From Halorubrum xinjiangense (GTDB taxonomy: Archaea > Halobacteriota > Halobacteria > Halobacteriales > Haloferacaceae): a stretch of DNA of 64,000 nucleotides. Numbering within the stretch: the stretch's first letter is position 1; each line of letters begins with the position of its first letter. The stretch covers positions 186,001-250,000 of the forward strand of contig NZ_FNBO01000001.1 in the NCBI RefSeq assembly GCF_900102375.1. The letters are read 5' to 3'. A model generated the notes under the pieces. The model made no database searches, was not told the origin of the DNA, and saw only the letters and a list, made by a program, of their open reading frames with translations. Made by a program: the position numbers and the translations under genes. Below, piece by piece: positions 1-64,000 of the stretch.

Positions 1-428
1 GTGATCGTGAAGATGCCGGGGAACCCCAGCGGGACGATGACCGCCGCGCGCATGTACCGCTTGCCCGCGACGCGCACGTGGTTCAACAGCAGGGCGATCC
101 CCACCGCGAGGAACACCTTGATCACGAGCGAGACGGCGACGAACAGCCACGTCGTCGTCATCGACGTCCAGAACTGCGAGTCCCCGATCAGCTGGACGTA
201 GTTCGCCAGCCCGATCAGCTCGGCACCGCCGCCGATCACCGACCCGGCGAACGTCGCGTCGGTCAGCGAGATGTAGAAGAGATAGAAGATGGGGTACAGC
301 ATGAAGCTCGAAAAAAGCAACACGCCGGGCGCGACGAGGAGCAGCCCCCAGTCGCGACTGGAGAACGGCAACGCTGACTGCAGCCGCGCCAGTCCGCTCA
401 CGCCGGTTCCGGATTGCGAAGAGGCCAT
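1..428 (-). CDS. Sugar-type ABC transporter permease, MalF/UgpA-like (3' part beyond left edge)
   Basis: Inner-membrane permease of a carbohydrate-type ABC importer; only the first 142 or so codons are inside the window. The ATG (428-426) opens a short soluble N-terminus, then a hydrophobic helix near residues 28-52, the polar stretch with the SLTDATF-like segment usual after TM1 of MalF-type permeases, and further helices. The binding-protein gene ends 15 bp upstream on the same strand, and the ATPase gene is divergent about 1.5 kb away. A hairpin (433-459) lies just before the start and may limit permease translation relative to the binding protein. The substrate cannot be told from this fragment. 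Confidence 0.85.
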   Translation of the reverse strand, partial: MASSQSGTGVSGLARLQSALPFSSRDWGLLLVAPGVLLFSSFMLYPIFYLFYISLTDATFAGSVIGGGAELIGLANYVQLIGDSQFWTSMTTTWLFVAVSLVIKVFLAVGIALLLNHVRVAGKRYMRAAVIVPLGFPGIFTI

Positions 429-443
429 CGCTCCGGGAGGTGC

Positions 444-1748
<1,305 letters not shown>

Positions 1749-1806
1749 GTGGCTAGAACAAATGATGAATTATATTTTCATACATTTAGTGTTTGGGGTA
1801 CATCCC

Positions 1807-1824
1807 GATCGATCCGGATCGATC
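1807..1824. promoter_or_regulatory. Perfect 18-bp palindrome in divergent ABC promoter region
   Basis: GATCGATCCGGATCGATC is its own reverse complement. It lies between the divergent starts of the binding-protein gene (1748, minus) and the ATPase gene (1953, plus), 59 bp upstream of the former. It is a candidate binding site for a dimeric regulator; the identity of the regulator is not visible. Confidence 0.4.
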
Positions 1825-1872
1825 CGTGTCGACCGTGAGATTCGACGATCGACTGTCTCGGCGCAGCGGGTC

Positions 1873-1904
1873 GATATTTGAGAAGAGATTCTTCACCAAA
1901 TATC
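1873..1904. promoter_or_regulatory. Nested inverted repeat, candidate operator of the ABC transporter
   Basis: Outer arms GATATTTG (1873-1880) and CAAATATC (1897-1904) match perfectly. Inside them GAAGA (1882-1886) pairs with TCTTC (1890-1894). The AT-rich sequence stands out from the surrounding GC-rich DNA and ends 48 bp before the ATPase ATG. A TATA-like CATATG (1924-1929) lies between it and the start. This position suits a repressor or activator of the transporter. Function is inferred from symmetry and position only. Confidence 0.45.
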
Positions 1905-1952
1905 AGGAAAACAGCAAAGAACTCATATGCCAGCGGACCAGTTTTGAGGAAA

Positions 1953-3086
1953 ATGGCACGAGTCACGCTCGATACGCTCCGGAAGGAGTTCGACCGGGGA
2001 ACCATCGTCGCCGTCGACGACCTCGACTTAGAGATCGACGACGGGGAGTTCGTGACCGTGGTCGGGCCGTCGGGCTGCGGGAAGACGACCACGCTCCGGA
2101 TGGTCGCGGGGCTCGAAGAGCCGACGTCGGGTACCGTCCACTTCGACGACGAGGACGTCACGGAGATCCACGCGAAGGAACGCCCGGTCGCGATGGTGTT
2201 CCAGAACTACGCGTTATACCCGCACAAGACCGTCCGCGAGAACATGGCGTTCGGGCTCAAGATGAGCACCGACATGACGAAAGAGGAGCGCCACGAGCGC
2301 GTCCGCGAGATGGCGGAGATGATGGGCATCGCCGACCTCCTCGACGACAAGCCCGACGAGCTCTCCGGCGGGCAGAAGCAGCGCGTCGCGCTCGGCCGCG
2401 CCATCGCGCGCGAGCCCGAGGTGTTCCTCTTCGACGAGCCGCTCTCGAACCTCGACGCGAAGCTCCGCACGGAGATGCGCGCGGAGATCCAGAAGCTGCA
2501 AAAGGAGTTCGGCGTCACCGCGATGTACGTCACCCACGACCAGGAGGAGGCGATGACGATGGGCGACCGCCTCGCCATCTTAAACGACGGGAAGCTCCAG
2601 CAGGTCGGCGCGCCCACGGAGGTGTACCAGAACCCCGTGAACGAGTTCGTCGCCGGCTTCATCGGCTCGCCGTCGATGAACTTCCTCGACGTCGACGTGG
2701 AGACGGACGGAACGACGGCGACGATCCGCGACGAGTCCTCGGGGCTCGCGCTCTCGCTCAGCCGCGAGTACGTCGCCGGCCACGACATCGAAAGCGGCCC
2801 GTACACCCTCGGGATCCGCCCCGAGAACATCGAGATCATCGAGGAGCCGACCGGCGGGGAGACGCTCACGTCGACCGTCGAGGTCGTCGAGCCGATCGGC
2901 TCCGACAACTACGTCCACCTCGACGTGAACGAGGACTTCCTCGCGCGGTCGCCCGCCGACGTCCAGCCCGAGGCCGGCGACGAGGTCGGCGTCACCTTCG
3001 CGGAGGAGAATCTCCACCTGTTCGACGCCGAGACCGGCGAAGACGTGTTCCTCACCGACGAGGAGATCGCGGCCGCGGTCGCTTAA
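1953..3086 (+). CDS. ABC transporter ATP-binding protein, MalK/UgpC (MsmX) type
   Basis: 377-residue cytoplasmic ATPase that powers sugar uptake. Visible motifs are Walker A GPSGCGKTT (about residues 38-46), Q-loop VFQNYALYPH, signature LSGGQKQR, Walker B VFLFDEPLSNLD, the H-loop in VTHDQEEA, and a C-terminal TOBE/MOI region after about residue 240, as in MalK/UgpC. I chose the ATG at 1953 because the MARVTL start is typical of haloarchaeal UgpC-type proteins; an in-frame start 25 codons upstream would run through the operator-like repeat. A GAGG sits just before it. Divergent from the binding-protein gene. Confidence 0.95.
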   Translation: MARVTLDTLRKEFDRGTIVAVDDLDLEIDDGEFVTVVGPSGCGKTTTLRMVAGLEEPTSGTVHFDDEDVTEIHAKERPVAMVFQNYALYPHKTVRENMAFGLKMSTDMTKEERHERVREMAEMMGIADLLDDKPDELSGGQKQRVALGRAIAREPEVFLFDEPLSNLDAKLRTEMRAEIQKLQKEFGVTAMYVTHDQEEAMTMGDRLAILNDGKLQQVGAPTEVYQNPVNEFVAGFIGSPSMNFLDVDVETDGTTATIRDESSGLALSLSREYVAGHDIESGPYTLGIRPENIEIIEEPTGGETLTSTVEVVEPIGSDNYVHLDVNEDFLARSPADVQPEAGDEVGVTFAEENLHLFDAETGEDVFLTDEEIAAAVA

Positions 3087-3202
3087 GAGGGGTCGATTTT
3101 CGGATCGGGCCTTCGCTGTGAACCGATCGTTCGTACTTTCTCACCGTTTTGAGAGTGAGCGTCGTCGGTAGTGAGCAAGCCTCCGAGGGTTCGGTACCCC
3201 AG

Positions 3203-3628
3203 TCACTCCTCGAAGGACGCCGAATACACCCGCCCCTGAGTGTGATGTTCCGTCGCGGACACGTATCGAAACCCGCCGCTGCGCGTTGCCTCCACGCGGT
3301 AGCCCTGTGATGCTAACGCGTCGTTACAACCACTTTTGGCACCGTCGTCAACGCCGGCGACCAGCAGGTCCAGACGCTCTTGTGACTGTTGGTACTGAGC
3401 GTAGACCAGTTCGAGGTCGGCACAATCGGTCGATCCGTACGTGACAGTCCCTTCTACAAGTATCGTCTCGCCCTCGACCGTGATCGCAGGTGGAGAGTCG
3501 GCGTCGATGTCAGTTTCCACCTGTTCGAACGTGACGTCGAAACCGACCACCGGAAGCCTGTCGAGACACCCACCGCTGACGGTGGCGAGTACCGTTCCGG
3601 TTCCGGCGAGGAGGGCTCGTCGGTTCAT
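3203..3628 (-). CDS. Small predicted lipoprotein of unknown function
   Basis: About 141 residues. The N-terminus MNRRALLAGTG carries twin arginines, a hydrophobic core and a lipobox-like SGGC with Cys near residue 21, so it is probably a Tat-exported lipid-anchored surface protein. The rest is a small beta-rich domain with two further Cys (STDCADLELVYAQYQ and KSGCNDALAS) that could form a disulfide. An ATG four codons upstream (3640) is an alternative start. No family was recognised. It sits alone between the ABC ATPase and repeat copy A. Confidence 0.75.
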   Translation of the reverse strand: MNRRALLAGTGTVLATVSGGCLDRLPVVGFDVTFEQVETDIDADSPPAITVEGETILVEGTVTYGSTDCADLELVYAQYQQSQERLDLLVAGVDDGAKSGCNDALASQGYRVEATRSGGFRYVSATEHHTQGRVYSASFEE

Positions 3629-3710
3629 GGCTGAAACCACTTAAGCCAGCGGAATATGTGTTATCCCGGCCGTTTTGGTTCCGGATTATCCCTGTCTCGA
3701 ATCGGATACT

Positions 3711-3732
3711 ACGGGCCTTCGGAATGGCCCGT
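3711..3732. other. Short hairpin upstream of the lipoprotein gene
   Basis: ACGGGCC (3711-3717) and GGCCCGT (3726-3732) form a perfect 7-bp stem with an 8-nt loop, in the divergent spacer between the small lipoprotein gene and repeat copy A. No function can be assigned. Confidence 0.3.
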
Positions 3733-3780
3733 TCCGCGCGAGCATATTCCTGACAAGCAGGAGTTTTGGCAGCGCCTGGT

Positions 3781-4177
3781 TTATAAATAACTGGCTGCGG
3801 ATTGACCGAGAACACCGCCAAGGTCCCAGCCGTTCGCTTATAAATAGTTGACAACGGATCGGCGGCAAACACCTCCAAAGCCCCAGCCGCGAGGACTCGC
3901 GCGGCTTGCTGCGCGCCTCGCTCAGTCGCTGGCTCCTTCGCTGCGGTGCTTCCGTCGCCGTGCTTCGTCCTCGCGGCTGCCCCTTTGAGTCCCGCCCCGC
4001 ACAGCACCGCGCCTCACGCCTCCCCAGCCTCGTCGGTGGTCCTCCGCTTCGCTCCGGACAACCGACTCCAGCGAGGGACCGAAGGTCCCTCTGGCAGCCG
4101 GCGCGTAGCGCCGGCGACCTCGCGCGTGCTGACTCGCGGCCGCCGAGGGCGGCCGCTCGCAGGCACGCGCCACCGCA
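3781..4177 (+). ncRNA. Dispersed structured repeat, copy A (candidate noncoding RNA with tandem promoters)
   Basis: Two 57-bp units begin with TTATAAATA at 3781 and 3838; the body follows. Helix I pairs CAGCCGCGAGGAC (3884-3896) with GTCCTCGCGGCTG (3967-3979). It is preceded by CTCCAAAG and followed by CTTTGAG, which pair across a CCC/CCC internal loop. A conserved linker follows (about 3980-4031), then helix II (GTCGG 4032-4036 with CCGAC 4062-4066), extra hairpins near 4075-4115, helix III (GCGGCCGCC 4136-4144 with GGCGGCCGC 4148-4156) and the conserved end GGCACGCGCCACCGC. TTTATAAATAG recurs at 4184-4194. A TATA box at 3838 would place a transcript start near 3865-3870, just before the first helix. 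It lies between divergent genes (lipoprotein and mutL). Whether it acts as RNA is inferred. Confidence 0.7.
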
Positions 4178-4277
4178 GTTTTGTTTATAAATAGCGCACT
4201 CGCAGAGCTTCAGTCTGTCTCGCGTCGCCGCGGACGACAACGGCTTGAAGTGCGCGCTCGTCAGACGGAGCGTACGA

Positions 4278-6530
4278 ATGGAGCCGCCAGATATCGAGCG
4301 GTTGGACGAGCGGACCGTCCAGCGGATCGCGGCCGGTGAGGTCGTCGAGCGCCCCGCGAGCGTCGTGAAGGAGCTGGTCGAGAACAGCCTCGACGCGGGC
4401 GCGAGCCGCGTCGCGGTCTCCGTCGAGTCGGGCGGCACCGAGGGGATCCGCGTCCGCGACGACGGCGTCGGTATCCCCGAAGGCCAGCTGGAGGCGGCCG
4501 TCGCGGAGCACGCCACCTCGAAGATCGGCGACATCGAGGACCTCGACCGCGGCGTCGCCACGCTCGGCTTCCGCGGCGAGGCGCTGTACACCGTCGGCGC
4601 CGTCTCCCGACTGACGGTGCGGTCACGCCCCCCGGACGCCGAGGCTGGCGCGGAGATCACCGTCGAGGGCGGCGAGGTCGGCGAGGTCCGTCCCGCGGGC
4701 TGTCCCGCGGGGACGACCGTCGAGGTCGACGACCTCTTTTATAACACGCCGGCCCGCGAGAAGTTCCTCAAGCGGACCGCCACGGAGTTCGACCACGTGA
4801 ACACGGTCGTGACCGGCTACGCGCTAGCGAATCCCGACGTCGCGGTCTCCTTAGAACACGACGGCCGCGAGACGTTCGCGACCGAGGGGAACGGCGACCT
4901 CCGGTCGGCCGTCCTCGCCGTCTACGGCCGCGAGGTCGCCGAGTCGATGATCGACGTGGACTGGGCGCCGGAGGGCGAGGGGAACACGGACGGAGCGGCT
5001 GACGCCGACGAACCCCCGGTCAAGCGAGTCACGGGGCTGGTCTCGCACCCCGAGACGGCGCGCTCGACCCGCGACTACCTCTCGACGTACGTCAACGGCC
5101 GGTACGTCACCGCGAGCGCGCTCCGCGAGGCGACTCTCGACGCCTACGGCGGGCAGCTGGCGCCCGACCGCTACCCCTTCGCGGTCCTCTTCGTCGAGGT
5201 CCCGGCCGGCGACGTGGACGTGAACGTCCACCCGCGCAAGCTGGAGGTGCGCTTCGACGAGGAGCCCGCGGTCCGGTCAGCGGTCGAGACCGCCGTGGAG
5301 GAGGCGCTACTCGATCACGGCCTGATCCGCTCGACGGCGCCCCGCGGCCAGTCGGCGCCCGACGAGACCGCCGTCGAGCCCGAGACGCCAGACGTCGAGG
5401 CCGTCGGGGGCGCGAACACCGACCACGAGCGCGCCGCGCGTGAGGGGCGCGATTCCGGGGCGTCGGCGGGCGTCGCAGACTCGCCCGACGCCGGCGACGA
5501 CGCGTCGCCGACCGAATTGGACCCCTCGGACGACGCGGCCTGGGCGGTCGACGGCCTGGGCGGCGAGGACGCGGACGAAGACGCCCGTCCCTCGCCGCGG
5601 AGCTGGCAGGAGGACGCCGCGGGTCGCGATCCGGACCTGCCGACGGACCCCGGCGACGCCACAAGCGGGACCGACAACGCCGGGAGCGGGACCGGCGACG
5701 ACGCCACAGATACCCTGACCGACGCGGTCGACCGCGCCGCCGACAGCGCGGACGCGGGCGCGCCGTCCCGAACGCCCTCGGTCGACGAAGACACGCCGGC
5801 CCCGGGCGAGACGGAGTCCAGCGACGACGCGACGCGCCCGACCGCCCGATCGCGCTCCGCGACGCGACAGCGGACCCTCGACGGCGACGGGACGGAACGC
5901 GAGCGCGAGTTCGACTCGCTGCCCTCGCTGCGGGTGCTGGGACAGCTCCACGAGACGTACGTCGTCGCCGAGGTGCCGGACGGGCTCGTGTTGATCGACC
6001 AGCACGCGGCCGACGAGCGGGTGAACTACGAGCGGCTGAAGGCCGTCTTCGCGGACGGCGCGGACGCGCAGGCGCTCGCGGAGCCGGTCCGCATCGAGCT
6101 GACCGCGCGTGAGGCGGCGCTGTTCGAGGAGTTCGTCGACGACCTAGCCGATATCGGGTTCCGGGCGGAGCGCGCGGGCGACCGCGAGGTGGCGGTGACG
6201 GCGGTACCGGCGGTCTTCGACGCCGCGCTCGACCCGGACCTCCTGCGCGACGTGCTCTCCGCGCTGGTCGACGACGCCGCCGCGGCCGACGACCCGGTCG
6301 CGGACGTCGTGGACGAGCTCCTCGCCGACCTCGCCTGCTACCCCTCGATCACCGGGAACACCTCGCTGACCGAGGGGCGCGTCGTCGACCTCCTCGACCG
6401 CCTCGACGACTGCGAGAACCCCTACGCCTGTCCGCACGGGCGCCCGGTCGTGATCCGGCTCGACCGCGACGAGATCGGCTCCCGGTTCGAACGCGACTAT
6501 CCGGGTCACGGCGGGCGGCGCACGGAGTAG
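4278..6530 (+). CDS. mutL: DNA mismatch repair protein MutL (endonuclease type)
   Basis: 750-residue mismatch-repair ATPase and nicking endonuclease. The N-terminal GHKL ATPase domain shows ENSLDAG (about 35-41), DDGVGIP (about 61), ATSKI and GFRGEAL (about 97). The transducer region with NGRYV and VNVHPRK follows. A very acidic, low-complexity linker runs from about residue 350 to 550. The C-terminal domain has [12 protein letters not shown] (about 574-585), which fits DQHA-x2-E-x4-E, and CPHGRP (about 718), the metal-binding motifs of MutL proteins that cut DNA. I chose the ATG at 4278 because homologues begin close to the IERLDE motif. mutS is not next to it. Repeat copy A lies directly upstream. 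Confidence 0.96.
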
Positions 6531-6649
6531 CGTTTCCGGGGCGACCCCGGCGATGCCGTGGGGAGAGTCGTGGCTCGGCGACGAGCGGAAATATCACGAC
6601 TGATACCCTCGGGGGGCAGTTTAACACGGTGGTTCTCCTGATCGATCAC

Positions 6650-8197
6650 ATGCTGATAGCAGCGGTGAAAGACAGCTACGGGGCGAAACTAGGCGCCGGC
6701 TACGTCGCGACGGGCGCGTTCGTTATCGCCGTCGGTCTGGTCACCGACGACGCCAACGCGACGGTCGTCGCGGCCGTCGCCGGACTGTTAACCTTGGGGT
6801 CGATCAACGCCGCCGAGACGATCGCGAGTGTCACCGAGATCGGCGCGCAGACACGGCGCGTCGCGAACGGCGACATCGATCAGGCGGTCCGGTCGACGCG
6901 GACCGACGAGTTCGGGCGACTGGCCGGATCGATCGAGGAGATGAGAGTCTCGCTGAAGGATCGCTTGGGGGAGATGGAGCGGACGCAGGACGAACTCGAA
7001 GACGCTCGGTCGGAAGCGACCGAGATGGCGGACCGATACCGACGGACCGCCGACCGCTACGCCGAGGTGATGGAGGAGGCGGCGACCGGCGACCTCACGC
7101 GGCGCGTCGACGTCGACGAAACCGACGAGAGCCTCGCGACCGTCGGCGAGTCGTTCAACCGGATGATGGACGACCTTCAGGGGACGGTGGAGACGGTACG
7201 AGAGATGGCCGACCGGATCGAGGCCGACGCCGGGGAGATGGCCGAGATGAGCAACGAGGTCGAGCAGCGCGTCGCCAGCGCGACAGGGAGCGCGACGACG
7301 ATCCGCGGGCAGGCGAGCGACCAGCGCGCCGAGCTGGAGTCCATCGCGGCCGACATCGAAACCGTCAGCGCGTCCGCCGAGGAGATCGCGGCGACCGTCG
7401 ACGACCTGTCTGACCGGAGCGAAACGGTCGCGGCGACGAGCGACGACGCCCGCAGCTCTTCCCAGAGCGCGCTCGACGAGATGGCCGAGGTCGAGTCGGA
7501 GGCGGAGCGCGCCGTCGACCGCGTCGAGCAGCTCCAAGACGGGATGGAAGAGATCACCGAGATCGTCGACATCATCGGCGAGATCGCCGAACAGACCAAC
7601 ATGCTCGCGCTGAACGCCTCCATCGAGGCCGCCCGCGCCGACGGCTCCGGCGACGGGTTCAGCGTCGTCGCCGAGGAGGTCAAGGGGCTCGCCGAGGAGA
7701 CGCAGTCGCGCGCGAACGAGATCGACAAGATGATCGACGACATCGCCGACCAGACCGAGGAGGTGACGGTCTCGATTCGGTCGACGCAGGAGCGCGTTCA
7801 GACCGGGACCGACACCGTCGAGTCGACGCTTTCCGACATCGAGGCGATCGCCGACTCCGTCGACGAGATCAGCCGCTCGCTCGGAGAGATCCGGCGGACG
7901 ACGGCCGACCAGGCGGACACGGTACAGGACACGGCGAACTCCGTCGACGACATCACGGAGCTGAGCACGGAGACCGCCGAGACGGCGGAGCAGACGGCGA
8001 CGGAGATCCAGGAGGGGCAGTCGGTTGTTGAGGACGTGTCCAGCTCGCTGCGGGAGTTCCAGACCGACGCCGTGACCACGCTTCAAGACCGAGTCGCGGC
8101 GTTCACCGTCGAGGGGGGTGAGTCCGCTTCCGGCGGTCCGGCGGCCGACTCCGGGACGGCGCACTCGCGGGCGACGACCGACGGGGGTGCGCGATGA
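6650..8197 (+). CDS. htrI: Sensory rhodopsin I transducer HtrI
   Basis: 515-residue two-helix transducer that carries the signal of sensory rhodopsin I to CheA/CheW. TM1 (about 12-32) and TM2 (about 39-58, [15 protein letters not shown]) match HtrI of Halobacterium closely. A HAMP region follows ([24 protein letters not shown]), then a long coiled coil and the conserved hairpin tip [20 protein letters not shown]. There is no large extracellular domain, which sets it apart from HtrII of Halobacterium salinarum. The start at 6650 aligns with known HtrI; a GTG seven codons upstream is possible. TTTAAC at about 6620-6625 is a fitting TATA box. Its stop overlaps the sopI start (ATGA), so the two are probably translated together. 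Confidence 0.94.
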
Positions 8198-8937
8198 CGA
8201 GCGCCGTCACCGTCGCGTACGGCCTGGCGGCGGCCGCCTTCCTCGTCGGAGTCGGGATCGCTGCGGTCCTGTATACGAAACTGGAGGGATCGAGGGACCG
8301 CAGCCGACTGGCCGCGCTGGCGGTTATCCCCGGCTTCGCCGGGATATCGTACGTCGCGATGGCGTTGGGGATCGGAACGGTCACGATCAACGGGACCGAG
8401 CTCGTCGGGTTCCGCTATGTCGACTGGGTCGTCACCACGCCGCTCCTAGTCGGCTTCATCGGCTACGTCGCGGGCGCGTCCCGCCGCGCCATCGCGGGCG
8501 TGATGCTCGCCGACGCGCTGATGATCGCGTTCGGCACGGGAGCGGTCGTCGCTGACGGGACGCTCAAGTGGGCGCTGTTCGGCGTCTCCTCAGCGTTCCA
8601 CCTCTCGCTTTTCGCGTACCTGTACGTGGTGTTCCCGCGGACGGTTCCGAACGACCCGATGCAGAAGGGACTGTTCAGCCTGCTGAAAAACCACGTCGGA
8701 CTGCTGTGGCTGGCGTACCCGTTCGTCTGGCTGATGGGCCCCGAGGGGATCGCCTTCGCCGGTGCGGTCGGTACCGCGATGACGTACGTCTTCCTCGACG
8801 TGCTGGCGAAGGTGCCGTACGTCTACTTCTTCTACGCCCGACGGCAGGCGTTCATGGACGTGACGTCGGCGTCGACGGCGGCCGTCGAGGGCGACCCGAC
8901 CGCGCTCGGCGACGACGCCCCGACCACGGCCGACTGA
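8194..8937 (+). CDS. sopI: Sensory rhodopsin I
   Basis: 247-residue seven-helix retinal photoreceptor for phototaxis; forms a complex with HtrI. The Schiff-base lysine is K206 ([13 protein letters not shown]). The counterion region is [12 protein letters not shown] with D77, and H167 in [10 protein letters not shown] matches the functionally important His of SRI. The helix G and loop sequences agree with SRI rather than SRII or the proton pump. The position of the pump's proton donor (D96 in bacteriorhodopsin) is Phe here (LVGFIGY), consistent with a sensor. The first four bases overlap htrI. Confidence 0.94.
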
Positions 8938-9034
8938 GTCGGCGGGCGTCTCGCCGCGGCCGACCGCCCGAGACTGCGTTCGTCCCGCGACCGCAGAGAG
9001 GTACGTTTTAGGCGACCCCGGTGGACCCACTGAC

Positions 9035-10195
9035 ATGGAACGCGTAGCGATCGTCGGCGCGTCGATGACCCGGTTCGGGCAGCGCGACGCCTGGGTGCGG
9101 GAGCTGCTGGCGGAGGCGGGCGCGGCCGCGCTCGACGACGCCGGCGTCGACGGCGACGACCTCGATCACCTGTACGTCTCGAACATGGCCAGCGGCGAGT
9201 TCGAGGGGCAGACCGGCGTCCCGAACGCGCTCGCCCACGACCTGGCGGCCCAGCCGGCCTACACCGCGCGGATCGACCAGACCTCCTCGTCGGGCGGCGC
9301 GGGCGTGTACGCCGCGTGGCAGTCGGTCGCCTCCGGCGCGAGCGACCTCACAATGTTGGTCGGCGGCGAGAAGATGACCCACCGGACGACGGCGGAGGCG
9401 ACCGACGTGATCGCGTCGCTCACCCACCCGGTCGAGTACAAACAGGGGGTCACGCTCCCCTCCTTCGCGGGGCTCACCGCCCGGCTCTACCTCGACACCT
9501 ACGACGCGCCGCGCGAGAGCCTCGGGAAGGTCGCCGTGAAGAACCACAAGAACGGCGTGGACAACCCCCACGCGCAGTTTCAAAAGGAGGTCGACCTCGA
9601 CACGGTCCTCGACTCGCCGATCGTCGCCGACCCCCTCCGCTTGTACGACTTCTGTCCGATCACGGACGGCTCCGCGGCGCTCGTGTTCTGTCCCGAATCG
9701 GTGGCCGAAGAGTACGCGCCCGACGGCAACTACGCCGTCATCTCGGGGATCGGCGGCGCGACCGACACCCACGTCGTCCACGAGCGCGCGGACCCGACGA
9801 CGATGGGCGGCGTCGTCGACTCCTCCGACATCGCCTACGAGATGGCCGGGATCGGCCCGGACGACGTCGACGTCGCGGAGCTTCACGACATGTTCACCAT
9901 CCTCGAGTTCCTCCAGAGCGAGGACCTCGGCTTCTTCGAGAAGGGCAAGGGGTGGAAGGCGGTCGAGGAGGGCGTCACCGACCGCGACGGCGACCTCCCG
10001 ATCAACACCTCCGGCGGCCTCAAATCGAAGGGCCACCCGCTCGGGGCCAGCGGCGTCGCACAGGTGTACGAGATAGTCCAGCAGGTCACGGGCGACGCCG
10101 GCCCGCGGCAGGTCGAGGCCGACACGGGCCTCGCCTGTAACGTCGGCGGGTTCGGGAACTGCGTGACCACGACGATTCTGGAGGGAAGCCAATGA
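9035..10195 (+). CDS. Thiolase family protein (acetyl-CoA acetyltransferase / SCP2-type)
   Basis: 386-residue thiolase-fold enzyme, likely making acetoacetyl-CoA from two acetyl-CoA or acting on longer acyl-CoA thioesters. It begins with MERVAIVGASMTRFG as in archaeal thiolases. The C-terminal half has NTSGGLKSKGHPLGASGV with the catalytic His, and CNVGGFGNC near the end. The SSSGGAG region near residue 85-90 fits the SCP2-like archaeal subgroup. Its stop overlaps the next start (ATGA), and the partner is an OB-fold DUF35 protein. In archaea such pairs work with HMG-CoA synthase in the mevalonate pathway, but other acyl-CoA roles are possible. Confidence 0.92.
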   Translation: MERVAIVGASMTRFGQRDAWVRELLAEAGAAALDDAGVDGDDLDHLYVSNMASGEFEGQTGVPNALAHDLAAQPAYTARIDQTSSSGGAGVYAAWQSVASGASDLTMLVGGEKMTHRTTAEATDVIASLTHPVEYKQGVTLPSFAGLTARLYLDTYDAPRESLGKVAVKNHKNGVDNPHAQFQKEVDLDTVLDSPIVADPLRLYDFCPITDGSAALVFCPESVAEEYAPDGNYAVISGIGGATDTHVVHERADPTTMGGVVDSSDIAYEMAGIGPDDVDVAELHDMFTILEFLQSEDLGFFEKGKGWKAVEEGVTDRDGDLPINTSGGLKSKGHPLGASGVAQVYEIVQQVTGDAGPRQVEADTGLACNVGGFGNCVTTTILEGSQ

Positions 10196-10671
10196 GCGAC
10201 CACGAGACGACTGACGACGCGGCCGGAAGCGACGGACGAGGGAGCGACGAGCCGGTGAACGGCGACGAACCGGCCTTCGAGGCGGCGGAGTACGCGGACG
10301 GGACGGTCACGTACCCGCCCCACACCGTGGGCCCGAACGGCGCCGAGCGCGTCGGGACGGTCGACCTCCGCGAGTACGCGGGCCGGGTCGTCACGTGGAC
10401 GACCTCGACCGCGACCCCGCCGGGCGTCCGCGAGCCCAACACCCTCGCTATCGTCGAGTTCGAAATGGACGACGGGTACGACGGACCGCCGGTCCGCGCG
10501 CTCGGGCAGATCGCGGAGCGCGGGGACGGCTCCGGGGAGACCTTCGACGTCGACATCGGCGACCGCGTCGAGCCCGTCTACGCCGACGAGCTGCGCGAGC
10601 CGGGCGCCGGCATCCGCGAGCCCGAGAGCCAGGAGTGGGACGGGTTCCGGTTCCGGCCGGTAGAGGAGTAG
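10192..10671 (+). CDS. OB-fold nucleic-acid/acyl-CoA associated protein (DUF35-like) without zinc ribbon
   Basis: 159 residues: a disordered acidic N-terminus (about 1-30), then a DUF35-type OB-fold (GTVDLREYAGRVVTWTTS, ALGQIAE, GDRVEPVYADEL). In archaeal thiolase complexes this protein bridges thiolase and HMG-CoA synthase and shuttles the acyl-CoA. Most members have an N-terminal four-Cys zinc ribbon; this one has no cysteine at all. It is translationally coupled to the thiolase gene by a 4-bp overlap. Confidence 0.85.
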   Translation: MSDHETTDDAAGSDGRGSDEPVNGDEPAFEAAEYADGTVTYPPHTVGPNGAERVGTVDLREYAGRVVTWTTSTATPPGVREPNTLAIVEFEMDDGYDGPPVRALGQIAERGDGSGETFDVDIGDRVEPVYADELREPGAGIREPESQEWDGFRFRPVEE

Positions 10672-10702
10672 TCGAAGGGGAGTCGGACTCGTTTTCCGCG
10701 GT

Positions 10703-11476
10703 TCAGACCCGGCGGTAGTCCCCGAGCCGCGTCCCGTCGAGCAGGTACGCGTCCGCGCTCGGCAGCGCGGCGGGGAGGTACGGCGCGAGGAACGACTGCC
10801 CCTCGACGTTGACCCAAGTGCCCCCAGATCGCTCGTTGAACGCCGGGAAGACGACGATTTCGGGCGGATCTGAACAGTTCCCCTCGTTTCCGCCGTTCTC
10901 CACGAACGCCGCGGGGTCGAGTTCCCCGCGGAGCCACGCGCGCTCGACGCGCGAGCCGCCGACCGCGTCCTCCAGCCGCACCTGCGGGTGTTCGTGGCCG
11001 GTACATACCACCTCGGCGTCGAGGAGCGCGGGGTCGGGCCACGTATGGCCGTGACAGACCGCGACGTCGGCCGCGGAGTCGCCGGCGAGAACCCCGCCCT
11101 CGGGGCCGATCACGGCGAGGTCGGCGGCGAACGCCTCGGCGACGCCCGCGTCGTGGTTCCCCTCGACGAGCGTCATCGGGACGCGGTCGGTGACGGTGGC
11201 GATTAGCGTCTCCAGCTCCTCGCGCTCGTCGCCGTCGGGCGCCCCGATCCGGTGCGCGAGGTCGCCGAGGACGACGAGCCGGTCGGCGTCGGTCTCGCGG
11301 ATGAGGTCGCAGAGGCGCTCGCGCCGCGCGTCGGCCCGGGAGTCCAGTTCGACGCCGCGCTCGTAGCGCAGGCCGACCTCGATGCCGGCGTGGACGTCCG
11401 CCACGAGCAAAGCGCGCTCCCCGCCGAGGTCGGCCACGGCCGCGGGCTCACCGACGACCGGCTCGACCCGCGCCAT
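10703..11476 (-). CDS. rpe: Calcineurin-like metallophosphoesterase of the RPA operon
   Basis: 257-residue two-metal phosphoesterase. Visible metal motifs in order are DVHAG, GDLAH, GNHD, CHGHTW and GHEHP. It is the last gene of the rpa / RPA-associated protein / phosphoesterase set, the arrangement known as rpa-rpap-rpe in Haloferax. Its ATG overlaps the preceding stop by one base (TGATG), which fixes the start; a longer frame 13 codons upstream lies inside the neighbour. A role in DNA repair or nucleic-acid processing is inferred from context. Confidence 0.9.
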   Translation of the reverse strand: MARVEPVVGEPAAVADLGGERALLVADVHAGIEVGLRYERGVELDSRADARRERLCDLIRETDADRLVVLGDLAHRIGAPDGDEREELETLIATVTDRVPMTLVEGNHDAGVAEAFAADLAVIGPEGGVLAGDSAADVAVCHGHTWPDPALLDAEVVCTGHEHPQVRLEDAVGGSRVERAWLRGELDPAAFVENGGNEGNCSDPPEIVVFPAFNERSGGTWVNVEGQSFLAPYLPAALPSADAYLLDGTRLGDYRRV

Positions 11477-13185
11477 CAGATCGGCTTGAGCAGTCCGTCG
11501 CCGGGCTCGTAACACTGCCCGCTCATCAGTGCGTCCTGGATCGCGTCCTCGACGGCGCCGGGATCGACCCCGTGGTCGTCGGCGACGCGCTCGACGACCG
11601 CCTCGCGGGGCGCCCCGTCGCCGTCGTCGAGGTCGCCCATCGCCGCGACCGCTGCGGCTTCGAGGTCGACCTCCTCGTCGTCGCCGTCGGCGTCGGTCTC
11701 ACCCTCGGCGTCGGCGGCGGTCGTGGAGTCGGTGGCGTCGGCCTCGTCGCTTTCGGCACCGGGCGCGACCGCGTCGTCCGCGTGCGCCGCGGAGTCCTCG
11801 GCCGCCGCGGGGTCGTTGGCCTCCTCGGCGAGATCCTCCGGGTCGGGCACGTCGATGTCGGCCTCGCCGGGCTCGTCGACCTCGGTCCCGGTCGCGAAGT
11901 CGGTGCCGAACTCGGACTCGATCTCCTCGCGCTCCTCGTCATCGAGCTGGTACATGTCGTCGGCGTCGGGATCGAGGTCCGCGGTCGCGTCCGCGTCGCT
12001 TCCGGCGTCGAAATCGCCGACAGCGTCCGCGTCGCCGCCGGCATCCTCATCGCGTCCGGCATCAAAGTCGCCGAGACCGCCATCGTCGCTCGCGGCATCG
12101 GCGGTGTCGGCGGCGGCGGTATCGTCGTCAGCCGCGGTATCGTCGGCGGCCCCGGCGTCGACGGCGGCCGGCTCGGTAGAGTCGCCCGCGTCGCCGAGCG
12201 ACTCGGGTTCGTCGGTCGAAGCCGGCTCCGACTCGGTGGTTGCGTCCGTCCCGGGTTCGGCGGTTTGGTCGACGTCCGGCTCGGTCGAGTCGTCGAGCGA
12301 CGCGGCGGCATCGGTAGTCGCCGACCCGGAGTCGGCGGTCGATTCCGACTCCGCGGTCGGTCCGGCGCTGCCTTCGCCGGGGGACGGTGCCGACTCGGCG
12401 TCGGCGTCTTCCCCGCTGGCCTCGTCGCTTCCGGGCGTCGCCGACGGCTCCGCGACCGTCACGTCGGTGTCGGGGAGCGGGCCGATCGCGGTCGCGTCCC
12501 CCTCGTCGGGCGCGAGGTCGAGGGACCGGACCTCGTCGCGGTCGCCCGCGATCATCTCGAGGGCGTCGACCGCCATCTGGCGGACCGCCTCGGCGTAGGC
12601 CGCGGTGGTGCCGTAGTGGTCGAGCGCCTTCGGGATCCCGGCCGCGAGCGGGGCGGGGGCGCCGCCCGCCTCCAGCCCGGCGCGGAGGTCGTCGCCGCGC
12701 AGGTCGGAGTCGAGCGCCGTCGCGAACACCGCGAGGCGGTCGAGCGTCGCCTCGGCGGCGGAGACCACCCAGCGGTCGCGGGTGTCGGCGTCGACCTCGT
12801 TGAGGCTCTCCGGGCGGACGGAGGTGAACACGCGGTCGGAGTCCTCCGGTTCGAAGGTGCGCGCCTTGCCGGTGAGCGCGACGAACGCGGGCGGCTCGGC
12901 GCGTTCGAGGAAGGTCTGCGCCTCCGGCTGGTACTGGCCCGCGTAGGTGACGAACGCGCCCGAGGGATCGACGACGCGGCCGCGGCGCGTCTCGTCGTTG
13001 ACGCGCTCGACCTCGGTGAGCACGCCGGCGGTGAACAGGCGGTTCACGCGCGCGCCGGTCGGGGTGACGACATAGTTCGGGGCGCGCTCCTCGTCGCTCT
13101 CGGAGTAGGAGAGGGAAGCGTCGTCGAACTCGGCGGCGAACACCCGGTAGGCGACCTCCCGCGTGCCCGGCCCGTCGTCGCTCAT
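11476..13185 (-). CDS. rpap: RPA-associated protein (COG3390 type)
   Basis: 569 residues. The folded N-terminal part (about 1-200; MSDDGPGTREVAYRVFAAEF, NYVVTPTGARVNRLFTAGVLTEVE) matches the protein encoded next to haloarchaeal RPA, which helps RPA bind single-stranded DNA. The middle (about 230-480) is an extremely acidic Asp/Glu/Ser/Thr/Ala-rich low-complexity region. The C-terminal 60 residues (VVERVADDHGVDPGAVEDAI) look like a winged-helix module. The start at 13185 overlaps the rpa stop (ATGA). The long arginine-rich extension upstream in the same frame is a shadow of rpa. Confidence 0.88.
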   Translation of the reverse strand: MSDDGPGTREVAYRVFAAEFDDASLSYSESDEERAPNYVVTPTGARVNRLFTAGVLTEVERVNDETRRGRVVDPSGAFVTYAGQYQPEAQTFLERAEPPAFVALTGKARTFEPEDSDRVFTSVRPESLNEVDADTRDRWVVSAAEATLDRLAVFATALDSDLRGDDLRAGLEAGGAPAPLAAGIPKALDHYGTTAAYAEAVRQMAVDALEMIAGDRDEVRSLDLAPDEGDATAIGPLPDTDVTVAEPSATPGSDEASGEDADAESAPSPGEGSAGPTAESESTADSGSATTDAAASLDDSTEPDVDQTAEPGTDATTESEPASTDEPESLGDAGDSTEPAAVDAGAADDTAADDDTAAADTADAASDDGGLGDFDAGRDEDAGGDADAVGDFDAGSDADATADLDPDADDMYQLDDEEREEIESEFGTDFATGTEVDEPGEADIDVPDPEDLAEEANDPAAAEDSAAHADDAVAPGAESDEADATDSTTAADAEGETDADGDDEEVDLEAAAVAAMGDLDDGDGAPREAVVERVADDHGVDPGAVEDAIQDALMSGQCYEPGDGLLKPI

Positions 13186-14456
13186 TCGCCCACCTCCGCG
13201 AGCGCGGCGCGGGCGTGGTCGGCCGGGTCGTCGGCGGCGAGCTCGAACTCGACCGCGTCGAGGGTGGCGCCGTAGTCGTCGACCGAGAGGTTCCCGCGGA
13301 CGCGGTAGGCGCGCCCGACGAGCGAGTCGGCGATGTCGTCGGCGACGACCGACTTGTCCATCGCGTCCTTCGCGGCGTCGAGGGCGTCGTTGAGCCCGCC
13401 GCCGTACACCTCGGCCGTGAGCTCGTCGTCGAGAACGACGGTGACCGTGTCGGTGCCGTCGTCGAGGATGGCCTTCACGCGCAGGTCGTCCTCGCCGTCG
13501 ACGTCCCCGTGGCTGCGGCACTGGCCGTTCTGGACGACGCGGCCGCACTCCGGACAGCGCTCGATGAGCCCGGAGCCGTCCCGGACCTCGAGGACGTTCC
13601 CGACGACCTCGACGTCGAACATCCCGCCGGAGCCGACCGCGTCCGCGACCGAGAGCCGCGGGGCGTCCTCGGCGACCTCGACGGGGTCGGGCAGCGGCGT
13701 CACCGTCGAGAACTCGGTGAGGTTGATCGAGGGGACGCCGCGGAACTCACGGACGTACACGTCTTCGATCCGGAGGTCTGCGCCGGCCTCGATCTCGGAG
13801 CGCGGCTGCCAGTCGGTGAACGGGAGCTTCGCTGTCTCGTCGCCGACGACCCCCTCGAGGATCTCCGTCTCGCCGTCGCGCCCGGAGATGGTCTTCTCGT
13901 CGACCTCCAGCACGCGGACCTCCACGTTGCGGCCGCGGTCGCCGGCCGCGATGTCGACGAGGCTGCGGTCGCCGCCGACCTCGTGATCGACTTCGACCGA
14001 CTCGTCGGCGATGGCGACCGTCGTCGAGTCGTTGAGGTTGAGCTCCGGTGCCCCCTCCCACTCGCGGACGCCGGCGTTGCCGATCGTCAGCGAGTCGCCC
14101 GGCTCGAAGCCGAAGTCCTGCCAGGCGGTGTAGGAGATGACGCCGGTCTCGTCGGCGATCTCCCCCTCGCGGATCGTGAGGTCGTCGCCCTGGTACCGGA
14201 TCGTGCGCGTCCCCTGCGTCAGCACGCGGACGGTGACCGTCACGCCGTCGTGATCGGTGGTGATCTCGCCGACGTCGACGGCGTCGGGGGTGGGCGAGGA
14301 GCCGCCGCCACCGCCGCCGTGCTTCCGGCGGACGCTCTGTTTCGCCTCGTCGATGGGGACGCTGTACTCCAGTAAGTTCTCCAGGTCGGCTTTGACCTCC
14401 TCTTTGTCGACGCCGAGGTCGGAGGCGAGCTCCTCGGCATGGCTGTTGACGTCCAT
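13182..14456 (-). CDS. rpa: Replication protein A, single-stranded-DNA-binding (rpa1 type)
   Basis: 424 residues. At least three OB-folds can be traced: GVTVTVRVLTQGTRTIRYQG, RNVEVRVLEVDEKTISGRDG, and MFDVEVVGNVLEVRDGSGL. The last is followed by a zinc finger of the type CPECGRVVQNGQCRSHG. The N-terminus (DVNSHAEELASDLGVDKEEV) is a small helical domain usual for haloarchaeal RPA. It binds single-stranded DNA in replication and repair. First gene of a tightly overlapping three-gene operon with the RPA-associated protein and phosphoesterase. Confidence 0.94.
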   Translation of the reverse strand: MDVNSHAEELASDLGVDKEEVKADLENLLEYSVPIDEAKQSVRRKHGGGGGGSSPTPDAVDVGEITTDHDGVTVTVRVLTQGTRTIRYQGDDLTIREGEIADETGVISYTAWQDFGFEPGDSLTIGNAGVREWEGAPELNLNDSTTVAIADESVEVDHEVGGDRSLVDIAAGDRGRNVEVRVLEVDEKTISGRDGETEILEGVVGDETAKLPFTDWQPRSEIEAGADLRIEDVYVREFRGVPSINLTEFSTVTPLPDPVEVAEDAPRLSVADAVGSGGMFDVEVVGNVLEVRDGSGLIERCPECGRVVQNGQCRSHGDVDGEDDLRVKAILDDGTDTVTVVLDDELTAEVYGGGLNDALDAAKDAMDKSVVADDIADSLVGRAYRVRGNLSVDDYGATLDAVEFELAADDPADHARAALAEVGE

Positions 14457-14566
14457 CGAAGCGAGGTTCGGCGCGGCCGCACAAAAGGATTCACCACCGA
14501 CGGGGTCTCCACGACCCCCGACGCGCCGTCGGCACAGCTAAACCGCTCCCGGTCGCACGGGCCCAC

Positions 14567-14890
14567 ATGGACGACACCGACATCGACGTCGACGCGCGGA
14601 TCACCGAGGACCGCACGGTCATCGACGTGACGGGCACGAGGGACGTCGCCGTCGTCGTGCGGTCGGACGACGGCGAGCGGATCTACCTGCCGCCGGAGGG
14701 GTTCGACGACCCGGTCGGCGGGTCGCCGTACACCTCGCCGTATCAGGGGGCCGGCGCGGGCGGCGAAGAGAGCCCGTACGGCGGCGCGACCGGCAGCACG
14801 CGCGGCGTGATGGAGACGGCTGACGGATTCCGGGTCACGCACCCGCAGCCGGTGACCGAGTTCGACGTGTTCCGGGGCGGGAGGGACTGA
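14567..14890 (+). CDS. Conserved haloarchaeal protein of unknown function
   Basis: 107 residues, acidic, no membrane segment or Cys. Two short beta-rich parts (IDVTGTRDVAVVVRSDDGERIYLPPEG and TADGFRVTHPQPVTEFDVFRGGRD) flank a Gly/Ser/Tyr/Pro linker (about 48-75). It lies divergent from rpa, with the ATG 111 bp away from the rpa start. It resembles small uncharacterised proteins common in haloarchaea; no function can be given. Confidence 0.75.
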   Translation: MDDTDIDVDARITEDRTVIDVTGTRDVAVVVRSDDGERIYLPPEGFDDPVGGSPYTSPYQGAGAGGEESPYGGATGSTRGVMETADGFRVTHPQPVTEFDVFRGGRD

Positions 14891-14929
14891 GCCGGGGGCG
14901 TCGCGGAGGGGGAAGCGGGATATCGGCGG

Positions 14930-15976
14930 TCAGGCGACGTCTTCGTACACGGCGAGCGTGTCCTCGGCGACGTCGCTCCACTCGCGACGCTCGTACGCCG
15001 GCGGCTCCTCGCGGTCGAGCGCCTCGATGAGCCCGTCGACGATCGACTCCGAGTCCGTCTCGACCTCGACGAGGCAGCCGTCGGGGAGCACCTCGGCGAC
15101 GCCGGAGGGGGTCGCGACGACCTGCGTCCCCGCCTCCAGCGCCTCCGTGATCGTGATCCCGAACGGCTCCGCGTAGGAGGGCGAGACGAACGCGTCCGAG
15201 GCGGCGTAGTAGTCGCCCAGCTCCGCCTCCGGGACGTAGCCAACGAACTCGACGCGGTCCTCGATGCCGAGCAGCTCGGCGAACCGCTTCAGCTGCTCGG
15301 TCTGGTGGCCCGACCCGCCGACGACGAGGGTCACGTCGCGGCCGCGGAGCTTCTTGGTCGCGTACAGGAGATGAGAGATCCCTTTCTGGTCCGTGTGACG
15401 GCCGACGAAGAACAGCATCTCGCCGTCGATACCGAGGTCGTCGCGCACGTCCTTCCCGGAGAACTGCGGCGTCGAGAAGCCGTTGTACACGACCCGCGAG
15501 TCCGCGTCGTACAGCTCTCGGATGTCCTCGCGGACGATCTCGCTGACCGCGATGTTCGTGTCGGCGGCGTTCGCGAGCCGGCGCTCGGTCTCGACCTCGC
15601 GGCTCGGCGGGTCGATGTTGCGGTCGCTCGCCAGCGAGTGGAACGAGGAGATCCAGGTGGCGTCGGACTCGCGGGCGGCGGCGCGGCCGGGCCCGTACCC
15701 GAACCAGTCGTGGGTGTGGATCACGTCGTGGTCGGGCGCGAGCTCGGCGAAGCGGTCGGAGAGCTGCCCGACGCGCGCCGCGACGTCGCCGTCGCCGGTC
15801 TCGACGGGTTCGAGCCCCGGCTCGTCGTCGGGCGCGAACTCGGCGGGCAACACCAGCGTGGCGTCGACGCCGAGGTCGTCGCGCAGCCCGGTGAACAGTT
15901 CCCCAACGTGGACGTCGAGCCCGCCGGTGATGTTCGGCGGGTACCCCCACCCCAGCATGAGTACGCTCGGCGGCAT
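14930..15976 (-). CDS. Glycosyltransferase family 4 (GT-B fold)
   Basis: 348 residues. The N-terminal Rossmann half begins with MLGWGYPPNITGGLDVHVGEL, the donor/acceptor glycine loop typical of GT4/GT5 enzymes. HTHDWFGYG follows, then a C-terminal half with LFFVGRHTDQKGISHLL, LVVGGSGHQ and the nucleotide-sugar site EPFGITITEALEAG. It probably transfers sugar from a nucleotide donor to a surface glycan, glycolipid or polysaccharide. I chose the start at 15976 because the fold begins there; upstream in-frame codons are not protein-like. It is a single gene. Confidence 0.88.
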   Translation of the reverse strand: MPPSVLMLGWGYPPNITGGLDVHVGELFTGLRDDLGVDATLVLPAEFAPDDEPGLEPVETGDGDVAARVGQLSDRFAELAPDHDVIHTHDWFGYGPGRAAARESDATWISSFHSLASDRNIDPPSREVETERRLANAADTNIAVSEIVREDIRELYDADSRVVYNGFSTPQFSGKDVRDDLGIDGEMLFFVGRHTDQKGISHLLYATKKLRGRDVTLVVGGSGHQTEQLKRFAELLGIEDRVEFVGYVPEAELGDYYAASDAFVSPSYAEPFGITITEALEAGTQVVATPSGVAEVLPDGCLVEVETDSESIVDGLIEALDREEPPAYERREWSDVAEDTLAVYEDVA

Positions 15977-16130
15977 ACACCCCCGTTTCGGGAGTCGGCA
16001 CTTAGGTATGCCCCTCGTGGCGCGCGCTGGAGCGAGGCCCAAGCGGCGGAGGTATCGGAGAGAACCGGGCGGAGAAGGGAGTTAGAGCAGTCGGACCGTA
16101 CGGATCGCAGTCAGGCCGTGCGAACCGCAG

Positions 16131-16409
16131 TCAGGCCGCGCGGACCGCGTCGCGCAGCGCGTCGGTGCGCTCGGTGATCGACCCGGCGGCGTCCGCGAGC
16201 ACGTCGAGCGGGTCGCCCTCCGCGGCCTTGACGGTGAGGACGGGCTCGGTCTGGCCCCCGGACTGCTCGGGGTTCATGTCGTAGGTCGCGGCCGCGACGT
16301 CGTCCGACTCCAGCAGGGCGCCCTTCAGCACGTTCATGAACGTGTGGTCCTCGCCCGCAATCTCGATGTGGAGTTCCGTGTCGGTCTTCTCGATGACCCG
16401 CAGTTCCAT
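16131..16409 (-). CDS. rpoL: DNA-directed RNA polymerase subunit L (Rpo11)
   Basis: 92-residue small subunit of the archaeal RNA polymerase that dimerises with Rpo3 to start assembly. The fold is the alpha-N-terminal-like domain: [34 protein letters not shown], the conserved signature near the N-terminus, then YDMNPEQSG. The ATG at 16409 starts directly at this domain; a longer frame adds ten unlikely residues. Divergent from the acetyltransferase gene. Confidence 0.93.
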
Positions 16410-16522
16410 ACCCGTGAGGTCGGGCGAGCGGCGTTTCAAGCTTTCGTCTCCCGAATATCACCGGATGCGGACGGGTCGCACGCGACCCGAAAGCGTATGC
16501 TGCCCGCTCCGCTGGCCGCCGT

Positions 16523-17092
16523 ATGGAGATCCGACGGTTGCCCGCGACGGAACCGGCCGCGGAGCGATACGCGAGGGAACTGTGGCTCCCGTACCACTGC
16601 GACCTCGCGGCCGCGGCGGACGGCCACGCGCTCGCCGACCGGCCCGACGAGGAGCTGATCGCCGCGGAGGCCGCGTTCCGGCTCGACCGGCTCGAAGAGA
16701 CGGACAACCGCACGTGGGTCGTCGCGGTCGATTCGGGGGCCGATCCGGGCGAGGTCGATACCGCGATCCTCGACCCCGAAGATCCCGCGCCCGTCGGCGT
16801 TCCCGACCCCGACCGCGACCTCGTCGCGTTCGTTTCGACGAGCGTCGACGCGTGTCCTGAGGTGTTCGACCGCCCGGACCGACTCGTGGTCGGCGACGTC
16901 TACGTGGCCGAGTCGTACCGCGGAACCGGGTTGGCGGACCGGTTGATGGAGCGGGCGGAGGTTGACGCGCGCGAACAGGACTGCGGCGAGCTTCGGCTCG
17001 ACGTGGACGTCGACAACGAGCGCGCGATAGCGTTCTACGAGAAGCAGGGGTTCGAGCCGTACCGGAAACAGCTGACGCGAGAGGTGGAGTGA
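16523..17092 (+). CDS. GNAT family N-acetyltransferase
   Basis: 189 residues. The acetyl-CoA binding core is LVVGDVYVAESYRGTGLADRLMERAEVDAREQDC (motif A with R-x2-G-x-G/A form), followed by LRLDVDVDNERAIAFYEKQGFEPY (motif B), a standard GNAT C-terminal half. The substrate is unknown. It is divergent from rpoL. The weakly conserved first 57-bp unit of repeat copy B begins 10 bp after its stop codon. Confidence 0.88.
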   Translation: MEIRRLPATEPAAERYARELWLPYHCDLAAAADGHALADRPDEELIAAEAAFRLDRLEETDNRTWVVAVDSGADPGEVDTAILDPEDPAPVGVPDPDRDLVAFVSTSVDACPEVFDRPDRLVVGDVYVAESYRGTGLADRLMERAEVDAREQDCGELRLDVDVDNERAIAFYEKQGFEPYRKQLTREVE

Positions 17093-17101
17093 GTGGACGA
17101 T

Positions 17102-17618
17102 TTATAGGTCGTTGTTCGCGGAGCGGCGATGAACTCCGCCGGATCCGCGATCGCCCACTTATAAATGGTTGTTAACGAACCGGCGGCAGACACCGCCAAA
17201 GCCCCAGCCGCTCGCTTATAAATGGCTGACAGCCGGACAGCGGTGGACACTTCCAAAGCCCCAGCCGCGAGGGCGGCGTACGCTCGCTGTCGCCCGAAAA
17301 TCTTCGATTTTCGGGATGACGAGAGAGCTTCGCTCTCTCGAACCACGCTCCTTGGTCGCTCACTCCGTTCGCTCCCTGCGGTGCTTGCGTCGTCATCAGA
17401 ACGCGAAGCGTTCTGATTGGCTCACGAGAGCTCCGCTCTCGTGAACGCCTACGCCGCCCTCGCGACTGCCCCTTTGAGTCCCGCCCCGCACAGCACCGCA
17501 GCCTCACGCCTCCCCAGCCTCGTCGGCCGCCCTCCGCTTCGCTCCGGGCGGCCGACTCCCTCGCACGCGCTCCTCGCGGCCGTTTAAAAACGGCTGCTCG
17601 GAGGCGCGCGCCACCGCA
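17102..17618 (+). ncRNA. Dispersed structured repeat, copy B
   Basis: Three phased 57-bp units start at 17102 (degenerate TTATAGGTC), 17159 and 17216 (TTATAAATG), then the longest body of the family. Helix I pairs 17262-17280 with 17450-17468 (19 positions, one C-A mismatch). Its large loop contains a near-perfect hairpin around CGAAAATC...GATTTTCG, a GAGAGAGC hairpin (about 17320-17340), an AGAACGC hairpin (about 17398-17416) and a CACGAGAGC hairpin (about 17424-17444). Helix II is an 11-bp perfect stem (17522-17532 with 17546-17556). Helix III is GCGGCCGTTT with AAACGGCTGC. The conserved end is at 17604-17618, and TTTATAAATAG follows at 17643-17653. It lies between convergent genes, so these TATA-like boxes cannot be promoters of flanking genes. 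Confidence 0.72.
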
Positions 17619-17753
17619 TTCCCCACAGGCGCAGGAATTGTGTTTATAAATAGAATCACCACACCACGCTCTCACTGGCGGTGACCTGCGTGCGCAGTGC
17701 GGCCGCTAAACGGTCGATAAACGCAAAACGGGTCGCGTCGGTCGGCCGAGTCG

Positions 17754-18401
17754 TTACTCGTCGGCGTCGACCGCGACTTCGTCGGCGTCGACGTCGACGG
17801 ACGCCTCCTCCTCGGCGGCGACCTCGCTCGGGCGCGCTTCGAGGGTCAGCTTCTGGACCTCGACGCGGCGCAGCGGGTAGATCTCCTTGGCGTCGCCGTA
17901 GATGGCCGACGAGAGGTTCCCGTCGACGATCGCGTCGACGAACGCCTCGAAGGTGCGCTCCTCGGCCGCGGCGTGGACCTTGTCGATCATCACGCGGCGG
18001 ATCGCCTTCTCCTGGGAGCGGTCCGCCTTCTTCGTCGTCAGCGCGACGGGCTGGACGCGGACGCGGTAGTCGTCCGTCGTCAGCACCGTGATCGACGCCT
18101 CGACCTTCGAGGCGCCGCGGCGGACGAGCGAGCGCAGGTAGTCGCGCGTCAGCTCGTACTTGATGAACTCGGTGTACGCCGAGTCGCTGCCGACGTCGGT
18201 GATCTTGAAGGTCAGCTTCGTGTTGTTCGCGTTGGAGTCGCCCGTCAGCTGGTCGAGCGTCGTCGTGATCGTGCGGCCGACGACCTGCTGAGGCTCCTCG
18301 GCGAGGGTCTCGCCGAGCTCCTGTCGGTCGAACTGTTCGGGCGCCAGCACGTTGTACCAGCGCTTCTGTTCTCTGCTCTTGGATACGGATCGTTCGCTCA
18401 T
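17754..18401 (-). CDS. rps3ae: 30S ribosomal protein S3Ae (eS1)
   Basis: 215 residues, full length for the archaeal family. It begins MSERSVSKSREQKRWYNVLAPEQFD, followed by VVGRTITTTLDQLTGD and IRRVMIDKVHAAAEE, all family hallmarks. It binds the 30S platform. The C-terminal 25 residues form an acidic Asp/Glu/Val tail, a common haloarchaeal addition. Last gene of the rps15 / RecJ-like / pcc1 / rps3ae cluster. Confidence 0.96.
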   Translation of the reverse strand: MSERSVSKSREQKRWYNVLAPEQFDRQELGETLAEEPQQVVGRTITTTLDQLTGDSNANNTKLTFKITDVGSDSAYTEFIKYELTRDYLRSLVRRGASKVEASITVLTTDDYRVRVQPVALTTKKADRSQEKAIRRVMIDKVHAAAEERTFEAFVDAIVDGNLSSAIYGDAKEIYPLRRVEVQKLTLEARPSEVAAEEEASVDVDADEVAVDADE

Positions 18402-18409
18402 GTGTCGGG

Positions 18410-18790
18410 TTATGTGTCGGTGTCGGTCGTCTGCGGTTCGTCTCCGGAGTCGAAGGTGTCGATGGAGTCGGCGTGTGCGACGGCAGCGGCGTCGGCGTCC
18501 GCGGCGGTGGTCCGCGACGCGTCCGCGGCGGCGTGGTCGCGTGCGCGTTCGACGACGCGGTCGGCGACGCGCAGGTTCACGAGGTGGTCGTCCAGCGTCG
18601 ACTGGAGCCCGCCGGTCGTCGGGCGCGCGACGGTACAGGCGACGACGTCGCCGTCGACGCGCGTGCGCATCGAGTCGGTCTCGTCCGGCCCGAGCGCGGC
18701 CGCGACCGTCGCGGCGTCGGCGTGCGTCGTCCGGACCGTCGCGGTCCGGTCGGCGTTGTCTCCGGTCGATTCGGGGGCGCCCTCCGCCAT
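18410..18790 (-). CDS. pcc1: KEOPS complex subunit Pcc1
   Basis: 126 residues. The core (TATVRTTHADAATVAAALGPDE, VACTVARPTTGGLQSTLDDHLVNLRVADRVVER) is the small dimerising Pcc1 fold of the KEOPS complex, which makes the universal t6A37 tRNA modification. An Ala/Asp-rich tail follows. It sits between the RecJ-like and S3Ae genes, a conserved haloarchaeal neighbourhood, and starts 1 bp after the RecJ-like stop. Confidence 0.9.
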   Translation of the reverse strand: MAEGAPESTGDNADRTATVRTTHADAATVAAALGPDETDSMRTRVDGDVVACTVARPTTGGLQSTLDDHLVNLRVADRVVERARDHAAADASRTTAADADAAAVAHADSIDTFDSGDEPQTTDTDT

Positions 18791-18791
18791 C

Positions 18792-20012
18792 TCAGATCGC
18801 CTCCCTGAGTGCGGCCAGCGCCGCTGTGATGTCGGAGTCCTCGGTCGATATCCCGCCGCGTGCGGGGGTCCCCCAGCCGTCGCCGCCGACCTCGCCGGCG
18901 GCGGTCCGGCAGGCGTCGCCGAGGCCGATCGGGCCGGTGGCCGCGTCGTCCGCTGCGCGGCCCCCGCCGGTCGAACTGGCCGCGAGCCGGCCAGCGCCCT
19001 CGTCGAGCGCGACCGCGACGGGCTCCGGCGACCGGAAGTCCCGGACGAGCCGGGCGACCGTCGGCAGGACCGCCGGCGAGGCGTCGACGCGGGCGACGAC
19101 GCAGCCGTCGTACCGGCCGACCGTCGCGGCGTCGAGCGCGCGGTGGGCCGCCAGTCCGTGGCGGCGCCACGCGTCGAGCGCGGCCGCTCGGAGCGACGCG
19201 TCGGGGTCGCTCGCGAGGGCGAGCGCGATCCCCGTTCCGGGCGCCTCCCGGGCGAGCGCGTCGAGCACGTCGGCGTAGCCGCCGACCGTCTCGAACGGGC
19301 CGTCGGTCGCGTACGGGCGGAGCGCGCGCTCGACCGCCGAGGCCGCGCGCTCGCTCGCGTCGTCGCCGTCGACCGCGTCGACCGCGACCAGCGACGCGAA
19401 GCGCCGGCGGCCGTCGGTGTCGGGGTCGACCGGGAGCCCCAGCGGGGCGAGCGCGTCGCGCGCCGCCTCGGGGTCGCCGGAGTACCGCGTTACCGCGAGC
19501 GTCGAGGCCGCGAGGGCCTCGGCGCGCGAGGGCGCGTCGGTCTCCTCGCCGTCCACGTTTCCGCCCGAGACCGGAAGCGCGACGCCGGGGCGCCGCTCGA
19601 CGCGCCCGGCGCGCTCCGCGGCGTCGAGCGCGTCGCCGGAGCCGTCGGCGCCGGGTATCGACCCGGCCGCGACGACGCCCGCGAGCGCGACCACGGGGTC
19701 GGGTTCGACGCCGAGCGCGCGGGCGACCGCGAAGGCCGCCGTGCTGGCGGGCCGTCCCGTTCCGGGGATCGCGTGCGGGCCGCGGTCGACGCCGACGGCC
19801 ACCGCGACGCCGTCGTCGACGTCGTCGGGGACCGGGTCGGGGTCGACGCGCGCCTGGAACGGCGTGTCCGTCGCTCGGAGCGCTCGCGCGAGCAGCCCCG
19901 CGGCTGCCAGCGCGTCGCCGTCGTCGGTCGCGACGAGCCGGACGAACGGCGCGTCTGCGAGGACGCCGGCGAGCGCGTCAGGGGTGAGCGTGGCGGACGT
20001 CGCTTCGGTCAT
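18792..20012 (-). CDS. RecJ-like DHH-superfamily protein, probably catalytically degenerate
   Basis: 406 residues with the outline of an archaeal RecJ/GAN protein: an N-terminal Rossmann-like part and a DHHA1-like C-terminal domain. The motif I position reads LVATDDGDALAAAGLL (canonical has D-x-D-G-x-x-A-G). The place of the DHH motif reads AVGVDRG, with no DHH. The C-terminal GGGH motif is STGGGRAAD, so the His is lost. I therefore expect no or weak nuclease activity and a structural role, for example with GINS/CMG or another RecJ. It lies in the conserved rps15-rps3ae ribosomal cluster, 42 bp after rps15. Identification rests on context plus weak motifs. Confidence 0.78.
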   Translation of the reverse strand: MTEATSATLTPDALAGVLADAPFVRLVATDDGDALAAAGLLARALRATDTPFQARVDPDPVPDDVDDGVAVAVGVDRGPHAIPGTGRPASTAAFAVARALGVEPDPVVALAGVVAAGSIPGADGSGDALDAAERAGRVERRPGVALPVSGGNVDGEETDAPSRAEALAASTLAVTRYSGDPEAARDALAPLGLPVDPDTDGRRRFASLVAVDAVDGDDASERAASAVERALRPYATDGPFETVGGYADVLDALAREAPGTGIALALASDPDASLRAAALDAWRRHGLAAHRALDAATVGRYDGCVVARVDASPAVLPTVARLVRDFRSPEPVAVALDEGAGRLAASSTGGGRAADDAATGPIGLGDACRTAAGEVGGDGWGTPARGGISTEDSDITAALAALREAI

Positions 20013-20054
20013 GGATTAGGTCTCGTGGGCCGCTGTCGACGCGTCGGGGCCGCG

Positions 20055-20522
20055 TTACTCCTCGAGGTACTCGACGGCGTTCTCGTAGGTGTACGTGAAC
20101 TCCTCGTCGATCTCGTCGCCGCGGTAGTAGTTCGCGAGGCGGCGGATCTTCGACTCCGTGTTCTGGAGCGCGCGCTTGTTCTGGTAGTCCTGCCCGTTCT
20201 CCTCCATGTGCTCGCGCAGGCCGATCGCCTGCGACATGAGGTTGCGGAGGTCTTCGGGGATGTCGGCGTCGGCGTCGTGTTCCGCTAAGATTTCGGTGAC
20301 CTTCTTGCCGGTCGCCAGCTTCACGTCGGGGACCGGGACGCCCTTGACGCCCTCGTCGCGCAGCTTGAGGCCGATGACGCTGGGGTCGTGGCCCTGCTCC
20401 GCCAGTTCGACGACGCGGGACTCGATGTCCTCCGCGTCGACGTCGCTCCACTCCGGGGTCTCGTCCGTCGCCGGCTTGTCCGAACCGGACGAACCGCGAC
20501 GGCGCGTGTGCATTCGTGCCAT
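20055..20522 (-). CDS. rps15: 30S ribosomal protein S15 (uS15)
   Basis: 155 residues. It starts MARMHTRRRGSSGSDKP like other archaeal S15, followed by the family core DPSVIGLKLRDEGVKGVPVPDVK and the C-terminal three-helix rRNA-binding part ending in RRLANYYRG. It binds 16S rRNA in the central domain. First gene of a minus-strand cluster; the upstream spacer (20523-20934) is shared with the divergent antiporter gene. Confidence 0.96.
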   Translation of the reverse strand: MARMHTRRRGSSGSDKPATDETPEWSDVDAEDIESRVVELAEQGHDPSVIGLKLRDEGVKGVPVPDVKLATGKKVTEILAEHDADADIPEDLRNLMSQAIGLREHMEENGQDYQNKRALQNTESKIRRLANYYRGDEIDEEFTYTYENAVEYLEE

Positions 20523-20934
20523 TGTCTGTCTGGTTGGAACGGCACAACCGCAACGTGACCGCGACTCCGCGCGACGCGGCTACGGATCGCTCGCGGACCG
20601 AGCGTGTCCGACCGGGCGGCCCGCGCGAGCGAGCCGACCGACCGCGACGCCGGAGGCGTCGGCGCACTGCTACATTCCCAAGCCGCGGGCGAAAGGGCCC
20701 CGGCGAGTCGGATCTGCAGCTGTGCTGTTCCCGTATGCGAGGTCGCCGTCGGGGTTCTTAAGCGTGTTCTTGTGGGTCGGAGCGGCGAGACCGTCCTCGC
20801 GCTCGGCCCGCTTGGTTCGTTCCGCGTCGTCCGGGGTTTCGTTCCGCTTGGTTGCGGATTTCGTTCCGCGCGAGTTCTCCACAGAAGGGAGGATTTAGGT
20901 GGGTCGTCGGTATCGGGAGGTTTGTGAACGATCG
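20523..20934. other. Divergent spacer between rps15 and nhaC-like gene with 22-bp-spaced direct repeats
   Basis: 412 bp without a convincing gene. TTCGTTCCGC occurs three times at exactly 22-bp spacing (20816, 20838, 20860), two helical turns, so a protein could bind all three on one face. A TATA-like ATTTAGG lies at 20892-20898, about 40 bp before the antiporter ATG. A short hairpin GACGCC...GGCGTC lies near 20647-20662. Open frames here are Arg-rich and not protein-like. Confidence 0.45.
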
Positions 20935-22500
20935 ATGACCGACACGGCAGACGGGGGTCCGCCGGCGACCGATGGCGGGGAGCCTCCCGACGGAAGCGAG
21001 TTCGGCGTCGGCGAGCAGGACAGCGACGGCCAGCGGATCGAGTTCCGCGGCGGGAAGTGGGCAAGCACGGTCCCGCTCGCCTTCTTCATCGGCTGGGCGA
21101 TCCTCCAGAGCGGCGTCCTCGGGATCGGTGACACGAACGGGCTCGTCGTGGGCGCGCTGATCGGGACGACCCTCGGGATGTTCCTCGTGCGCGGGGACTG
21201 GAAGGCGTACGCCGACACCATCTTCGAGGGGATGACCCAGCGCGTGGCCGCGACCGCAATCGTCGCGTGACTGTGGGCCGGGATGTTCGCCCAGACCCTT
21301 CAGGTCGGCGGGTTCGTCGAGGGGCTCATCTTCGCGGCCGACGCGCTGAACGTCGGCGCTGCGACGTTCCCGGCGGCCGCGTTCGTGCTCTGTGGTCTCC
21401 TCGCGACCGGCATCGGCACGGGGTACGGCGCGACCGTCGCGTTCGTCACCCTGTTTTTCCCGGCCGGCGTCCTCATCGGCGCGAACCCGGTGCTGCTTTT
21501 CGCCGCCATCCTGTCGGGCGCCGTCTTCGGCGACAACCTCGCGCCCGTGAGCGACACGACGATCGTGAGCGCGGTGACCCAGGACGCCGACATCGGCGGC
21601 GTCGTCGCCTCGCGGTTCAAGTACGCCATCGTGGCGGCGGTCCCGGCGTTCGCCGCGTACCTGATCGCCGGCTCCGTCATGTCCGGCGTGGAGCTCGAGG
21701 GCGCCGTCGCGCTCCGCGAGTCCGCGAATGCGCTCGGCTTGGTCCACCTGCTCTCGATGGGCATCGTCATCGTCACGGCGGTCGCCGGCCGCCACATCGT
21801 CGAGGCGATCTCGTGGGGGCTCCTCGTCGCGGTCGGCTTCAACCTCCTGTTCGGACTCTCGAGCGCGAGCGACATCGTCGTCTTCACCGTCACCGAGGCC
21901 GGCGCGCTCTCCGGGCTGCCGGTCGTGGAGGTCGGTGAGACCGCCGGCGTCGGCGGGAGCCTCTACGCCGGCGCGGTCGGCTTCTTCCCGCTCATCGTCC
22001 TCACGCTGCTCATCGTCGCCATGGCGCAGATCATGATCCGCGGCGGCGGCTTCGAGGCGATCCAGACGTTCCTCCTCGACCGCGTCGCGACGACCGTCCG
22101 CCGCGCGGAGCTGACGATGGTCCTCGGCACCGCGACGATCAACGGGATGATCACGATAAACACCGCGGCCGAGATCGCGATCGCCCCGTACGTCGCCCGC
22201 ATCGGCGAGAAGTTCAACATCAACGGCTACCGGCGCGCGAACATCTTAGACGCCAACACCTCCGCGCTCGGCTACATCTTCCCGTGGGCGGGCGGCGTGC
22301 TGGTGGGGTACCAGGTGATGGTCGGTCCCAACGGTCTCGGCGCCCAGTACGGCTCGGAGATGGTCGTCAACCCGATCGAGGTCGTGCCGTACGTCTTCCA
22401 CGGCTGGTTCCTCGTGGCCATCTTCGTCCTCGCCGCGATCACCGGCTTCGGGCGGGAGTACATTCCCGACCGCGTCTCCGAGGAGGTGTCGCGCGCGTGA
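20935..22500 (+). pseudogene. NhaC-family Na+/H+ antiporter interrupted by an in-frame TGA
   Basis: The single reading frame from ATG 20935 to TGA 22500 (522 codons) encodes a multi-helix secondary transporter. The motif GDNLAPVSDTTIVSA (near nt 21529-21575) is the NhaC signature. Codon 112 is TGA (21268-21270) within RVAATAIVA-stop-LWAGMFAQTLQVGG, in the middle of a membrane helix where Trp (TGG) would fit. The frame is unbroken on both sides, so a single base change is the simplest cause. The gene may be a fresh pseudogene, a sequencing error, or yield two pieces (restart at ATG 21283). The protein would export Na+ in exchange for H+. A small gene overlaps its 3' end. Confidence 0.85.
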
Positions 22501-22763
22501 GCGTCTTCGACAAGTTCCTCGCCGGCTGGTCGTTCCGCGGGTCGACGCCGGACTACGCCGCCGGCGACGTCCTCGAAGTGATGGTGACCGGCGAGGAGGG
22601 CGGCGCCCACGTCGCCCGCATCGGCGACTCGACGCTGCGGATCGCGGACGCGCCGGACGACGCGGTCAACACGCGGATCGTCGTCGACGTGGAGTCGTGG
22701 GACGACTCGGCGCACACCGGCAGGGCGACCTACCGGAAGACGGTGGGCGAGAGCGCGTTCTAA
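22497..22763 (+). CDS. Small TRAM-like beta-barrel protein, unknown function
   Basis: 88 residues from a GTG that overlaps the antiporter stop (GTGA). The core DVLEVMVTGEEGGAHVARIGDSTLRI...RIVVDVESWDDSAHTGRATYRKTVG resembles a small OB/TRAM-like barrel found in many short haloarchaeal proteins; this is a visual judgement. Coupling to nhaC suggests co-expression. The frame upstream of the GTG is a shadow of nhaC. Confidence 0.75.
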   Translation: MSVFDKFLAGWSFRGSTPDYAAGDVLEVMVTGEEGGAHVARIGDSTLRIADAPDDAVNTRIVVDVESWDDSAHTGRATYRKTVGESAF

Positions 22764-22811
22764 TCAGTGCCCGAGGCGTACTTTTTCGAGGTCGTCGATT
22801 CTGTCGTTTAT

Positions 22812-23306
22812 TTATAAATAGCTGTCGGCGGATCGGCGGTGAATATCTCTAATTTCTCGGATTCTCGTTTATAAATGATTAACTGCGGATCGGCGGCAAA
22901 CACCTCCAAAGCCCCAGCCGCTCGGCGATACGTGATCGACTATTCCGCGGTGACCGCTTCCAAAGCCTCAGCCGCGAGGGCGGCGCACGCTCGCTGTCGC
23001 CCGAAAATCTTTGATTTTCGGGATGACGAGAGAGCTTTGCTCTCTCGGACCACGCGCTTCAGTCGCTCGCGTCGCTCGCTCCTTCCAGTGCTTACATCGC
23101 CTGCGCCGCCCTCGCGGCTGCCCGTTTGAGTCCCACCCCGTACCGCACAACACCGCACCTCACCCCTCCCCAACCTCGTCGGCCTCCCTCCGGTCGGCCG
23201 ACTCCAGCGAGGGACCAGAGGTCCCTCTGGCAGCCGGCGCGTCGCGCCGGCGACCTCGCGCGTGCGATTCGCGCCCTCCGGGCGCTCATCGGCACGCGCC
23301 ACCGCA
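22812..23306 (+). ncRNA. Dispersed structured repeat, copy C
   Basis: Three phased 57-bp units start at 22812 (TTATAAATA), 22869 (TTATAAATG) and 22926 (degenerate CGATACGTG). The body has the best helix I of the family: 22969-22987 pairs perfectly with 23102-23120 over 19 bp. Within the loop are hairpins CGAAAATC/GATTTTCG and GAGAGAGC/GCTCTCTC. Helix II is GTCGGCC with GGCCGAC (about 23178-23202). Then come hairpins around AGGGACC...GGTCCCT and CCGGCGCG...CGCCGG, helix III GCGCCC/GGGCGC (about 23271-23285), and the conserved end GGCACGCGCCACCGC. Same strand as both neighbours. Confidence 0.7.
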
Positions 23307-23354
23307 GTTGGGTTAAATACCACGTTTCAGAGGCGGGGTTCAGCCGCCGAGAGT

Positions 23355-23388
23355 CACCGCGAATCGCCGCGAATCACCGCGAATCGGC
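23355..23388. repeat. Short 10-bp tandem repeat upstream of PHP gene
   Basis: CACCGCGAAT, CGCCGCGAAT and CACCGCGAAT follow each other with period 10, just downstream of repeat copy C and 30 bp before the PHP gene ATG. No function is visible. Confidence 0.4.
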
Positions 23389-23417
23389 GGGGAGCGGCGC
23401 GGACCGGGGCGCTTTTT

Positions 23418-24125
23418 ATGACCACGCTCGAATCGAAGGACGTGCTATCGGTCGAGCTACACGCGCACTCCGCGCTGTCGTACGACGGGCGCGACCCGGT
23501 CGAGCTCCTCTTGGAGCAGGCGGCCGCGGTCGGGCTCGACGCGCTCGCCGTCACCGACCACGACGAGATCGACGCCAGCATCGAGGCGGCCGAGAAGGCC
23601 GCCGACTACGGCCTCGTCGGCATCGTCGGCATGGAGGTGACCTCGGCGGTCGGCCACGTCCTCGCGTTCGGCATCGAGGAGCGCGTCGAGAGCGGCCTCC
23701 CCTTCGACGAGACGCTCGACCGCATCCGCGACCAGGGCGGGATCGCGGTCGTCCCCCACCCCTTCCAGAAGTCCCGCCACGGCGTCGCCGCCCACATCAC
23801 CGACGAGCAGCTGGCGAGCGCCGACGCCATCGAGGTGTACAACTCCCGGCTGTTCACCGGGCGCTCGAACCGACAGGCCGAGAAGTTCGCCGTCCGCAAC
23901 GGCCTCCCGATGACCGCCGGCAGCGACGCCCACATCTCCGAGATGGTCGGGCAGGCGGTGACGGAGGTGGGCGCCGACGAGCGCTCCGCGGCCGCGATCC
24001 TCGACGGCATCGCCGACGGCCGGACGAGCGTCGTCGGCAAGCGCACCCCGTGGCGGATCTCGCTCCGCCAGTTCGGCGGCGGCGCCAAGCGCCGCGCGCT
24101 CCGCGCGCTCGACGTCCTCCGGTGA
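23418..24125 (+). CDS. PHP domain phosphoesterase
   Basis: 235 residues. Metal-ligand motifs of the PHP fold are visible: ELHAHSALSYDG (HxH), VTDHDEID, GMEVTS, VPHPFQK and AGSDAHISEM. Such stand-alone PHP proteins hydrolyse phosphoesters with two or three metals, for example histidinol phosphate or nucleotide substrates; the substrate here is unknown. I chose the ATG at 23418 because the domain begins directly after it. It is followed after 4 bp by the asparagine-synthase-like gene, so the two are probably one operon. Confidence 0.88.
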   Translation: MTTLESKDVLSVELHAHSALSYDGRDPVELLLEQAAAVGLDALAVTDHDEIDASIEAAEKAADYGLVGIVGMEVTSAVGHVLAFGIEERVESGLPFDETLDRIRDQGGIAVVPHPFQKSRHGVAAHITDEQLASADAIEVYNSRLFTGRSNRQAEKFAVRNGLPMTAGSDAHISEMVGQAVTEVGADERSAAAILDGIADGRTSVVGKRTPWRISLRQFGGGAKRRALRALDVLR

Positions 24126-24129
24126 CCGC

Positions 24130-25395
24130 ATGACGAACGCGCCAGCCACCGACCTGCGCGGTGCCTCCGCGAACCGCGTCCGCGCCGCGCTCCGCGACGC
24201 CGACCCCCTGCCCGGCGGGCGCGGTTTCGCCGGCCTGCTGGCCGACCCGCCGGACAGCGAGGGGTCGGACCGCGACTCGCCGAACCGCGACGGACCGGTC
24301 CTCGTCCGCGACGTCCTCGGCCGACACCCCCTGTTCGTCGAGTCCGCGGCGCTCGACCCCGAGACTGACCGCCGGCCGACGGCCCCCGACGCGTGGGCCT
24401 TCGACCGCGACGCGCTCGCCGATCCGGAGTCGGTCCCGGCCGGAAGCGTCGTCTCGACGACGGGGACCGAACGCATCTGGCGGCTCCCCGACTCCGAGCC
24501 GACCGCGGACCGAGGGGCTGCGCTGGCGGCGGTCGACGACGCGGTGAGCGCGGCGCTCGACGGCCTCGCGGCCTCGGCCCGGCCGGCGGGCGGCGACGGG
24601 GACGAAGACGTCGTCGGAACCGACGGCGACCTCGCGGTCGCCTTCTCCGGCGGCGTCGACTCCGGGCTCGTCGCGGCCGCCGTTCCCGAGGCCCCCTGTT
24701 ACGTCGCCGGCTTCGAGGGGAGCCACGACGTCGCCGCCGCGCGCGACGCCGCGAGCGCGATGGACCGCGACCTACGGGTCGTCGAGATCACGCACGAGGA
24801 CCTCAGGCGCGCCGTCCGCGCGGTCGCGGCCGCGACCGGTCGCCGGAACCCGATGGACGTCGCCATCGCGGTGCCACTGTACCTGACGGGGGAGGCCGCC
24901 GCCGCGGACGGGTTCGACCGGCTCGCGGTCGGGCAGGGCGCGGACGAGCTGTTCGGCGGCTACAGCAAGGTGGTCGACCCGGCAGACGACCCCCGCGTCG
25001 ACGCCGACACCGTCCGCGGGGCGCGGACCGAGACCGTCCGCACGCTGCCCGACCAACTGGAGCGGGACGTGCTCGCGCTGCGCGCCGCCGGCGTCGAGCC
25101 TGCGACGCCGCTGCTCGACGACCGGGTCGTCGCCGCCGCGCTGGCGCTCCCGGGCGACCTGCTCGTCGACGGCGACGAGCGGAAGGTCGCGCTCCGGCGC
25201 GTCGCGGCCGGGCGCGTGCCGGCGTCGGTCCACGCCGCGGACAAGAAGGCGGTCCAGTACGGAACGTACGTCTCCCGCGAGCTCGACCGGCTGGCGCGGC
25301 GGGCCGGCTACAAGCGGCGGATGGACGACCACGTGGGGAAGTACGTCGCGGCGCTGTGTAGCGAGGAAAAACCGGCCGGTGAGGGCCGGAGCTGA
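24130..25395 (+). CDS. Asparagine synthase-like ATP pyrophosphatase
   Basis: 421 residues. The C-terminal two thirds are an AsnB-type ATP-pyrophosphatase: PP-loop SGGVDSGLVAAA (about 176-187) and GQGADELFGGYSKV (about 267-280), plus the Lys-rich end KVALRRVAAGRVPASV and KKAVQYGTY. The N-terminal part retains weak similarity to the glutaminase half (LGRHPLFVE) but has no Cys at position 2, so it should not release ammonia from glutamine. It probably adenylates a carboxylate or related group. It is coupled to the PHP gene. Confidence 0.85.
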   Translation: MTNAPATDLRGASANRVRAALRDADPLPGGRGFAGLLADPPDSEGSDRDSPNRDGPVLVRDVLGRHPLFVESAALDPETDRRPTAPDAWAFDRDALADPESVPAGSVVSTTGTERIWRLPDSEPTADRGAALAAVDDAVSAALDGLAASARPAGGDGDEDVVGTDGDLAVAFSGGVDSGLVAAAVPEAPCYVAGFEGSHDVAAARDAASAMDRDLRVVEITHEDLRRAVRAVAAATGRRNPMDVAIAVPLYLTGEAAAADGFDRLAVGQGADELFGGYSKVVDPADDPRVDADTVRGARTETVRTLPDQLERDVLALRAAGVEPATPLLDDRVVAAALALPGDLLVDGDERKVALRRVAAGRVPASVHAADKKAVQYGTYVSRELDRLARRAGYKRRMDDHVGKYVAALCSEEKPAGEGRS

Positions 25396-25420
25396 CCAAG
25401 TCGCCGCGTGGAGTACCAGT

Positions 25421-25469
25421 CCTGCGGCCGACGCCCGATCGGTCGGGCGTCTGCGTAGAGATCCGCAGG
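25421..25469. terminator. Compound inverted repeat downstream of asparagine-synthase-like gene
   Basis: GACGCCCGA (25430-25438) and TCGGGCGTC (25443-25451) make a perfect 9-bp hairpin with a 4-nt loop. CCTGCGG (25421-25427) and CCGCAGG (25463-25469) pair outside it. It starts 25 bp after the stop codon. It may end or stabilise the operon transcript, or be the 5' edge of the next small unit. Confidence 0.45.
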
Positions 25470-25501
25470 ACAGGTATAAAATCCGGGCAGTAGCGACAAA
25501 T

Positions 25502-25558
25502 ATGACACCCTCGCGACCGAGTAGAAAACGATCGTCCGCAGACCCGACCGATTACTGA
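25502..25558 (+). CDS. Candidate 18-residue small ORF behind its own TATA box
   Basis: TATAAAAT at 25475-25482 lies 20-27 bp before ATG 25502, the usual spacing for a leaderless haloarchaeal transcript. The frame encodes 18 basic residues (MTPSRPSRKRSSADPTDY) and stops at 25558. It may be a microprotein, or only the start of a small RNA in the 259-bp convergent spacer. There is no homology evidence. Confidence 0.25.
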   Translation: MTPSRPSRKRSSADPTDY

Positions 25559-25654
25559 CGGATCGGCGCATTGGGAGTCCGCTTTGCCGGGGAAAACGCA
25601 CGTCCATCCGCCCGAAAACCGACCGGTTCGTTGGCGCGGCGAGCGGCCGCCGCG

Positions 25655-26335
25655 TCAGCGGACGAGATACGGGTCGCTGCCGGCGATGAACCGGCCGAGG
25701 TCGCTCTCGCGGCGGAAGTCGGTCGACCGGAGCTCCCGGAGCGAGTCGACGAGGTCGTCGGCGTCGCCGTCGGTCCAGTCGGCTGGGTGTTTGACCGGGA
25801 CGACGAGCCAGCCGGCGCCGAGCAGCTCCTCGCCGTGGAGCGCGTCCATGTCGATCTCGGTCTTCCAGGCCCGCGCGGTGTAGGTCTCGAGGACGTGTTC
25901 TGTCGCCCGCGCGCCGACCGGGAGCAGCACGTGTGCCGCGATGGCGCGGAGTTCGGCGTCGAAAAAGCGCTCCATGTCGTCGTAGGCGTCGTCGTCGGGC
26001 GCCCCCTCGCTCGCGCACATGTGGAGGTACGAGAGGAACGTCCGGTCGGTTCGGACGGGATCGACCGCGGTCGGATCCCCGTCGCGCGCGACGCCGTCGG
26101 GGGCGACCCCGTCGGCGAGCCGGGCGATCAGTCCGGCCTCGGAGAGCGCCGACAGGAAGGCAGGCGACCACGGCTCCCCGGTGAAGGGGACGCCCGCCGC
26201 GGTCCCGCCGTGGACGCCGGGGTAGTCGCCGACGACGTGGAAGTCGGCGTTGGCGTCGCCGTAGCCGGGGACGAACGAGGGGCAGTCGGGACGCATCCCG
26301 AAGGGGTTCCGGATCCGGTCGGTGACGTTCTGCAC
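25655..26335 (-). CDS. Uracil-DNA glycosylase superfamily protein
   Basis: 226 residues. The N-terminal part has NPFGMRPDCPSFVPGYGDANADFHVVGDYPGVHGG and GVPFTG, placed like the motif A and loop of the UDG fold (VGE/DxPG). A later VLLPVGARATEHVLE and LVVPVKHPADW fit the second substrate loop with His. It probably removes damaged bases or is a divergent relative. The four-Cys Fe-S pattern of family 4/5 enzymes is not obvious. Convergent with the asparagine-synthase-like gene. Confidence 0.82.
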   Translation of the reverse strand: MQNVTDRIRNPFGMRPDCPSFVPGYGDANADFHVVGDYPGVHGGTAAGVPFTGEPWSPAFLSALSEAGLIARLADGVAPDGVARDGDPTAVDPVRTDRTFLSYLHMCASEGAPDDDAYDDMERFFDAELRAIAAHVLLPVGARATEHVLETYTARAWKTEIDMDALHGEELLGAGWLVVPVKHPADWTDGDADDLVDSLRELRSTDFRRESDLGRFIAGSDPYLVR

Positions 26336-26680
26336 GCCACCTGTTAGGCGCGCACGGCGTTAAATCCCGTTCGGTCCGGCACGAATCCCGTTCGGTCCGG
26401 CACGACGCGGTCCGACGGGGCGGAGCAGCGGGATGGGACAGCGGGACGGAGCCGCGCGAGAGCCGTCGATGCGAGGCGCACGAGGCGACGAGGATTCTCA
26501 TAAGTTATGGCGATAAACGTGGTCAAACCGGTCTGGGATACGCGTCGATCGGCGCGGGATCGGAGAAGTTTCAGGATCGTTAATTTATGACCCAAAACCG
26601 CAAGACCGCGTCGGGGGCTGCTCGTCGGCGACCACGGAAGATATTTATATATCCCCGCGTTCGGGTCGGGCAGAAGTCCA
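26336..26680. other. Spacer with 21-bp direct repeat and TATA box
   Basis: 345 bp between divergent genes. AATCCCGTTCGGTCCGGCACG occurs twice in tandem (26363-26404, period 21). A strong AT-rich TATA element (ATATTTATATATC, about 26640-26652) lies about 30 bp before the next small gene. No other gene-like frame was seen. Confidence 0.45.
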
Positions 26681-26857
26681 ATGTTCGACCGCATCCGAAC
26701 CGCGGCCCTCTTCGGGCTGCACCAAGCGTCCGTCGCCGTCGGGATCTCGCTGTTCCCAGTGGCCGTCTTCGCGCGCCGGCGGCTCGGTATCAACGTCCCC
26801 GTCGGCCGACTCGTCGAGACCACCACCGAGGCGTTCGAGGCCGCGGACGAGGAGTGA
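26681..26857 (+). CDS. Small hypothetical membrane-associated protein
   Basis: 58 residues beginning MFDRIRTAALFGLHQASVAVG, with one amphipathic or membrane segment (residues 8-32) and an acidic tail ETTTEAFEAADEE. TATA element TTTATATA at 26643-26650 lies 31-38 bp upstream, so the gene is probably transcribed with a very short or no leader. Codon use is haloarchaeal (G/C third positions). It lies 261 bp upstream of psmB. No function was recognised. Confidence 0.65.
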   Translation: MFDRIRTAALFGLHQASVAVGISLFPVAVFARRRLGINVPVGRLVETTTEAFEAADEE

Positions 26858-27118
26858 TCGGGCGGCCGTCGTAGCTCGTTTTGCGGAGCCGACCGAACGC
26901 CGAGCCTATTCCGAGCAACCGCGCCGCCGGCCGGTCCGCCGGTCGCGCCGCCACCGCGTCGTCAGCAACCGCAGCCCCGCGACACCGCAGCCCCGCGAGG
27001 AGTACCGTCCCCCGCCGCGGTCTGCTGGTCGCGACCCGGTGACGGATAGGCCCGTCGGAACCGGTCGGCGGCCCCCGAAGGGTTGCCTTTATCAGCGCGC
27101 CGAGCCAACGAATGTGTA

Positions 27119-27850
27119 ATGCGAACACCGACTGGCGACCTCTCCGACGGGCCGGCCGCCGACCTGGGCCGTGACCAGCCCGTCTTCGGACCGGAGCTCG
27201 GCGAGTTCGAACACAGCGAGCGCCGCGCCGCGAAGGCGGAGGAGGACGGCGAGATGAAGACCGGGACCACGACCGTTGGCATCAAGGCCGACGAGGGCGT
27301 CGTGATGGCGACCGACATGCGCGCCTCCCTCGGCGGCATGGTCTCCTCGAAGGACGTCCAGAAGGTCGAGGAGATCCACCCGCGCGGCGCCTTGACCATC
27401 GCGGGCTCCGTCTCGGCGGCCCAGAACCTCATCTCGACGCTCCGCGCCGAGACGAGCCTCTACGAGGCCCGCCGCGGCAAGGACATGTCGATGGAGGCGC
27501 TGTCGACCCTGACGGGGAACCTCCTCCGCTCCGGGGCGTTCTTCGTCGTCCAGCCGATCCTGGGCGGCGTCGACGACGAGGGCGCACATATCTACTCCAT
27601 CGACGCCCTCGGCGGCACGACCGAGGAGGAGTACACCGTCACCGGCTCCGGGTCGCAGTACGCGCTCGGGGTCTTAGAACAGGAGTACGACGACGACGTC
27701 ACCATCGACGAGGCGAAAACCATCGCCGCGAAGGCGATCCAGTCCGCCGTCGAGCGCGACCTCGCCTCCGGTAACGGGATCAACGTCGCGGTCGTCACCG
27801 ACGACGGCGTCGAGATCACCCGGTACAAGGAGTTCGACGACCTGCTGTAA
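27119..27850 (+). CDS. psmB: Proteasome beta subunit
   Basis: 243-residue precursor of the catalytic subunit of the 20S proteasome. The propeptide is 49 residues and ends before T50 in the sequence KTG-TTTVGIK; this Thr becomes the N-terminal nucleophile. MATDMRASLGGMVSSK and TGSGSQYALGVLE fit the beta fold and substrate pocket. Start at ATG 27119; TATA-like CTTTATC at 27087-27093 gives a leaderless transcript. The alpha subunits are not in this window. Confidence 0.96.
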   Translation: MRTPTGDLSDGPAADLGRDQPVFGPELGEFEHSERRAAKAEEDGEMKTGTTTVGIKADEGVVMATDMRASLGGMVSSKDVQKVEEIHPRGALTIAGSVSAAQNLISTLRAETSLYEARRGKDMSMEALSTLTGNLLRSGAFFVVQPILGGVDDEGAHIYSIDALGGTTEEEYTVTGSGSQYALGVLEQEYDDDVTIDEAKTIAAKAIQSAVERDLASGNGINVAVVTDDGVEITRYKEFDDLL

Positions 27851-27952
27851 GGCGGCTCGCCGACGGGGCGAGTTCGCCGATCGTTTTTCGTTGCCGCGTT
27901 CCGACGAAGTCCACCCGCTACCGGCGGGACCGTCCGTCGGTCCGTTCTCGAT

Positions 27953-28693
27953 TCACCGCCGGAGGCCCGGCGGCGCCCGGATCCCGTCGCCCCAGTAGAA
28001 GCGTGGACCGAGGAGGAGGTAGCCGCACGAGAGGAACAGCAGCGCGAACGCGAACCCCTCGCCGATCCACGCCGGGAGCGCGCTCATCGCCATGTGGCCG
28101 GCGGGGGTGACGATTACCGCCGCCTGAACGACGCCCATCACGAGCGCGTCCTGCGCGTGGAGGTCGGGGTACGTCACCGTCGAACCCATGAGCAGCGCGA
28201 ACGCCGCCGTCGCCGCGACGAGGAGGAGCGGGGCGGTGTAGCCCGCGATGACGGCGGCCGCGAGCACCGTCGCGGCCAGCGTGGTCGGGACGCCGACCGT
28301 CTCGCGGGCTCCGTCCTCGTCGACCGTGTAGAGCCCGAGCCGGGCGACCGCGGCGGCGACGAACAGCCCGCCGGCGCCGACGCCGGCGGCGACGAGGAGG
28401 GGGTCCGTCGCGAACGAGCGCCCGTCGCGGACGACCGCGGCGACGAGGGCGGCGGGCGCCACGCCGAAGGAGGCGACGTCAGCCAGCGAGTCGAGGTACG
28501 GGCCGGCGGGCGTCGACCCGCGGTGGCGGGCGACGACGCCGTCGAGCCCGTCGGCGACCGCGGCGAGGAGGACGAGCCGGGCCGCGAGCGCGACGTCGAC
28601 CGTCGCGGCGACGACGGCGAGGAAGCCGACGGCGGCGTTGGCCACGGTCACCGCGTCCGCGAGCCCGAGCCGCCGGGCGAACCGCAGAGGCAT
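27953..28693 (-). CDS. CDP-alcohol phosphatidyltransferase (archaetidylserine synthase-like)
   Basis: 246 residues with about seven membrane helices. The catalytic motif DGLDGVVARHRGSTPAGPYLDSLAD (D-x2-DG-x2-AR-x8-G-x3-D-x3-D) is intact at about residues 48-72. Such enzymes join CDP-activated archaeol to serine, inositol-phosphate or glycerol-phosphate. The short form and motif context suggest archaetidylserine synthase, but the acceptor is not certain. Convergent with psmB. Confidence 0.87.
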   Translation of the reverse strand: MPLRFARRLGLADAVTVANAAVGFLAVVAATVDVALAARLVLLAAVADGLDGVVARHRGSTPAGPYLDSLADVASFGVAPAALVAAVVRDGRSFATDPLLVAAGVGAGGLFVAAAVARLGLYTVDEDGARETVGVPTTLAATVLAAAVIAGYTAPLLLVAATAAFALLMGSTVTYPDLHAQDALVMGVVQAAVIVTPAGHMAMSALPAWIGEGFAFALLFLSCGYLLLGPRFYWGDGIRAPPGLRR

Positions 28694-28798
28694 ACCGTAT
28701 CGGTCGACGAGCCGGGTTTTAGGGCTTGTTATCTCGTCGACCGCGGGCGGGGAGTCCGCTCTGCGAGGCGCGCGCCGCGGGCCGGAGCGCGGCCGCGG

Positions 28799-29851
28799 TC
28801 AGGGAACGTACCAGATCCCGCGCCCGAAGTCGAGCCACTCGCCGACGACGACGTGCGGCATGGCGATGACGCAGACGAAGATGGTGTAGAAGGCGACGGC
28901 GCCGGAGAGCAGCGAGCCGCCGGCCAGCGGGTTCGGCGCGACGGTCCACAGGGCGGTCGCGACGCTCGCCGTGACCAGCGCGCCGACGACGAGGACGCCC
29001 CACGCGACGACGAGCGAGACGCCTTCCGTGCGGTCGGGTTGCTCCTGTTCGACGACCATGCTCCGCGCCGACTGGCGCAGCGAGTACCACAGCGGGAAGT
29101 AGAGCCCGATGGCGACGACCACGGGCACGAGCGCGAAGTACGCGACGAGCAGCAGCGTTTCCGCGGCGTCGAGGAGCCACGACCGGCTGACGCCGCCGGT
29201 CGAGCGCAGGCTGGTCGCGAGGCCGCCGCCGAGGTGCGCAACCACGCCGAGTCCGAACGCCCCGCCGAGCGCCGTGGTGAACGCCTCGGGATTCGACGCG
29301 GCCGGCCCCGCCAGCTGACCATCGAAGACGCCCAGCATGATACCGGTGAACCCGTAGAACGTTTCCGTCCAGAAGACGGCGGGGACGATCATCACGGCTC
29401 CGCCGCGTATCAGGGCGGCGAGCGCCCGCTGTGGCTTGGTCGGCAGGTGGTCCGTCCCGACCAGGGCGTCCATCACGCGGAGGTCGCCGTGCCCCCCCTT
29501 CGCGACCGCCGTCCCGAACGCGAGCGCGAGCGCGGGCAGCGGCGCGACGACGAACAGCGCCACGAACGCGGCGACGAAGCCGAGGTACAACACCACGTAC
29601 CGCGCGCCGAACGGGAGCCCCCGCCGCCGGAGGTTCGAGAAGTGTTCGTACCCCCCGTGCGGGAGATTCAGCGCGACCATCCCCACGAGATACGCGATCA
29701 TCTGGGTCCGGAGCGACACGTCGGTGCCGGCCGCGGACAGCGCGCCGAACCCCACCGCGAGCAGGAGTAACGCCGCGCGGGACGCACCGATGGCCGTCCG
29801 TTCCGGTTCACCGAGCAGCCGCCGCACCGGACTCACCGTCGACGTCGACAT
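28799..29851 (-). CDS. blh: Beta-carotene 15,15'-dioxygenase, Brp/Blh family
   Basis: 350 residues, about eight membrane helices. LNLPHGGYEHF near residue 60 and KGGHGDLRVMDALVG, with conserved His, are the Brp/Blh signature; these His bind iron. It cleaves beta-carotene to two retinals, supplying chromophore to bacteriorhodopsin (30.6 kb) and sensory rhodopsin I (8.2 kb). On the minus strand a TATATAAAAG-like element (about 29910-29916) is about 60 bp upstream. I did not find a good Bat-site match in front of it. Confidence 0.93.
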   Translation of the reverse strand: MSTSTVSPVRRLLGEPERTAIGASRAALLLLAVGFGALSAAGTDVSLRTQMIAYLVGMVALNLPHGGYEHFSNLRRRGLPFGARYVVLYLGFVAAFVALFVVAPLPALALAFGTAVAKGGHGDLRVMDALVGTDHLPTKPQRALAALIRGGAVMIVPAVFWTETFYGFTGIMLGVFDGQLAGPAASNPEAFTTALGGAFGLGVVAHLGGGLATSLRSTGGVSRSWLLDAAETLLLVAYFALVPVVVAIGLYFPLWYSLRQSARSMVVEQEQPDRTEGVSLVVAWGVLVVGALVTASVATALWTVAPNPLAGGSLLSGAVAFYTIFVCVIAMPHVVVGEWLDFGRGIWYVP

Positions 29852-29963
29852 GAGTGTGGATACGGGCGTTACGGGGTTAGGGCCTCGTCGTCATTATTCG
29901 GGCTTTTATATCCCCGTTCGCGACGCGGTGCGAAGAGAAACCGAGCGGTACGGGCCGGGTCAG

Positions 29964-30062
29964 GTGGATCACCGGAGTCAGTACGCGTGGATCACCGGAG
30001 TCAGTACGCGTGGATCACCGGAGTCAGTACGCGTGGATCACCGGAGTCAGTACGTGTGGATT
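29964..30062. repeat. 23-bp tandem repeat beginning inside the 3' end of the zinc-ribbon gene
   Basis: GTGGATCACCGGAGTCAGTA and three following bases (CGC) repeat with period 23 from 29964, 29987, 30010 and 30033, and a fifth start at 30056 within the gene (GTGGATTAC). Read on the minus strand, the unit contains the last codons (ATCCACACGTAC) and stop (TGA) of the zinc-ribbon gene. Only the first stop ends the protein, so the array is 3'-untranslated sequence. Uniform, no variable spacers, so not CRISPR. Confidence 0.85.
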
Positions 30063-30427
30063 ACTTCGCCGCAGCGCGTGCACTCGATCGTGTCTGACCG
30101 GAACAGCCGCTCCTTCTTTTCGGTGGGACCGTTACACTCCGGACAGACGCCGAGGTTCCGACCGTCGGCGACGCGGGCGGAGAGGTCGAGGAACTGTCCC
30201 TCGAGCCTGTCGATCTGCTCTGACTGCTCCTCGACGACCGACTTGAGCTCCTCGATGGTCTCGTCGCGCTCCTCGACCGCGGTCGACAGCTCGTCGATGC
30301 GTCGTTCGTACTCGTCGATCGCCTCGACGTCGATGGTGACGTCGTCGGTCGCGGCCGCTTCGGCCTCCACTTCCGCAGTGGTTTCGGTGGTCGATTCTGC
30401 CTCCGCCTCGGTGTCGTCGTCTGCCAT
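30047..30427 (-). CDS. Coiled-coil zinc-ribbon protein between blh and bop
   Basis: 126 residues: an acidic Glu/Thr/Ala N-terminus (1-40), a heptad-like coiled coil (about 42-85, RRIDELSTAVEERDETIEEL and on), and a C-terminal zinc ribbon CPECNG-x15-CTRCGE. It resembles small haloarchaeal regulators or adaptor proteins near bop. The ATG at 30427 starts at MADDD; nine extra codons upstream are possible. It lies divergent from bop, sharing a 178-bp promoter region, and the same strand as blh. Tandem repeats begin at its stop codon. Confidence 0.8.
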   Translation of the reverse strand: MADDDTEAEAESTTETTAEVEAEAAATDDVTIDVEAIDEYERRIDELSTAVEERDETIEELKSVVEEQSEQIDRLEGQFLDLSARVADGRNLGVCPECNGPTEKKERLFRSDTIECTRCGEVIHTY

Positions 30428-30549
30428 GTGAAACGACTGGGGCCCCAGGTTCATTACTTTCGGGCCGACTACGTTTCCCCCGAGGGGTGATTCGACACCG
30501 GCCGGGGGCGCCGAGAGGTCCCCGCGATGGACCGCCGATCGACGTCGAT

Positions 30550-30564
30550 ACCTAACTGGGTTGG
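30550..30564 (+). promoter_or_regulatory. Bat-responsive upstream activator sequence (UAS) of bop
   Basis: ACCTAACTGGGTTGG matches the Halobacterium bop UAS consensus ACCNNACTAGTTNGG at 11 of 13 defined positions. It starts 56 bp before the bop ATG, and a TATA-like AATAGCAT (about 30575-30582) lies between, the same order and roughly the same spacing as the Halobacterium promoter. The known model is activation by Bat at low oxygen. Bat is encoded 3.5 kb downstream. Function here is inferred. Confidence 0.7.
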
Positions 30565-30605
30565 CATCGGTCTCAATAGCATATGTACAGTATCGTCATG
30601 TGGGT

Positions 30606-31382
30606 ATGGACCCGATAGCGCTACAGGCGGGATACGACCTGCTCGGGGACGGACGCCCCGAGACACTTTGGTTGGGTATCGGCACGTTACTAATGCTCAT
30701 CGGGACCTTCTACTTCATCGTCAAAGGATGGGGGGTTACCGACAAGGAGGCCCGTGAGTACTACTCGATTACGATCCTCGTGCCAGGGATCGCGTCGGCA
30801 GCGTACCTGTCGATGTTCTTCGGCATCGGCCTGACGGAGGTTCAGGTCGGCAGCGAGATGCTCGACATCTACTACGCGCGGTACGCGGACTGGCTGTTCA
30901 CCACGCCGCTGCTGCTGCTCGACCTCGCACTGCTGGCGAAGGTCGACCGTGTGAGCATCGGAACGCTCGTCGGCGTCGACGCGCTGATGATCGTCACCGG
31001 TCTCATCGGCGCGCTCTCGCACACGCCGCTCGCGCGGTACACGTGGTGGCTGTTCAGCACGATCTGTATGATCGTCGTGCTGTACTTCCTCGCCACGAGC
31101 CTGCGCGCCGCGGCCAAGGAGCGCGGGCCCGAGGTCGCGAGCACGTTCAACACGCTGACCGCGTTGGTGCTCGTCCTCTGGACGGCCTACCCGATCCTGT
31201 GGATCGTGGGCACTGAAGGCGCCGGCGTCGTCGGCCTCGGCATCGAGACCCTGCTGTTCATGGTTCTCGACGTGACCGCCAAGGTCGGCTTCGGCTTCAT
31301 CCTGCTCCGCAGCCGCGCCATCCTCGGCGACACTCAAGCGCCGGAGCCCTCCGCGGGCGCCGACGCCCAGGCCGCGGACTGA
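30606..31382 (+). CDS. bop: Bacteriorhodopsin (archaerhodopsin), light-driven proton pump
   Basis: 258 residues, seven helices, purple-membrane type proton pump. Key residues by archaerhodopsin numbering: counterion D95 ([15 protein letters not shown]), donor D106, retinal Schiff-base K226 ([10 protein letters not shown]), and the proton-release Glu pair region [14 protein letters not shown]. The N-terminus is [20 protein letters not shown]. The sequence is archaerhodopsin-like throughout, pointing to Halorubrum. I chose the ATG at 30606 by homology and by the UAS/TATA spacing. Retinal comes from the blh product. Confidence 0.97.
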
Positions 31383-31447
31383 TCGGGTGAGCCACCCGAC
31401 GCAGCGGAACAGCACGGTTCAAGCGTTTCCAGCGTTCATTTTTCGAC

Positions 31448-31672
31448 ATGACCGACACTACCACCGAACAGCCGCCAGTGCTGCGTACGCGGTCCGTCGT
31501 CGGCCTGGCCGTCTGCGTCGTGACTGCGCTCGTCGGAATCTTCCTGATCCCGACGCTACAGGAGCCGGGAGGCGGACTCAACGTGCGGTTCTGGACGATG
31601 GCGGCGCTGGAGCTGCTCGCGATGGGCGGCGTCGTCTACTTCGTCCTCAACCTTCACGAGGAGCCGAACTAA
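31448..31672 (+). CDS. Small two-helix membrane protein downstream of bop
   Basis: 74 residues: hydrophobic helices about 15-35 (VVGLAVCVVTALVGIFLIP) and about 46-66 (FWTMAALELLAMGGVVYFVL), with a short polar loop and tail NLHEEPN. It starts 65 bp after bop on the same strand and could be a cotranscript or assembly partner. No family was recognised. Confidence 0.65.
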   Translation: MTDTTTEQPPVLRTRSVVGLAVCVVTALVGIFLIPTLQEPGGGLNVRFWTMAALELLAMGGVVYFVLNLHEEPN

Positions 31673-31711
31673 CGGCGGCGGCCAGTCGCTGAAAAGCGAG
31701 ACGGCGGCCGC

Positions 31712-33793
31712 TCACTCCGCCGGCGGATCGCTGCCCGGCCGCTCGGCGTCGCCGCGCCCGCCGCGGGTCGAGGGCGACGTCGCGACCAGTGCGCGCTCGA
31801 AGTGGTCGCGGCCGACGACCGCCTCGGCGGGCGGCCCATCGTCCACGATGGCATCTTCGATCGACAGGAGTCCGGCCTCTCGGACCAACGCGGCGATGTC
31901 GCCGCCGCTGTACCCGGCGGTGCGGTCGGCGAGGGCGTCGAGGTCGACGTCCGGCGCGGTCGGCATCTCCCGGGCGTGGATCGCGACGATCTCGCGGCGC
32001 GCCTCGCGGTCCGGAAGGGGCGTCTCGACCGCCTTCTCGATCCGTCCCGGGCGGAGCAGCGCCTCATCGATGCTCTCCGGGCGGTTCGTGGCCGCGATGA
32101 CGGCCACGTCGGTGAGCGGCTCTAACCCGTCGAGCTCGGTCAGCAGCTGCGACACGACGCGCTCGCCGGCGCCCGTGTCGTCGCCGCTGCGCTTCGGCGA
32201 GATGGCGTCGACCTCGTCGAAGAAGACCACCGCCGGCGCGTTCTCGCGCGCCGTAGCGAACAGGTCGCGGACCGCCTTCTCCGACTCGCCGACGTACTTG
32301 TCGAGCAGCTCCGGCCCGTTCACCGGGATGAAGTTCGCGTCGCTGAGGCTCGCCGCGGCGCGCGCGAGCAGCGTTTTCCCGGTCCCCGGCGGCCCGTACA
32401 GCAGCACGCCTGACGGGGGGTCGATGCCCAGCTCCGCGAAGCGGTCGGCGTACTCCAGGGGCCAGTACACCGCGCGCACCAGCTCCCGTTTGGCCGCGTC
32501 GAGCCCGCCGACCTCGTCCCAGCCGACCGCGGGGAACTCGACGGTGACCTCGCGGAGCCCGGTGGGGTCGACGTCGTCGAGCGCGTCGTCGAAGTCCGCC
32601 ATCCGGATCGCCGTGCGGCCGTCCCGGCGGACCGCGCGCTCTAGGGCGGCGTCGACGAGGACGGCCAAGTCGGCGAACACGTAGCCGTTGAGCCGCCCGG
32701 CGACCGCCCCGAAGTCCACATCCATCGCCAGCGGCGCGCCCTCGGAGAGCGCCTCGAGCGCGTCCGCGCGCTCCGCGATCGTCAGCGGCTCGACCGCCAG
32801 TTCGCGGTCGAACCGGCCGCCCCGGCGCAGCGCCGAGGGAACGCCGCTCGGGTCGGTGGTGACGCCGATCACGACGGTCTGATCCCCGGCGCGGAGGTCG
32901 TCGATAGTCGACCGGAGGCGGTCGGCCAGCGCGGATCCCCCGCCGTCGTCGGCCCCGAGCGCTTCGAGGTCGTCGAGGAGGACCACGGTCGGCTCTCCCG
33001 CCGGGACGGCTTCGACGACGCGGTCGAGCCGGTCCGTCTGGTCGCTCGTCGGGTGGCCCCGAAGTCTGGCCGCGGAGACGCGGACGAGCGTCGCGTCGGT
33101 CGCGGCCGCGACGGCCTCGACCAGCGCCGTCTTGCCCGATCCCCGCGGCCCGTGGAGGAGGAGGCCGAGCGTCGGGCGGCCCGCGGACGCGAACGTCTCC
33201 GCGGCGTCGAACCGGGTCGCGACCGCGTCGCGGAGGCGCTCGAACGTCGCCGTCGAGACGAACGCGTCCCCCGCGTCGGTGCCGCCGGGGCGCTCCGCGA
33301 CGACGCCCGGGTCGGCGCTGTCGGCGACAGTGATCTCGGTCTCGTCGTCGACGACGGCCGGCGACGAGGGGGCTACGTCCCGCACGTCGAACCGGAGCGT
33401 GAGCGCGCCGCCGAGGCGCGTGACTTCGACCTCGTCGCCGACGGCGACGACCCGCCGGGCGAGCCGGCCGCGGATGGCGTCCTCGCTTCGCTCCAAGTCG
33501 ACCGACTGGCGGAGCCGCAGCGTGACCGACGACGCGACCGGGAGCGTCGACGGCGACACAGTTGCGGCGTCGCCCGGGTCGAGCCCGGCGGTCCGGCGGA
33601 GTCGCTCGGGCAGGAAGACGGCCCGCGACCCGGCGTCGACCGCGACGACCGGGGCGGCGACGCGGTGTGCGCCCTCGACGACCACCGAGTCGCCGAGGCC
33701 GATCTCGAGGTCGGCGAGGACGGCTTCGGAGAGCCCGACGCGGTCCCCCGGAACCGACGTGGGCGGCTCTCTGACGGGGACGCGCACGCTCAT
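31712..33793 (-). CDS. Two-domain AAA ATPase, CDC48/VAT-like
   Basis: 693 residues. It has an N-terminal double-psi-barrel-like domain (VPGDRVGLSEAVLADLEIGLGDSV; about 1-170). AAA domain D1 has Walker A LLLHGPRGSGKTALV and Walker B VVLLDDLEAL, where the catalytic Glu is Asp. Domain D2 has LLYGPPGTGKTLLARA, FFDEVDAI and NRPE/DxALLRPGR motifs. It is a CDC48-family unfoldase. The altered D1 Walker B suggests D1 binds but may not hydrolyse ATP. I chose the start at 33793, where the Cdc48-N-like domain begins. It lies between bop and bat, divergent from bat. Confidence 0.88.
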   Translation of the reverse strand: MSVRVPVREPPTSVPGDRVGLSEAVLADLEIGLGDSVVVEGAHRVAAPVVAVDAGSRAVFLPERLRRTAGLDPGDAATVSPSTLPVASSVTLRLRQSVDLERSEDAIRGRLARRVVAVGDEVEVTRLGGALTLRFDVRDVAPSSPAVVDDETEITVADSADPGVVAERPGGTDAGDAFVSTATFERLRDAVATRFDAAETFASAGRPTLGLLLHGPRGSGKTALVEAVAAATDATLVRVSAARLRGHPTSDQTDRLDRVVEAVPAGEPTVVLLDDLEALGADDGGGSALADRLRSTIDDLRAGDQTVVIGVTTDPSGVPSALRRGGRFDRELAVEPLTIAERADALEALSEGAPLAMDVDFGAVAGRLNGYVFADLAVLVDAALERAVRRDGRTAIRMADFDDALDDVDPTGLREVTVEFPAVGWDEVGGLDAAKRELVRAVYWPLEYADRFAELGIDPPSGVLLYGPPGTGKTLLARAAASLSDANFIPVNGPELLDKYVGESEKAVRDLFATARENAPAVVFFDEVDAISPKRSGDDTGAGERVVSQLLTELDGLEPLTDVAVIAATNRPESIDEALLRPGRIEKAVETPLPDREARREIVAIHAREMPTAPDVDLDALADRTAGYSGGDIAALVREAGLLSIEDAIVDDGPPAEAVVGRDHFERALVATSPSTRGGRGDAERPGSDPPAE

Positions 33794-34090
33794 GGTCCGG
33801 GGGCTCGCTCGGAGGACGACTCGTCGGTGGCGACGGTCCACACCATACGTCGAACTCACGCCCACCGACCACAAAGTAGCCACGGCCTAACTGGACAGTC
33901 GCGCCTCGGCGATCCTGCTTGCCGACCGATCGAAGTCAGGTTATTTCGCCGTTTATTGATCTAAAAATCTCATAAGTTGTTCAGAAGACGACTGTACGTT
34001 TGTTTTATCCATAATAACCGATCGATCAGAGATAAATCAGACCGGGAGAAAACAGGTAACCATTAATCCGTAGGATGTAAACTACCGTGT
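33794..34090. other. Divergent spacer between AAA ATPase gene and bat
   Basis: 297 bp without a gene. CCTAACTGG at 33886-33894 is shared with the bop UAS core. Read on the minus strand it gives a right half-site AGTTNGG about 93 bp before the ATPase start. The stretch 33945-34075 is clearly AT-rich (TTATTTCG, TTTATTGAT, GTTTTATCC), as expected for promoter DNA of bat. The assignment is weak. Confidence 0.35.
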
Positions 34091-36094
34091 ATGGCGAACG
34101 CTCGAGCGCTCCTCGTCCACCCGGAGGAGGGGAGCGATCGGATCGTGACGGCGCTCGACGCCGCGGGGTTCGACGTGACCCGCACGGACACCGCGGCGTC
34201 CGCGGTCGCGAAGGCGACGACCGGCGAGTACGACTGCGTCGTCAGCGAGTACGCGCTGGCCGGCGACGACGGGGTGGCCCTCGCGACCGCGATAGAGGAG
34301 TCCGACGCCGGCGTGCCCGTCGTGATGTTCACGGCGACGGACGAGGAGGGCGTGCCGGAGGCCGCCTTCGAGAGCGGCGTCGACAGGTTCCTCCAGAAGA
34401 ACGGCTCGGCGTCGATCGACCGGCTCGTCGCCGACGTCTCGACGGTCTGTTCGGGGGTCCCGACCTCGGAGCCGCGGCAGGACGTCTCCGACCACGAGCC
34501 GACCGCGTCGGAGGTGACGCGCGCGGTCGAGGACGCGCCGATCGGGATCAGCATCAGCGACCCCGACCTCCCGGACTACCCCCTCGTGTACGTCAACGAC
34601 GCCTGGGAGGAGCACACCGGCTACCCGGTCGAGGAGGCGCTCGGTCGCAATCCGCGGTTCCTTCAGGGGCCGGGGACGGACCCGGAGACCATCGACGAGA
34701 TCGGGGAGGCGATCGCGAACGAGAAGGAGGCGACCGTCGAGATCCGAAACTACCGGCGCGACGGGACCCCGTTCTGGAACGAGCTGACGGTGGCGCCGAT
34801 ATACGACGAGGACGGCGATCTGGCGCACTACGTCGGGTTCCAAAACGACATCAGCGACCGGAAGGAGGCGGAGCGGCTCGCCGAGGAGCGCGCCGAGAAG
34901 CTCGCGACGGAGCGCCGCTCGCTCGACAGGGTTCTCGGCCGGGTGAACGGATTGTTCAGCGACATCAGTCGCATCCTCGTCGAGAACCGAGACACAGGCG
35001 TCATCGCGGAGCGCGTGTGCGAGGTCGTCGCCGGCGAGCCGGGGTACGCCGGCGGCTGGATCGGCGAGGTGTCGTCGGCGACCGGGCGGCTCGAGATCCG
35101 CGCCGCGAACGGCGTGGCGGTCGAGCCGGGCGCGACGTTCGACGTCGACGAGACGCCGAGAGAGGTACAGGAGGCCATCGAGAGCGAGGAGCTCCGGACC
35201 GGGTCGATAGAGGACGCGTCCGACGGCCCGCTCGAACCGAAGTCCGCGGGCGGGCGGCGGCTGCTCGTCGTACCGCTCACCTACGGCGATCGCCACTACG
35301 GCCTGTTGGGGATCTACGGCAGCGGCGCGGACGTGCTCGACCGCCGCGAGCGACGGGTGTGTGAGTCCGTCGGGAAGATGATCGCGAACGGGCTCCACTC
35401 GATCGAGACGACGGAGATGCTCACGACCGACCGCGTCGTGGAGCTCGTAGTCGAGATCCGAGACTCGACGGGCCCGCTCGCGCGGATCGCCGACGCGGTC
35501 GGCGGGGAGGTGGAACACCTCGGGACGACGCGGCTCGACGACGACGCCTGCGAGCTGTACTTCCGCGCCGACGGCGAGGACCCGGACCTCGACGAGCTCG
35601 CCGCCCTCCCGCTGGTCGAGTCGATGCGGACCGTCTCGGAGACGAACGACGGCGCCAGCTTCGCCGTCACCGTCACCGAGTCGCCGCCGCTCACGCAGCT
35701 GGCCGACCACGGCGGCGTCGTCGCCGAGGCGACCGCCACGCCGGAGGGGGCGACCCTGACGATCGAGGCGCCGCCCGAGCACGACGTCCGGTCGATCCTC
35801 GACGTGTTCCGCGACGAGTACGCGGGCGTCGAGCTCCGGTCGCGCGTCGAGCGCGAGAGCCGGGACCGCACCGTCGCGGAGTTCGCGGCCGCGGTCGACG
35901 AGCGGCTCACCGAGCGGCAGCGCGCCGCCCTGAAGACCGCGGAGCTGAACGGCTACTTCGAGTGGCCGCGACCGGTCGACGGCTCGGAGATCGCAGAGCA
36001 GATGGGGATCACCCGACAGACGTTCCACCAGCACCTCCGCGCGGCCGAGCGGAAGCTGGTCGAGGCGTACGTCGACCCCCGGTCGGACGAATGA
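34091..36094 (+). CDS. bat: Bacterioopsin activator Bat (receiver-like, PAS, GAF, HTH_10)
   Basis: 667 residues. Order: a receiver-like N-terminus (about 1-125), a PAS/LOV-like domain with GRNPRFLQGPGTD (about 135-260), a GAF domain (about 275-445), a Bat-specific domain, and the C-terminal helix-turn-helix ERQRAALKTAELNGYFEWPR...EIAEQMGITRQTFHQHLRAAERK (about 610-660). It activates bop, retinal and carotenoid genes under low oxygen and light in Halobacterium. The LOV-type photoactive Cys is replaced by Pro (GRNP instead of GRNC), so flavin-adduct signalling is unlikely. It lies downstream of bop on the same strand. Confidence 0.9.
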   Translation: MANARALLVHPEEGSDRIVTALDAAGFDVTRTDTAASAVAKATTGEYDCVVSEYALAGDDGVALATAIEESDAGVPVVMFTATDEEGVPEAAFESGVDRFLQKNGSASIDRLVADVSTVCSGVPTSEPRQDVSDHEPTASEVTRAVEDAPIGISISDPDLPDYPLVYVNDAWEEHTGYPVEEALGRNPRFLQGPGTDPETIDEIGEAIANEKEATVEIRNYRRDGTPFWNELTVAPIYDEDGDLAHYVGFQNDISDRKEAERLAEERAEKLATERRSLDRVLGRVNGLFSDISRILVENRDTGVIAERVCEVVAGEPGYAGGWIGEVSSATGRLEIRAANGVAVEPGATFDVDETPREVQEAIESEELRTGSIEDASDGPLEPKSAGGRRLLVVPLTYGDRHYGLLGIYGSGADVLDRRERRVCESVGKMIANGLHSIETTEMLTTDRVVELVVEIRDSTGPLARIADAVGGEVEHLGTTRLDDDACELYFRADGEDPDLDELAALPLVESMRTVSETNDGASFAVTVTESPPLTQLADHGGVVAEATATPEGATLTIEAPPEHDVRSILDVFRDEYAGVELRSRVERESRDRTVAEFAAAVDERLTERQRAALKTAELNGYFEWPRPVDGSEIAEQMGITRQTFHQHLRAAERKLVEAYVDPRSDE

Positions 36095-36128
36095 ACCGGG
36101 AGTGCGCCGCGAGCTCGGGAGGCGACGC

Positions 36129-36614
36129 GTGAGCGACGAGGAGCCCGGCGACGGGCCGTTCGCCCCGGAAGCGGACCCGTTCGCCGCGAGCGACGCGATC
36201 GTCGTCGCGGCCGACCCGGAGACCGTGTTCGCGTTCCTCGACGACCCGGCGAATCACGCGGCGATCACTCCGGGGCTCACGGACGTCAGGGACGTCGAAC
36301 CGCTGGAGAACGGCGGGAAGCGCCTCTCGTACACCTACCGGATGGCGGGGATCGGGATCGACGGCGAGATCGTCCAGACGGTCCACGAGCCCCCCGAGCG
36401 CCACGCCTTCGAGCTGCGCGGCCGACTCACCGGCACCATCGACCTCCGGCTCGACCCCGTCGACGGCGGGACGGAGCTGACGTACGCCGCGACGTACGAC
36501 CTCCCGGAGAACGCGCTCACGAGGGTCGGCGCCCCCGTGATCCGTCGGTTCAACGAGCGACAGCTCCGCGCGGCGCTGGAGAACGCCGCCGCGGAGTTCG
36601 ACGCGGACGGGTGA
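36129..36614 (+). CDS. SRPBCC (CoxG/START-like) lipid-binding-fold protein
   Basis: About 161 residues from GTG 36129 (a GTG at 36102 is possible). The pattern DAIVVAADPETVFAFLDDPANHAAITPGLTDVRDVEP and GGTELTYAATYDL fits the SRPBCC helix-grip fold, which binds hydrophobic ligands. It starts 35 bp after bat. No substrate can be named. Confidence 0.82.
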   Translation: MSDEEPGDGPFAPEADPFAASDAIVVAADPETVFAFLDDPANHAAITPGLTDVRDVEPLENGGKRLSYTYRMAGIGIDGEIVQTVHEPPERHAFELRGRLTGTIDLRLDPVDGGTELTYAATYDLPENALTRVGAPVIRRFNERQLRAALENAAAEFDADG

Positions 36615-36732
36615 GGGCGTCCGGAAGCCTCGGCGCGGGAGAGTGGCTGTCACGACTCGACGACCGGGGGACTGCGGGCCGATACCCGGCGGCGTGCGAA
36701 CTATTAAGCGTGCCATGCCCTAAACAGGGGGC

Positions 36733-37869
36733 ATGGATCCGATCACCCTCCAGTCCGGACTCGGCTTCGGGCTCGTGAGCGTCGGCCTGCTCGCGCTCCT
36801 GCTCGTGGTCGTCACGCTCTGGCAGTCGTTCGAGATCGTCGACGCCTACGAGAAGAAGACGCTCACCGTCTTCGGCGAGTACCGGAAGCTGCTCGAACCG
36901 GGTATCAACCTCATCCCGCCGTTCGTCTCCCGCACGTACCCGTTCGACATGCGGACCCAGACGCTCGACGTCCCCCGCCAGGAGGCGATCACCCGCGACA
37001 ACTCCCCCGTGACCGCCGACGCCGTCGTCTACATCAAGGTGATGGACGCCAAGAAGGCGTTCTTAGAGGTCGACGACTACAAGAAGGCCGTCTCGAACCT
37101 CGCGCAGACCACGCTCCGGGCCGTCCTCGGCGACATGGAGCTCGACGACACGCTGAACAAGCGCCAGGAGATCAACGCGAAGATCCGAAAAGAGCTCGAC
37201 GAGCCCACCGACGAGTGGGGGATCCGCGTCGAGAGCGTCGAGGTCCGCGAGGTCAACCCCTCGAAGGACGTCCAGCAGGCGATGGAGCAGCAGACCTCCG
37301 CCGAGCGCCGCCGCCGCGCGATGATCCTCGAAGCGCAGGGTGAACGCCGCTCCGCCGTCGAGCAGGCGGAGGGTGACAAGCAGTCGAACATCATCCGCGC
37401 GCAGGGGGAAAAGCAGTCGCAGATCCTCGAAGCGCAGGGGGACGCGATTTCGACCGTCCTCCGCGCCCGCTCCGCGGAGTCGATGGGCGAGCGCGCCATC
37501 ATCGAGCGCGGCATGGAGACCTTAGAAGAGATCGGCAAAGGCGAGTCCACCACGTTCGTCCTCCCGCAGGAGCTCACGAGTCTGGTGGGGCGCTACGGCA
37601 AGGCCCTCTCCGGCTCCGACGTCCAGGAGATGGAGGGACTCGACGGGAAGGAGTTCGACGACGACACCCGGAAGATGCTCGGGCTCGACGACATCGACGA
37701 GATCCTCGGCCAGATCGAGGAGTCCGCGGAGATGAACGTCGAGGAGTTAGAGAAGGAGGCGGAGGCCGTGAAGTCGGGCGACGCCGGCGCGAGCATCAGG
37801 TCCGCGGACGAGGTCATTCAAGAGATGGACGACGAGGAGGCGGCCGCGGAAGCGGAGACGGAGAAGTAG
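36733..37869 (+). CDS. SPFH/Band 7 (stomatin-prohibitin) membrane protein
   Basis: 378 residues. An N-terminal membrane helix (about 8-32) is followed by the Band 7 core: EYRKLLEPGINLIPPFV, TRDNSPVTADAVVYIKV, LRAVLGDMELDDTLNKR. A long charged coiled coil follows, with AQGERRSAVEQAEGDKQSNIIRAQGEKQSQILEAQGD (about 198-235), then an acidic C-terminal tail. It organises membrane microdomains or controls membrane proteases. An NfeD partner is not adjacent. Confidence 0.92.
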   Translation: MDPITLQSGLGFGLVSVGLLALLLVVVTLWQSFEIVDAYEKKTLTVFGEYRKLLEPGINLIPPFVSRTYPFDMRTQTLDVPRQEAITRDNSPVTADAVVYIKVMDAKKAFLEVDDYKKAVSNLAQTTLRAVLGDMELDDTLNKRQEINAKIRKELDEPTDEWGIRVESVEVREVNPSKDVQQAMEQQTSAERRRRAMILEAQGERRSAVEQAEGDKQSNIIRAQGEKQSQILEAQGDAISTVLRARSAESMGERAIIERGMETLEEIGKGESTTFVLPQELTSLVGRYGKALSGSDVQEMEGLDGKEFDDDTRKMLGLDDIDEILGQIEESAEMNVEELEKEAEAVKSGDAGASIRSADEVIQEMDDEEAAAEAETEK

Positions 37870-37958
37870 ATCGGCGCGAGGCGCCGCAGCGAACGGGATT
37901 TTCCGCCGCTGACCCCCGCGAGCGAAGTGCTTTTGTCGAGGCGTAGACTAGTACGGGT

Positions 37959-38567
37959 GTGACAGAGGGGTTCGACGGCCAGAAGCGTGAGACGCTCCGG
38001 CGGTTCGCCGCGGTCGGAGCCGCCGCGCCGTTCGTCGGGACCGCGAGCGCCGACGACGCCGACGACGAGAACGAGACGCGAGAGGCGATTCGCGGCTACG
38101 TGCCGACGACCCCCGGCGCGCACTTCTCGAAGCTCCGCGACGACCTTCGGCTCGGCACTGGCGAAGCGCAGTACCATCTCCGGAAGCTGGAGAAGGCGGG
38201 CGCGATCGAGTCGGTGAAGGACGCCGACTACCGGCGCTTCTTCCCCGCCGGCCGGTTCGACGAGACCGACAAGCGGGCGCTCGGCTACCTCCGCCGGGAG
38301 ACGCCCCGCGGGATGGTCCTCGCGCTGCTGCGCGACCCCGACGCGACCGGCGCTGACCTCGCGAGCGCGCTCGGCGTTTCGCGGCCGACGATAAGCGCCG
38401 CGGCCGCCGACCTAGAGCGCGCCGGCCTCCTCGACCGGACCGACGGCTACGCGCTGACCGAGCCCGAGCGGCTGCTCACGCTCGTCGTTCGCTACGCCGA
38501 CTCCTTCGACGCCGAGGCCGTCGCGTTCGCGGACGACGCGGCGTCGCTGGTCGCATACGACCCGTAG
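37959..38567 (+). CDS. Winged-helix transcriptional regulator with signal-like N-terminus
   Basis: 202 residues from GTG 37959. The N-terminus KRETLRRFAAVGAAAPFVGTASA looks like a short Tat-type leader, yet the rest is two DNA-binding winged helices: RGYVPTTPGAHFSKLRDDLRLGTGEAQYHLRKLEKAG (about 48-80) and GMVLALLRDPDATGADLASALGVSRPTISAAAADLERAG (about 115-150). This doubled design occurs in haloarchaeal ArsR/MarR-like regulators. The leader may anchor or be an artefact of the start choice. Confidence 0.8.
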   Translation: MTEGFDGQKRETLRRFAAVGAAAPFVGTASADDADDENETREAIRGYVPTTPGAHFSKLRDDLRLGTGEAQYHLRKLEKAGAIESVKDADYRRFFPAGRFDETDKRALGYLRRETPRGMVLALLRDPDATGADLASALGVSRPTISAAAADLERAGLLDRTDGYALTEPERLLTLVVRYADSFDAEAVAFADDAASLVAYDP

Positions 38568-38592
38568 GCGCGGCCGTCGAGACGATCGCCGG

Positions 38593-38847
38593 TCAGGCCG
38601 TGACCATCCACGTCGTCCCCGACGAATAGCCCCACTTCTCGACGTCGACGTCCGTGGCGGCGTCGGCGACGGCCCCCATGTTCGCGCCGACCTCCTTCGC
38701 CGAGAGGCCGAGGTCGTCGGCGATCAGCCGCGACTTGAAGTACGTTCGGTCGGCCGCGTTCTCGCGGAGGTACCGCAGGATACGCGCCTGTTTCGGGGTG
38801 AGGGCGGTCGACTCGGCCGCGACCGCGTCCGGGTGGGCAGTGCTCAT
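38593..38847 (-). CDS. Small haloarchaeal helix-turn-helix-like protein
   Basis: 84 residues: LTPKQARILRYLRENAADRTYFKSRLIADDLGLSAKEVGANMGAVAD (about 16-63) has the helical pattern of a winged helix, then a short strand part WGYSSGTTWMVTA. It probably binds DNA. Convergent with the wHTH regulator, with 25 bp between stops. Confidence 0.78.
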   Translation of the reverse strand: MSTAHPDAVAAESTALTPKQARILRYLRENAADRTYFKSRLIADDLGLSAKEVGANMGAVADAATDVDVEKWGYSSGTTWMVTA

Positions 38848-39032
38848 ACCGGTTCCACGTCGGCACGCCGCATAAGGCGGTTGGTAGACGGGGTTAACAC
38901 GCCGCAGTCAGGCGGTTTTGCCTGTCATCGGGACCGTGAGAACCGGCCCACGGCCGGGTTTGGGTACGGCCTTCGAATCGCAGCGGTGCGGCGGTACGGC
39001 GGCACCGACGCGGCGCTGCCGCCGCACGGGGG

Positions 39033-39599
39033 TCAGTACAGGTCGGAGACGAACGGACCGAGCGCACCGCTCACCGCGGCCGCAAGCGCCTCGGCTCGGT
39101 CGACGCGGCCGTCCGTGAGCGCGCCCGCGGCGCCGCCACGCTTCGCGACCCCATCGGTGCCGAGGAGGTCGTCCATCACCGGCCCCAGCTCTTCCCCGTC
39201 GTCGATGCGGGCGGCGACGTCCGCCGGGAGTTCGAGGCTGGGACCGGCCGCGCGCCCGACGCGGTCGCCGTCCGTCACCGCCGCCCACATGATCAGGTAG
39301 CGGCCGTCGGTCCCGTGGAACTCCGCGACGCCGCCCTCGACGCCGACGCCGAGGTCGTACGTCGGTCCGGTCGCCGATTCCGCTTCGAGGGCCGCAGTCG
39401 CTCGGTTCTCGGCGCCGGCGACGGTCTCCGCGTGGCCCGTCGGCTGTTCGCTGACGCCGGAGTCGACCGGAACGGACTCGACCGCGACGCCGGTCGGGTC
39501 GCCGGGGAGGTCGGCGGCCGCCGCCGCGCCGAGCGCCAGTTCGACCGCGCGCCGCTTCACCGGGTTGCCGCTGCCGACGCCGACTCGTAGGGTCGTCAT
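39033..39599 (-). CDS. Inosine/xanthosine triphosphatase (DUF84/YjjX type)
   Basis: 188 residues. VGVGSGNPVKRRAVELALG at the N-terminus and VDSGVSEQPTGHAETVAGAENRA are typical of non-canonical purine NTP phosphatases, which keep ITP and XTP out of nucleic acids. GVGVEGGVAEF contains the metal-site Glu. Its start overlaps the stop of the upstream binding-protein gene (ATGA), so they are cotranscribed. The activity is inferred from family similarity. Confidence 0.87.
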   Translation of the reverse strand: MTTLRVGVGSGNPVKRRAVELALGAAAAADLPGDPTGVAVESVPVDSGVSEQPTGHAETVAGAENRATAALEAESATGPTYDLGVGVEGGVAEFHGTDGRYLIMWAAVTDGDRVGRAAGPSLELPADVAARIDDGEELGPVMDDLLGTDGVAKRGGAAGALTDGRVDRAEALAAAVSGALGPFVSDLY

Positions 39600-40393
39600 G
39601 CCCGCGAGTCGTCGCCCGCGGCCGAAAACGCCTCTGGATGGAGCAAGCGCGCCAGCCGCTCGACCCCGTCGAGGAGCGCGGGGCTCGGCTGATTGAGGAG
39701 GGAGTCGTCGAGGACGTGGACTGGGGCGTCGACCCAGTCGCGCTCGGCGACGGCCGCGGGGTCGACCCGGTCGCCGTGCCCGCAGACGTGGACGACGACG
39801 TGGTCGGGGTCGGCCCGCTCGACCGCGGCGGGGTCGACCTCCCGGGAGCGCTCGCCCGGCTCGACGAACGGGTAGCGGCCGCCCGCGGCGCGGACCGCGT
39901 CGGGGACCCAGTTGCCGGCCGCCATCGGCGGGTCGGACCACTCCTCGCAGTAGGCGGTCGGGCGGGGCCGGTCGGCGACGGCGTCGGCGATCCGAGCGAG
40001 TCGGTCGCGGGCGTCCGCGGCGAGTCGCTCGCCCGCCTCGGGCCGGCCGACGTCGCTCCCGCGGGCGGCGAAGCCGTCGACGGCGTCGTCAAGGGTCGCC
40101 GGCTCGCGGTGCGCGACGTTCAGGCCGCGGTCGCGGCAGTCCTCGGCCAGGTCGGCCTGGAGCCCGTCGCTCGTGAGGACGACGTCGGGATCAAGGGCGG
40201 CGACGCGGTCGAGGTCGGGGTTCAGCCAGCCGCCGACGACGGTCGGGGAGTCGGGTCCGTGCGCCGACCCCGCGTCGGCGTCGGCCGGGAGGTCGCAGTG
40301 GGCGGTGACGCCGACGAGGCGGTCGGCCGCGCCGAGCGCGGCGACCGTCGCTGTCGCGCTCGGGGCGAGCGAGACGACACGGGGCGCGGTCAT
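39596..40393 (-). CDS. BtuF-like helical-backbone cobalamin/metal-binding protein without signal peptide
   Basis: 265 residues from ATG 40393 (MTAPRVVSLAPSATATVAALGAADRLVGVTAHCD), the usual start of BtuF-like domains. Later segments are VVGGWLNPDLDRVAALDPDVVLTS and WSDPPMAAGNWVPDAVRAAGG. Unlike exported BtuF/FepB proteins it lacks a signal peptide or lipobox, so it probably acts inside the cell, perhaps binding a corrinoid or metal chelate. Overlaps the DUF84 gene. Confidence 0.85.
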   Translation of the reverse strand: MTAPRVVSLAPSATATVAALGAADRLVGVTAHCDLPADADAGSAHGPDSPTVVGGWLNPDLDRVAALDPDVVLTSDGLQADLAEDCRDRGLNVAHREPATLDDAVDGFAARGSDVGRPEAGERLAADARDRLARIADAVADRPRPTAYCEEWSDPPMAAGNWVPDAVRAAGGRYPFVEPGERSREVDPAAVERADPDHVVVHVCGHGDRVDPAAVAERDWVDAPVHVLDDSLLNQPSPALLDGVERLARLLHPEAFSAAGDDSRA

Positions 40394-40699
40394 GGCGTTC
40401 GTTCCGGCCGCGAGCGTGTCAACAGTTTCGGTCCTGGCCACGGGAGGGGGAGCCCGAGCTGAACGAGGCCGGACCCGAACCCGCAGCCACCGATCGGAAG
40501 CCCGGCATCGCCAGTGGGAAGTCTGTCGCCGCCGATCGGAAGCCCGACGCCGCAGAGCGGGAGACCGGCGAAAACACGTGATAGATCGTGTCCTTTCGTC
40601 GAGATTCGAGCGACACGTTCCGGTCGTTTTAAGTTGTGTTCCGCCGACGGTAGAGTAAGATCGCTTCGGGCGGTTTCAGTTTCCCGGGGCAACCGAGCT
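40394..40699. other. Divergent spacer upstream of tfb with imperfect repeats
   Basis: 306 bp. CCGATCGGAAGCCCG occurs at about 40489 and 40533 with a related GGAAGTCTG between them, and this creates a repetitive Gly/Leu/Pro-rich frame on the minus strand that I do not accept as coding. TTTTAAG at about 40627-40633 is the likely TATA box of tfb, giving a leader of roughly 45 nt. Confidence 0.4.
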
Positions 40700-41674
40700 A
40701 TGAGTGAACGACTACACACACGGGGGAGTCGCTCCCGAACAGAGACGAAGGAGGAAGAGTCGGAGAGCACTGACGAAACGCTGAGCTGTCCGGAGTGCGG
40801 CGGGCACGTCGTCAACGACGAGGAACACGGCGAGACGGTCTGCAGCGACTGCGGGCTCGTCGTCGAGGCCGACTCGGTCGACCGCGGGCCGGAGTGGCGC
40901 GCGTTCGACTCCCGCGAGAAAGACGAGAAGAGCCGCGTCGGCGCCCCGACCACGAACACGATGCACGACAAGGGGCTCTCGACGAACATCGACTGGCGCG
41001 ACAAGGACGCGTACGGCCGGTCGCTCGGCGCGCGCCAGCGCCAGAAGATGCAGCGGCTCCGCAAGTGGAACGAGCGGTTCCGCACCCGCGACTCCAAGGA
41101 GCGCAACCTCAAGCAGGCGCTCGGCGAGATCGACCGCATGGCCAGCGCACAGGGGCTCCCGGACAACGTCCGCGAGACCGCCTCCGTCATCTACCGCCGC
41201 GCGCTCGACGAGGACCTGCTCCCCGGCCGCTCCATCGAGGGCGTCTCCACCTCCTGCGTGTACGCCGCCGCGCGGATGGCCGGCGTCCCGCGCAGCCTCG
41301 ACGAGATCGCCGACGTATCGCGCGTCGAGAAGGCCGAGATCGCGCGGACGTACCGCTACGTCGTTCGCGAGCTCAAGCTGGAAGTGAAGCCGGCCGACCC
41401 CGAGCAGTACGTCCCCCGGTTCGCCTCCGACCTGGAGCTCTCCGAGGAGTCCGAGATGCGCGCGAAGAGCCTCCTGCGCAACGCCAAAGAGAAGGGCGTC
41501 CACTCGGGCAAATCGCCCGTGGGCCTCGCCGCGGCCGCCGTCTACGCCGCCGCCCTGCTCACGAACGAGAAGACGACGCAGGCCGCGGTCTCGGAGGTCG
41601 CCGACATCTCCGAGGTCACCATCCGGAACCGGTACCACGAGCTGTTAGAGGCCGAGGACGGCCTCGTCGCCTGA
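40700..41674 (+). CDS. tfb: Transcription initiation factor IIB (TFB)
   Basis: 324 residues. Zinc ribbon CPECGG-x16-CSDCG (about 30-54), B-finger region with GPEWRAFDS, then two cyclin-like repeats (about 130-225 and 230-315) containing LGEIDRMASAQGLPDNVRETA and NRYHELLEAEDGLVA at the end. TFB recruits RNA polymerase to TBP-bound promoters. Haloarchaea carry several TFBs; which one this is cannot be told from sequence alone. It begins in a good context after the MSERLHTRG start. Confidence 0.94.
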   Translation: MSERLHTRGSRSRTETKEEESESTDETLSCPECGGHVVNDEEHGETVCSDCGLVVEADSVDRGPEWRAFDSREKDEKSRVGAPTTNTMHDKGLSTNIDWRDKDAYGRSLGARQRQKMQRLRKWNERFRTRDSKERNLKQALGEIDRMASAQGLPDNVRETASVIYRRALDEDLLPGRSIEGVSTSCVYAAARMAGVPRSLDEIADVSRVEKAEIARTYRYVVRELKLEVKPADPEQYVPRFASDLELSEESEMRAKSLLRNAKEKGVHSGKSPVGLAAAAVYAAALLTNEKTTQAAVSEVADISEVTIRNRYHELLEAEDGLVA

Positions 41675-41761
41675 ACGGACGCGCGTTTTCGCAGACTCGT
41701 TTCGCCCCCGCGGCCCGCACTAACCCGACCAGCTAAGACCCCGGCGCGGGAACCGCCGCGT

Positions 41762-42469
41762 ATGTTCGAGGAGTTCGTTCTCGCCGCGAGCACGGCCGAC
41801 CTCTCCGAGGAGCCGGCGGCTCGCGGCCACGCCGACGCGGTGGAGTTCCGGATGGACCTCGCGAGCGATCCGCTCGACCGGCTGGCGGGCTACGACGGCG
41901 ACCTCCCGCTGCTCGTCACGAACCGAGCGTCGTGGGAGGGCGGCGAGGCGGACGGGCTCGGGCGGTACGACGCGCTCTCGGACGCGATCGGGCACGACGC
42001 GGTGGCCGCGGTCGACGTCGAGCTCGCCGCGCTGCGCGGGACGCACCCGGACCCGGTCGAGGAGTCGCACGCGACGGCGCTGCGCGACGCGGCCCGCGAG
42101 GAGAACGTCGAGGTTGTCGCCTCCGTCCACGACTTCGAGTCGACGCCCGAGCCCGCGACGCTCGTCGACCTGCTCGCCGACGCCGCGAGCGAGGGCGACG
42201 TGGGGAAGCTGGCGACGACCGCGACCGCGCCGGCCGACGCGCTCGCGATGATCGAGGCGACCCACGAGGCGACGGCGGCCGGCCACCGTGTCGCGACGAT
42301 GTGCATGGGCGAGCCGGGGCGGCACACCCGCGCGGTCACGCCAGTGTACGGCTCGAAGATCGGCTACGCGCCGGTCGACCCCGCGGACGCGACTGCGCCC
42401 GGCCAGTACCCGCTCGCAACGCTCAGGGAGCTCGTCGACGGGCTGAGAGAGGACGGAACCCGCGAGTGA
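41762..42469 (+). CDS. aroD: 3-dehydroquinate dehydratase, type I
   Basis: 235 residues. Type I DHQase forms a Schiff base with Lys; VGKLATTATAP contains the lysine, VVASVHDFESTP the conserved His-containing loop, and MCMGEPGRHTRAVTPVYGSKIGYAPV the C-terminal substrate site. It makes 3-dehydroshikimate in aromatic amino acid synthesis. Starts 85 bp after tfb. Repeat copy D follows on the opposite strand. Confidence 0.94.
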   Translation: MFEEFVLAASTADLSEEPAARGHADAVEFRMDLASDPLDRLAGYDGDLPLLVTNRASWEGGEADGLGRYDALSDAIGHDAVAAVDVELAALRGTHPDPVEESHATALRDAAREENVEVVASVHDFESTPEPATLVDLLADAASEGDVGKLATTATAPADALAMIEATHEATAAGHRVATMCMGEPGRHTRAVTPVYGSKIGYAPVDPADATAPGQYPLATLRELVDGLREDGTRE

Positions 42470-42522
42470 TTGTTTATAAGTGGTCGGCCACGGTTGCGGC
42501 GGCTATTTATAAGTGAATGCGG

Positions 42523-42888
42523 TGCGGTGGCGCGTGCCTGCGAGCGGCCGCCCTCGGCGGCCGCGAGTCAGCACGCGCGAGGGAGTCGGGCGCGACGAGG
42601 GCGACCATAGGGAGCCCGAAGACGCGCCCGACGAGGCTGGGGAGGCGTGAGGCGCGGTGCGGTCGCGGTCGGGTGGGACTCAAAGGGGCAGCCGCGAGGA
42701 CGAAGCACGCCGACGTAAGCACTGGAAGGAGCGAGCAACGCGAGCGACTGAAGCGCGCAACGAGGCGCGCGAATCGTCGCGGCTGGGGCTTTGGAAGTGA
42801 TCTTCGCCGATCTGTCAGCACTCAGTTATAAGCGAGCGGCTGGGGCTTTGGCGGTGTTCGCCGCGATACCACCAAACACTATTTATAA
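42523..42888 (-). ncRNA. Dispersed structured repeat, copy D
   Basis: On the minus strand, TATA-like TTATAAATA begins at 42888 and TTATAACTG at 42831 (57 bp apart), then the body. Helix I pairs CAGCCGCGACGA (about 42784-42773) with TCGTCCTCGCGGCTG (about 42711-42697), with a two-base bulge. Helix II is perfect over 10 bp: GTCGGGCGCG with CGCGCCCGAC (42623-42632 with 42585-42594). Helix III is GCGGCCGCC/GGCGGCCGC (about 42564-42544). The conserved end GGCACGCGCCACCGC lies at 42539-42524. TATA-like elements flank the far side (42503-42513 and about 42472-42480). It lies antisense to both flanking genes. Confidence 0.7.
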
Positions 42889-42972
42889 ACAATCACCGAG
42901 ACCACCGACCGCCTCACAGGAAACCACGTATAGAGCCAAACCGCTTTACGACCGCCCCCGTAAGTGCCGGCA

Positions 42973-43953
42973 ATGGCGACGTGCGACGTGTGCGGGGAGT
43001 ACGAGAACCTCCCGTACCAGTGTAAACGGTGCGGCCAGACGTTCTGTGCCGAGCACCGACTGCCCGAGAACCACGACTGCCCGGGCCTCGCTGAGTGGGA
43101 CGACCCCGGCGGCGTCTTCGACAGCGGCTTCGACGAGAGCGTCGAGGGCGAGTCGGGCGGCGGCCGCACCGGCGGCGGCCGCTCCGGCGGCGCCTCCGCG
43201 GGGGTCGTCGATCGTGTCAAGCGGCGGATCGACCGCGAGACGGGCACCGGAGGCGTCGTGGGGTACTTCCGTAACAACGCGACGTACGCCCTGCTGTTGG
43301 CGATGTGGGTCACGTTTCTCCTCCAGTGGGCGGTGACGCTGACGCTAGGCGAGGCGGCGCACAGCCAGATATTCGTGCTGCGCTCGGAGGCGGTCGCCAA
43401 CGTCTGGACGTGGATCACCTCGGTGCTGTCGCACTCGCGGGTCGGGCTCTTCCACATCATCGGTAACAGCATCGTCATCCTGTTCTTCGGCCCCCTGGTC
43501 GAGCGCGCGGTGGGCTCGAAGCGGTTCGTCGGGTTCTTCTTCCTCTCGGGGATGCTCGCCGGCCTCGGCCACGTCCTCTTCGCGATCGCGACGAACGCCC
43601 CGCCGACGGGCGTCCTCGGCGCCAGCGGCGCCGGCTTCGCGATCTTAGGCGTCCTCACCGTCTGGCGGCCGAACATGCAGGTCCTCCTCTTCTTCGTGAT
43701 TCCGATGAAGATCAAGTACCTCACGTGGGGGATCGCGCTCGTCTCGGCGGTGTTGGTGATCCAGAGCGGCACCGGCGGCGTCGGCGGTATCGCGCACCTC
43801 GCGCACCTGATCGGCTTCGCCATCGGCCTCGCGTTCGGCAAGCGCAACGAGGGCCTCGCGCGCTCCGCGGGCGGCATGGGCGGCGTCTCGATGGGCGGCG
43901 CGCGCGGTCCGCGGGGACCGGGCGGCCCCGGCGGTCCCGGCGGGCGGTTCTGA
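42973..43953 (+). CDS. Rhomboid intramembrane protease with N-terminal AN1-like zinc finger
   Basis: 326 residues. Zinc finger CDVCGEYENLPYQCKRCGQTFCAEHRLPENHDC (residues 4-36) is AN1-like. A Gly/Ser linker (about 55-80) and six or so membrane helices follow. The rhomboid fold shows NSIVILFFGPLVERAVGSKRF, the serine motif GASGAGFAILG (about 217-227) and HLAHLIGFAIGLAFG with the catalytic His. It cuts membrane proteins. Its stop overlaps the ATG of the endonuclease V gene (TGATG). Confidence 0.93.
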   Translation: MATCDVCGEYENLPYQCKRCGQTFCAEHRLPENHDCPGLAEWDDPGGVFDSGFDESVEGESGGGRTGGGRSGGASAGVVDRVKRRIDRETGTGGVVGYFRNNATYALLLAMWVTFLLQWAVTLTLGEAAHSQIFVLRSEAVANVWTWITSVLSHSRVGLFHIIGNSIVILFFGPLVERAVGSKRFVGFFFLSGMLAGLGHVLFAIATNAPPTGVLGASGAGFAILGVLTVWRPNMQVLLFFVIPMKIKYLTWGIALVSAVLVIQSGTGGVGGIAHLAHLIGFAIGLAFGKRNEGLARSAGGMGGVSMGGARGPRGPGGPGGPGGRF

Positions 43954-44825
43954 TGGACCTCGCGCGGCCCGACCTCCGCCCGGACCCGTCGCTGTCGCGC
44001 GACGAGATGGAGGCCCTCCAGCGCGAGATCGCCGCGGCCGCGACGTTCGACGACGAGCACGCGCTCGACCCGGCCGCCGTCGCGGTCGAGGAGGCGGCCT
44101 CGCTCGCGGACGGCCTCCCGCCGGCGCGCGACGACGCGCAGGAGCAGCTGGGAACCGGCGCGGCCGGAGCGTCGACGGGCACGGCGGCCGACGCTGACGC
44201 GCCCACCGTCGTCGGCGTCGACCAGGCGTTCCTCACCGACCGCGGCGAGGACCGTCCCGACGCCGCCGTCTCCGCGGCGGTCGCGCTCCGCGGCGGAAGC
44301 GTGGTCGAGTACGCGAGCGCGACGACGCCGCTGTCGATCCCGTACATTCCGGGCCTGCTCGCGTTCCGAGAGGGGGAGCCGATCCTGGCCGCGCTCGACA
44401 CGCTCGACACCGAGCCCGACCTGCTGGTCTGTGACGGCTCCGGCCGGATCCACTTCCGGGAGGCCGGGCTCGCGACCCACGTCGGCGTCCTCCGCGACGT
44501 CCCGAGCGTCGGCGTCGCGAAGAGTCTCCTCTGTGGCGAGCCCGACGAGTCGACGGCCGAACGCCCCGAGGGCTGGCGGACGCCGGTCCGCGCCGACGAC
44601 GCGGTGACGACCGCCGAGCCGGGGACCGCCATCGGCCACGCGTTCCAGTCGCGCCAGTACCCGAACAGCAGACGGGTGAACCCCCTGTACGTCAGTCCCG
44701 GCCACCGCGTGTCCGCGGAGCGCGCGGTCGACCTCGTCGAAGCGCTGTGTGCGGGGTACAAGCTCCCTGAGCCGACCCGGCTCGCGGACGCCCACGCAGA
44801 GCGCGTGAAGCGGAACGCGGAGTGA
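43953..44825 (+). CDS. nfi: Endonuclease V
   Basis: 290 residues. Motifs of the family in order: VVGVDQAFL (metal Asp), PYIPGLLAFREGEP (Tyr/Pro wedge and Glu), LLVCDGSGRIHFREAGLATHVG (Asp), and NPLYVSPGHRVS (His). It nicks DNA (or RNA) near deaminated bases such as inosine. The N-terminal 70 residues include an Ala-rich stretch and an insert longer than usual. Start overlaps the rhomboid stop. Its final codons are copied in a 32-bp tandem repeat. Confidence 0.92.
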   Translation: MDLARPDLRPDPSLSRDEMEALQREIAAAATFDDEHALDPAAVAVEEAASLADGLPPARDDAQEQLGTGAAGASTGTAADADAPTVVGVDQAFLTDRGEDRPDAAVSAAVALRGGSVVEYASATTPLSIPYIPGLLAFREGEPILAALDTLDTEPDLLVCDGSGRIHFREAGLATHVGVLRDVPSVGVAKSLLCGEPDESTAERPEGWRTPVRADDAVTTAEPGTAIGHAFQSRQYPNSRRVNPLYVSPGHRVSAERAVDLVEALCAGYKLPEPTRLADAHAERVKRNAE

Positions 44826-44894
44826 GCACAGAGTGCGTGAAGCGGAACGCGGAGTGAGCACAGAGCGCGTGAAGCGGAACGCGGAACGACCGCG
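44799..44894. repeat. 32-bp tandem repeat spanning the endonuclease V stop codon
   Basis: Units starting GAGCGCGTGAAGCGGAACGC begin at 44799, 44831 and 44863 (period 32; the second has GAGTGCGTG). The first unit lies within the last codons of endonuclease V, its stop TGA at 44823-44825 included. The next ones are untranslated. Array shape parallels the 23-bp array at 29964-30062. Confidence 0.8.
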
Positions 44895-44974
44895 GAGACC
44901 GGCCGGCCGCGCCCCCGTGCTACTATTTGTCACGGACAGTCGGTTTTTATACGATCGCCCGTGAACGCGATCAC

Positions 44975-45247
44975 ATGGGAGACGACGACGCGGAGAGTGC
45001 GATGTCCGCAGAGGAGTTCCGGTCGCTGACCGACGGGCTGGTGCGACAGAGTTCGGGCGGGGGAACGACGGTGTATAAGAACGCGGCGGGCGTCGGCTGT
45101 CCGAACCCCGACTGCGACCGCGGGGTCTTCCAGACGCTGTTCGTCAGCGACCACGGCTGGCAGCAGATCGGCGCGACCCGCGACGGCATCGACCTCTGTC
45201 TGGTCAACACTGAGTCGAAGCGGCTGGTCTTCATCCACGACGACTGA
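44975..45247 (+). CDS. Small conserved haloarchaeal zinc-binding-like protein
   Basis: 90 residues. The C-terminal half VGCPNPDCDRGVFQTLFVSDHGWQQIGATRDGIDLCLVNTESKRLVFIHDD holds a CPNPDC pair and a further Cys, like a small flavin-related or zinc-binding uncharacterised family. A TTTTTATAC element (about 44944-44952) lies 23-31 bp before the ATG, so it is probably leaderless. Function unknown. Confidence 0.75.
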   Translation: MGDDDAESAMSAEEFRSLTDGLVRQSSGGGTTVYKNAAGVGCPNPDCDRGVFQTLFVSDHGWQQIGATRDGIDLCLVNTESKRLVFIHDD

Positions 45248-45275
45248 ACCGCGCCGCGGAGGCGGTGTCGGACCC

Positions 45276-46598
45276 TCAGTCGTCGTCGGCCGCGGAGCCG
45301 GCGTCCGGCTCGGCCGCGCAGCGGTTCGGCCCGAGTTCGAGTTCGATGGCGGCCGTCTCGTCCGCCGGCGACTCGACGCCGCGGTTGGCCGCGATCACCG
45401 ACTCGTAGTTCGGCGGCTTCTCCGGCAGCGTCCGGGTGATCCGCTCGACGAAACCCTCCGCGTCGAGGCCGAGTATCTCGATCTGCCGGCGGGCGCTGCC
45501 GACCGTCGTGAAGACGGGCTCGCCGGGCTCGACGTCGCCGGTCGTCCCGTCGTTCGCGACCGCGAAGTGGCCGGGACAGACGACGACGGCGTCCGGCTGC
45601 GCGAGTAGGGTTCCGTGGAGCGAGTTGTACAGCCGGCGGGCCGCGCCCGCGGCGTCGGACTCTGACTTGTTTTTTTCGCCCTCGCCCGCCGAGAACTGGA
45701 GCTCCGTCCGTCCGACGCTGTCGGTGAACAGCGTGTCGCCCGTGAGGACCGTGGCGCCGCCGACGAGGTAGCTCGCGCCGTCGTCTGTGTGGCCGGGCGT
45801 CGCGAGCGCCTTCACGTCGACGCCGCCGACGTCGACCGTCTCGTTGCGCCCAACCGGCTCGAAGGCGTGCGCCACGTCGCGCCCGGCGGCCGCGGCTGGC
45901 AGGTAGTACGGGACGTCAAGATCGTCCGCGAGGGCTCGCCCGCCCGAGAGGTGGTCTGCGTGGACGTGCGTGTCGAGGACGGCCGCGATCGACGCGTCTC
46001 GCTCGGCGGCCGCCTCGATCCACTCGTCGCCGTGTCTGGAGACGTCGATAGCGACGGCGACGCGGTCGGAGCCGTCGGAATCAGCGACGGCGACGCGGTC
46101 GGAGCCGTCGGACGTAGCAGGAGCGTGATCCGCGTTGTCCGCCGCGCCCGGCTCGCGCCCGCCGACCACGAGGTAGCCCAGACAGCCCTTCGCGCGGCGC
46201 TGGATCTGGACCACGTCGAGCGGCTGGGCGGCGTCAGGCGCGTCAGGGAGGGGAACTTCGGTGCGGTCGTACACCGCCGACCAGCCGCGCATGCCGTCGT
46301 CGACGACGGTCACGTCGTCGTACCCGGCCGCGTCGAGTTTGGCGGCAAAGTCGTCGGAGGCCTTCCCTTTCGCACAGAGGGTGATAACGCTGTCAGCTGG
46401 CGAGAGCCCCGTCTCGCGCTCGAAGTCGTCGACGTCGAACTCGTGGAACGGCTTGTAGAAGTAGTGGACCGCGTCCGCCACGCGCCACCCTTCGAAGCTC
46501 TCCTCGGGCCGCGTGTCGACCACGGCGAAGGAGCGGTCGCCGCGCCGCCGCGCGTCGATCCTGTCGCGGAACTCGTCGGCGGAGATGGTCTCGACCAT
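45276..46598 (-). CDS. Rhodanese / metallo-beta-lactamase fusion (persulfide dioxygenase-like)
   Basis: 440 residues from ATG 46598. Rhodanese-like domain with the catalytic Cys in VITLCAKGKASDD (about 65-72), then a metallo-beta-lactamase domain with DTHVHADHLSGG (HxHxDH), LATPGHTDDGAS and VVCPGHFA. A duplicated segment SDGSDRVAVA lies between them (33-bp repeats near 46051 and 46084), an unusual insert. Family members oxidise glutathione persulfide or related sulfanes. A longer frame upstream runs through repeat copy E and encodes a 19-residue tandem peptide; I reject it. Confidence 0.88.
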   Translation of the reverse strand: MVETISADEFRDRIDARRRGDRSFAVVDTRPEESFEGWRVADAVHYFYKPFHEFDVDDFERETGLSPADSVITLCAKGKASDDFAAKLDAAGYDDVTVVDDGMRGWSAVYDRTEVPLPDAPDAAQPLDVVQIQRRAKGCLGYLVVGGREPGAADNADHAPATSDGSDRVAVADSDGSDRVAVAIDVSRHGDEWIEAAAERDASIAAVLDTHVHADHLSGGRALADDLDVPYYLPAAAAGRDVAHAFEPVGRNETVDVGGVDVKALATPGHTDDGASYLVGGATVLTGDTLFTDSVGRTELQFSAGEGEKNKSESDAAGAARRLYNSLHGTLLAQPDAVVVCPGHFAVANDGTTGDVEPGEPVFTTVGSARRQIEILGLDAEGFVERITRTLPEKPPNYESVIAANRGVESPADETAAIELELGPNRCAAEPDAGSAADDD

Positions 46599-46647
46599 AC
46601 TCGTGTCTCGGTCCGCTGGATCAAAAGCTCTCGGTGGACAGAAGTAC

Positions 46648-47133
46648 GAGGGAATCTCCGGCGGCGAATCAGCGGTGAACGTTTCCGAAGCCCCAGCCGC
46701 TCGGTTATAAATGACTGATGGTAGCTCGGCGGCGAACGCCTCCAAAGCCCCAGCCGCTCGGTTATAAATGACTGATGGTAGCTCGGCGGCGAACGCCTCC
46801 AAAGCCCCAGCCGCTCGGTTATAAATGACTGATGGTAGCTCGGCGGCGAACGCCTCCAAAGCCCCAGCCGCGACGACTCGCGCGGCTTGCTGCGCTCCTC
46901 AGTCGCTCGTTCCACTCGCTCCCTGCGGTGCTTACTGCGCCGGGCTTCGTCCTCGCGGCTGCCCCTTTGAGTCCCGCCCCGCCCAGTACCGCACAGCACA
47001 GCACAGCACCTCACGCCTCCCCAGCCTCGCCGTTCGCTCCGGGCTCTCTTCGGTCGCCCGTCGCTCACGGCGTCCCTCGCGCGTGCTCCTCGCGGCCGCC
47101 TTCGGCGGCCACTCGGAGGCACGCGCCACCGCA
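46648..47133 (+). ncRNA. Dispersed structured repeat, copy E, with perfect 57-bp tandem array
   Basis: TTATAAATG starts at 46705, 46762 and 46819, all 57 bp apart, with identical units; a degenerate unit lies at 46648. The body follows: helix I CAGCCGCGACGA (about 46866-46877) with TCGTCCTCGCGGCTG (about 46947-46961); the conserved CCTTTGAGTCCC block; helix II reduced to CGCCGT/ACGGCG; helix III GGCCGCC/GGCGGCC (about 47094-47110) and the end GGCACGCGCCACCGC. 57 bp is 19 codons, so the array makes a false repeated peptide in every frame. It lies between divergent genes. Confidence 0.72.
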
Positions 47134-47203
47134 ACGAGTGATGATCGGTGTCGTCATAGCCGCGATGAATAGCTTTTATTCGGACCGCCGGGTGAGCGGG
47201 CGT

Positions 47204-47971
47204 ATGGTCGAGGCGTTCGCGGTCGCCAGCGGGAAGGGCGGCACGGGGAAGACGACGAGCACGCTCGCGCTCGGGATGGCGCTCGCGGCCGACCACGACG
47301 TGACCGTCGTGGACGCCGACACGGGCATGGCGAACCTCCTCTTTCACGCCGGGCTCGACGACGCGGCGGTCACCCTCCACGACCTGCTCGTCGAGGGCAC
47401 CGCGACGGACGTGAGCGAGGCCACCTACGAGCGGTTCGGGCTCTCAGTCGTCCCCTGCGGCACCTCGCTCGCCGGCTTCGAGGCCGCAGAGCCGGAGCGG
47501 CTCCGCGACGTGGTGGCCGAGCTCGCGCGCGACACCGACGTGCTCCTGCTCGACTCGCCGGCCGCGCTGGGCTCGAAGTCCGCCGTGCTGCCGGTCGTGC
47601 TCGCCGACCGCGTCGTGGTCGTCGTCGAGCCGACCATCCCCGCGCTCTCTGACGGCCTGAAGGTCCAGGAGTACGCGCGCTCGTACGGCACGGAGACGGC
47701 CGGCGTCCTGTTCAACAAGGTCCGGGACGAGGCCGACGACGTCGCCGCGCAGGCGGAGCGCCACTTCGGCGGTCCCGTCCTCGCGAACGTCCCCGAGAGC
47801 GACGCGGTCCGGGCGGCGCGCCGCGCGGGAAAACCCCTGCTCGCGCACGCCCCGGAAAGCGAGGCCGCCGCGCGCTTCCGGCGGGCCGCCGACCGGCTCG
47901 ACGTGCGCGACGGCGACGGCGACGCGGTCGCCGACCGGTTCCGCAGCGCGGTTGTTCCCGACACGCCATGA
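47204..47971 (+). CDS. MinD/ParA-type P-loop ATPase
   Basis: 255 residues. Deviant Walker A GKGGTGKTT (about 10-18), DADTGMANL switch region and LLLDSPAALGS fit MinD-like ATPases, which place or activate other proteins in an ATP-dependent way. TATA-like CTTTTATT at 47173-47180 lies 24-31 bp before the start. The next gene overlaps by 4 bp and should encode its partner. Confidence 0.93.
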   Translation: MVEAFAVASGKGGTGKTTSTLALGMALAADHDVTVVDADTGMANLLFHAGLDDAAVTLHDLLVEGTATDVSEATYERFGLSVVPCGTSLAGFEAAEPERLRDVVAELARDTDVLLLDSPAALGSKSAVLPVVLADRVVVVVEPTIPALSDGLKVQEYARSYGTETAGVLFNKVRDEADDVAAQAERHFGGPVLANVPESDAVRAARRAGKPLLAHAPESEAAARFRRAADRLDVRDGDGDAVADRFRSAVVPDTP

Positions 47972-48621
47972 GCGGGCGCCCGAAGGGCGACGGCGCCGAG
48001 TCGCCGGAGCTCACCATCCCGCGGGGGACGCTCCTGCGCTCGCGCGTGGTCTCCGACGTGGGGACGACCCTCTCTCGCGCGCTCGACCGCGAGCTTACCG
48101 GCTACGCGACGCTCGTGCCCCAGGAGACGCTGCTGCTGTCCGGCGAGGCCCGCGGCGTGATCACGTTCGAGGACGGCGTCCCCGTGCTGGCGTACAACAC
48201 CGTGACGGACAACGGCGGTCCGGACGCGCTCGCGGAGCTGGCGGTCCCCGGCCCGTACCGCGTCGAGCTGTACGCCGTCGACGCCGGCGGGCTGGCGGCG
48301 GCTCACGAAGAGGAGGCGGTACGCGTCGCGCCCGACGCGGCCGCGACCGAGCTGGCCGACGACGTCGACCTCGCGGAGCGGACCCGCGAGGCGGCGCCCG
48401 AGGAACGCCTGCGGGATACCGCCGACGAGGACGACGCCGTCGCCGCGTTCCTCGCAGACGACGAGCGAATCGACGCAATCCGCGAGCAGGCCCGGTCCGA
48501 GGCGCGCGACCGCGCCGCGGAGTGGGGGCTCGACGACGCGCTCGACGAGCCGGAGGAAGTGGGAGAGCGCGACGCCGGGAGCTTGATCGAGCGCGACGCC
48601 GGCGGCTCCGTCGACGGCTGA
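47968..48621 (+). CDS. Acidic partner protein of MinD-like ATPase, unknown function
   Basis: 217 residues. The N-terminal part (LTIPRGTLLRSRVVSDVGTTLSRALDRELTGYATLVPQETLLLSGEARGVITFEDGVPVLAYNT) resembles a small effector domain where a G-x-I-x-F-x-x-G strand follows, seen in DUF4388-like proteins. The C-terminal third is charged helical sequence (DAIREQARSEARDRAAEWG). The start overlaps the MinD-like stop (ATGA), so the two are coupled. Confidence 0.78.
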   Translation: MSGRPKGDGAESPELTIPRGTLLRSRVVSDVGTTLSRALDRELTGYATLVPQETLLLSGEARGVITFEDGVPVLAYNTVTDNGGPDALAELAVPGPYRVELYAVDAGGLAAAHEEEAVRVAPDAAATELADDVDLAERTREAAPEERLRDTADEDDAVAAFLADDERIDAIREQARSEARDRAAEWGLDDALDEPEEVGERDAGSLIERDAGGSVDG

Positions 48622-48744
48622 CGACCGAACGGTTATTTCGACTCGGCCCCTCCGATCGGTATCACGGTCCTCCGACTCCTCCGGCTGACGACCGCCACTG
48701 ACTTCGCGGACTGGTACGAGGCCGGCCGCGCGTACACGACCGAG

Positions 48745-49386
48745 GTGGCCGAGGGCATGGGATTCGACGGCGTCGACGAGCTCGACACCGACCGAATCGC
48801 CCGTCGCCTCCGGACGGCGCCCGACGAGCTGACGCCCGACGAGGCGCGCTCCGTCGCGGCGACCCTGCTCGCGGACGGGGCGTTCTCGGAGCCGTACTGC
48901 GAGTGGCTGCCGACCTGGTACGAGCTCACGCTGATCGCGCCGGTCCGGTACGCCGACTGGCGGCTGCGACGGGTCGCCGGCGCGGTGGCCGAGCGCGCGG
49001 CCGTCACCGCCACCGCGCCGCGGTTCTCTCGCCCGACCGACGTCCGGATCGACGGCGCGCCGGCGCTGTCGCGGGTGTCCGGCTTCCGCGAGCGGTTCCT
49101 CCTCGCCGACTCGCTGCTCCACCTGGAGTGGTTCGACCACGTCGCCGCAGCCGACGGGATCGAGGTGCCCGACGGCCTCGTCGCGCGGACCCGCGAGGAG
49201 TCGCTGTCGTACTACGGCGGGGAGCGGGACCGCCTCTCGCCCGAGGTACGTCGGTTCCAGCGACACCTGTTCGCCGACGACCGCTGGGTCCGTCGCGTCG
49301 ACGACGCCTACAGCCTCGACAGCACCCTGTTCGGACTCTGGGAGCGACTGCTGTGCGACGAGCGGCGGCGCCTCGACCGCGACTGA
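48745..49386 (+). CDS. Conserved haloarchaeal protein of unknown function; start codon uncertain
   Basis: 213 residues from ATG 48745: MGFDGVDELDTDRIARRLRTAPDELTPDEARSVAATLLADG, then WLPTWYELTLIAPVRYADW and LLHLEWFDHVAAADG. Protein-like sequence continues upstream in frame to ATC 48661 (ITVLRLLRLTTATDFADWYEAGR). TATA-like GGTTATTT (48631-48638) lies 23-30 bp before that ATC. The natural start is therefore probably at 48661, with ATC in place of ATG; GTG 48733 is the nearest standard alternative. The function is unknown. Confidence 0.75.
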   Translation: MAEGMGFDGVDELDTDRIARRLRTAPDELTPDEARSVAATLLADGAFSEPYCEWLPTWYELTLIAPVRYADWRLRRVAGAVAERAAVTATAPRFSRPTDVRIDGAPALSRVSGFRERFLLADSLLHLEWFDHVAAADGIEVPDGLVARTREESLSYYGGERDRLSPEVRRFQRHLFADDRWVRRVDDAYSLDSTLFGLWERLLCDERRRLDRD

Positions 49387-49857
49387 TCAGCGCGGGGGAT
49401 CAATCGCGACAGATCGGCAGCGACGGTCGACCGAGTCGGGACGCGCTCGGGTAGACACAAGTGTTACAACTTCTGTAACTAGTTACGGAGTCCGTTCGCG
49501 AAACCGGAGATAAGTATAGGCCGTCCTGTCCGTTACGAGGTGGTACGAACCGCGGTTCGGTTCGCTGTTCCCGACCTTCGGCCCTCTTTCGTTTGCGGCC
49601 GCGGCGCTCTCGTCGCGGCCGGGGTTTCACGCCGCTCCGTGATAGAAACGCGTGCGCACCACGATCCGGCTTGCGCGGCGGTCGCCGCGATCGGTAACGC
49701 GTCAGTGCCGCAGAAACGACGCGAAACACCGAATTTGGGGCCCGTCCCGACATCGATAGCCGCGCACGGACACAACTCGGCGGCGAGTAATCTTTTATTC
49801 AGCGTTGCGTACGCCGGAACCTTCATAGGTCGCCTCGCGGATCCTCCGAGTACACGA
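49387..49857. promoter_or_regulatory. ppsA upstream region with palindromic half-sites
   Basis: 471 bp. GTTAC at 49463-49467 pairs with GTAAC at 49475-49479, and GTAACTAGTTAC (49475-49486) is a perfect 12-bp palindrome, so three half-sites lie in a row. A TATA-like CTTTTATT at about 49791-49798 precedes the start by about 60 bp. GAGTAC (49848-49853) and GTACTC (49864-49869) form an inverted repeat around the ATG at 49858. In Halobacterium ppsA is controlled by TrmB, but the arm order here is the reverse of the TrmB TACT-N7/8-GAGTA site. The upstream open frame in phase with ppsA is not protein-like. Confidence 0.5.
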
Positions 49858-52215
49858 ATGGCAGTACTCTTGCTGGAGGACGTCGACGCCGACGACGTCG
49901 GGACCGTCGGCGGAAAGGCCGCGTCGCTCGGTGAACTCATCGGTGCGGGGCTCCCGGTTCCGCCGGGATTCGCCGTCACCGCGGGCACGTATCGGACCTT
50001 CATCGAGGAGGCCGGGATCGACGCCGAGCTGTTCGACGCCGTCGACGTCGACCCCGAGGACTCCGCGGCGCTCCGCGAGGCGGAGGCGCGCGCGGAGGAA
50101 CTCATCCTCGAGACGCCGTTCCCCGAGGAGGTGCGCGAGGAGATCCTCGAACAGTACCGGGAGATGGGCGAGGACGGCGAGGAGGCGTTCGTCGCCGTCC
50201 GCTCGTCCGCGACCGCCGAGGACCTGCCCGACTCCTCGTTCGCCGGCCAGCAGGAGACGTTCCTCAACGTCCGCGAGGACGACCTCCTCCGGCGCGTGAA
50301 GGAGTGCTGGGCCTCGCTTTTCACCCAGCGCGCGATCTACTACCGACAGCAGCGCGGGTTCCCCCACTCCGAGGTCGACATCGCGGTCGTCGTCCAGCGG
50401 ATGGTCGACGCCGATAAGTCCGGCGTGATGTTCACCAGCCACCCCTCGACGGGCGAGCCGCAGGTCACCATCGAGGCCGCGTGGGGCCTCGGCGAGGCGG
50501 TCGTCTCCGGCACCGTCTCCCCCGACAACTACGTGTACGACCGCGGACGCGCCGAGGTCGACGACGTCACCGTCGCGGACAAGAAGGTGGAGATGGTGAA
50601 AGACGAGGAGACCGGCGAGACGGTCCAGCTCGACCTCGACGAGGACCGCCGACACGAGCGGGTGCTCTCCGACGCGGAGATCGGCGACCTCGTCGCGCTC
50701 GGCGAGCGGGTCGAGGACCACTACGGGTCTCCTCAAGACGTCGAGTGGGCTATCTACGACGGCGAGATATACATGCTCCAGTCGCGCCCGATCACGACGA
50801 TCCGGGAAGACGCCGGCGAGGAAGACGGGACGGACGCAGGCGGAACCGGCGGCGAGACCCCGCGGAAGTCCGCTGTCGGGGACGCGGCGTCGGGCCAGCC
50901 CGGCGCGGCCGGCGGCGGATCCACCGGAGACGACGCCGACGTCCTCGTCGACGGGCTCGGCGCGAGCCCGGGGGTCGTCTCCGGCGCCGTCCGGATCGTC
51001 CACAAGCTCGACCACCTCGATCAGGTCCAGGAGGGCGACGTGATGGTGACGGAGATGACGATGCCCGACATGGTGCCCGCGATGAAGCGCGCCGCCGGCA
51101 TCGTCACCGACGAGGGCGGGATGACGAGTCACGCGGCGATCATCTCCCGCGAGCTCGGCGTCCCCGCGGTCGTCGGCACCGGTAAGGGGACCCGCGTCCT
51201 CGAAGACGGCCAGCAGGTCACCCTCGACGGCGACAAGGGGACGATCCGAGCGGGCGAGTCCGAGTCCGCCGAGCCCGGCGAGGAGTTCGAGCCGGTGGAG
51301 GCCGCACGCCCCGAGACCCCCGTCAAGCCGATGACGGCGACGGAGGTGAAGGTGAACGTCTCGATCCCGGAGGCGGCCGAGCGCGCCGCGGCGACGGGCG
51401 CCGACGGCGTCGGCCTGCTCCGGATCGAACACATGGTGCTGTCGCTCGGGAAGACCCCCGAGAAGTACATCGCCGACCACGGCGCCCGCGCCTATCAGGA
51501 CGAACTCATCGAGGGCGTCCGACGGGTCGCCGACGAGTTCTATCCCCGGCCGGTCCGGGTGCGGACCATCGACGCGCCGACCGACGAGTTCCGCGAGCTG
51601 GAGGGCGGGGGCGGCGAGCCCGCCGAACACAACCCGATGCTCGGCTGGCGCGGGATCCGCCGGAGCCTCGACAAGCCCGAGCCGTTCCGCCAGGAGCTGG
51701 CCGCGTTCGCGCGCCTCTACGAGATGGGGTACGACAACCTGGAGGTGATGTTCCCCTTAGTCAACGACGCGAGCGACGTCGAGGGGATCACGCGACACAT
51801 GCGCGACGTCGGGATCGACCCCGAGACTCACCGCTGGGGCGTGATGATCGAGACGCCGGCGAGCGCGCTCCAGATCGAGGAGCTCGCCGAGGCGGGTATC
51901 GACTTCGCCTCCTTCGGCACGAACGACCTCACGCAGTACACGCTCGCGGTCGACCGCAACAACGAGCACGTCGCCGACCGGTTCGACGAGCTCCACCCGG
52001 CGGTGTTGCGGCTCATCGGCGACACGATCGAGACGTGCCGCGAGCTCGACGTCGACACCAGCATCTGCGGGCAGGCCGGCTCGAAGCCCGAGATGGTCGA
52101 GTTCCTCGTCGAGAAGGGGGTCTCCTCCATCTCCGCGAACATCGACGCGGTCCGCGACGTCCAACACGAGGTGAAGCGGACCGAACAGCGGCTCCTGCTC
52201 GACTCGGTCCGCTGA
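49858..52215 (+). CDS. ppsA: Phosphoenolpyruvate synthase (pyruvate, water dikinase)
   Basis: 785 residues. ATP-grasp domain with GGKAASLGEL and RSSATAEDLPDSSFAGQQET (about 110-130); phosphohistidine domain with the catalytic His in DEGGMTSHAAIISRELG (about 420-436); C-terminal PEP/pyruvate TIM barrel with GFxGxxDL-like GTNDLTQYTLAVDR and CGQAGS near the end. It makes PEP from pyruvate and ATP in gluconeogenesis. I chose ATG 49858 because the N-terminal MAVLLLEDV matches the family; the 106-residue upstream extension is rejected. Confidence 0.96.
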   Translation: MAVLLLEDVDADDVGTVGGKAASLGELIGAGLPVPPGFAVTAGTYRTFIEEAGIDAELFDAVDVDPEDSAALREAEARAEELILETPFPEEVREEILEQYREMGEDGEEAFVAVRSSATAEDLPDSSFAGQQETFLNVREDDLLRRVKECWASLFTQRAIYYRQQRGFPHSEVDIAVVVQRMVDADKSGVMFTSHPSTGEPQVTIEAAWGLGEAVVSGTVSPDNYVYDRGRAEVDDVTVADKKVEMVKDEETGETVQLDLDEDRRHERVLSDAEIGDLVALGERVEDHYGSPQDVEWAIYDGEIYMLQSRPITTIREDAGEEDGTDAGGTGGETPRKSAVGDAASGQPGAAGGGSTGDDADVLVDGLGASPGVVSGAVRIVHKLDHLDQVQEGDVMVTEMTMPDMVPAMKRAAGIVTDEGGMTSHAAIISRELGVPAVVGTGKGTRVLEDGQQVTLDGDKGTIRAGESESAEPGEEFEPVEAARPETPVKPMTATEVKVNVSIPEAAERAAATGADGVGLLRIEHMVLSLGKTPEKYIADHGARAYQDELIEGVRRVADEFYPRPVRVRTIDAPTDEFRELEGGGGEPAEHNPMLGWRGIRRSLDKPEPFRQELAAFARLYEMGYDNLEVMFPLVNDASDVEGITRHMRDVGIDPETHRWGVMIETPASALQIEELAEAGIDFASFGTNDLTQYTLAVDRNNEHVADRFDELHPAVLRLIGDTIETCRELDVDTSICGQAGSKPEMVEFLVEKGVSSISANIDAVRDVQHEVKRTEQRLLLDSVR

Positions 52216-52292
52216 GGCCGTCCGAAGCGATTCGGCCCCGACGCGCCCCAGAGCGGAACGAGTAAGAGCCGTCCCCGGCAACAGGAGAGCAG

Positions 52293-53408
52293 ATGCGACA
52301 GCCGGAACCGGAGCCGCAGTCGTTCGATCGGGTCCTCTCCTCGATGTGCACGGAGCCGCACCCGGACGCCCGCGCGGCCGCCGAGCGCTTCCTCGCGACG
52401 AACCCCGGCGACCCCGCGACCTACGACGCGGTGGCGGAGTTAGAGGCACGCGCGGTCGAGGGGCTCGCGGCGCTCGCAGCCCATCCGACACCGGCCGACG
52501 CCGCCGGGTACGTCACCTCCGGGGGCACCGAGGCGAACGTCCAGGCGGTGCGATCGGCGCGGAACCGGCACGGCGGGAGCGACGGCTCGCGCGGCGGGAG
52601 CGGCGGCGCGCGCAGCGAGCGCGACGTCAACGTCGTCGCGCCGGCGAGCGCGCACTTCTCGTTCACCAAGGCAGCGGCGCTGCTCGACGTGGAGCTACGG
52701 ACGGTCCCCCTCGACGACGACTACCGGGCGGACGCGGAGGCGGTCGCGGCCGCGGTCGACGACGCGACGGCGCTCGTCGTCGGCGTCGCCGGCAGCACCG
52801 AGTACGGTCGGGTCGACCCGATTTCGGAGCTGGCGGCGATCGCCGAGGAGGCCGGCGCGCGGTTCCACGTCGACGCCGCGTGGGGCGGGTTCGTCCTCCC
52901 GTTCACCGACCGCGACTGGTCGTTCGCCGACGCGCCGGTCGACACGCTGACGATCGACCCCCACAAGTTCGGGCAGGCCCCGGTCCCGGCGGGCGGCCTG
53001 CTGGCCCGCGAGGACGCCGCGCTCGACGCGCTCGCCGTCGAGACCCCCTACCTGGAATCCCGGTCGCAGGCGACGCTCACCGGGACCCGGAGCGGCGCGG
53101 GCGTCGCCGGCGCCGTCGCGGCGATGGACGCGCTCTGGCCCGACGGCTACCGCGAGGCCGCGGAGCGCGCGGCCGACAACGCCGAGTGGCTCGCCGGCGA
53201 ACTCGCGGCCCGCGGGTACGACGTCGTCGAGCCCGAACTGCCGCTCGTCGCGGCCGACGTGCCCGAGTCCGAGTTTCAGGCGCTCCGCGACGCCGGCTGG
53301 AAGGTGTCGCGGACCGGCTCCGGAGAACTCCGCGTGGTGTGTATGCCGCACGTGACGCGGGCGGCGCTGCGGGCGTTCCTCGACGACCTCGACGGGATCC
53401 GGCGGTAG
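52293..53408 (+). CDS. mfnA: Tyrosine/aspartate decarboxylase MfnA
   Basis: 371 residues, PLP-dependent group II decarboxylase. Typical segments: [44 protein letters not shown] (phosphate loop), [13 protein letters not shown] and the PLP Lys in [17 protein letters not shown] (about 225-240). In methanogens it makes tyramine; in haloarchaea aspartate decarboxylation to beta-alanine for CoA synthesis is the likely role. Ends 52 bp before repeat copy F. Confidence 0.92.
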
Positions 53409-53411
53409 GTC

Positions 53412-53423
53412 GTATTTAAATAC
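53412..53423. other. 12-bp AT-rich palindrome downstream of mfnA
   Basis: GTATTTAAATAC is a perfect palindrome four bases after the mfnA stop and just outside repeat copy F. It may be part of a terminator or a flank of the element. No function can be given. Confidence 0.35.
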
Positions 53424-53460
53424 GCGACCGCGGCGGCGACGCTCCGTTATAAATAGACGA

Positions 53461-53804
53461 GGCGGTGGCGCGTGCCTGCGAGCGGCCGGAGCGAAGCGGA
53501 GGCCGCGAGGAGCCCGCGCGAGGGAGTCGGTCGCCGAGCGAAGCGACGGCGACCGACGAGGCTGGGGAGGCGTGAGGTGCTGTCGCGGTGCTGTGGGCGG
53601 GACTCAAAGGGGCAGTCACGAGGCGGACGCAGGCGACGCAAGCACCGCAGGGAGCGAGTGAAACGAGCGACCGAGGAGCACAGCGAGCGTGCGTCCGCCT
53701 CGCGACTGGGGCTTTGGAGGTGTTCGTCGTCTTGTATTCAGCCATTTATAAACGAGCGGCCGGGATTCGGAGAAGTCCGCCGCAGGGCCGCGAACCGTTT
53801 ATAA
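53461..53804 (-). ncRNA. Dispersed structured repeat, copy F
   Basis: On the minus strand TTATAAACG at 53804 and TTATAAATG at 53751 lead two units (53 bp apart here). Helix I is 19 positions: 53708-53690 with 53631-53613, with one G-T wobble and a C-G to T-A compensated pair relative to copies A, C, D and E. Helix II GTCGGTCGCCG with CGGCGACCGAC (53557-53547 with 53536-53526) is perfect over 11 bp. Helix III GCGGCC/GGCCGC follows, then the end GGCACGCGCCACCGC, and TATA-like sequence at 53448-53457. It lies on the opposite strand to both neighbours. Confidence 0.7.
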
Positions 53805-53883
53805 ACAATCACGGGCACCGGGCGACCGACGATCCCGCGTTCGGATCAACATATTCACTACGGCCCGTTACGAACCGGGTGGT

Positions 53884-54522
53884 ATGAGTTCGGACGACGT
53901 CTCTCGGCGCGCGTTCATGCGGACGGCCGGCGGTGCGGCGGCCGCCGCCGGCGCGGCGACGGCGACGGCGGGGACGGCGGCTGCACAGGAAGTGGCGCCC
54001 GATTGGCCGAGCGGCGCCGAAGGGAACGTCGGGTCGTACACCGACGCCCGCGGGCAGGACTCGGTGACCATCTCCGTCGGCGCCGGCGACCAGGGGCTCG
54101 CGTTCGACCCGACGCTGGTGTGGGTCGACGAGGGGACGACGATCACCTGGGAGTGGACCGGAAACGGCGGCGACCACAACGTCCAGACGGTCGAGGACGG
54201 CGGCCCGGCCAGCCTCGACAGCGGCGACCCCGTCGGCGAGGAGGGGTACACCTACGAGTACGAGACGTCGGGCGAGGACGCCGGCATCACCCACTACCAC
54301 TGCGTGCCCCACACCACGGTCGGCATGCACGGCGGCCTCGCCGTCGGCGAGGACGTCGCCACCGTCGAGACCGGCGGCGGCGGGGAATCGAACGCGGTGT
54401 TCGTCCCGGACGCCGCCCGGGCGCTCGGCATCGCGACGTTCATCGCGATGGTGAGCACGCTGGGGCTGGCGTTCGTGTTCATGAAGTACGGCGGCACGAT
54501 CACCCGGCAGGATCAGGCGTAG
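53884..54522 (+). CDS. hcy: Halocyanin-type blue copper protein
   Basis: 212 residues. Tat-like N-terminus SRRAFMRTAGG (residues 7-17) and a cleavable hydrophobic run to about residue 34. Plastocyanin-type copper site: H98 (GGDHNV), C140 (THYHCVPH), H143 and M148 (VGMHGG). A C-terminal membrane helix (about 178-202, LGIATFIAMVSTLGLAFVFM) anchors it. It carries electrons in the respiratory chain outside the membrane. Repeat copy F precedes it. Confidence 0.92.
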   Translation: MSSDDVSRRAFMRTAGGAAAAAGAATATAGTAAAQEVAPDWPSGAEGNVGSYTDARGQDSVTISVGAGDQGLAFDPTLVWVDEGTTITWEWTGNGGDHNVQTVEDGGPASLDSGDPVGEEGYTYEYETSGEDAGITHYHCVPHTTVGMHGGLAVGEDVATVETGGGGESNAVFVPDAARALGIATFIAMVSTLGLAFVFMKYGGTITRQDQA

Positions 54523-54664
54523 TCGCCGGACGCGGAGCGGCTCGGTGGCGGGGTAAGCGGCGGTCCCTCCGCCGGTCCGTTCGGGCGAGTCCGTGGGAGA
54601 TTTTTATAAATACGCTAACTGTGCCGCAGAAACTGACTCATTCGTCGTGCCCATAGCAACGCGT

Positions 54665-55618
54665 ATGAGTCCCCCGCGGACGGACGACCCCGGCGACGCA
54701 TCGACCGACGACGCGAGCGACGGAGGGGTCCCCCCGGGGTACCCCGAGCGCGGGGGTATCGACGTCTTCGACTCCCTGCTGCTTCGGCAGCCGATCGCCG
54801 ACGGGGAGACGGCGGCCGTATGGGAGTTACTCGCGGCTTGGGCCGACGACCACCGCGACGGAGACGTTCGTACCCTGCTGCCGGTCGACGGGGTGACGCT
54901 CGTCACGCTGTTCCTCGATGACGGCGGATTCGGGCGGACCGACGGCGCCGACCGCGATCCGGGGCGCGGCGACGCGCTGCTCTGGTACGTGGAGGTCGTC
55001 GACGCCGACGCCGACGCGTGGCGGACGCCGGACGCGACCGTCCGGGACGCGTCGCCGCTGTTCGAGGCCGGGCTGGCGGACCTGCTGGCCGGGGAGCCGA
55101 CGGTCCACGCCGGCGGTCGCGACGGCCACCGGTACGTCACGCACGTGACCAACCCCCGCAGGCGGGAGCGGTACGCCGACGTGGTCGGGCGGTCCCTCGT
55201 CGCGCCCGTCGTCGGCGACGAGCTGCCAATCCCGGTCGCGATCGTCTCCCTCGCGCTGAGGCCCGGGGCGACCAGCGCGCTCGTCGCCCGCGCGATCGAC
55301 CTCGTCAACTGGCTCAAACGGTTCGACCGCGTCCAGTCGTGGGCGCGCGACGAGACGGACACCGTCGAGGCGGAGGCGATGTACACCGAGTCGCTGCTGT
55401 TGGAGACCGTCGGAGACCGGCAGGTGGTCCACTACTACATGGAGACCGAGGACATGGACCGCCTCTTCGAGGCCTTCTACGAGTCCGACGACTGGGAGGC
55501 GCGCCTCTCGGAACGGCTGTTCCGGCGGGTGCTCGCGGACCCGGCGGCGTTCCTCGAACCCGCGCTTGAGACCGACTGCGAGGTTCTGATCCACGCCGTC
55601 GACCCCGAGCGACCGTGA
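54665..55618 (+). CDS. Haloarchaeal protein of unknown function with DUF6176-like C-terminus
   Basis: 317 residues. The C-terminal 120 residues (SLALRPGATSALVARAIDLVNWLKRF, ETVGDRQVVHYYMETEDMDRLFEAFYESDDWEARLSERLFRRVLADP) are similar to small DUF6176 proteins. The first half is a beta-alpha pattern of unknown family. TATA element TTTTTATAAATAC (about 54600-54612) lies about 55 bp upstream. No function can be named. Confidence 0.75.
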   Translation: MSPPRTDDPGDASTDDASDGGVPPGYPERGGIDVFDSLLLRQPIADGETAAVWELLAAWADDHRDGDVRTLLPVDGVTLVTLFLDDGGFGRTDGADRDPGRGDALLWYVEVVDADADAWRTPDATVRDASPLFEAGLADLLAGEPTVHAGGRDGHRYVTHVTNPRRRERYADVVGRSLVAPVVGDELPIPVAIVSLALRPGATSALVARAIDLVNWLKRFDRVQSWARDETDTVEAEAMYTESLLLETVGDRQVVHYYMETEDMDRLFEAFYESDDWEARLSERLFRRVLADPAAFLEPALETDCEVLIHAVDPERP

Positions 55619-55628
55619 CGCGCCCCGT

Positions 55629-56678
55629 TCACTCCGCGCCGACCAGCTCCTCGTACAGCGCGACGTACCGGTCGATCACCGCGTCGTGGTCGAAGGAGGC
55701 GAACTCGCGGTCGACCGCGCGGCGTTCGAGGTCGCCGACCGCGACGAACTCGTCGGCCAACTCCGCCGGGCTCGTCACGAGCCGCCCGCGCTCGCGCCCC
55801 TCGACGAGCTCGTGGGCGCTGGAGTCCGCCTGGTACTCGACGAGGGCGACGCAGCCGCACGCGACCGCTCGCAGCAGGTCGATCGCGAACGTCTCCCACG
55901 TCGCGGTCGCGACGGCGACGTGGGTTCCCTTAAATATCGGAATCCGCTCTTCGACCGGCAAGTCCCCGAGGAACTCGACCCGGTCGTCGATCCGGAGGTC
56001 GCTCGCGGTCGCCTCGATCCGACCGCGCTCGGGACCGTCGCCGATCACCGCCGCGGTCCAGTCGCGGCCGCGCAGCTCCGCCAGCCCGAGGAGGAACGTC
56101 TCGACGTTGGCGTGGCGGTCGAGCCGCCGCGAGTACACCGCGTCGAACCGGTCGTCGACGCCCGCCGACTCGACGGCGTCGAAGTCGATGCTCTCGGGCA
56201 GGACGCGGACGTCGTCGCCGTCGGCGCCGTGTTCGCGGACGCGCGTCTTGGTGGTCCGCGAGGGGGTCGCGACCGCGTCCGCGCGCCGCGCGAGCGGCCG
56301 GTACCAACGGCGGGCGTCGGCGGGGTGGTCGCGCCACCAGTCGACGACGACCGGGACCCGCGAGAGCGACCCCCCGACCGTGGCGGCGAGCGCGGGCGTC
56401 GGCGGGCTGTTGACGGCGTGGACCACGTCGGGGGCGAGGCGGCGGAGGGCGGCCGGGAGCTTCGCGGCGAAGGCGGCGGGCGCGGGCTCAACGGTGACCG
56501 ACCGGTACTCGATCCCGTCCTCGGAGAACGAGTCGTGGTCGCCGCCCCACCACTGCGCGCAGAGCCAGACGACGGCGTGGCCGCGTTCGGCGAGGGCGCG
56601 AGCGGTCCGCAGGGTTCGCGTTCGCGCCGGGGTCTCCCCGTGTCCGGGGGCGAAAAGCGAGACGAACGCGACGCGCAT
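55629..56678 (-). CDS. Glycosyltransferase family 4
   Basis: 349 residues, GT-B fold. Starts MRVAFVSLFAPGHGETPARTRTLRTARALAERGHAVVWL, the acceptor-side Rossmann domain; later AVIGDGPERGRIEATASDLRIDDRVEFLG and KGTHVAVATATWETFAIDLLRAVACG form the donor half. It lacks a clear EPFG motif but has the ETFAIDLLRA counterpart. Probably a surface-glycan sugar transferase. Convergent with the unknown gene upstream. Confidence 0.86.
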   Translation of the reverse strand: MRVAFVSLFAPGHGETPARTRTLRTARALAERGHAVVWLCAQWWGGDHDSFSEDGIEYRSVTVEPAPAAFAAKLPAALRRLAPDVVHAVNSPPTPALAATVGGSLSRVPVVVDWWRDHPADARRWYRPLARRADAVATPSRTTKTRVREHGADGDDVRVLPESIDFDAVESAGVDDRFDAVYSRRLDRHANVETFLLGLAELRGRDWTAAVIGDGPERGRIEATASDLRIDDRVEFLGDLPVEERIPIFKGTHVAVATATWETFAIDLLRAVACGCVALVEYQADSSAHELVEGRERGRLVTSPAELADEFVAVGDLERRAVDREFASFDHDAVIDRYVALYEELVGAE

Positions 56679-56839
56679 ACGCCGACCGCACGGGGGGCGC
56701 CGGTAAAAAGACACGGCATCGCGGCGGGAGGCGGGGCGGCGACCGTGCGGGGCGGCGACCGTGCGGGGGCCGCCGGCGTCGTCCGCAGCGGGGGTCCGCC
56801 ACCCGAAACGGTTTCACGACACGCGCGGAATCGGGCCCC

Positions 56840-58645
56840 ATGCGACAGTACGACATCGAACGCTACCTCAACGTGCGGAACGCGGGCGGCGCCGACCTCG
56901 GCCCCGACGGCCGGCTCTCCTTCCTGCTCGACACGACCGGCACGGGGCAGGTGTGGTCGGTCCGCGAGCCCGAGTCGTGGCCCGAACAGCACACGTTCTT
57001 CGAGGAGTCCGTCTCCTTCGTCGACTCCTCGCCGGAGCGCTCCGAGGCCGTCTTCGGCATGGACGAGGGCGGCAACGAGCGCGCCCAACTGTACCGGCTC
57101 GACTACGAGTCGGGAGAGATCACGGACCTCACCGACATGCCCGAGGCGAAACACCGGTGGGGCGGTTGGAACTCGACGGGCGACCGGTTCGCGTTCGCGT
57201 CGAACCGCCGCGACGAGGCCGTCTTCGACGTGTACGTTCAGGGCCGCGACGAGACGGGCGACGACGCCGAACTGGCCTACGAGGGCGATGGGTGGCTCTC
57301 GGTCGCCGGCTGGTCGCCGAGCGACGACCGGCTGATCGTCCACGAGGCGCACTCCTCGTTCGACCACGACGTGTACACCCTCGATCTGTCGACCGGCGAC
57401 CTGACCCACCATACGCCCCACGAGGGCGACGTCCGGTACGCCAGTCCGGAGTGGGGCCCCGACGGCGAGGGAGTCTACCTCGTCACCGACCGTGACACGG
57501 ACACCCTCCGGTTGGAGCGGCTCGAGTTAGAGACCGGCGAGTTCGACGTCGTCGCCGACGGCGGCGAGTGGAACGTCGACGGCGTGGCGATAGACGAGGA
57601 CTCCCGCCGGCTCGTCTACTCTCGGAACGTCGACGGCTACACCGAGCTCACCGCCGGCGAGCTCGTCGCGCCCGACCGGATCGACGAGTTCCCGACCCCT
57701 GACCTCCCGGACGGCGTCGCGGGCGGCGTGAGCTTCGGCCCCGAGGGCGACCGGTTCGCGGTGACCGCGACGGGCAGCACGCACAACGCGAACGTCTACG
57801 TCGTCGACGCGACCACGGGCGAGGCGGAGCGCTGGACGCGCGCCTCGACGGCGGGGGTCCCGCCGGACACGTTCGTCGAGCGCGAGCTGGTCCACTACCC
57901 GACGTTCGACGGCAGAGAGATCCCCGCGTTCTTCTCCGTGCCGGAGACGGAGCCGCCGGAGTCGGGCTACCCGGTCGTCGTCGACATCCACGGCGGGCCC
58001 GAGTCGCAGCGCCGCCCCTCCTTCGCCTCGGTCACGCAGTACCTGCTGAACAACGGGTACGCCGTCTTCGAGCCCAACGTCCGCGGCTCCTCAGGGTACG
58101 GGAAGGCGTACTCCGGGCTCGACGACGTGGAGAACCGGATGGACTCGGTGAGAGACATCCGCGAGGCGGTCGGGTGGCTCCACGACCACCCCGAGGTGGA
58201 CCCCGACCGCGTCGTCGCGATGGGGGGCTCCTACGGCGGCTTCATGGTGTTAGCGTCGCTGACGGAGTACCCCGACCTGTGGGCCGCCGGGGTCGACATC
58301 GTCGGCATCGCGAACTTCGTCACGTTCTTAGAGAACACCGGCGACTGGCGGCGCTCGCTGCGCGAGGCCGAGTACGGCTCGCTGGAGGAGGACCGCGAGT
58401 TCCTCGAGTCCGTCTCGCCGATCAACAACATCGAGCGGATCGAGGCCCCCCTCTTCGTCCTCCACGGCGAGAACGACCCGCGGGTGCCCGTCGGCGAGGC
58501 CGAACAGATCGTCGAGGAGGCCCGCGAGCAGGGCGTCCCGGTCCGGAAGCTGATCTTCGACGACGAGGGGCACGGCTTCGCGAAGCTCGACAACCGGATC
58601 GAGGCGTACCGCGAGATCGTCGACTTCCTCGCCGAACACGTGTAG
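56840..58645 (+). CDS. S9 family peptidase (prolyl oligopeptidase/acylaminoacyl type)
   Basis: 601 residues. N-terminal beta-propeller (about 20-340, with repeated WGGWNSTGDRFAFASNRRD-like blades) and a C-terminal alpha/beta-hydrolase domain. Nucleophile GGSYGGF with Ser about 464, then Asp in HGENDPRVPVGEAE and His in DEGHGFAK form the triad. It cleaves short peptides in the cytoplasm; no signal peptide is seen. Confidence 0.92.
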   Translation: MRQYDIERYLNVRNAGGADLGPDGRLSFLLDTTGTGQVWSVREPESWPEQHTFFEESVSFVDSSPERSEAVFGMDEGGNERAQLYRLDYESGEITDLTDMPEAKHRWGGWNSTGDRFAFASNRRDEAVFDVYVQGRDETGDDAELAYEGDGWLSVAGWSPSDDRLIVHEAHSSFDHDVYTLDLSTGDLTHHTPHEGDVRYASPEWGPDGEGVYLVTDRDTDTLRLERLELETGEFDVVADGGEWNVDGVAIDEDSRRLVYSRNVDGYTELTAGELVAPDRIDEFPTPDLPDGVAGGVSFGPEGDRFAVTATGSTHNANVYVVDATTGEAERWTRASTAGVPPDTFVERELVHYPTFDGREIPAFFSVPETEPPESGYPVVVDIHGGPESQRRPSFASVTQYLLNNGYAVFEPNVRGSSGYGKAYSGLDDVENRMDSVRDIREAVGWLHDHPEVDPDRVVAMGGSYGGFMVLASLTEYPDLWAAGVDIVGIANFVTFLENTGDWRRSLREAEYGSLEEDREFLESVSPINNIERIEAPLFVLHGENDPRVPVGEAEQIVEEAREQGVPVRKLIFDDEGHGFAKLDNRIEAYREIVDFLAEHV

Positions 58646-58740
58646 TCGAGGATATATTTTCGGCCGTCGCGGCTCGGCGATTGCCGGACTGACCGGAGCG
58701 GCCGTGACGGTTATACACGTACGCGAGGTAAAAGGAGGAG

Positions 58741-60144
58741 ATGAGTCGGTCCGAACCGTACGGGCTGCTGCTCGACCAGGCGCAAGACAAGGTCGCGCTG
58801 CTGGACGAACTGGGAACCTACACCTACGTCAACGGGGCCGTCGAGCGGATCTTAGGCTTCGAGCCCGACGAACTCGTCGGGACGAGCGCTTTCGAGTACA
58901 TCCACCCGGAGGAGCGGGCGGCCGTGCGGGACACCTTCGAGGGGGCAATTCGGGCCGAGGGGTTCACCGAGGTCACGGCCGAGTACCGCCACCGGACCGC
59001 GGACGGGTCGTGGGTCTGGCTTGAGAGCCGGATGTCGAACCTCACCGACGGCGCGCTCGACGGGTTCGTCGTCAGCTCGCGGGACGTCAGCGGCCGCGTT
59101 CGGGCGGAAGACGAGCGCGCGGAGACCGCCTCCTACCTCGAGGAGCTCGCGTCGGTCTCCAGCGACGTCCTCTGGATGTTCAACGCCGACTGGTCCGAAC
59201 TGCTCTTCATGAACCCCGCCTACGAGCAGATATACGGCGCGTCGCTCGACGAGCTCGACGGGGACCCGGACGCGTTCCTCGACGCGATCCACCCGGACGA
59301 CCGCCCCTGCGTCAGGGAGGCGATGGCGCAGCTCTCCGCGGGGACGGCGGTCGACGTCGAGTACCGGGTGAACGCCGACGAGAACTTCAACCGGTGGGTG
59401 TGGGTCCAAGGGGAGCCGATCACCCGAGACGGCGAGGTCGTCCGGATCACGGGGTTCACGAAGGACGTCACCGACCGCCGGCGGCGCGAGCGCCAGCTGG
59501 TCGTGATGGACAACCTCCTGCGGCACAACCTCCGGAACGACCTCAACGTCGTCCTCGGGACCGTCGAGGAGCTCGAGGCCGACCTGCCGGAGTCGGCCGA
59601 ACACACCGCGGTGATCCGGCGGGTCGGCGAGGGGCTCCTCGAGACCGCACAGAAGGAGCGGGAGATAATCGAGCTCATCACCGACCACGGCGAACCCGGT
59701 CGGATCGACCTCCGGAGCGTGGTCACGGAGTGTGTCGAGACCGTGCGCGACCGGTACCCGAACGGCTCGATAACGGTCGACGAACTCGACGCGGTCGCGG
59801 CGGCGGGGCGCGCGGAGCTCCGGTCGGCGGTGATCGAGCTCTTAGAGAACCCGTTCCAGCACAGCGACGACGGGGCGCCGACGGTGACCGTGCGCCTCCG
59901 CCGCACCGAGACCGGCGCCGAACTCGTCGTCGAGGACGACCTCCCCGCGATACCCGCCGTCGAGGCCGACGTGCTCACCGGCGACCACGACATGACCCGC
60001 GTCTACCACAGCAGCGGTCTCGGGTTCTGGCTCGTCTACTGGAGCGTGGAGCTGTCGGGTGGAGCCGTCGCCGTCGTCGGCGACACGGCGGGCGACGGAC
60101 GCGGCAACCGGATCACGGTGTCGCTGCCGCTCGCGTCGGAGTGA
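58741..60144 (+). CDS. PAS-domain sensor histidine kinase
   Basis: 467 residues. Two PAS domains (about 10-120 and about 135-255: GTYTYVNGAVERILGFEPDELVG and WMFNADWSELLFMNPAYEQIYG). The phospho-His is about residue 262 in LLRHNLRNDLNVVLGTVEE. A HATPase_c domain follows (ELLENPFQHSDDGAPTVTVRL, GLGFWLVYW). No transmembrane helix, so it is soluble. The cognate regulator is not adjacent. Confidence 0.92.
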   Translation: MSRSEPYGLLLDQAQDKVALLDELGTYTYVNGAVERILGFEPDELVGTSAFEYIHPEERAAVRDTFEGAIRAEGFTEVTAEYRHRTADGSWVWLESRMSNLTDGALDGFVVSSRDVSGRVRAEDERAETASYLEELASVSSDVLWMFNADWSELLFMNPAYEQIYGASLDELDGDPDAFLDAIHPDDRPCVREAMAQLSAGTAVDVEYRVNADENFNRWVWVQGEPITRDGEVVRITGFTKDVTDRRRRERQLVVMDNLLRHNLRNDLNVVLGTVEELEADLPESAEHTAVIRRVGEGLLETAQKEREIIELITDHGEPGRIDLRSVVTECVETVRDRYPNGSITVDELDAVAAAGRAELRSAVIELLENPFQHSDDGAPTVTVRLRRTETGAELVVEDDLPAIPAVEADVLTGDHDMTRVYHSSGLGFWLVYWSVELSGGAVAVVGDTAGDGRGNRITVSLPLASE

Positions 60145-60162
60145 GACGGGAGTTCGCCGCGC

Positions 60163-60993
60163 CTACCAGTCCGGCCCGAAGTCGGGGTTGAGCTGGCGGT
60201 CGGTGCGCCCGAGCGAGTCGATCGCCTCGACGTCCTCGTCGTCGAGCGTGAGGTCGACGCTCGCGAGGTTGTCGCGGATGTGGTCGATCCCGGTCGCCTT
60301 CGGGATGGCGGTCACGCCCTTCTCCCGGAGCCACGCGAGGCTCACCTGCGCGGCGCTGACGCCGTGCTTCTCGGCGATATCGACGATCGCCGGATCGTCA
60401 AGGATCTCGCCGCGGGCGAGCGGCGAGTAGGCGACGAGTTCGACGTCGTTGGCGTCGGCGTACTCCCGCAGCGCCTCCTGCCGGAGCAGCGGGTGCATCT
60501 CGACCTGGTTCGCGAACGGCGCCTCGCCGAGGGCGTCCGTCGCGGCGTCGAGGTGTTCCGGCTCGAAGTTCGAGACGCCGATCCGGTCGATCAGGCCGTC
60601 GTCGCGCAGCTCGGCGAACGCCGGCAGCGTCTCCTCGGGCTCGTACTCCCCAGCCGGCCAATGGACGTACATGAGGTCGACCGCGTCGACGCCGAGTTTG
60701 TCGAGGCTCTCGCGGGTCGACGAGGCGACGTCGGCGGGCGAGAGGTTGTCGATCCACACCTTCGACGCGAGGAATATCTCGTCGCGGTCGACGTCGCTCG
60801 CGGCGATCCCCTCGCCGACGGCCGCCTCGTTGCCGTAGATCTGGGCGGTGTCGACGTGGCGGTAGCCGGCGTCGAGCGCGTTCGCGACCGACTCGGTGCA
60901 CTGCGCGGGGTCGTCGTTCTCCCACGTGCCGAGCCCGAGAACGGGCATGCCGTTCCGGGTCGGGACCGCGGGCTGCTGCTGTTGATCTGTCAT
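60163..60993 (-). CDS. Aldo/keto reductase
   Basis: 276 residues, NAD(P)H-dependent (beta/alpha)8 barrel. Catalytic tetrad visible: D and Y in NALDAGYRHVDTAQIYGNE, K in FLASKVW, H in LMYVHWPAGE. IPKATGIDHIRDN is the cofactor-binding loop. It resembles 2,5-diketo-gluconate reductase-type enzymes; the substrate is unknown. Convergent with the kinase gene. Confidence 0.93.
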   Translation of the reverse strand: MTDQQQQPAVPTRNGMPVLGLGTWENDDPAQCTESVANALDAGYRHVDTAQIYGNEAAVGEGIAASDVDRDEIFLASKVWIDNLSPADVASSTRESLDKLGVDAVDLMYVHWPAGEYEPEETLPAFAELRDDGLIDRIGVSNFEPEHLDAATDALGEAPFANQVEMHPLLRQEALREYADANDVELVAYSPLARGEILDDPAIVDIAEKHGVSAAQVSLAWLREKGVTAIPKATGIDHIRDNLASVDLTLDDEDVEAIDSLGRTDRQLNPDFGPDW

Positions 60994-61066
60994 CGCTTCC
61001 GTCTACTCGCGTGAGCCGAAAATCGTTTGCGGTCGGGGCGGGCGCGGCCGCGTCTCGACGGCGACC

Positions 61067-63631
61067 TCAGTCCGCGGAGAGCAGCGCCCGCGAGGAGTTC
61101 GTCACGACGAGGAGGCTCGACGCGCCCATCGCGACCGCGGCGAACAGCGGGTTCAGGAGGCCGGTCGCCGCCAGCGGGATGGCGACCGCGTTGTAACAGA
61201 ACGCCCAACCGATGTTCCCCTTCACACGTCGGCCCGCCGCCCGCGCGAGTTCGAAGACGGTCGCCACGGATCCGAGCTCGTCGTCGACGATCGCCACGTC
61301 GGCCGCGTCGGCCGCCATCGCGGTGCCGCCGCCGAGCGCGATGCCGAGATCAGCCGCGGCGAGCGCCGGCGCGTCGTTGGTGCCGTCGCCGACCATCACG
61401 GTGACGCCCCGCTCCTTCAGCCGCCCGACTGCCTCGGCTTTCCCCTCCGGCGGTACGCCCGCGAACACCGACGAGACCGCGTCGTGCTCGGCGAACACCG
61501 TCGCGGCCCGCTCGTCGTCACCGGTGAGGACGATCACTTCGACGCCCGACTCGTCGAGCGCCGTCACCGTCTCCTCCCACCCCTCGCGGAGCTCGTCGCC
61601 GACCACGACGAACCCCTCCGCAGCGCCGTCGCGGCCGACGGCGACCGGGACCCGCCCCACGTCGCGCGCGTCGGCGACCGCCTCGCGGATCTCGTCGGAG
61701 ACGGTCCAGCCCCGCTCGTCGAACAGGTCGGGGTGCCCGACGACGACCTCGACGCCGTCGACGAGCCCGGAGACGCCGCGGGCGTGGCTCTCGAAGGACT
61801 CGACCGCGGGGGCGTCGCCGTCTGCCGCGGGAGCGTCGACCGCCTCCGCCCCGCCGTCGGCGACCGCCGTCGTCGCGCCGTCGTCGGCCGCCCCCCCGAG
61901 ACCGGCGTCCGCGCCGTCGAGGTCGTCCCGCGCCGCCGCGACCGCCTGCCCGACCGGGTGCGCGGAGCGCGATTCGAGGGCGGCCGCGAGCCGGAGCAGG
62001 TCGTCGTCGACCGCGCGGTCGATCAGCCGCATCTCGCCGGTGGTTAGGGTTCCGGTCTTGTCGAAAACGACGGTGTCGGCGTCGCGGATCCGCTCGAAGA
62101 CGGTGTCGTCGAAGACGACGATGCTGCGTTCTAAGGCGTCGCGGATCCCCGCGGCGACCGCGAGCGGCGTCGCCAGCCCGAGCGCGCACGGGCAGGAGAC
62201 GATGAGCACCGTCAGCCCGACGAGCATCGCGTCGGTCGGGGCGCCGCCGAGCGCGAGCGACGCGCCGGCGGCGACGACCGCGATGACGAGGACCGCCGGG
62301 ACGAAGGCGGTCGCGAGCCGGTCCGCGAGCTTCTGGACGCCGTGGTTCCCACTCTGGAGGTCGTAGACCAGCTCCGCGACGCGGTCGAGGCTGGACGTGG
62401 CGTCCGGGCCGACCGCGACCGTGAGCGAGCCGTCCGCGACGACGGAGCCGCCGACGACCGCGTCGCCGGCGACCTTCCGGACCGGGAGCGACTCGCCGGT
62501 GACGACCGACTCGTCGACCGCGGCGTCGCCGTCGACCGCCTCGCCGTCGACCGGGACCCGCTCGCCGGCGCGCACGAGCAGCCGGTCGCCCGGTTCGAGC
62601 GCCTCGACGGCGACCGACTCGGTCTCGCCCGCGTCGGTCAGCCGGCGCGCGTCGTCGACCTGGACCGCGGTGACCTCCGAGAGCAGCGCCGTCGCGCGGT
62701 CTTTCACCGAGTCCTCGTAGTGATTGCCGACCGTGACGATGACGATGATCGCGACGGTCACGTCGTAGTAGATGGAGGGCGACTCGACGAAGATCACCGC
62801 CAGCGTGCTGTAGAGGTACGCGCTCACCGCCGCGATGGCGACGAGCAGGTCCATGTTCGGCGAGCGCGTCTTGGCGCTGACGTACGCGCCGCGCAAGATT
62901 GGCTTCCCGGTGAAAAAGAGGACGATGGTGGTCAGGACGGCGATGACGATGAAGAAGTACGTTCCGGAGGTGGAGGCCATCGCCTCGTTGAGGTAGTCGA
63001 GGGTCCGTTGGTCGTAGAAGGGGAACGCGAAGTACGTCGGGTAGATTAAGACGATGTACTGTAGCATCACGGCCATCCCGACGAGGACGCCCGCCGCGAG
63101 CCGCGCGGTCGCCATGTTGCTCGCCTGCCGGCGCGAGAAGGCGTCGTCGCGGGCGTACGCGCTGTAGCCGAGCCCGCTCACCGTCTCGGTGAGCTCGTCG
63201 ATAGAGACGGCGTCCGGGTCGCGGTCGACGCGCACCGTGTCCGTGACGTAGCTCGCGCTCGCGGCGCTGACGCCGTCGGCGTCGGTCGCGACCGTCTCGA
63301 TGAACGCCTCGCAGGTCGCGCAGTGCATCCCGTCGACCTCCAGGTACGTCGGCTCGTGGCCGTCGGGGAGGTCGCGGTCGGCGTCGCCGGACCCGCTCGG
63401 CTCCTCGCCGCCCCGCTCCCGCCGGCGCTCGCGGACGGCGTCGGCGTCGACGTCGACGTCGCCGAGCGCGCCGTACACGTCGCGGCAGCCGATGCAGCAG
63501 AAGCGGTTGCCGTCGTCGTCGGTGACGTCGACGCCGTCGGTCGGGAGCTCGCAGAGGGTACACGCGCCCGGATCGTCGGCCGGCCCCTCGGACGCGTCGC
63601 CGCCCGCGCCCGGGTCGGGGGTCCGGCTCAT
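61067..63631 (-). CDS. Heavy-metal P-type ATPase, CopA-like
   Basis: 854 residues. The N-terminus has a Cys-rich TRASH-like segment CTLCELP...FCCIGC (about 22-50), then an HMA domain with GMHCATC (about 103). About eight membrane helices; the channel motif SCPCALGLATPLAV in TM6 (about 478) and DKTGTLT (about 522) mark a Cu+-type P1B ATPase; TGDD and GDGTNDAPAL follow. It exports copper (or silver). The upstream TauE/SafE-like gene ends 1 bp before its start, so the two are one operon. Confidence 0.93.
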   Translation of the reverse strand: MSRTPDPGAGGDASEGPADDPGACTLCELPTDGVDVTDDDGNRFCCIGCRDVYGALGDVDVDADAVRERRRERGGEEPSGSGDADRDLPDGHEPTYLEVDGMHCATCEAFIETVATDADGVSAASASYVTDTVRVDRDPDAVSIDELTETVSGLGYSAYARDDAFSRRQASNMATARLAAGVLVGMAVMLQYIVLIYPTYFAFPFYDQRTLDYLNEAMASTSGTYFFIVIAVLTTIVLFFTGKPILRGAYVSAKTRSPNMDLLVAIAAVSAYLYSTLAVIFVESPSIYYDVTVAIIVIVTVGNHYEDSVKDRATALLSEVTAVQVDDARRLTDAGETESVAVEALEPGDRLLVRAGERVPVDGEAVDGDAAVDESVVTGESLPVRKVAGDAVVGGSVVADGSLTVAVGPDATSSLDRVAELVYDLQSGNHGVQKLADRLATAFVPAVLVIAVVAAGASLALGGAPTDAMLVGLTVLIVSCPCALGLATPLAVAAGIRDALERSIVVFDDTVFERIRDADTVVFDKTGTLTTGEMRLIDRAVDDDLLRLAAALESRSAHPVGQAVAAARDDLDGADAGLGGAADDGATTAVADGGAEAVDAPAADGDAPAVESFESHARGVSGLVDGVEVVVGHPDLFDERGWTVSDEIREAVADARDVGRVPVAVGRDGAAEGFVVVGDELREGWEETVTALDESGVEVIVLTGDDERAATVFAEHDAVSSVFAGVPPEGKAEAVGRLKERGVTVMVGDGTNDAPALAAADLGIALGGGTAMAADAADVAIVDDELGSVATVFELARAAGRRVKGNIGWAFCYNAVAIPLAATGLLNPLFAAVAMGASSLLVVTNSSRALLSAD

Positions 63632-63632
63632 C

Positions 63633-64000
63633 TCACATTCCCCCCATGCCGGCGTCGAGCGGGTTCCAGAACGGGAGCCGCGGGTGCGGCACGTGGACCC
63701 CGACGGACATCAACCCGTGGGCGAACAGCACGTAGCCGAGCGCGACGAACGCGACGCCGAGCAGCCGGTGGACTCGGCGGCGGTGGACGGGGTCGATGCT
63801 CTCGATCAGCGTCCCGTAGGCGAAGACCGCGGGGATCGTGCCGAGCCCGAGCGCGCCGAGCGCGACGCCGCCCGCGACCGCCGAGCCGCTCGCGAAGGCG
63901 TACAGGTACGCCGGGTAGAGGATCGGACAGGGAAGCAGGCCGTGGACCGCGCCGAGCGCGACGATGCCGGGGCCGTTCGCGAGCCGGTCGACGTACCCCG
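63633..64000 (-). CDS. Sulfite exporter TauE/SafE-like (UreH-type) membrane protein, 5' part beyond right edge
   Basis: The last 121 codons are in the window. LGAVHGLLPCPILYPAYLYAFASG carries the conserved Leu-Pro-Cys motif of the copper-associated TauE/SafE subgroup (near a heavy-metal ATPase). Further helices VALGALGLGTIPAVFAYG and LGVAFVALGYVLFAHGL follow, and a Met/Gly-rich end DAGMGGM. It is 1 bp ahead of the P-type ATPase gene, so it probably helps in copper or thiol-compound transport; the detail is inferred. Confidence 0.85.
   Translation of the reverse strand, partial: GYVDRLANGPGIVALGAVHGLLPCPILYPAYLYAFASGSAVAGGVALGALGLGTIPAVFAYGTLIESIDPVHRRRVHRLLGVAFVALGYVLFAHGLMSVGVHVPHPRLPFWNPLDAGMGGM

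Follow-up and report, generated by a model that had tools for sequence, protein, structure and literature searches.

Upstream of mutL, the window (the whole 64-kb stretch of DNA that was analysed) carries a repeated element, here called copy A, that extends over about 3780-4192, beginning on the left with two 57-nt TATA-bearing units and ending on the right with a TATA motif. Inspection of base pairing placed all three of its helices where the sequence-only reading of this DNA had put them. In helix I, a 13-bp variable stem is formed by the inner arms (3884-3896 with 3967-3979), and the outer helix, CTCCAAAG at 3873 against CTTTGAG at 3983-3989, pairs across a CCC/CCC loop just as that reading had described; helix II joins 4033-4042 to 4056-4065, and helix III joins 4136-4144 to 4148-4156 and is closed by 4122-4129 and 4163-4170. 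The limits of 3872-4156 proposed for the element at that stage were too narrow. The parts of copy A are given below, with the structured ones on the strand that most likely folds, the G-rich reverse strand (G strand).

3779-3835, plus strand: first 57-nt tandem unit, with a TATA motif at 3781-3788 and a degenerate AACACCGCCAAGGTCCCAGCCG
3837-3883, plus strand: second 57-nt tandem unit, ending in CTCCAAAGCCC, which forms the 5' arm of helix I's outer helix
3873-3989, minus strand: helix-I core, assigned from covariation and the G-strand fold, comprising (G strand) the outer helix CTSAAAG/CTTTS, a GGG/GGG internal loop, the 13-bp variable stem, a tandem G.A loop and an apical rod
3990-3997, minus strand: GGGCGGGA (G strand), the near-invariant flank TCCCRCCC
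4012-4032, minus strand: CGAGGCTGGGGAGGCGTGAGG, a conserved unpaired stretch joining helices I and II
4033-4065, minus strand: helix II, a variable palindrome with a GCGAAGC-type apex on the G strand
4070-4117, strand unassigned: optional insert of two perfect hairpins (GGGACCGAAGGTCCC, GCCGGCGCGTAGCGCCGGC), which most copies lack
4122-4170, minus strand: helix III, with outer GCGCGTGC/GCACGCGC, variable inner GCGGCCGCC/GGCGGCCGC and TC/TC between them (GA/GA on the G strand)
4183-4192, strand unassigned: right-end TATA motif GTTTATAAAT, in other copies mostly 5-8 nt past CACCGC

The 3' motif of helix I occurs in six copies within the window, against 0.04 expected by chance. The five copies besides copy A are as follows.

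17148-17618, plus strand: copy B, whose helix I contains additional internal hairpins
22801-23309, plus strand: copy C, with the 3' motif at 23121-23138 (one mismatch)
42523-42888, minus strand: copy D, at a site that is occupied in many congeners, with differing stems
46692-47133, plus strand: copy E
53462-53765, minus strand: copy F

Some details of the earlier description need adjusting. The T-A pair to which a C-G pair was said to switch in copy F is present, next to a G.T mismatch; the complementarity claimed for helix I in each copy holds overall, with a C.A mismatch in copy B; and helix II, whose partners had been called perfect, exists in copy A with one mismatch (GGTGGTCC/GGACAACC).

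Beyond the window, the exact 19-mer GCCCCTTTSAGTCCCRCCC occurs 111 times in this 3.26-Mb genome and is present in 67 of 116 Halobacteria genomes, representing 25 of 46 genera, while its reversed control has zero matches in the same 116 genomes. With copy A as the BLAST query, this genome alone gave 40 scored places. Among 292 haloarchaeal genomes the motif takes its CTCCAAAGCCCCAGYCG form in one genus only, and a plasmid of Halorubrum salinarum carries a closely similar form. When 84,980 prokaryote species were scanned, the core matches were all haloarchaeal among the matches listed, and the core was found in just 1 viral contig of 2.9 million; most of these searches used exact core anchors, so that copies with altered anchors escape the counts, which were drawn from sequence searches and retrieved stretches. 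Nearly all copies are intergenic, and their orientation to neighbouring genes (called with a simple codon-position score) follows no fixed direction. The element is a small mobile DNA repeat, present in about a hundred copies in this archaeon and found across haloarchaea; both its mobility and the spread of the family had escaped the sequence-only reading.

In the window's genus, Halorubrum, a copy read on the strand of that reading has, in order, the 57-nt units, the helix-I core, the unpaired CCTCACGCCTCCCCAGCCTCG and helix II, then in some cases hairpin inserts, and last helix III with a TATA motif beyond it. What copies of other genera have in common with these is the helix-I core, about 130 nt long (GAAAGCCCC, the variable stem, conserved apical segments, the returning stem and GCCCCTTTCAGTCCCRCCC), frequently arranged as tail-to-tail pairs. 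The right-end TATA motif is present in 42 of 62 copies, compared with a background of 3.8%. Halorubrum copies have one to four 57-nt units, each bearing a TATA motif, and the spacing from TATA to CCAAAG/CCAAAGCCCCAG is 29 nt in 85 of 95 units. The TATA motifs of these units (3779-3883 and in other copies) have the spacing of a haloarchaeal promoter that would fire on the C strand toward helix I, whereas the fold favours the other strand. With its length of about 57 nt and its TATA motif, the unit is like the class I intergenic repeats of halovirus HF2 (58 bp, promoters), although those are viral and occur as single units, and the likeness is one of descriptions (PMC8707807).

The pairing of helix I was quantified in two sets of copies. 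The first, 117 copies from other genera collected with fixed anchors and without a complementarity filter, contains 86 different 5' arms, and yet on average 10.9 of 12 positions form Watson-Crick pairs, against 5.9 when partners are swapped. Covariation was tested with a script that follows the approach of R-scape (average-product-corrected G-test; nulls with the same substitutions on the same tree; empirical E-values from 100 null alignments), which gave 12 column pairs at E < 0.05, 11 of them stem pairs. A held-out set of 104 copies at 90 loci, from named genomes not previously used, paired at 10.5 of 12 positions versus 5.8 after swapping. In both sets, copies from one genome are kin and may exchange sequence. 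The covariation test on the 93 of these copies with at least 8 of 12 pairs found 13 significant column pairs, comprising 11 in the stem and two that fall into the next helix once the register is moved by one base, a shift that the GAA/GA internal loop requires. For 25 held-out rows in which the loop was swapped for a constant spacer, a pair counter found 97.8% of cells paired (shuffles 68.7 +/- 1.6), and the covariation score was 0.738, compared with 0.165 +/- 0.020 for shuffles and at most 0.078 for slid versions.

The other helices behave similarly. In the outer helix CTSAAAG/CTTTS, one pair is C-G in 85 of 86 copies of the window's genus, while 128 of 128 copies from elsewhere have G-C; at the adjacent pair, 79 copies have A-T, 14 have G-C and two have the intermediate G-T; helix II is represented by more than 10 unrelated stems, nearly all complementary. 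Since arm sequences vary between copies and yet stay complementary, the base pairing of the element is under selection, and the family displays the statistically significant covariation by which structured RNA families are recognised. Compensating change in the window's six copies had been taken as selection for structure, to be checked on an alignment of many copies; that argument holds far beyond the six, with 12 and then 13 significant pairs in two separate sets. Such strong covariation is evidence of a folded strand, but says neither which strand folds nor whether it is RNA.

On the question of strand, deviations from Watson-Crick pairing are informative, because G.T and A.C would be expected equally often if both strands, or only the duplex, mattered. 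Read on the G strand, the first set has 56 G.U against 18 A.C and the held-out set 62 against 8 (31 against 7 without the last two positions). Position 12 supplies a large share of the first-set excess; a first count over positions 1-10 of copies outside the window's genus showed no bias (13 versus 13), and helix II gave no wobble strand bias. Tandem GA/AG follows the stem at G-strand positions 14-15 in 45 of 93 held-out rows, where the other strand would have T.C mismatches, and the predicted RNA fold is more stable on the G strand in 57 of 60 copies. From the wobble bias, the tandem G.A pairs and the fold stability, the structured strand is therefore most likely the G-rich one, and on this point the sequence-only reading, which had described the opposite strand, is not supported. 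Two observations speak against an RNA of the G strand, namely that, in the window's genus, the spacing of the TATA units looks suited to firing the C strand and that copies lie in all orientations to neighbouring genes. As single-stranded DNA obeys the same pairing rules, we consider RNA to be the likely folded molecule and put it no higher than that.

None of the 4227 Rfam families has a covariance-model match over the element at its gathering score, the best sub-threshold E-value being 1.4. The sole match in the window at gathering score is an S15-Halobacteria ribosomal protein leader (20664-20734, minus strand). Neither sequence words nor topic led to a description of this core in the literature, in which subscription papers were thinly covered. 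One could tentatively propose, at slightly less than even odds, a new class of structured noncoding RNA borne on IS6-type miniature elements, at a hundred sites per genome and in most haloarchaeal families, with a fold that would be conserved although the stem sequence differs between nearly all copies.

Comparison of related genomes bears on how the element moves. At the mutL site, most congeners have the element in the same place and orientation as copy A, and its stems differ among them; several congeners have a decayed version, one has it inverted and three lack it. Upstream of mutL, relative L138 has an inverted copy, and relative L145 has the same upstream gene without the element. At site D, too, the element persists across congeners while the stems change. 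In another genus, a pair of cores in one species is missing from the same place in the other species, and core-bearing elements of about 0.3-0.6 kb have inverted IS6-type ends (GGYGGTGTTTAG / GGYGGTGTTTAGTTWAGC) flanked on both sides by exact 8-bp target duplications. The same GGYGGTGTTTAGTTWAGC ends bound a transposon of about 695 bp there, some copies of which have an 8-bp duplication, and whose product is an IS6-family transposase (NCBIfam NF033587 transpos_IS6, E 6.2e-56; Pfam PF13610). At one locus of a further genome there is a 215-bp element whose ends are related to these and which is flanked by an 8-bp duplication. The carrier of the hairpin is mobile in the other genus, and its copies there have both hallmarks of IS6-family miniature elements (MITEs), terminal inverted repeats shared with an autonomous IS6 element and an 8-bp duplication. 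IS6-type ends were seen in that genus and at the one further locus; among the window-genus copies no clear excess of target duplications was found. We infer that the window's own copies move by an IS6-type route too.

The element is best read as a MITE-like carrier of IS6 type, whose cargo is a hairpin conserved in structure. ISfinder includes IS6-family MITEs such as MITEHarch3 and MITEBth2, and the other-genus copies resemble these in their GG-starting terminal repeats, 8-bp target duplication, lack of a transposase gene, length of 0.2-0.6 kb and haloarchaeal hosts, as far as the accessible parts of the sources describe them (PMC6807381, PMC7986276). A payload hairpin with covarying stems, in contrast, is absent from those parts of the descriptions, MITEHarch3 having been compared by description (PMC6807381, PMC7986276). 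The likeness of the ends to IS6-family MITEs was seen in the other-genus copies, and the window's copies may share it. In the genus of genome G120, a second and commoner type of IS6-like end, GGCGGTGTTCAGATAAGC, stands singly at many places.

Other repeats share some of these features. The REP/BIME elements of bacteria, associated with a Y1/RAYT transposase, are intergenic palindromes present in hundreds per genome and frequently as inverted pairs. The present element is likewise a numerous intergenic palindrome with paired inverted copies, but its structure is conserved and its stem sequence is not, its hairpin is longer, and several copy-rich genomes have no Y1 enzyme; assignment to REP/BIME with RAYT was rejected, genomes with 62-69 exact copies having no PF01797 matches. 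Integron attC sites, which are recognised as a folded single strand, also conserve structure while their sequence varies, although their architecture differs. The PATEs, SMRs and MITEs of Haloquadratum walsbyi are, like our element, numerous transposase-free haloarchaeal repeats with palindromes, whereas the PATEs, compared by description, derive from IS605 ends without duplications, and covarying stems are unreported in the part of that source available (PMC3119063).

We give about even odds (roughly 0.5) to a reading in which an IS6-type miniature element carries a hairpin payload that is selected to fold as its G-rich strand, likeliest as a small RNA. Each copy would be a mobile element, small and non-autonomous; in one genus at least, an IS6-family transposase would spread it in trans by way of the terminal repeats that they share. 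The payload, a long hairpin joined in the window's genus by two further hairpins, would be under selection for the folding of one strand, the G-rich one, most probably in the form of a small RNA that the element gives rise to. Its stem could take any sequence, since all that counts is that the arms pair and that the GGG/GGG internal loop, the tandem G.A pairs and the GGGYGGGACTSAAAGGGGC flank are kept; a rod-shaped, protein-bound structure may serve as a comparison for such a hairpin.

The folded molecule could instead be single-stranded DNA, exposed in replication, repair or recombination and recognised as a REP-like hairpin by a nuclease, recombinase or replication protein. The carrier is after all mobile DNA, its paired inverted copies recall bacterial interspersed mosaic elements, its intergenic copies have no fixed gene orientation, and GNA-type apical loops and tandem G.A pairs are stable in DNA too. 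With the Y1 (IS200/REP-type) transposase absent from several copy-rich genomes and the core motif not found in the tnpA loci examined, we regard this as somewhat unlikely. It is also conceivable that the arms are complementary without selection, one being rewritten from the other by template switching at quasi-palindromes and gene conversion among copies, which would suit the wholesale difference of same-site stems between species, the frequent inserted palindromes and the many near-perfect stems. Such copying would erase the GGG/GGG and tandem G.A mismatches, which nevertheless persist between covarying helices, and duplex DNA copying does not predict a G.U bias on one strand; copying alone is therefore unlikely, though template switching may add to the turnover of whole stems.

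A cis-acting element of the neighbouring genes (leader, terminator or insulator), kept for regulation, would explain why the element sits in one and the same place upstream of mutL in many congeners, and likewise at site D, and why its TATA motifs have a fixed spacing. It is quite improbable given that there is no constant orientation or gene partner and that relatives have the element decayed, inverted or missing at the same sites; a gene leader was rejected for want of a fixed orientation to genes. Scarcely credible, finally, is a guide RNA or end fragment of IS605/TnpB elements, even though the PATEs of Haloquadratum are described as palindromic, numerous and heterogeneous (PMC3119063, seen in part). 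This genome has 25 TnpB genes, yet just 1 of 40 scored copies lies within 2 kb of one, and the known ends are of IS6 type with 8-bp duplications, whereas PATEs, in the same partial source, have neither terminal repeats nor duplications. The idea thus failed on its defining features where tested. As candidate assignments, a TnpB guide RNA was set aside with that single coincidence, and a PATE or other IS605 derivative with neither a tnpA/tnpB link nor an absence of duplications.

On the best-supported reading, the element is an IS6-type miniature carrier and its hairpin a functional part that some partner reads. Miniature mobile elements are usually viewed as bare ends, and strong selection on an internal fold throughout an archaeal class implies that something reads it, be it a host protein, a chaperone or a transposition factor. 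A protein may bind the fold, and host or element may benefit; the hundreds of natural stem variants are a ready set for finding the partner.

Two smaller features of helix I deserve mention. With GGGG on both sides of the stem, the flank at 3990-3997 makes up four G-tracts, and the conserved tracts by helix I (GGG, GGG, GGGG and GGGG after the stem; for example at 3980-3997, minus strand) could form a hairpin-closed G-quadruplex. Perfect hairpins of about 20-40 nt, such as GAGACGCCTTCGGCGTCTC and CGAGAGAGCTTTGCTCTCTCG, are inserted inside helix I in some mutL-site copies of relatives (L140, L142, L131), as if small palindromes accumulated there.

Follow-up and report, generated by a model that had tools for sequence, protein, structure and literature searches.

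Haloquadratum walsbyi carries palindrome-associated transposable elements (PATEs), which are non-coding, occur many times per genome and are too short to encode a transposase (PMC3119063). PATEs contain palindromes that resemble those of IS605-type transposons, lack terminal inverted repeats and accommodate smaller insertions within the palindromes (PMC3119063). A 489-bp PATE of HRTV-DL1 is expressed in reverse (PMC10544981), and the class I intergenic repeats of halovirus HF2 comprise 58-bp promoter units that were all active in reporters (PMC8707807). Structured RNAs tied to haloarchaeal mobile elements are represented by the omega and sot RNAs of IS1341 elements (Rfam RF02656 and RF02657; names per PMC12558985), and REP/BIME palindromes with their RAYT transposases reach more than 100 intergenic palindromes per genome (PMC2817692, PMC3733652).

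Here we describe a tandem array of 57-bp units in a 64,000-nucleotide stretch of Halorubrum xinjiangense DNA, hereafter the window, together with the hairpin element that the array flanks. The element shares with PATEs (PMC3119063) its non-coding and palindromic character, a length too small to encode a transposase, its presence in many copies per genome and the smaller insertions within its palindromes, but is distinguished by a single class-wide sequence core with tandem leaders, and no link to IS605-type transposons was found for it. The HRTV-DL1 PATE is likewise a Halorubrum intergenic repeat of similar length (PMC10544981), but the virus sequence lacks the core motif and its local similarity does not exceed that of shuffled sequence. 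The HF2 repeats share promoter-type units of similar size and a Halorubrum host (PMC8707807); their motifs differ (CTTTAAGT and the gamma motif), and they are dispersed single units rather than tandem hairpin flanks. As with REP/BIME, the copies number more than 100 intergenic palindromes per genome, although the element is much longer and modular, has a different foot sequence, and no dedicated RAYT was found beside its copies.

The 57-bp array and the element it flanks

Inspection of the array with Tandem Repeats Finder gives a period of 57 across 46672-46871, with 3.5 copies and 97% matches. Allowing at most one mismatch, there are 25 occurrences of TTATAAATG in the window, whereas shuffled sequence would yield 0.10; for the leader AAAGCCCCAGCCGC, with at most two mismatches, the corresponding values are 12 and 0.36. 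The tandem 57-bp units described in an earlier note on this DNA are thus present far above chance, although its observation as a whole is confirmed only in part. The features of this copy are as follows.

46648..46704, plus strand: outermost degenerate unit with leader GAAGCCCCAGCCGCTCGG and no TATA box, read directly from the sequence
46705..46761, plus strand: 57-bp unit 1, with TTATAAATG box, spacer and leader AACGCCTCCAAAGCCCCAGCCGCTCGG
46762..46818, plus strand: 57-bp unit 2, same as unit 1 (identity 1.0)
46819..46875, plus strand: 57-bp unit 3, the last, whose end enters the long helix I 5' arm (identity 0.947 to unit 2)
46858..46877, plus strand: AAAG outer-helix strand (46858-46861), unpaired CCC (46862-46864, minus-strand G-tract 4), then helix I 5' arm CAGCCGCGACGAC
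46878..46948, minus strand: inner domain, a purine-rich rod on the minus strand with class-wide motifs CAAGCACCG ... GAGGAGCGCAGC
46949..46968, plus strand: helix I 3' arm (end CGCGGCTG), unpaired CCC (46962-46964, G-tract 3), then CTTT outer-helix strand
46958..46979, plus strand: core motif GCTGCCCCTTTGAGTCCCGCCC, in which CCC at 46973-46975 and 46977-46979 are minus-strand G-tracts 2 and 1
47000..47132, minus strand: 3' domain of variable hairpins and a terminal helix with end CACGCGCCACCGC

The box TTATAAATG stands exactly at 46705, 46762 and 46819, but it does not open every unit of the array, as had been proposed, since the outermost unit lacks it. The units had also been called identical. 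This holds for those at 46705 and 46762 (100%), while the unit at 46819 is only 95% identical because it enters the long arm of helix I at its final bases. The inner units repeat the 5' arm of helix I in part only, carrying AAAGCCC and 7 nt (CAGCCGC) of it rather than the whole arm. The array at 46705 was duplicated recently, its units still being 100% and 95% identical. Across the genome that holds the window (hereafter the own genome), unit identity is 0.76 within arrays versus 0.67 between arrays, and 68/78 adjacent leader pairs are exactly 57 bp apart. Each unit combines a spacer with a leader found throughout the class, which consists of AACACCTCC-AAAGCCCC and 7 nt of helix I, and in some Halorubrum the spacer includes TTATAAAT exactly 39 bp before AAAG.

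Most leader spacings that depart from the modal 57 or 75 bp are divisible by 3, namely 48, 51, 54, 60, 66, 69 and 72, at loci of G000, other Halorubrum, G113 and G001. Slippage of CGG triplets perhaps accounts for them. They also suggested a coding repeat, which we rejected, as no single open frame runs through the units.

The window contains five further copies.

3781..4176, plus strand: copy A, boxes 3781/3838, leaders 3820 (degenerate)/3877, core 3976-3993
17102..17617, plus strand: copy B, boxes 17159/17216, leaders 17198/17255, core 17465-17482
22812..23305, plus strand: copy C, boxes 22812/22869, leaders 22908/22962 (54 bp), core 23117-23134
42524..42888, minus strand: copy E, boxes 42888/42831, leaders 42849/42792, core 42692-42675
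53462..53804, minus strand: copy F, boxes 53804/53751, one leader 53715, core 53616-53599

The box pairs listed for copies A, B, C and E agree with those reported earlier, as does the 53-bp spacing of copy F. Two further positions reported as boxes need correction: 22926 has no box, reading CGATACGTG with a leader spacing of 54 bp, and 17102 reads TTATAGGTC. Recurrent hairpin modules are nested in the elements at preferred positions, for example at 17289-17340 and 4069-4118 of the window. They comprise GAAAATC/GATTTTC, and GAGGGACC/GGTCCCTC plus GCCGGCGCG/CGCGCCGGC, and resemble small mobile repeats in palindromes.

Elsewhere in the window, a 23-bp tandem repeat of GTGGATCACCGGAGTCAGTACGC (29964-30061; 4.3 copies, 98% identical) lies near a called gene on the minus strand, and a 32-bp tandem repeat (44797-44885; 2.8 copies, 96% identical) lies at and past the end of a called gene. 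At the gathering threshold, the only Rfam match in the window is the S15-Halobacteria ribosomal protein leader (20664-20734, minus strand; RF03143, 72 bits).

A dispersed family across Halobacteria

Searches with the core GCTGCCCCTTTGAGTCCC, allowing at most two mismatches, return 155 occurrences in the own genome and none for reversed-pattern controls, and the leader occurs 263 times there versus 20 control matches. Among the matches listed for species genomes are Halorubrum, the uncultured archaeon A07HR67 and a single Halobellus. Within Halorubrum the element is present in 49/52 genomes, with up to 191 copies. When the variant CCCCTTTCAGTCCCACCC is included, the core is found in 311/391 Halobacteria genomes and 74/86 genera with almost no control matches, and beyond the class it occurs in 1/124 genomes of the phylum. 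Relatives reside on plasmids of Halobaculum, Halorubrum and Natrinema. Viral contigs yielded one match, and the element is essentially absent from the phage records searched, on which basis a virus-borne repeat was rejected.

Gene placement with a codon-usage gene caller located 178 elements, none of which (0/178) lies inside a called open reading frame. On these sequence grounds, the tandem units belong to a non-coding, intergenic, dispersed hairpin element found across Halobacteria. No covariance model of Rfam, including those of the omega and sot RNAs, gave a relevant match near the element even at a relaxed threshold. The PubMed Central literature, searched for the motif as text and for the element as topic, yielded no description.

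Paired structure and the folding strand

In plus sense, the core reads AAAG-CCC-[helix I arm ... arm]-CCC-CTTT-SAGT-CCC-R-CCC. The sequence of helix I varies freely, in step with its pairing partner. A class-wide alignment of 52 sequences predicts 28 pairs, of which 20 show double compensatory changes, a pattern of covariation expected of a structured RNA or single-stranded nucleic acid.

A functional strand is expected to tolerate G.U more than A.C mismatches. Counted on the plus strand over 262 distinct helices, helix I contains 82 A.C versus 32 G.T mismatches (p=3e-6), with ratios of 24:3 in the own genome, 13:0 in other families and 13:12 in other Halorubrum. The signal weakens on collapsing related copies: by distinct context the count becomes 47:28 (p=0.037), and under the most conservative collapse, by lineage, position and type, it becomes 31:23 (p=0.34). 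The 3' domain leans the same way (42:29), which is not significant. The excess of A.C over G.T on the plus strand therefore indicates that the opposite, minus strand probably folds. This assignment has moderate support and is partly shown. Predicted folding energy also favors the minus strand, in 149/149 cases, but this measure is confounded by G-richness and was set aside in favor of the mismatch count. A small GGYGAACRCC hairpin within the unit was uninformative as to strand.

Conserved G runs on the minus strand

Exactly three plus three unpaired C residues flank the base of helix I in 339/343 elements, and CCC-R-CCC is intact in 94-100% of elements per group. The search patterns used for Halorubrum, G113 and G153/4 left the last CCC free; there each of its bases is 94-100% conserved, and conservation falls beyond it. 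Adjacent helix pairs flip freely, and the unpaired C positions almost never turn complementary. Read on the minus strand, the core becomes GGG-Y-GGG-ACTSAAAG-GGG-[hairpin]-GGG-CTTT, that is to say, four near-invariant runs of at least three G. Such a layout suggests a quadruplex of three tiers flanked by two helices. The fourth G run and CTTT recur in every 57-bp unit. Recognition of the C/G runs by a protein is an alternative reading of the same conservation.

Spinach-type aptamers, which were selected in the laboratory, place a quadruplex between two helices. The duplex-flanked arrangement proposed here is the same, with the difference that the layout of the element is deduced from conservation alone.

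Proposed reading of the units

The reading we favor, with a probability of roughly 0.58, is that the units are the duplicated left flank of a class-wide element, to which one clade has added a TATA-like box, and that the minus strand of the element forms a hairpin-capped G-quadruplex. The functional constant of the unit would be the class-wide leader AACACCTC[C/G]AAAGCCCC with the opening bases of helix I. A TATA-like box would have been added in one Halorubrum lineage, at both ends of the element, and unit number would shift through local duplication and loss. As RNA or as single-stranded DNA, the minus strand would fold into an outer helix (AAAG/CTTT), a G-rich joint and helix I, where the four GGG runs could assemble into a quadruplex capped by the hairpin. 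Additional units would supply more fourth G runs and CTTT strands and, in this clade, perhaps promoters too. The more specific proposal of a Halobacteria-wide family of hairpin-capped G-quadruplexes, in which four minus-strand GGG runs join two helices and the 57-bp units, in arrays peculiar to certain lineages, serve as interchangeable spare fourth strands, is put forward tentatively.

Orthologous sites and the question of mobility

Two sites were compared across the genus, designated site B, that of copy B, and site D, that of the 57-bp array. At site B, relatives carry either the element or another arrangement, including short gaps of ~90-120 bp. At site D the element is common to one clade, and outgroups lack it, with gaps of 111-191 bp. 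Unit number at site D ranges from 1-5 among orthologues, five being found in L205; in L204 and L207 the element persists with a single unit that lacks a TATA box. Deletion scars that leave only leader and/or terminal-helix remnants are seen in L201 (site D) and L256. Whole hairpins are gained or lost among elements, and minimal copies consist of a hairpin and the core (L390). The inner helix I domain stands in the opposite orientation to its flanks in L252 (site B) and L205 (site D), as if flipped between inverted arms; therefore that part at least tolerates either orientation, a point against the favored reading.

Head-to-head pairs of cores with a loop of ~20-25 bp (CCCACCC ... GGGTGGG) are seen at loci L319, L397, L400 and L395 and in G420, G358 and G221, mostly in other haloarchaeal families, where such pairs lie ~40 bp apart.

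These dynamics bear on the best-surviving alternative, a non-autonomous palindromic element acting at the level of DNA only (PATE, MITE or REP-like) and mobilized by a transposase in trans. Helix I would then be a DNA hairpin, and the tandem leaders subterminal binding sites or by-products of duplication. High copy number, exclusively intergenic placement, patchy presence at orthologous sites, nested hairpin insertions and inverted inner domains are all consistent with such an element, as are the six Y1-transposase matches in the genome and the similar class in Haloquadratum, whose PATEs have repeats inserted in palindromes (PMC3119063). In contrast, visual comparison of occupied and empty orthologous sites shows neither terminal inverted repeats nor target-site duplications, with flanks too diverged to define ends. 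The motif is missing from all five Y1 loci examined in the own genome, and neither a transposase link nor a mobilizing enzyme was found. Near absence from viral contigs and phage records, and a class-wide sequence constancy that is high for a passive element, also argue against it. We consider an element of this kind a serious possibility, albeit one we lean against.

TATA-like boxes and promoter activity

Across 80 last units of the own genome, the TATA sequence begins 39 bp upstream of AAAG. Both it and the stretch GATCGGCGGCGAACACCTCC are clearly more conserved than the spacer, which for the box is what a genuine promoter would show and so counts against the favored reading. In this clade a conserved GAA lies ~30 nt past the start of the box, and archaeal promoter spacing would put the canonical start at this GAA. 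Promoter activity in this clade is therefore possible. The part of the earlier note that read the boxes as promoters thus stands insofar as the box is fixed at 39 bp and outdoes its spacer, but the promoter is not what defines the repeat.

The frequency of the 5' box falls from 55/63 in own last units to 47/93 in other Halorubrum, 1/29 in Halorubrum G001 and 0/~74 in other genera, such that TATA is not kept across lineages wherever the unit is kept. Tandem leaders without a box occur in G153/4 (57 bp), L391 (57 bp) and G113 (75 bp), and Halorubrum G001 has tandem leaders at 51/57 bp with TATA in 1/29. Since the leader is repeated elsewhere with no box, the box is an addition made in one clade to a leader that the whole class shares. 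The AACACC that precedes AAAG is conserved where the box is absent and therefore provides no evidence of an initiator. At its far end, too, the element can bear a TATA-like box, in 43/62 own copies, 54/92 of other Halorubrum, 1/29 of G001 and 1/~74 elsewhere. Far-end and 5' boxes are confined to the same lineages and vanish together.

The boxes might act as true promoters solely in this clade, recruited by an element whose structure serves another role; there would be several start sites, but competition between arms would not matter. A clade-limited TATA that is nonetheless conserved at a fixed spacing fits such recruitment. Against it, TATA-like boxes stand equally at the other end of the element, and boxless elements persist at the same locus. 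Recruitment as the explanation of the boxes is possible but less likely than not.

The earlier note went further, reasoning that if each box is a working plus-strand promoter, a copy has two to four start sites, with transcripts whose differing 5' arms could compete to form helix I. Several features would suit a transcript of this kind: the box lies 39 bp from AAAG, the purine start region (GAA) is conserved at a spacing canonical for archaea, TATA columns are more conserved than the spacer in 80 own elements, and a T-rich stretch lies past the far hairpin in many copies. As the meaning of the repeat, however, a promoter is contradicted by the lineages that have tandem leaders but no boxes, by boxless orthologues at the same site and by the far-end boxes. 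Competition between 5' arms is disfavored because the inner units hold 7 nt of the arm and because the mismatch bias favors the other strand. A plus-strand fold modeled from 46735 prefers the last arm (0.435 versus 0.117 and 0.05), in a fold that is itself poorly determined. Altogether, promoter competition is quite unlikely.

A transcription terminator or boundary between convergent genes is least probable of all, as the convergent gaps that would favor it are the commonest context (27/81 own and 45/97 other placed elements) but every gene orientation is found, including the divergent gap between two gene starts that holds the 57-bp array, and codirectional placements show no clear orientation preference. 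Viewed by eye, element orientation along contigs forms no obvious runs, a seeming one in G001 being an artifact.

Implications

We regard the class-wide element, rather than the 57-bp units alone, as the wider discovery. The family spans an entire archaeal class, and some genomes hold well above 100 copies; it matches no Rfam model, and no description of it turned up in PubMed Central. A caution follows for haloarchaeal sequences, in that a TATA-like box need not be a promoter, since here it is gained and lost in units that otherwise persist. The hosts of the putative quadruplex family have a potassium-rich cytoplasm, and cultivable Halorubrum strains would make the folding idea directly testable. 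If it is true, the element would provide a natural, widely conserved quadruplex-duplex joint in organisms with molar intracellular potassium.
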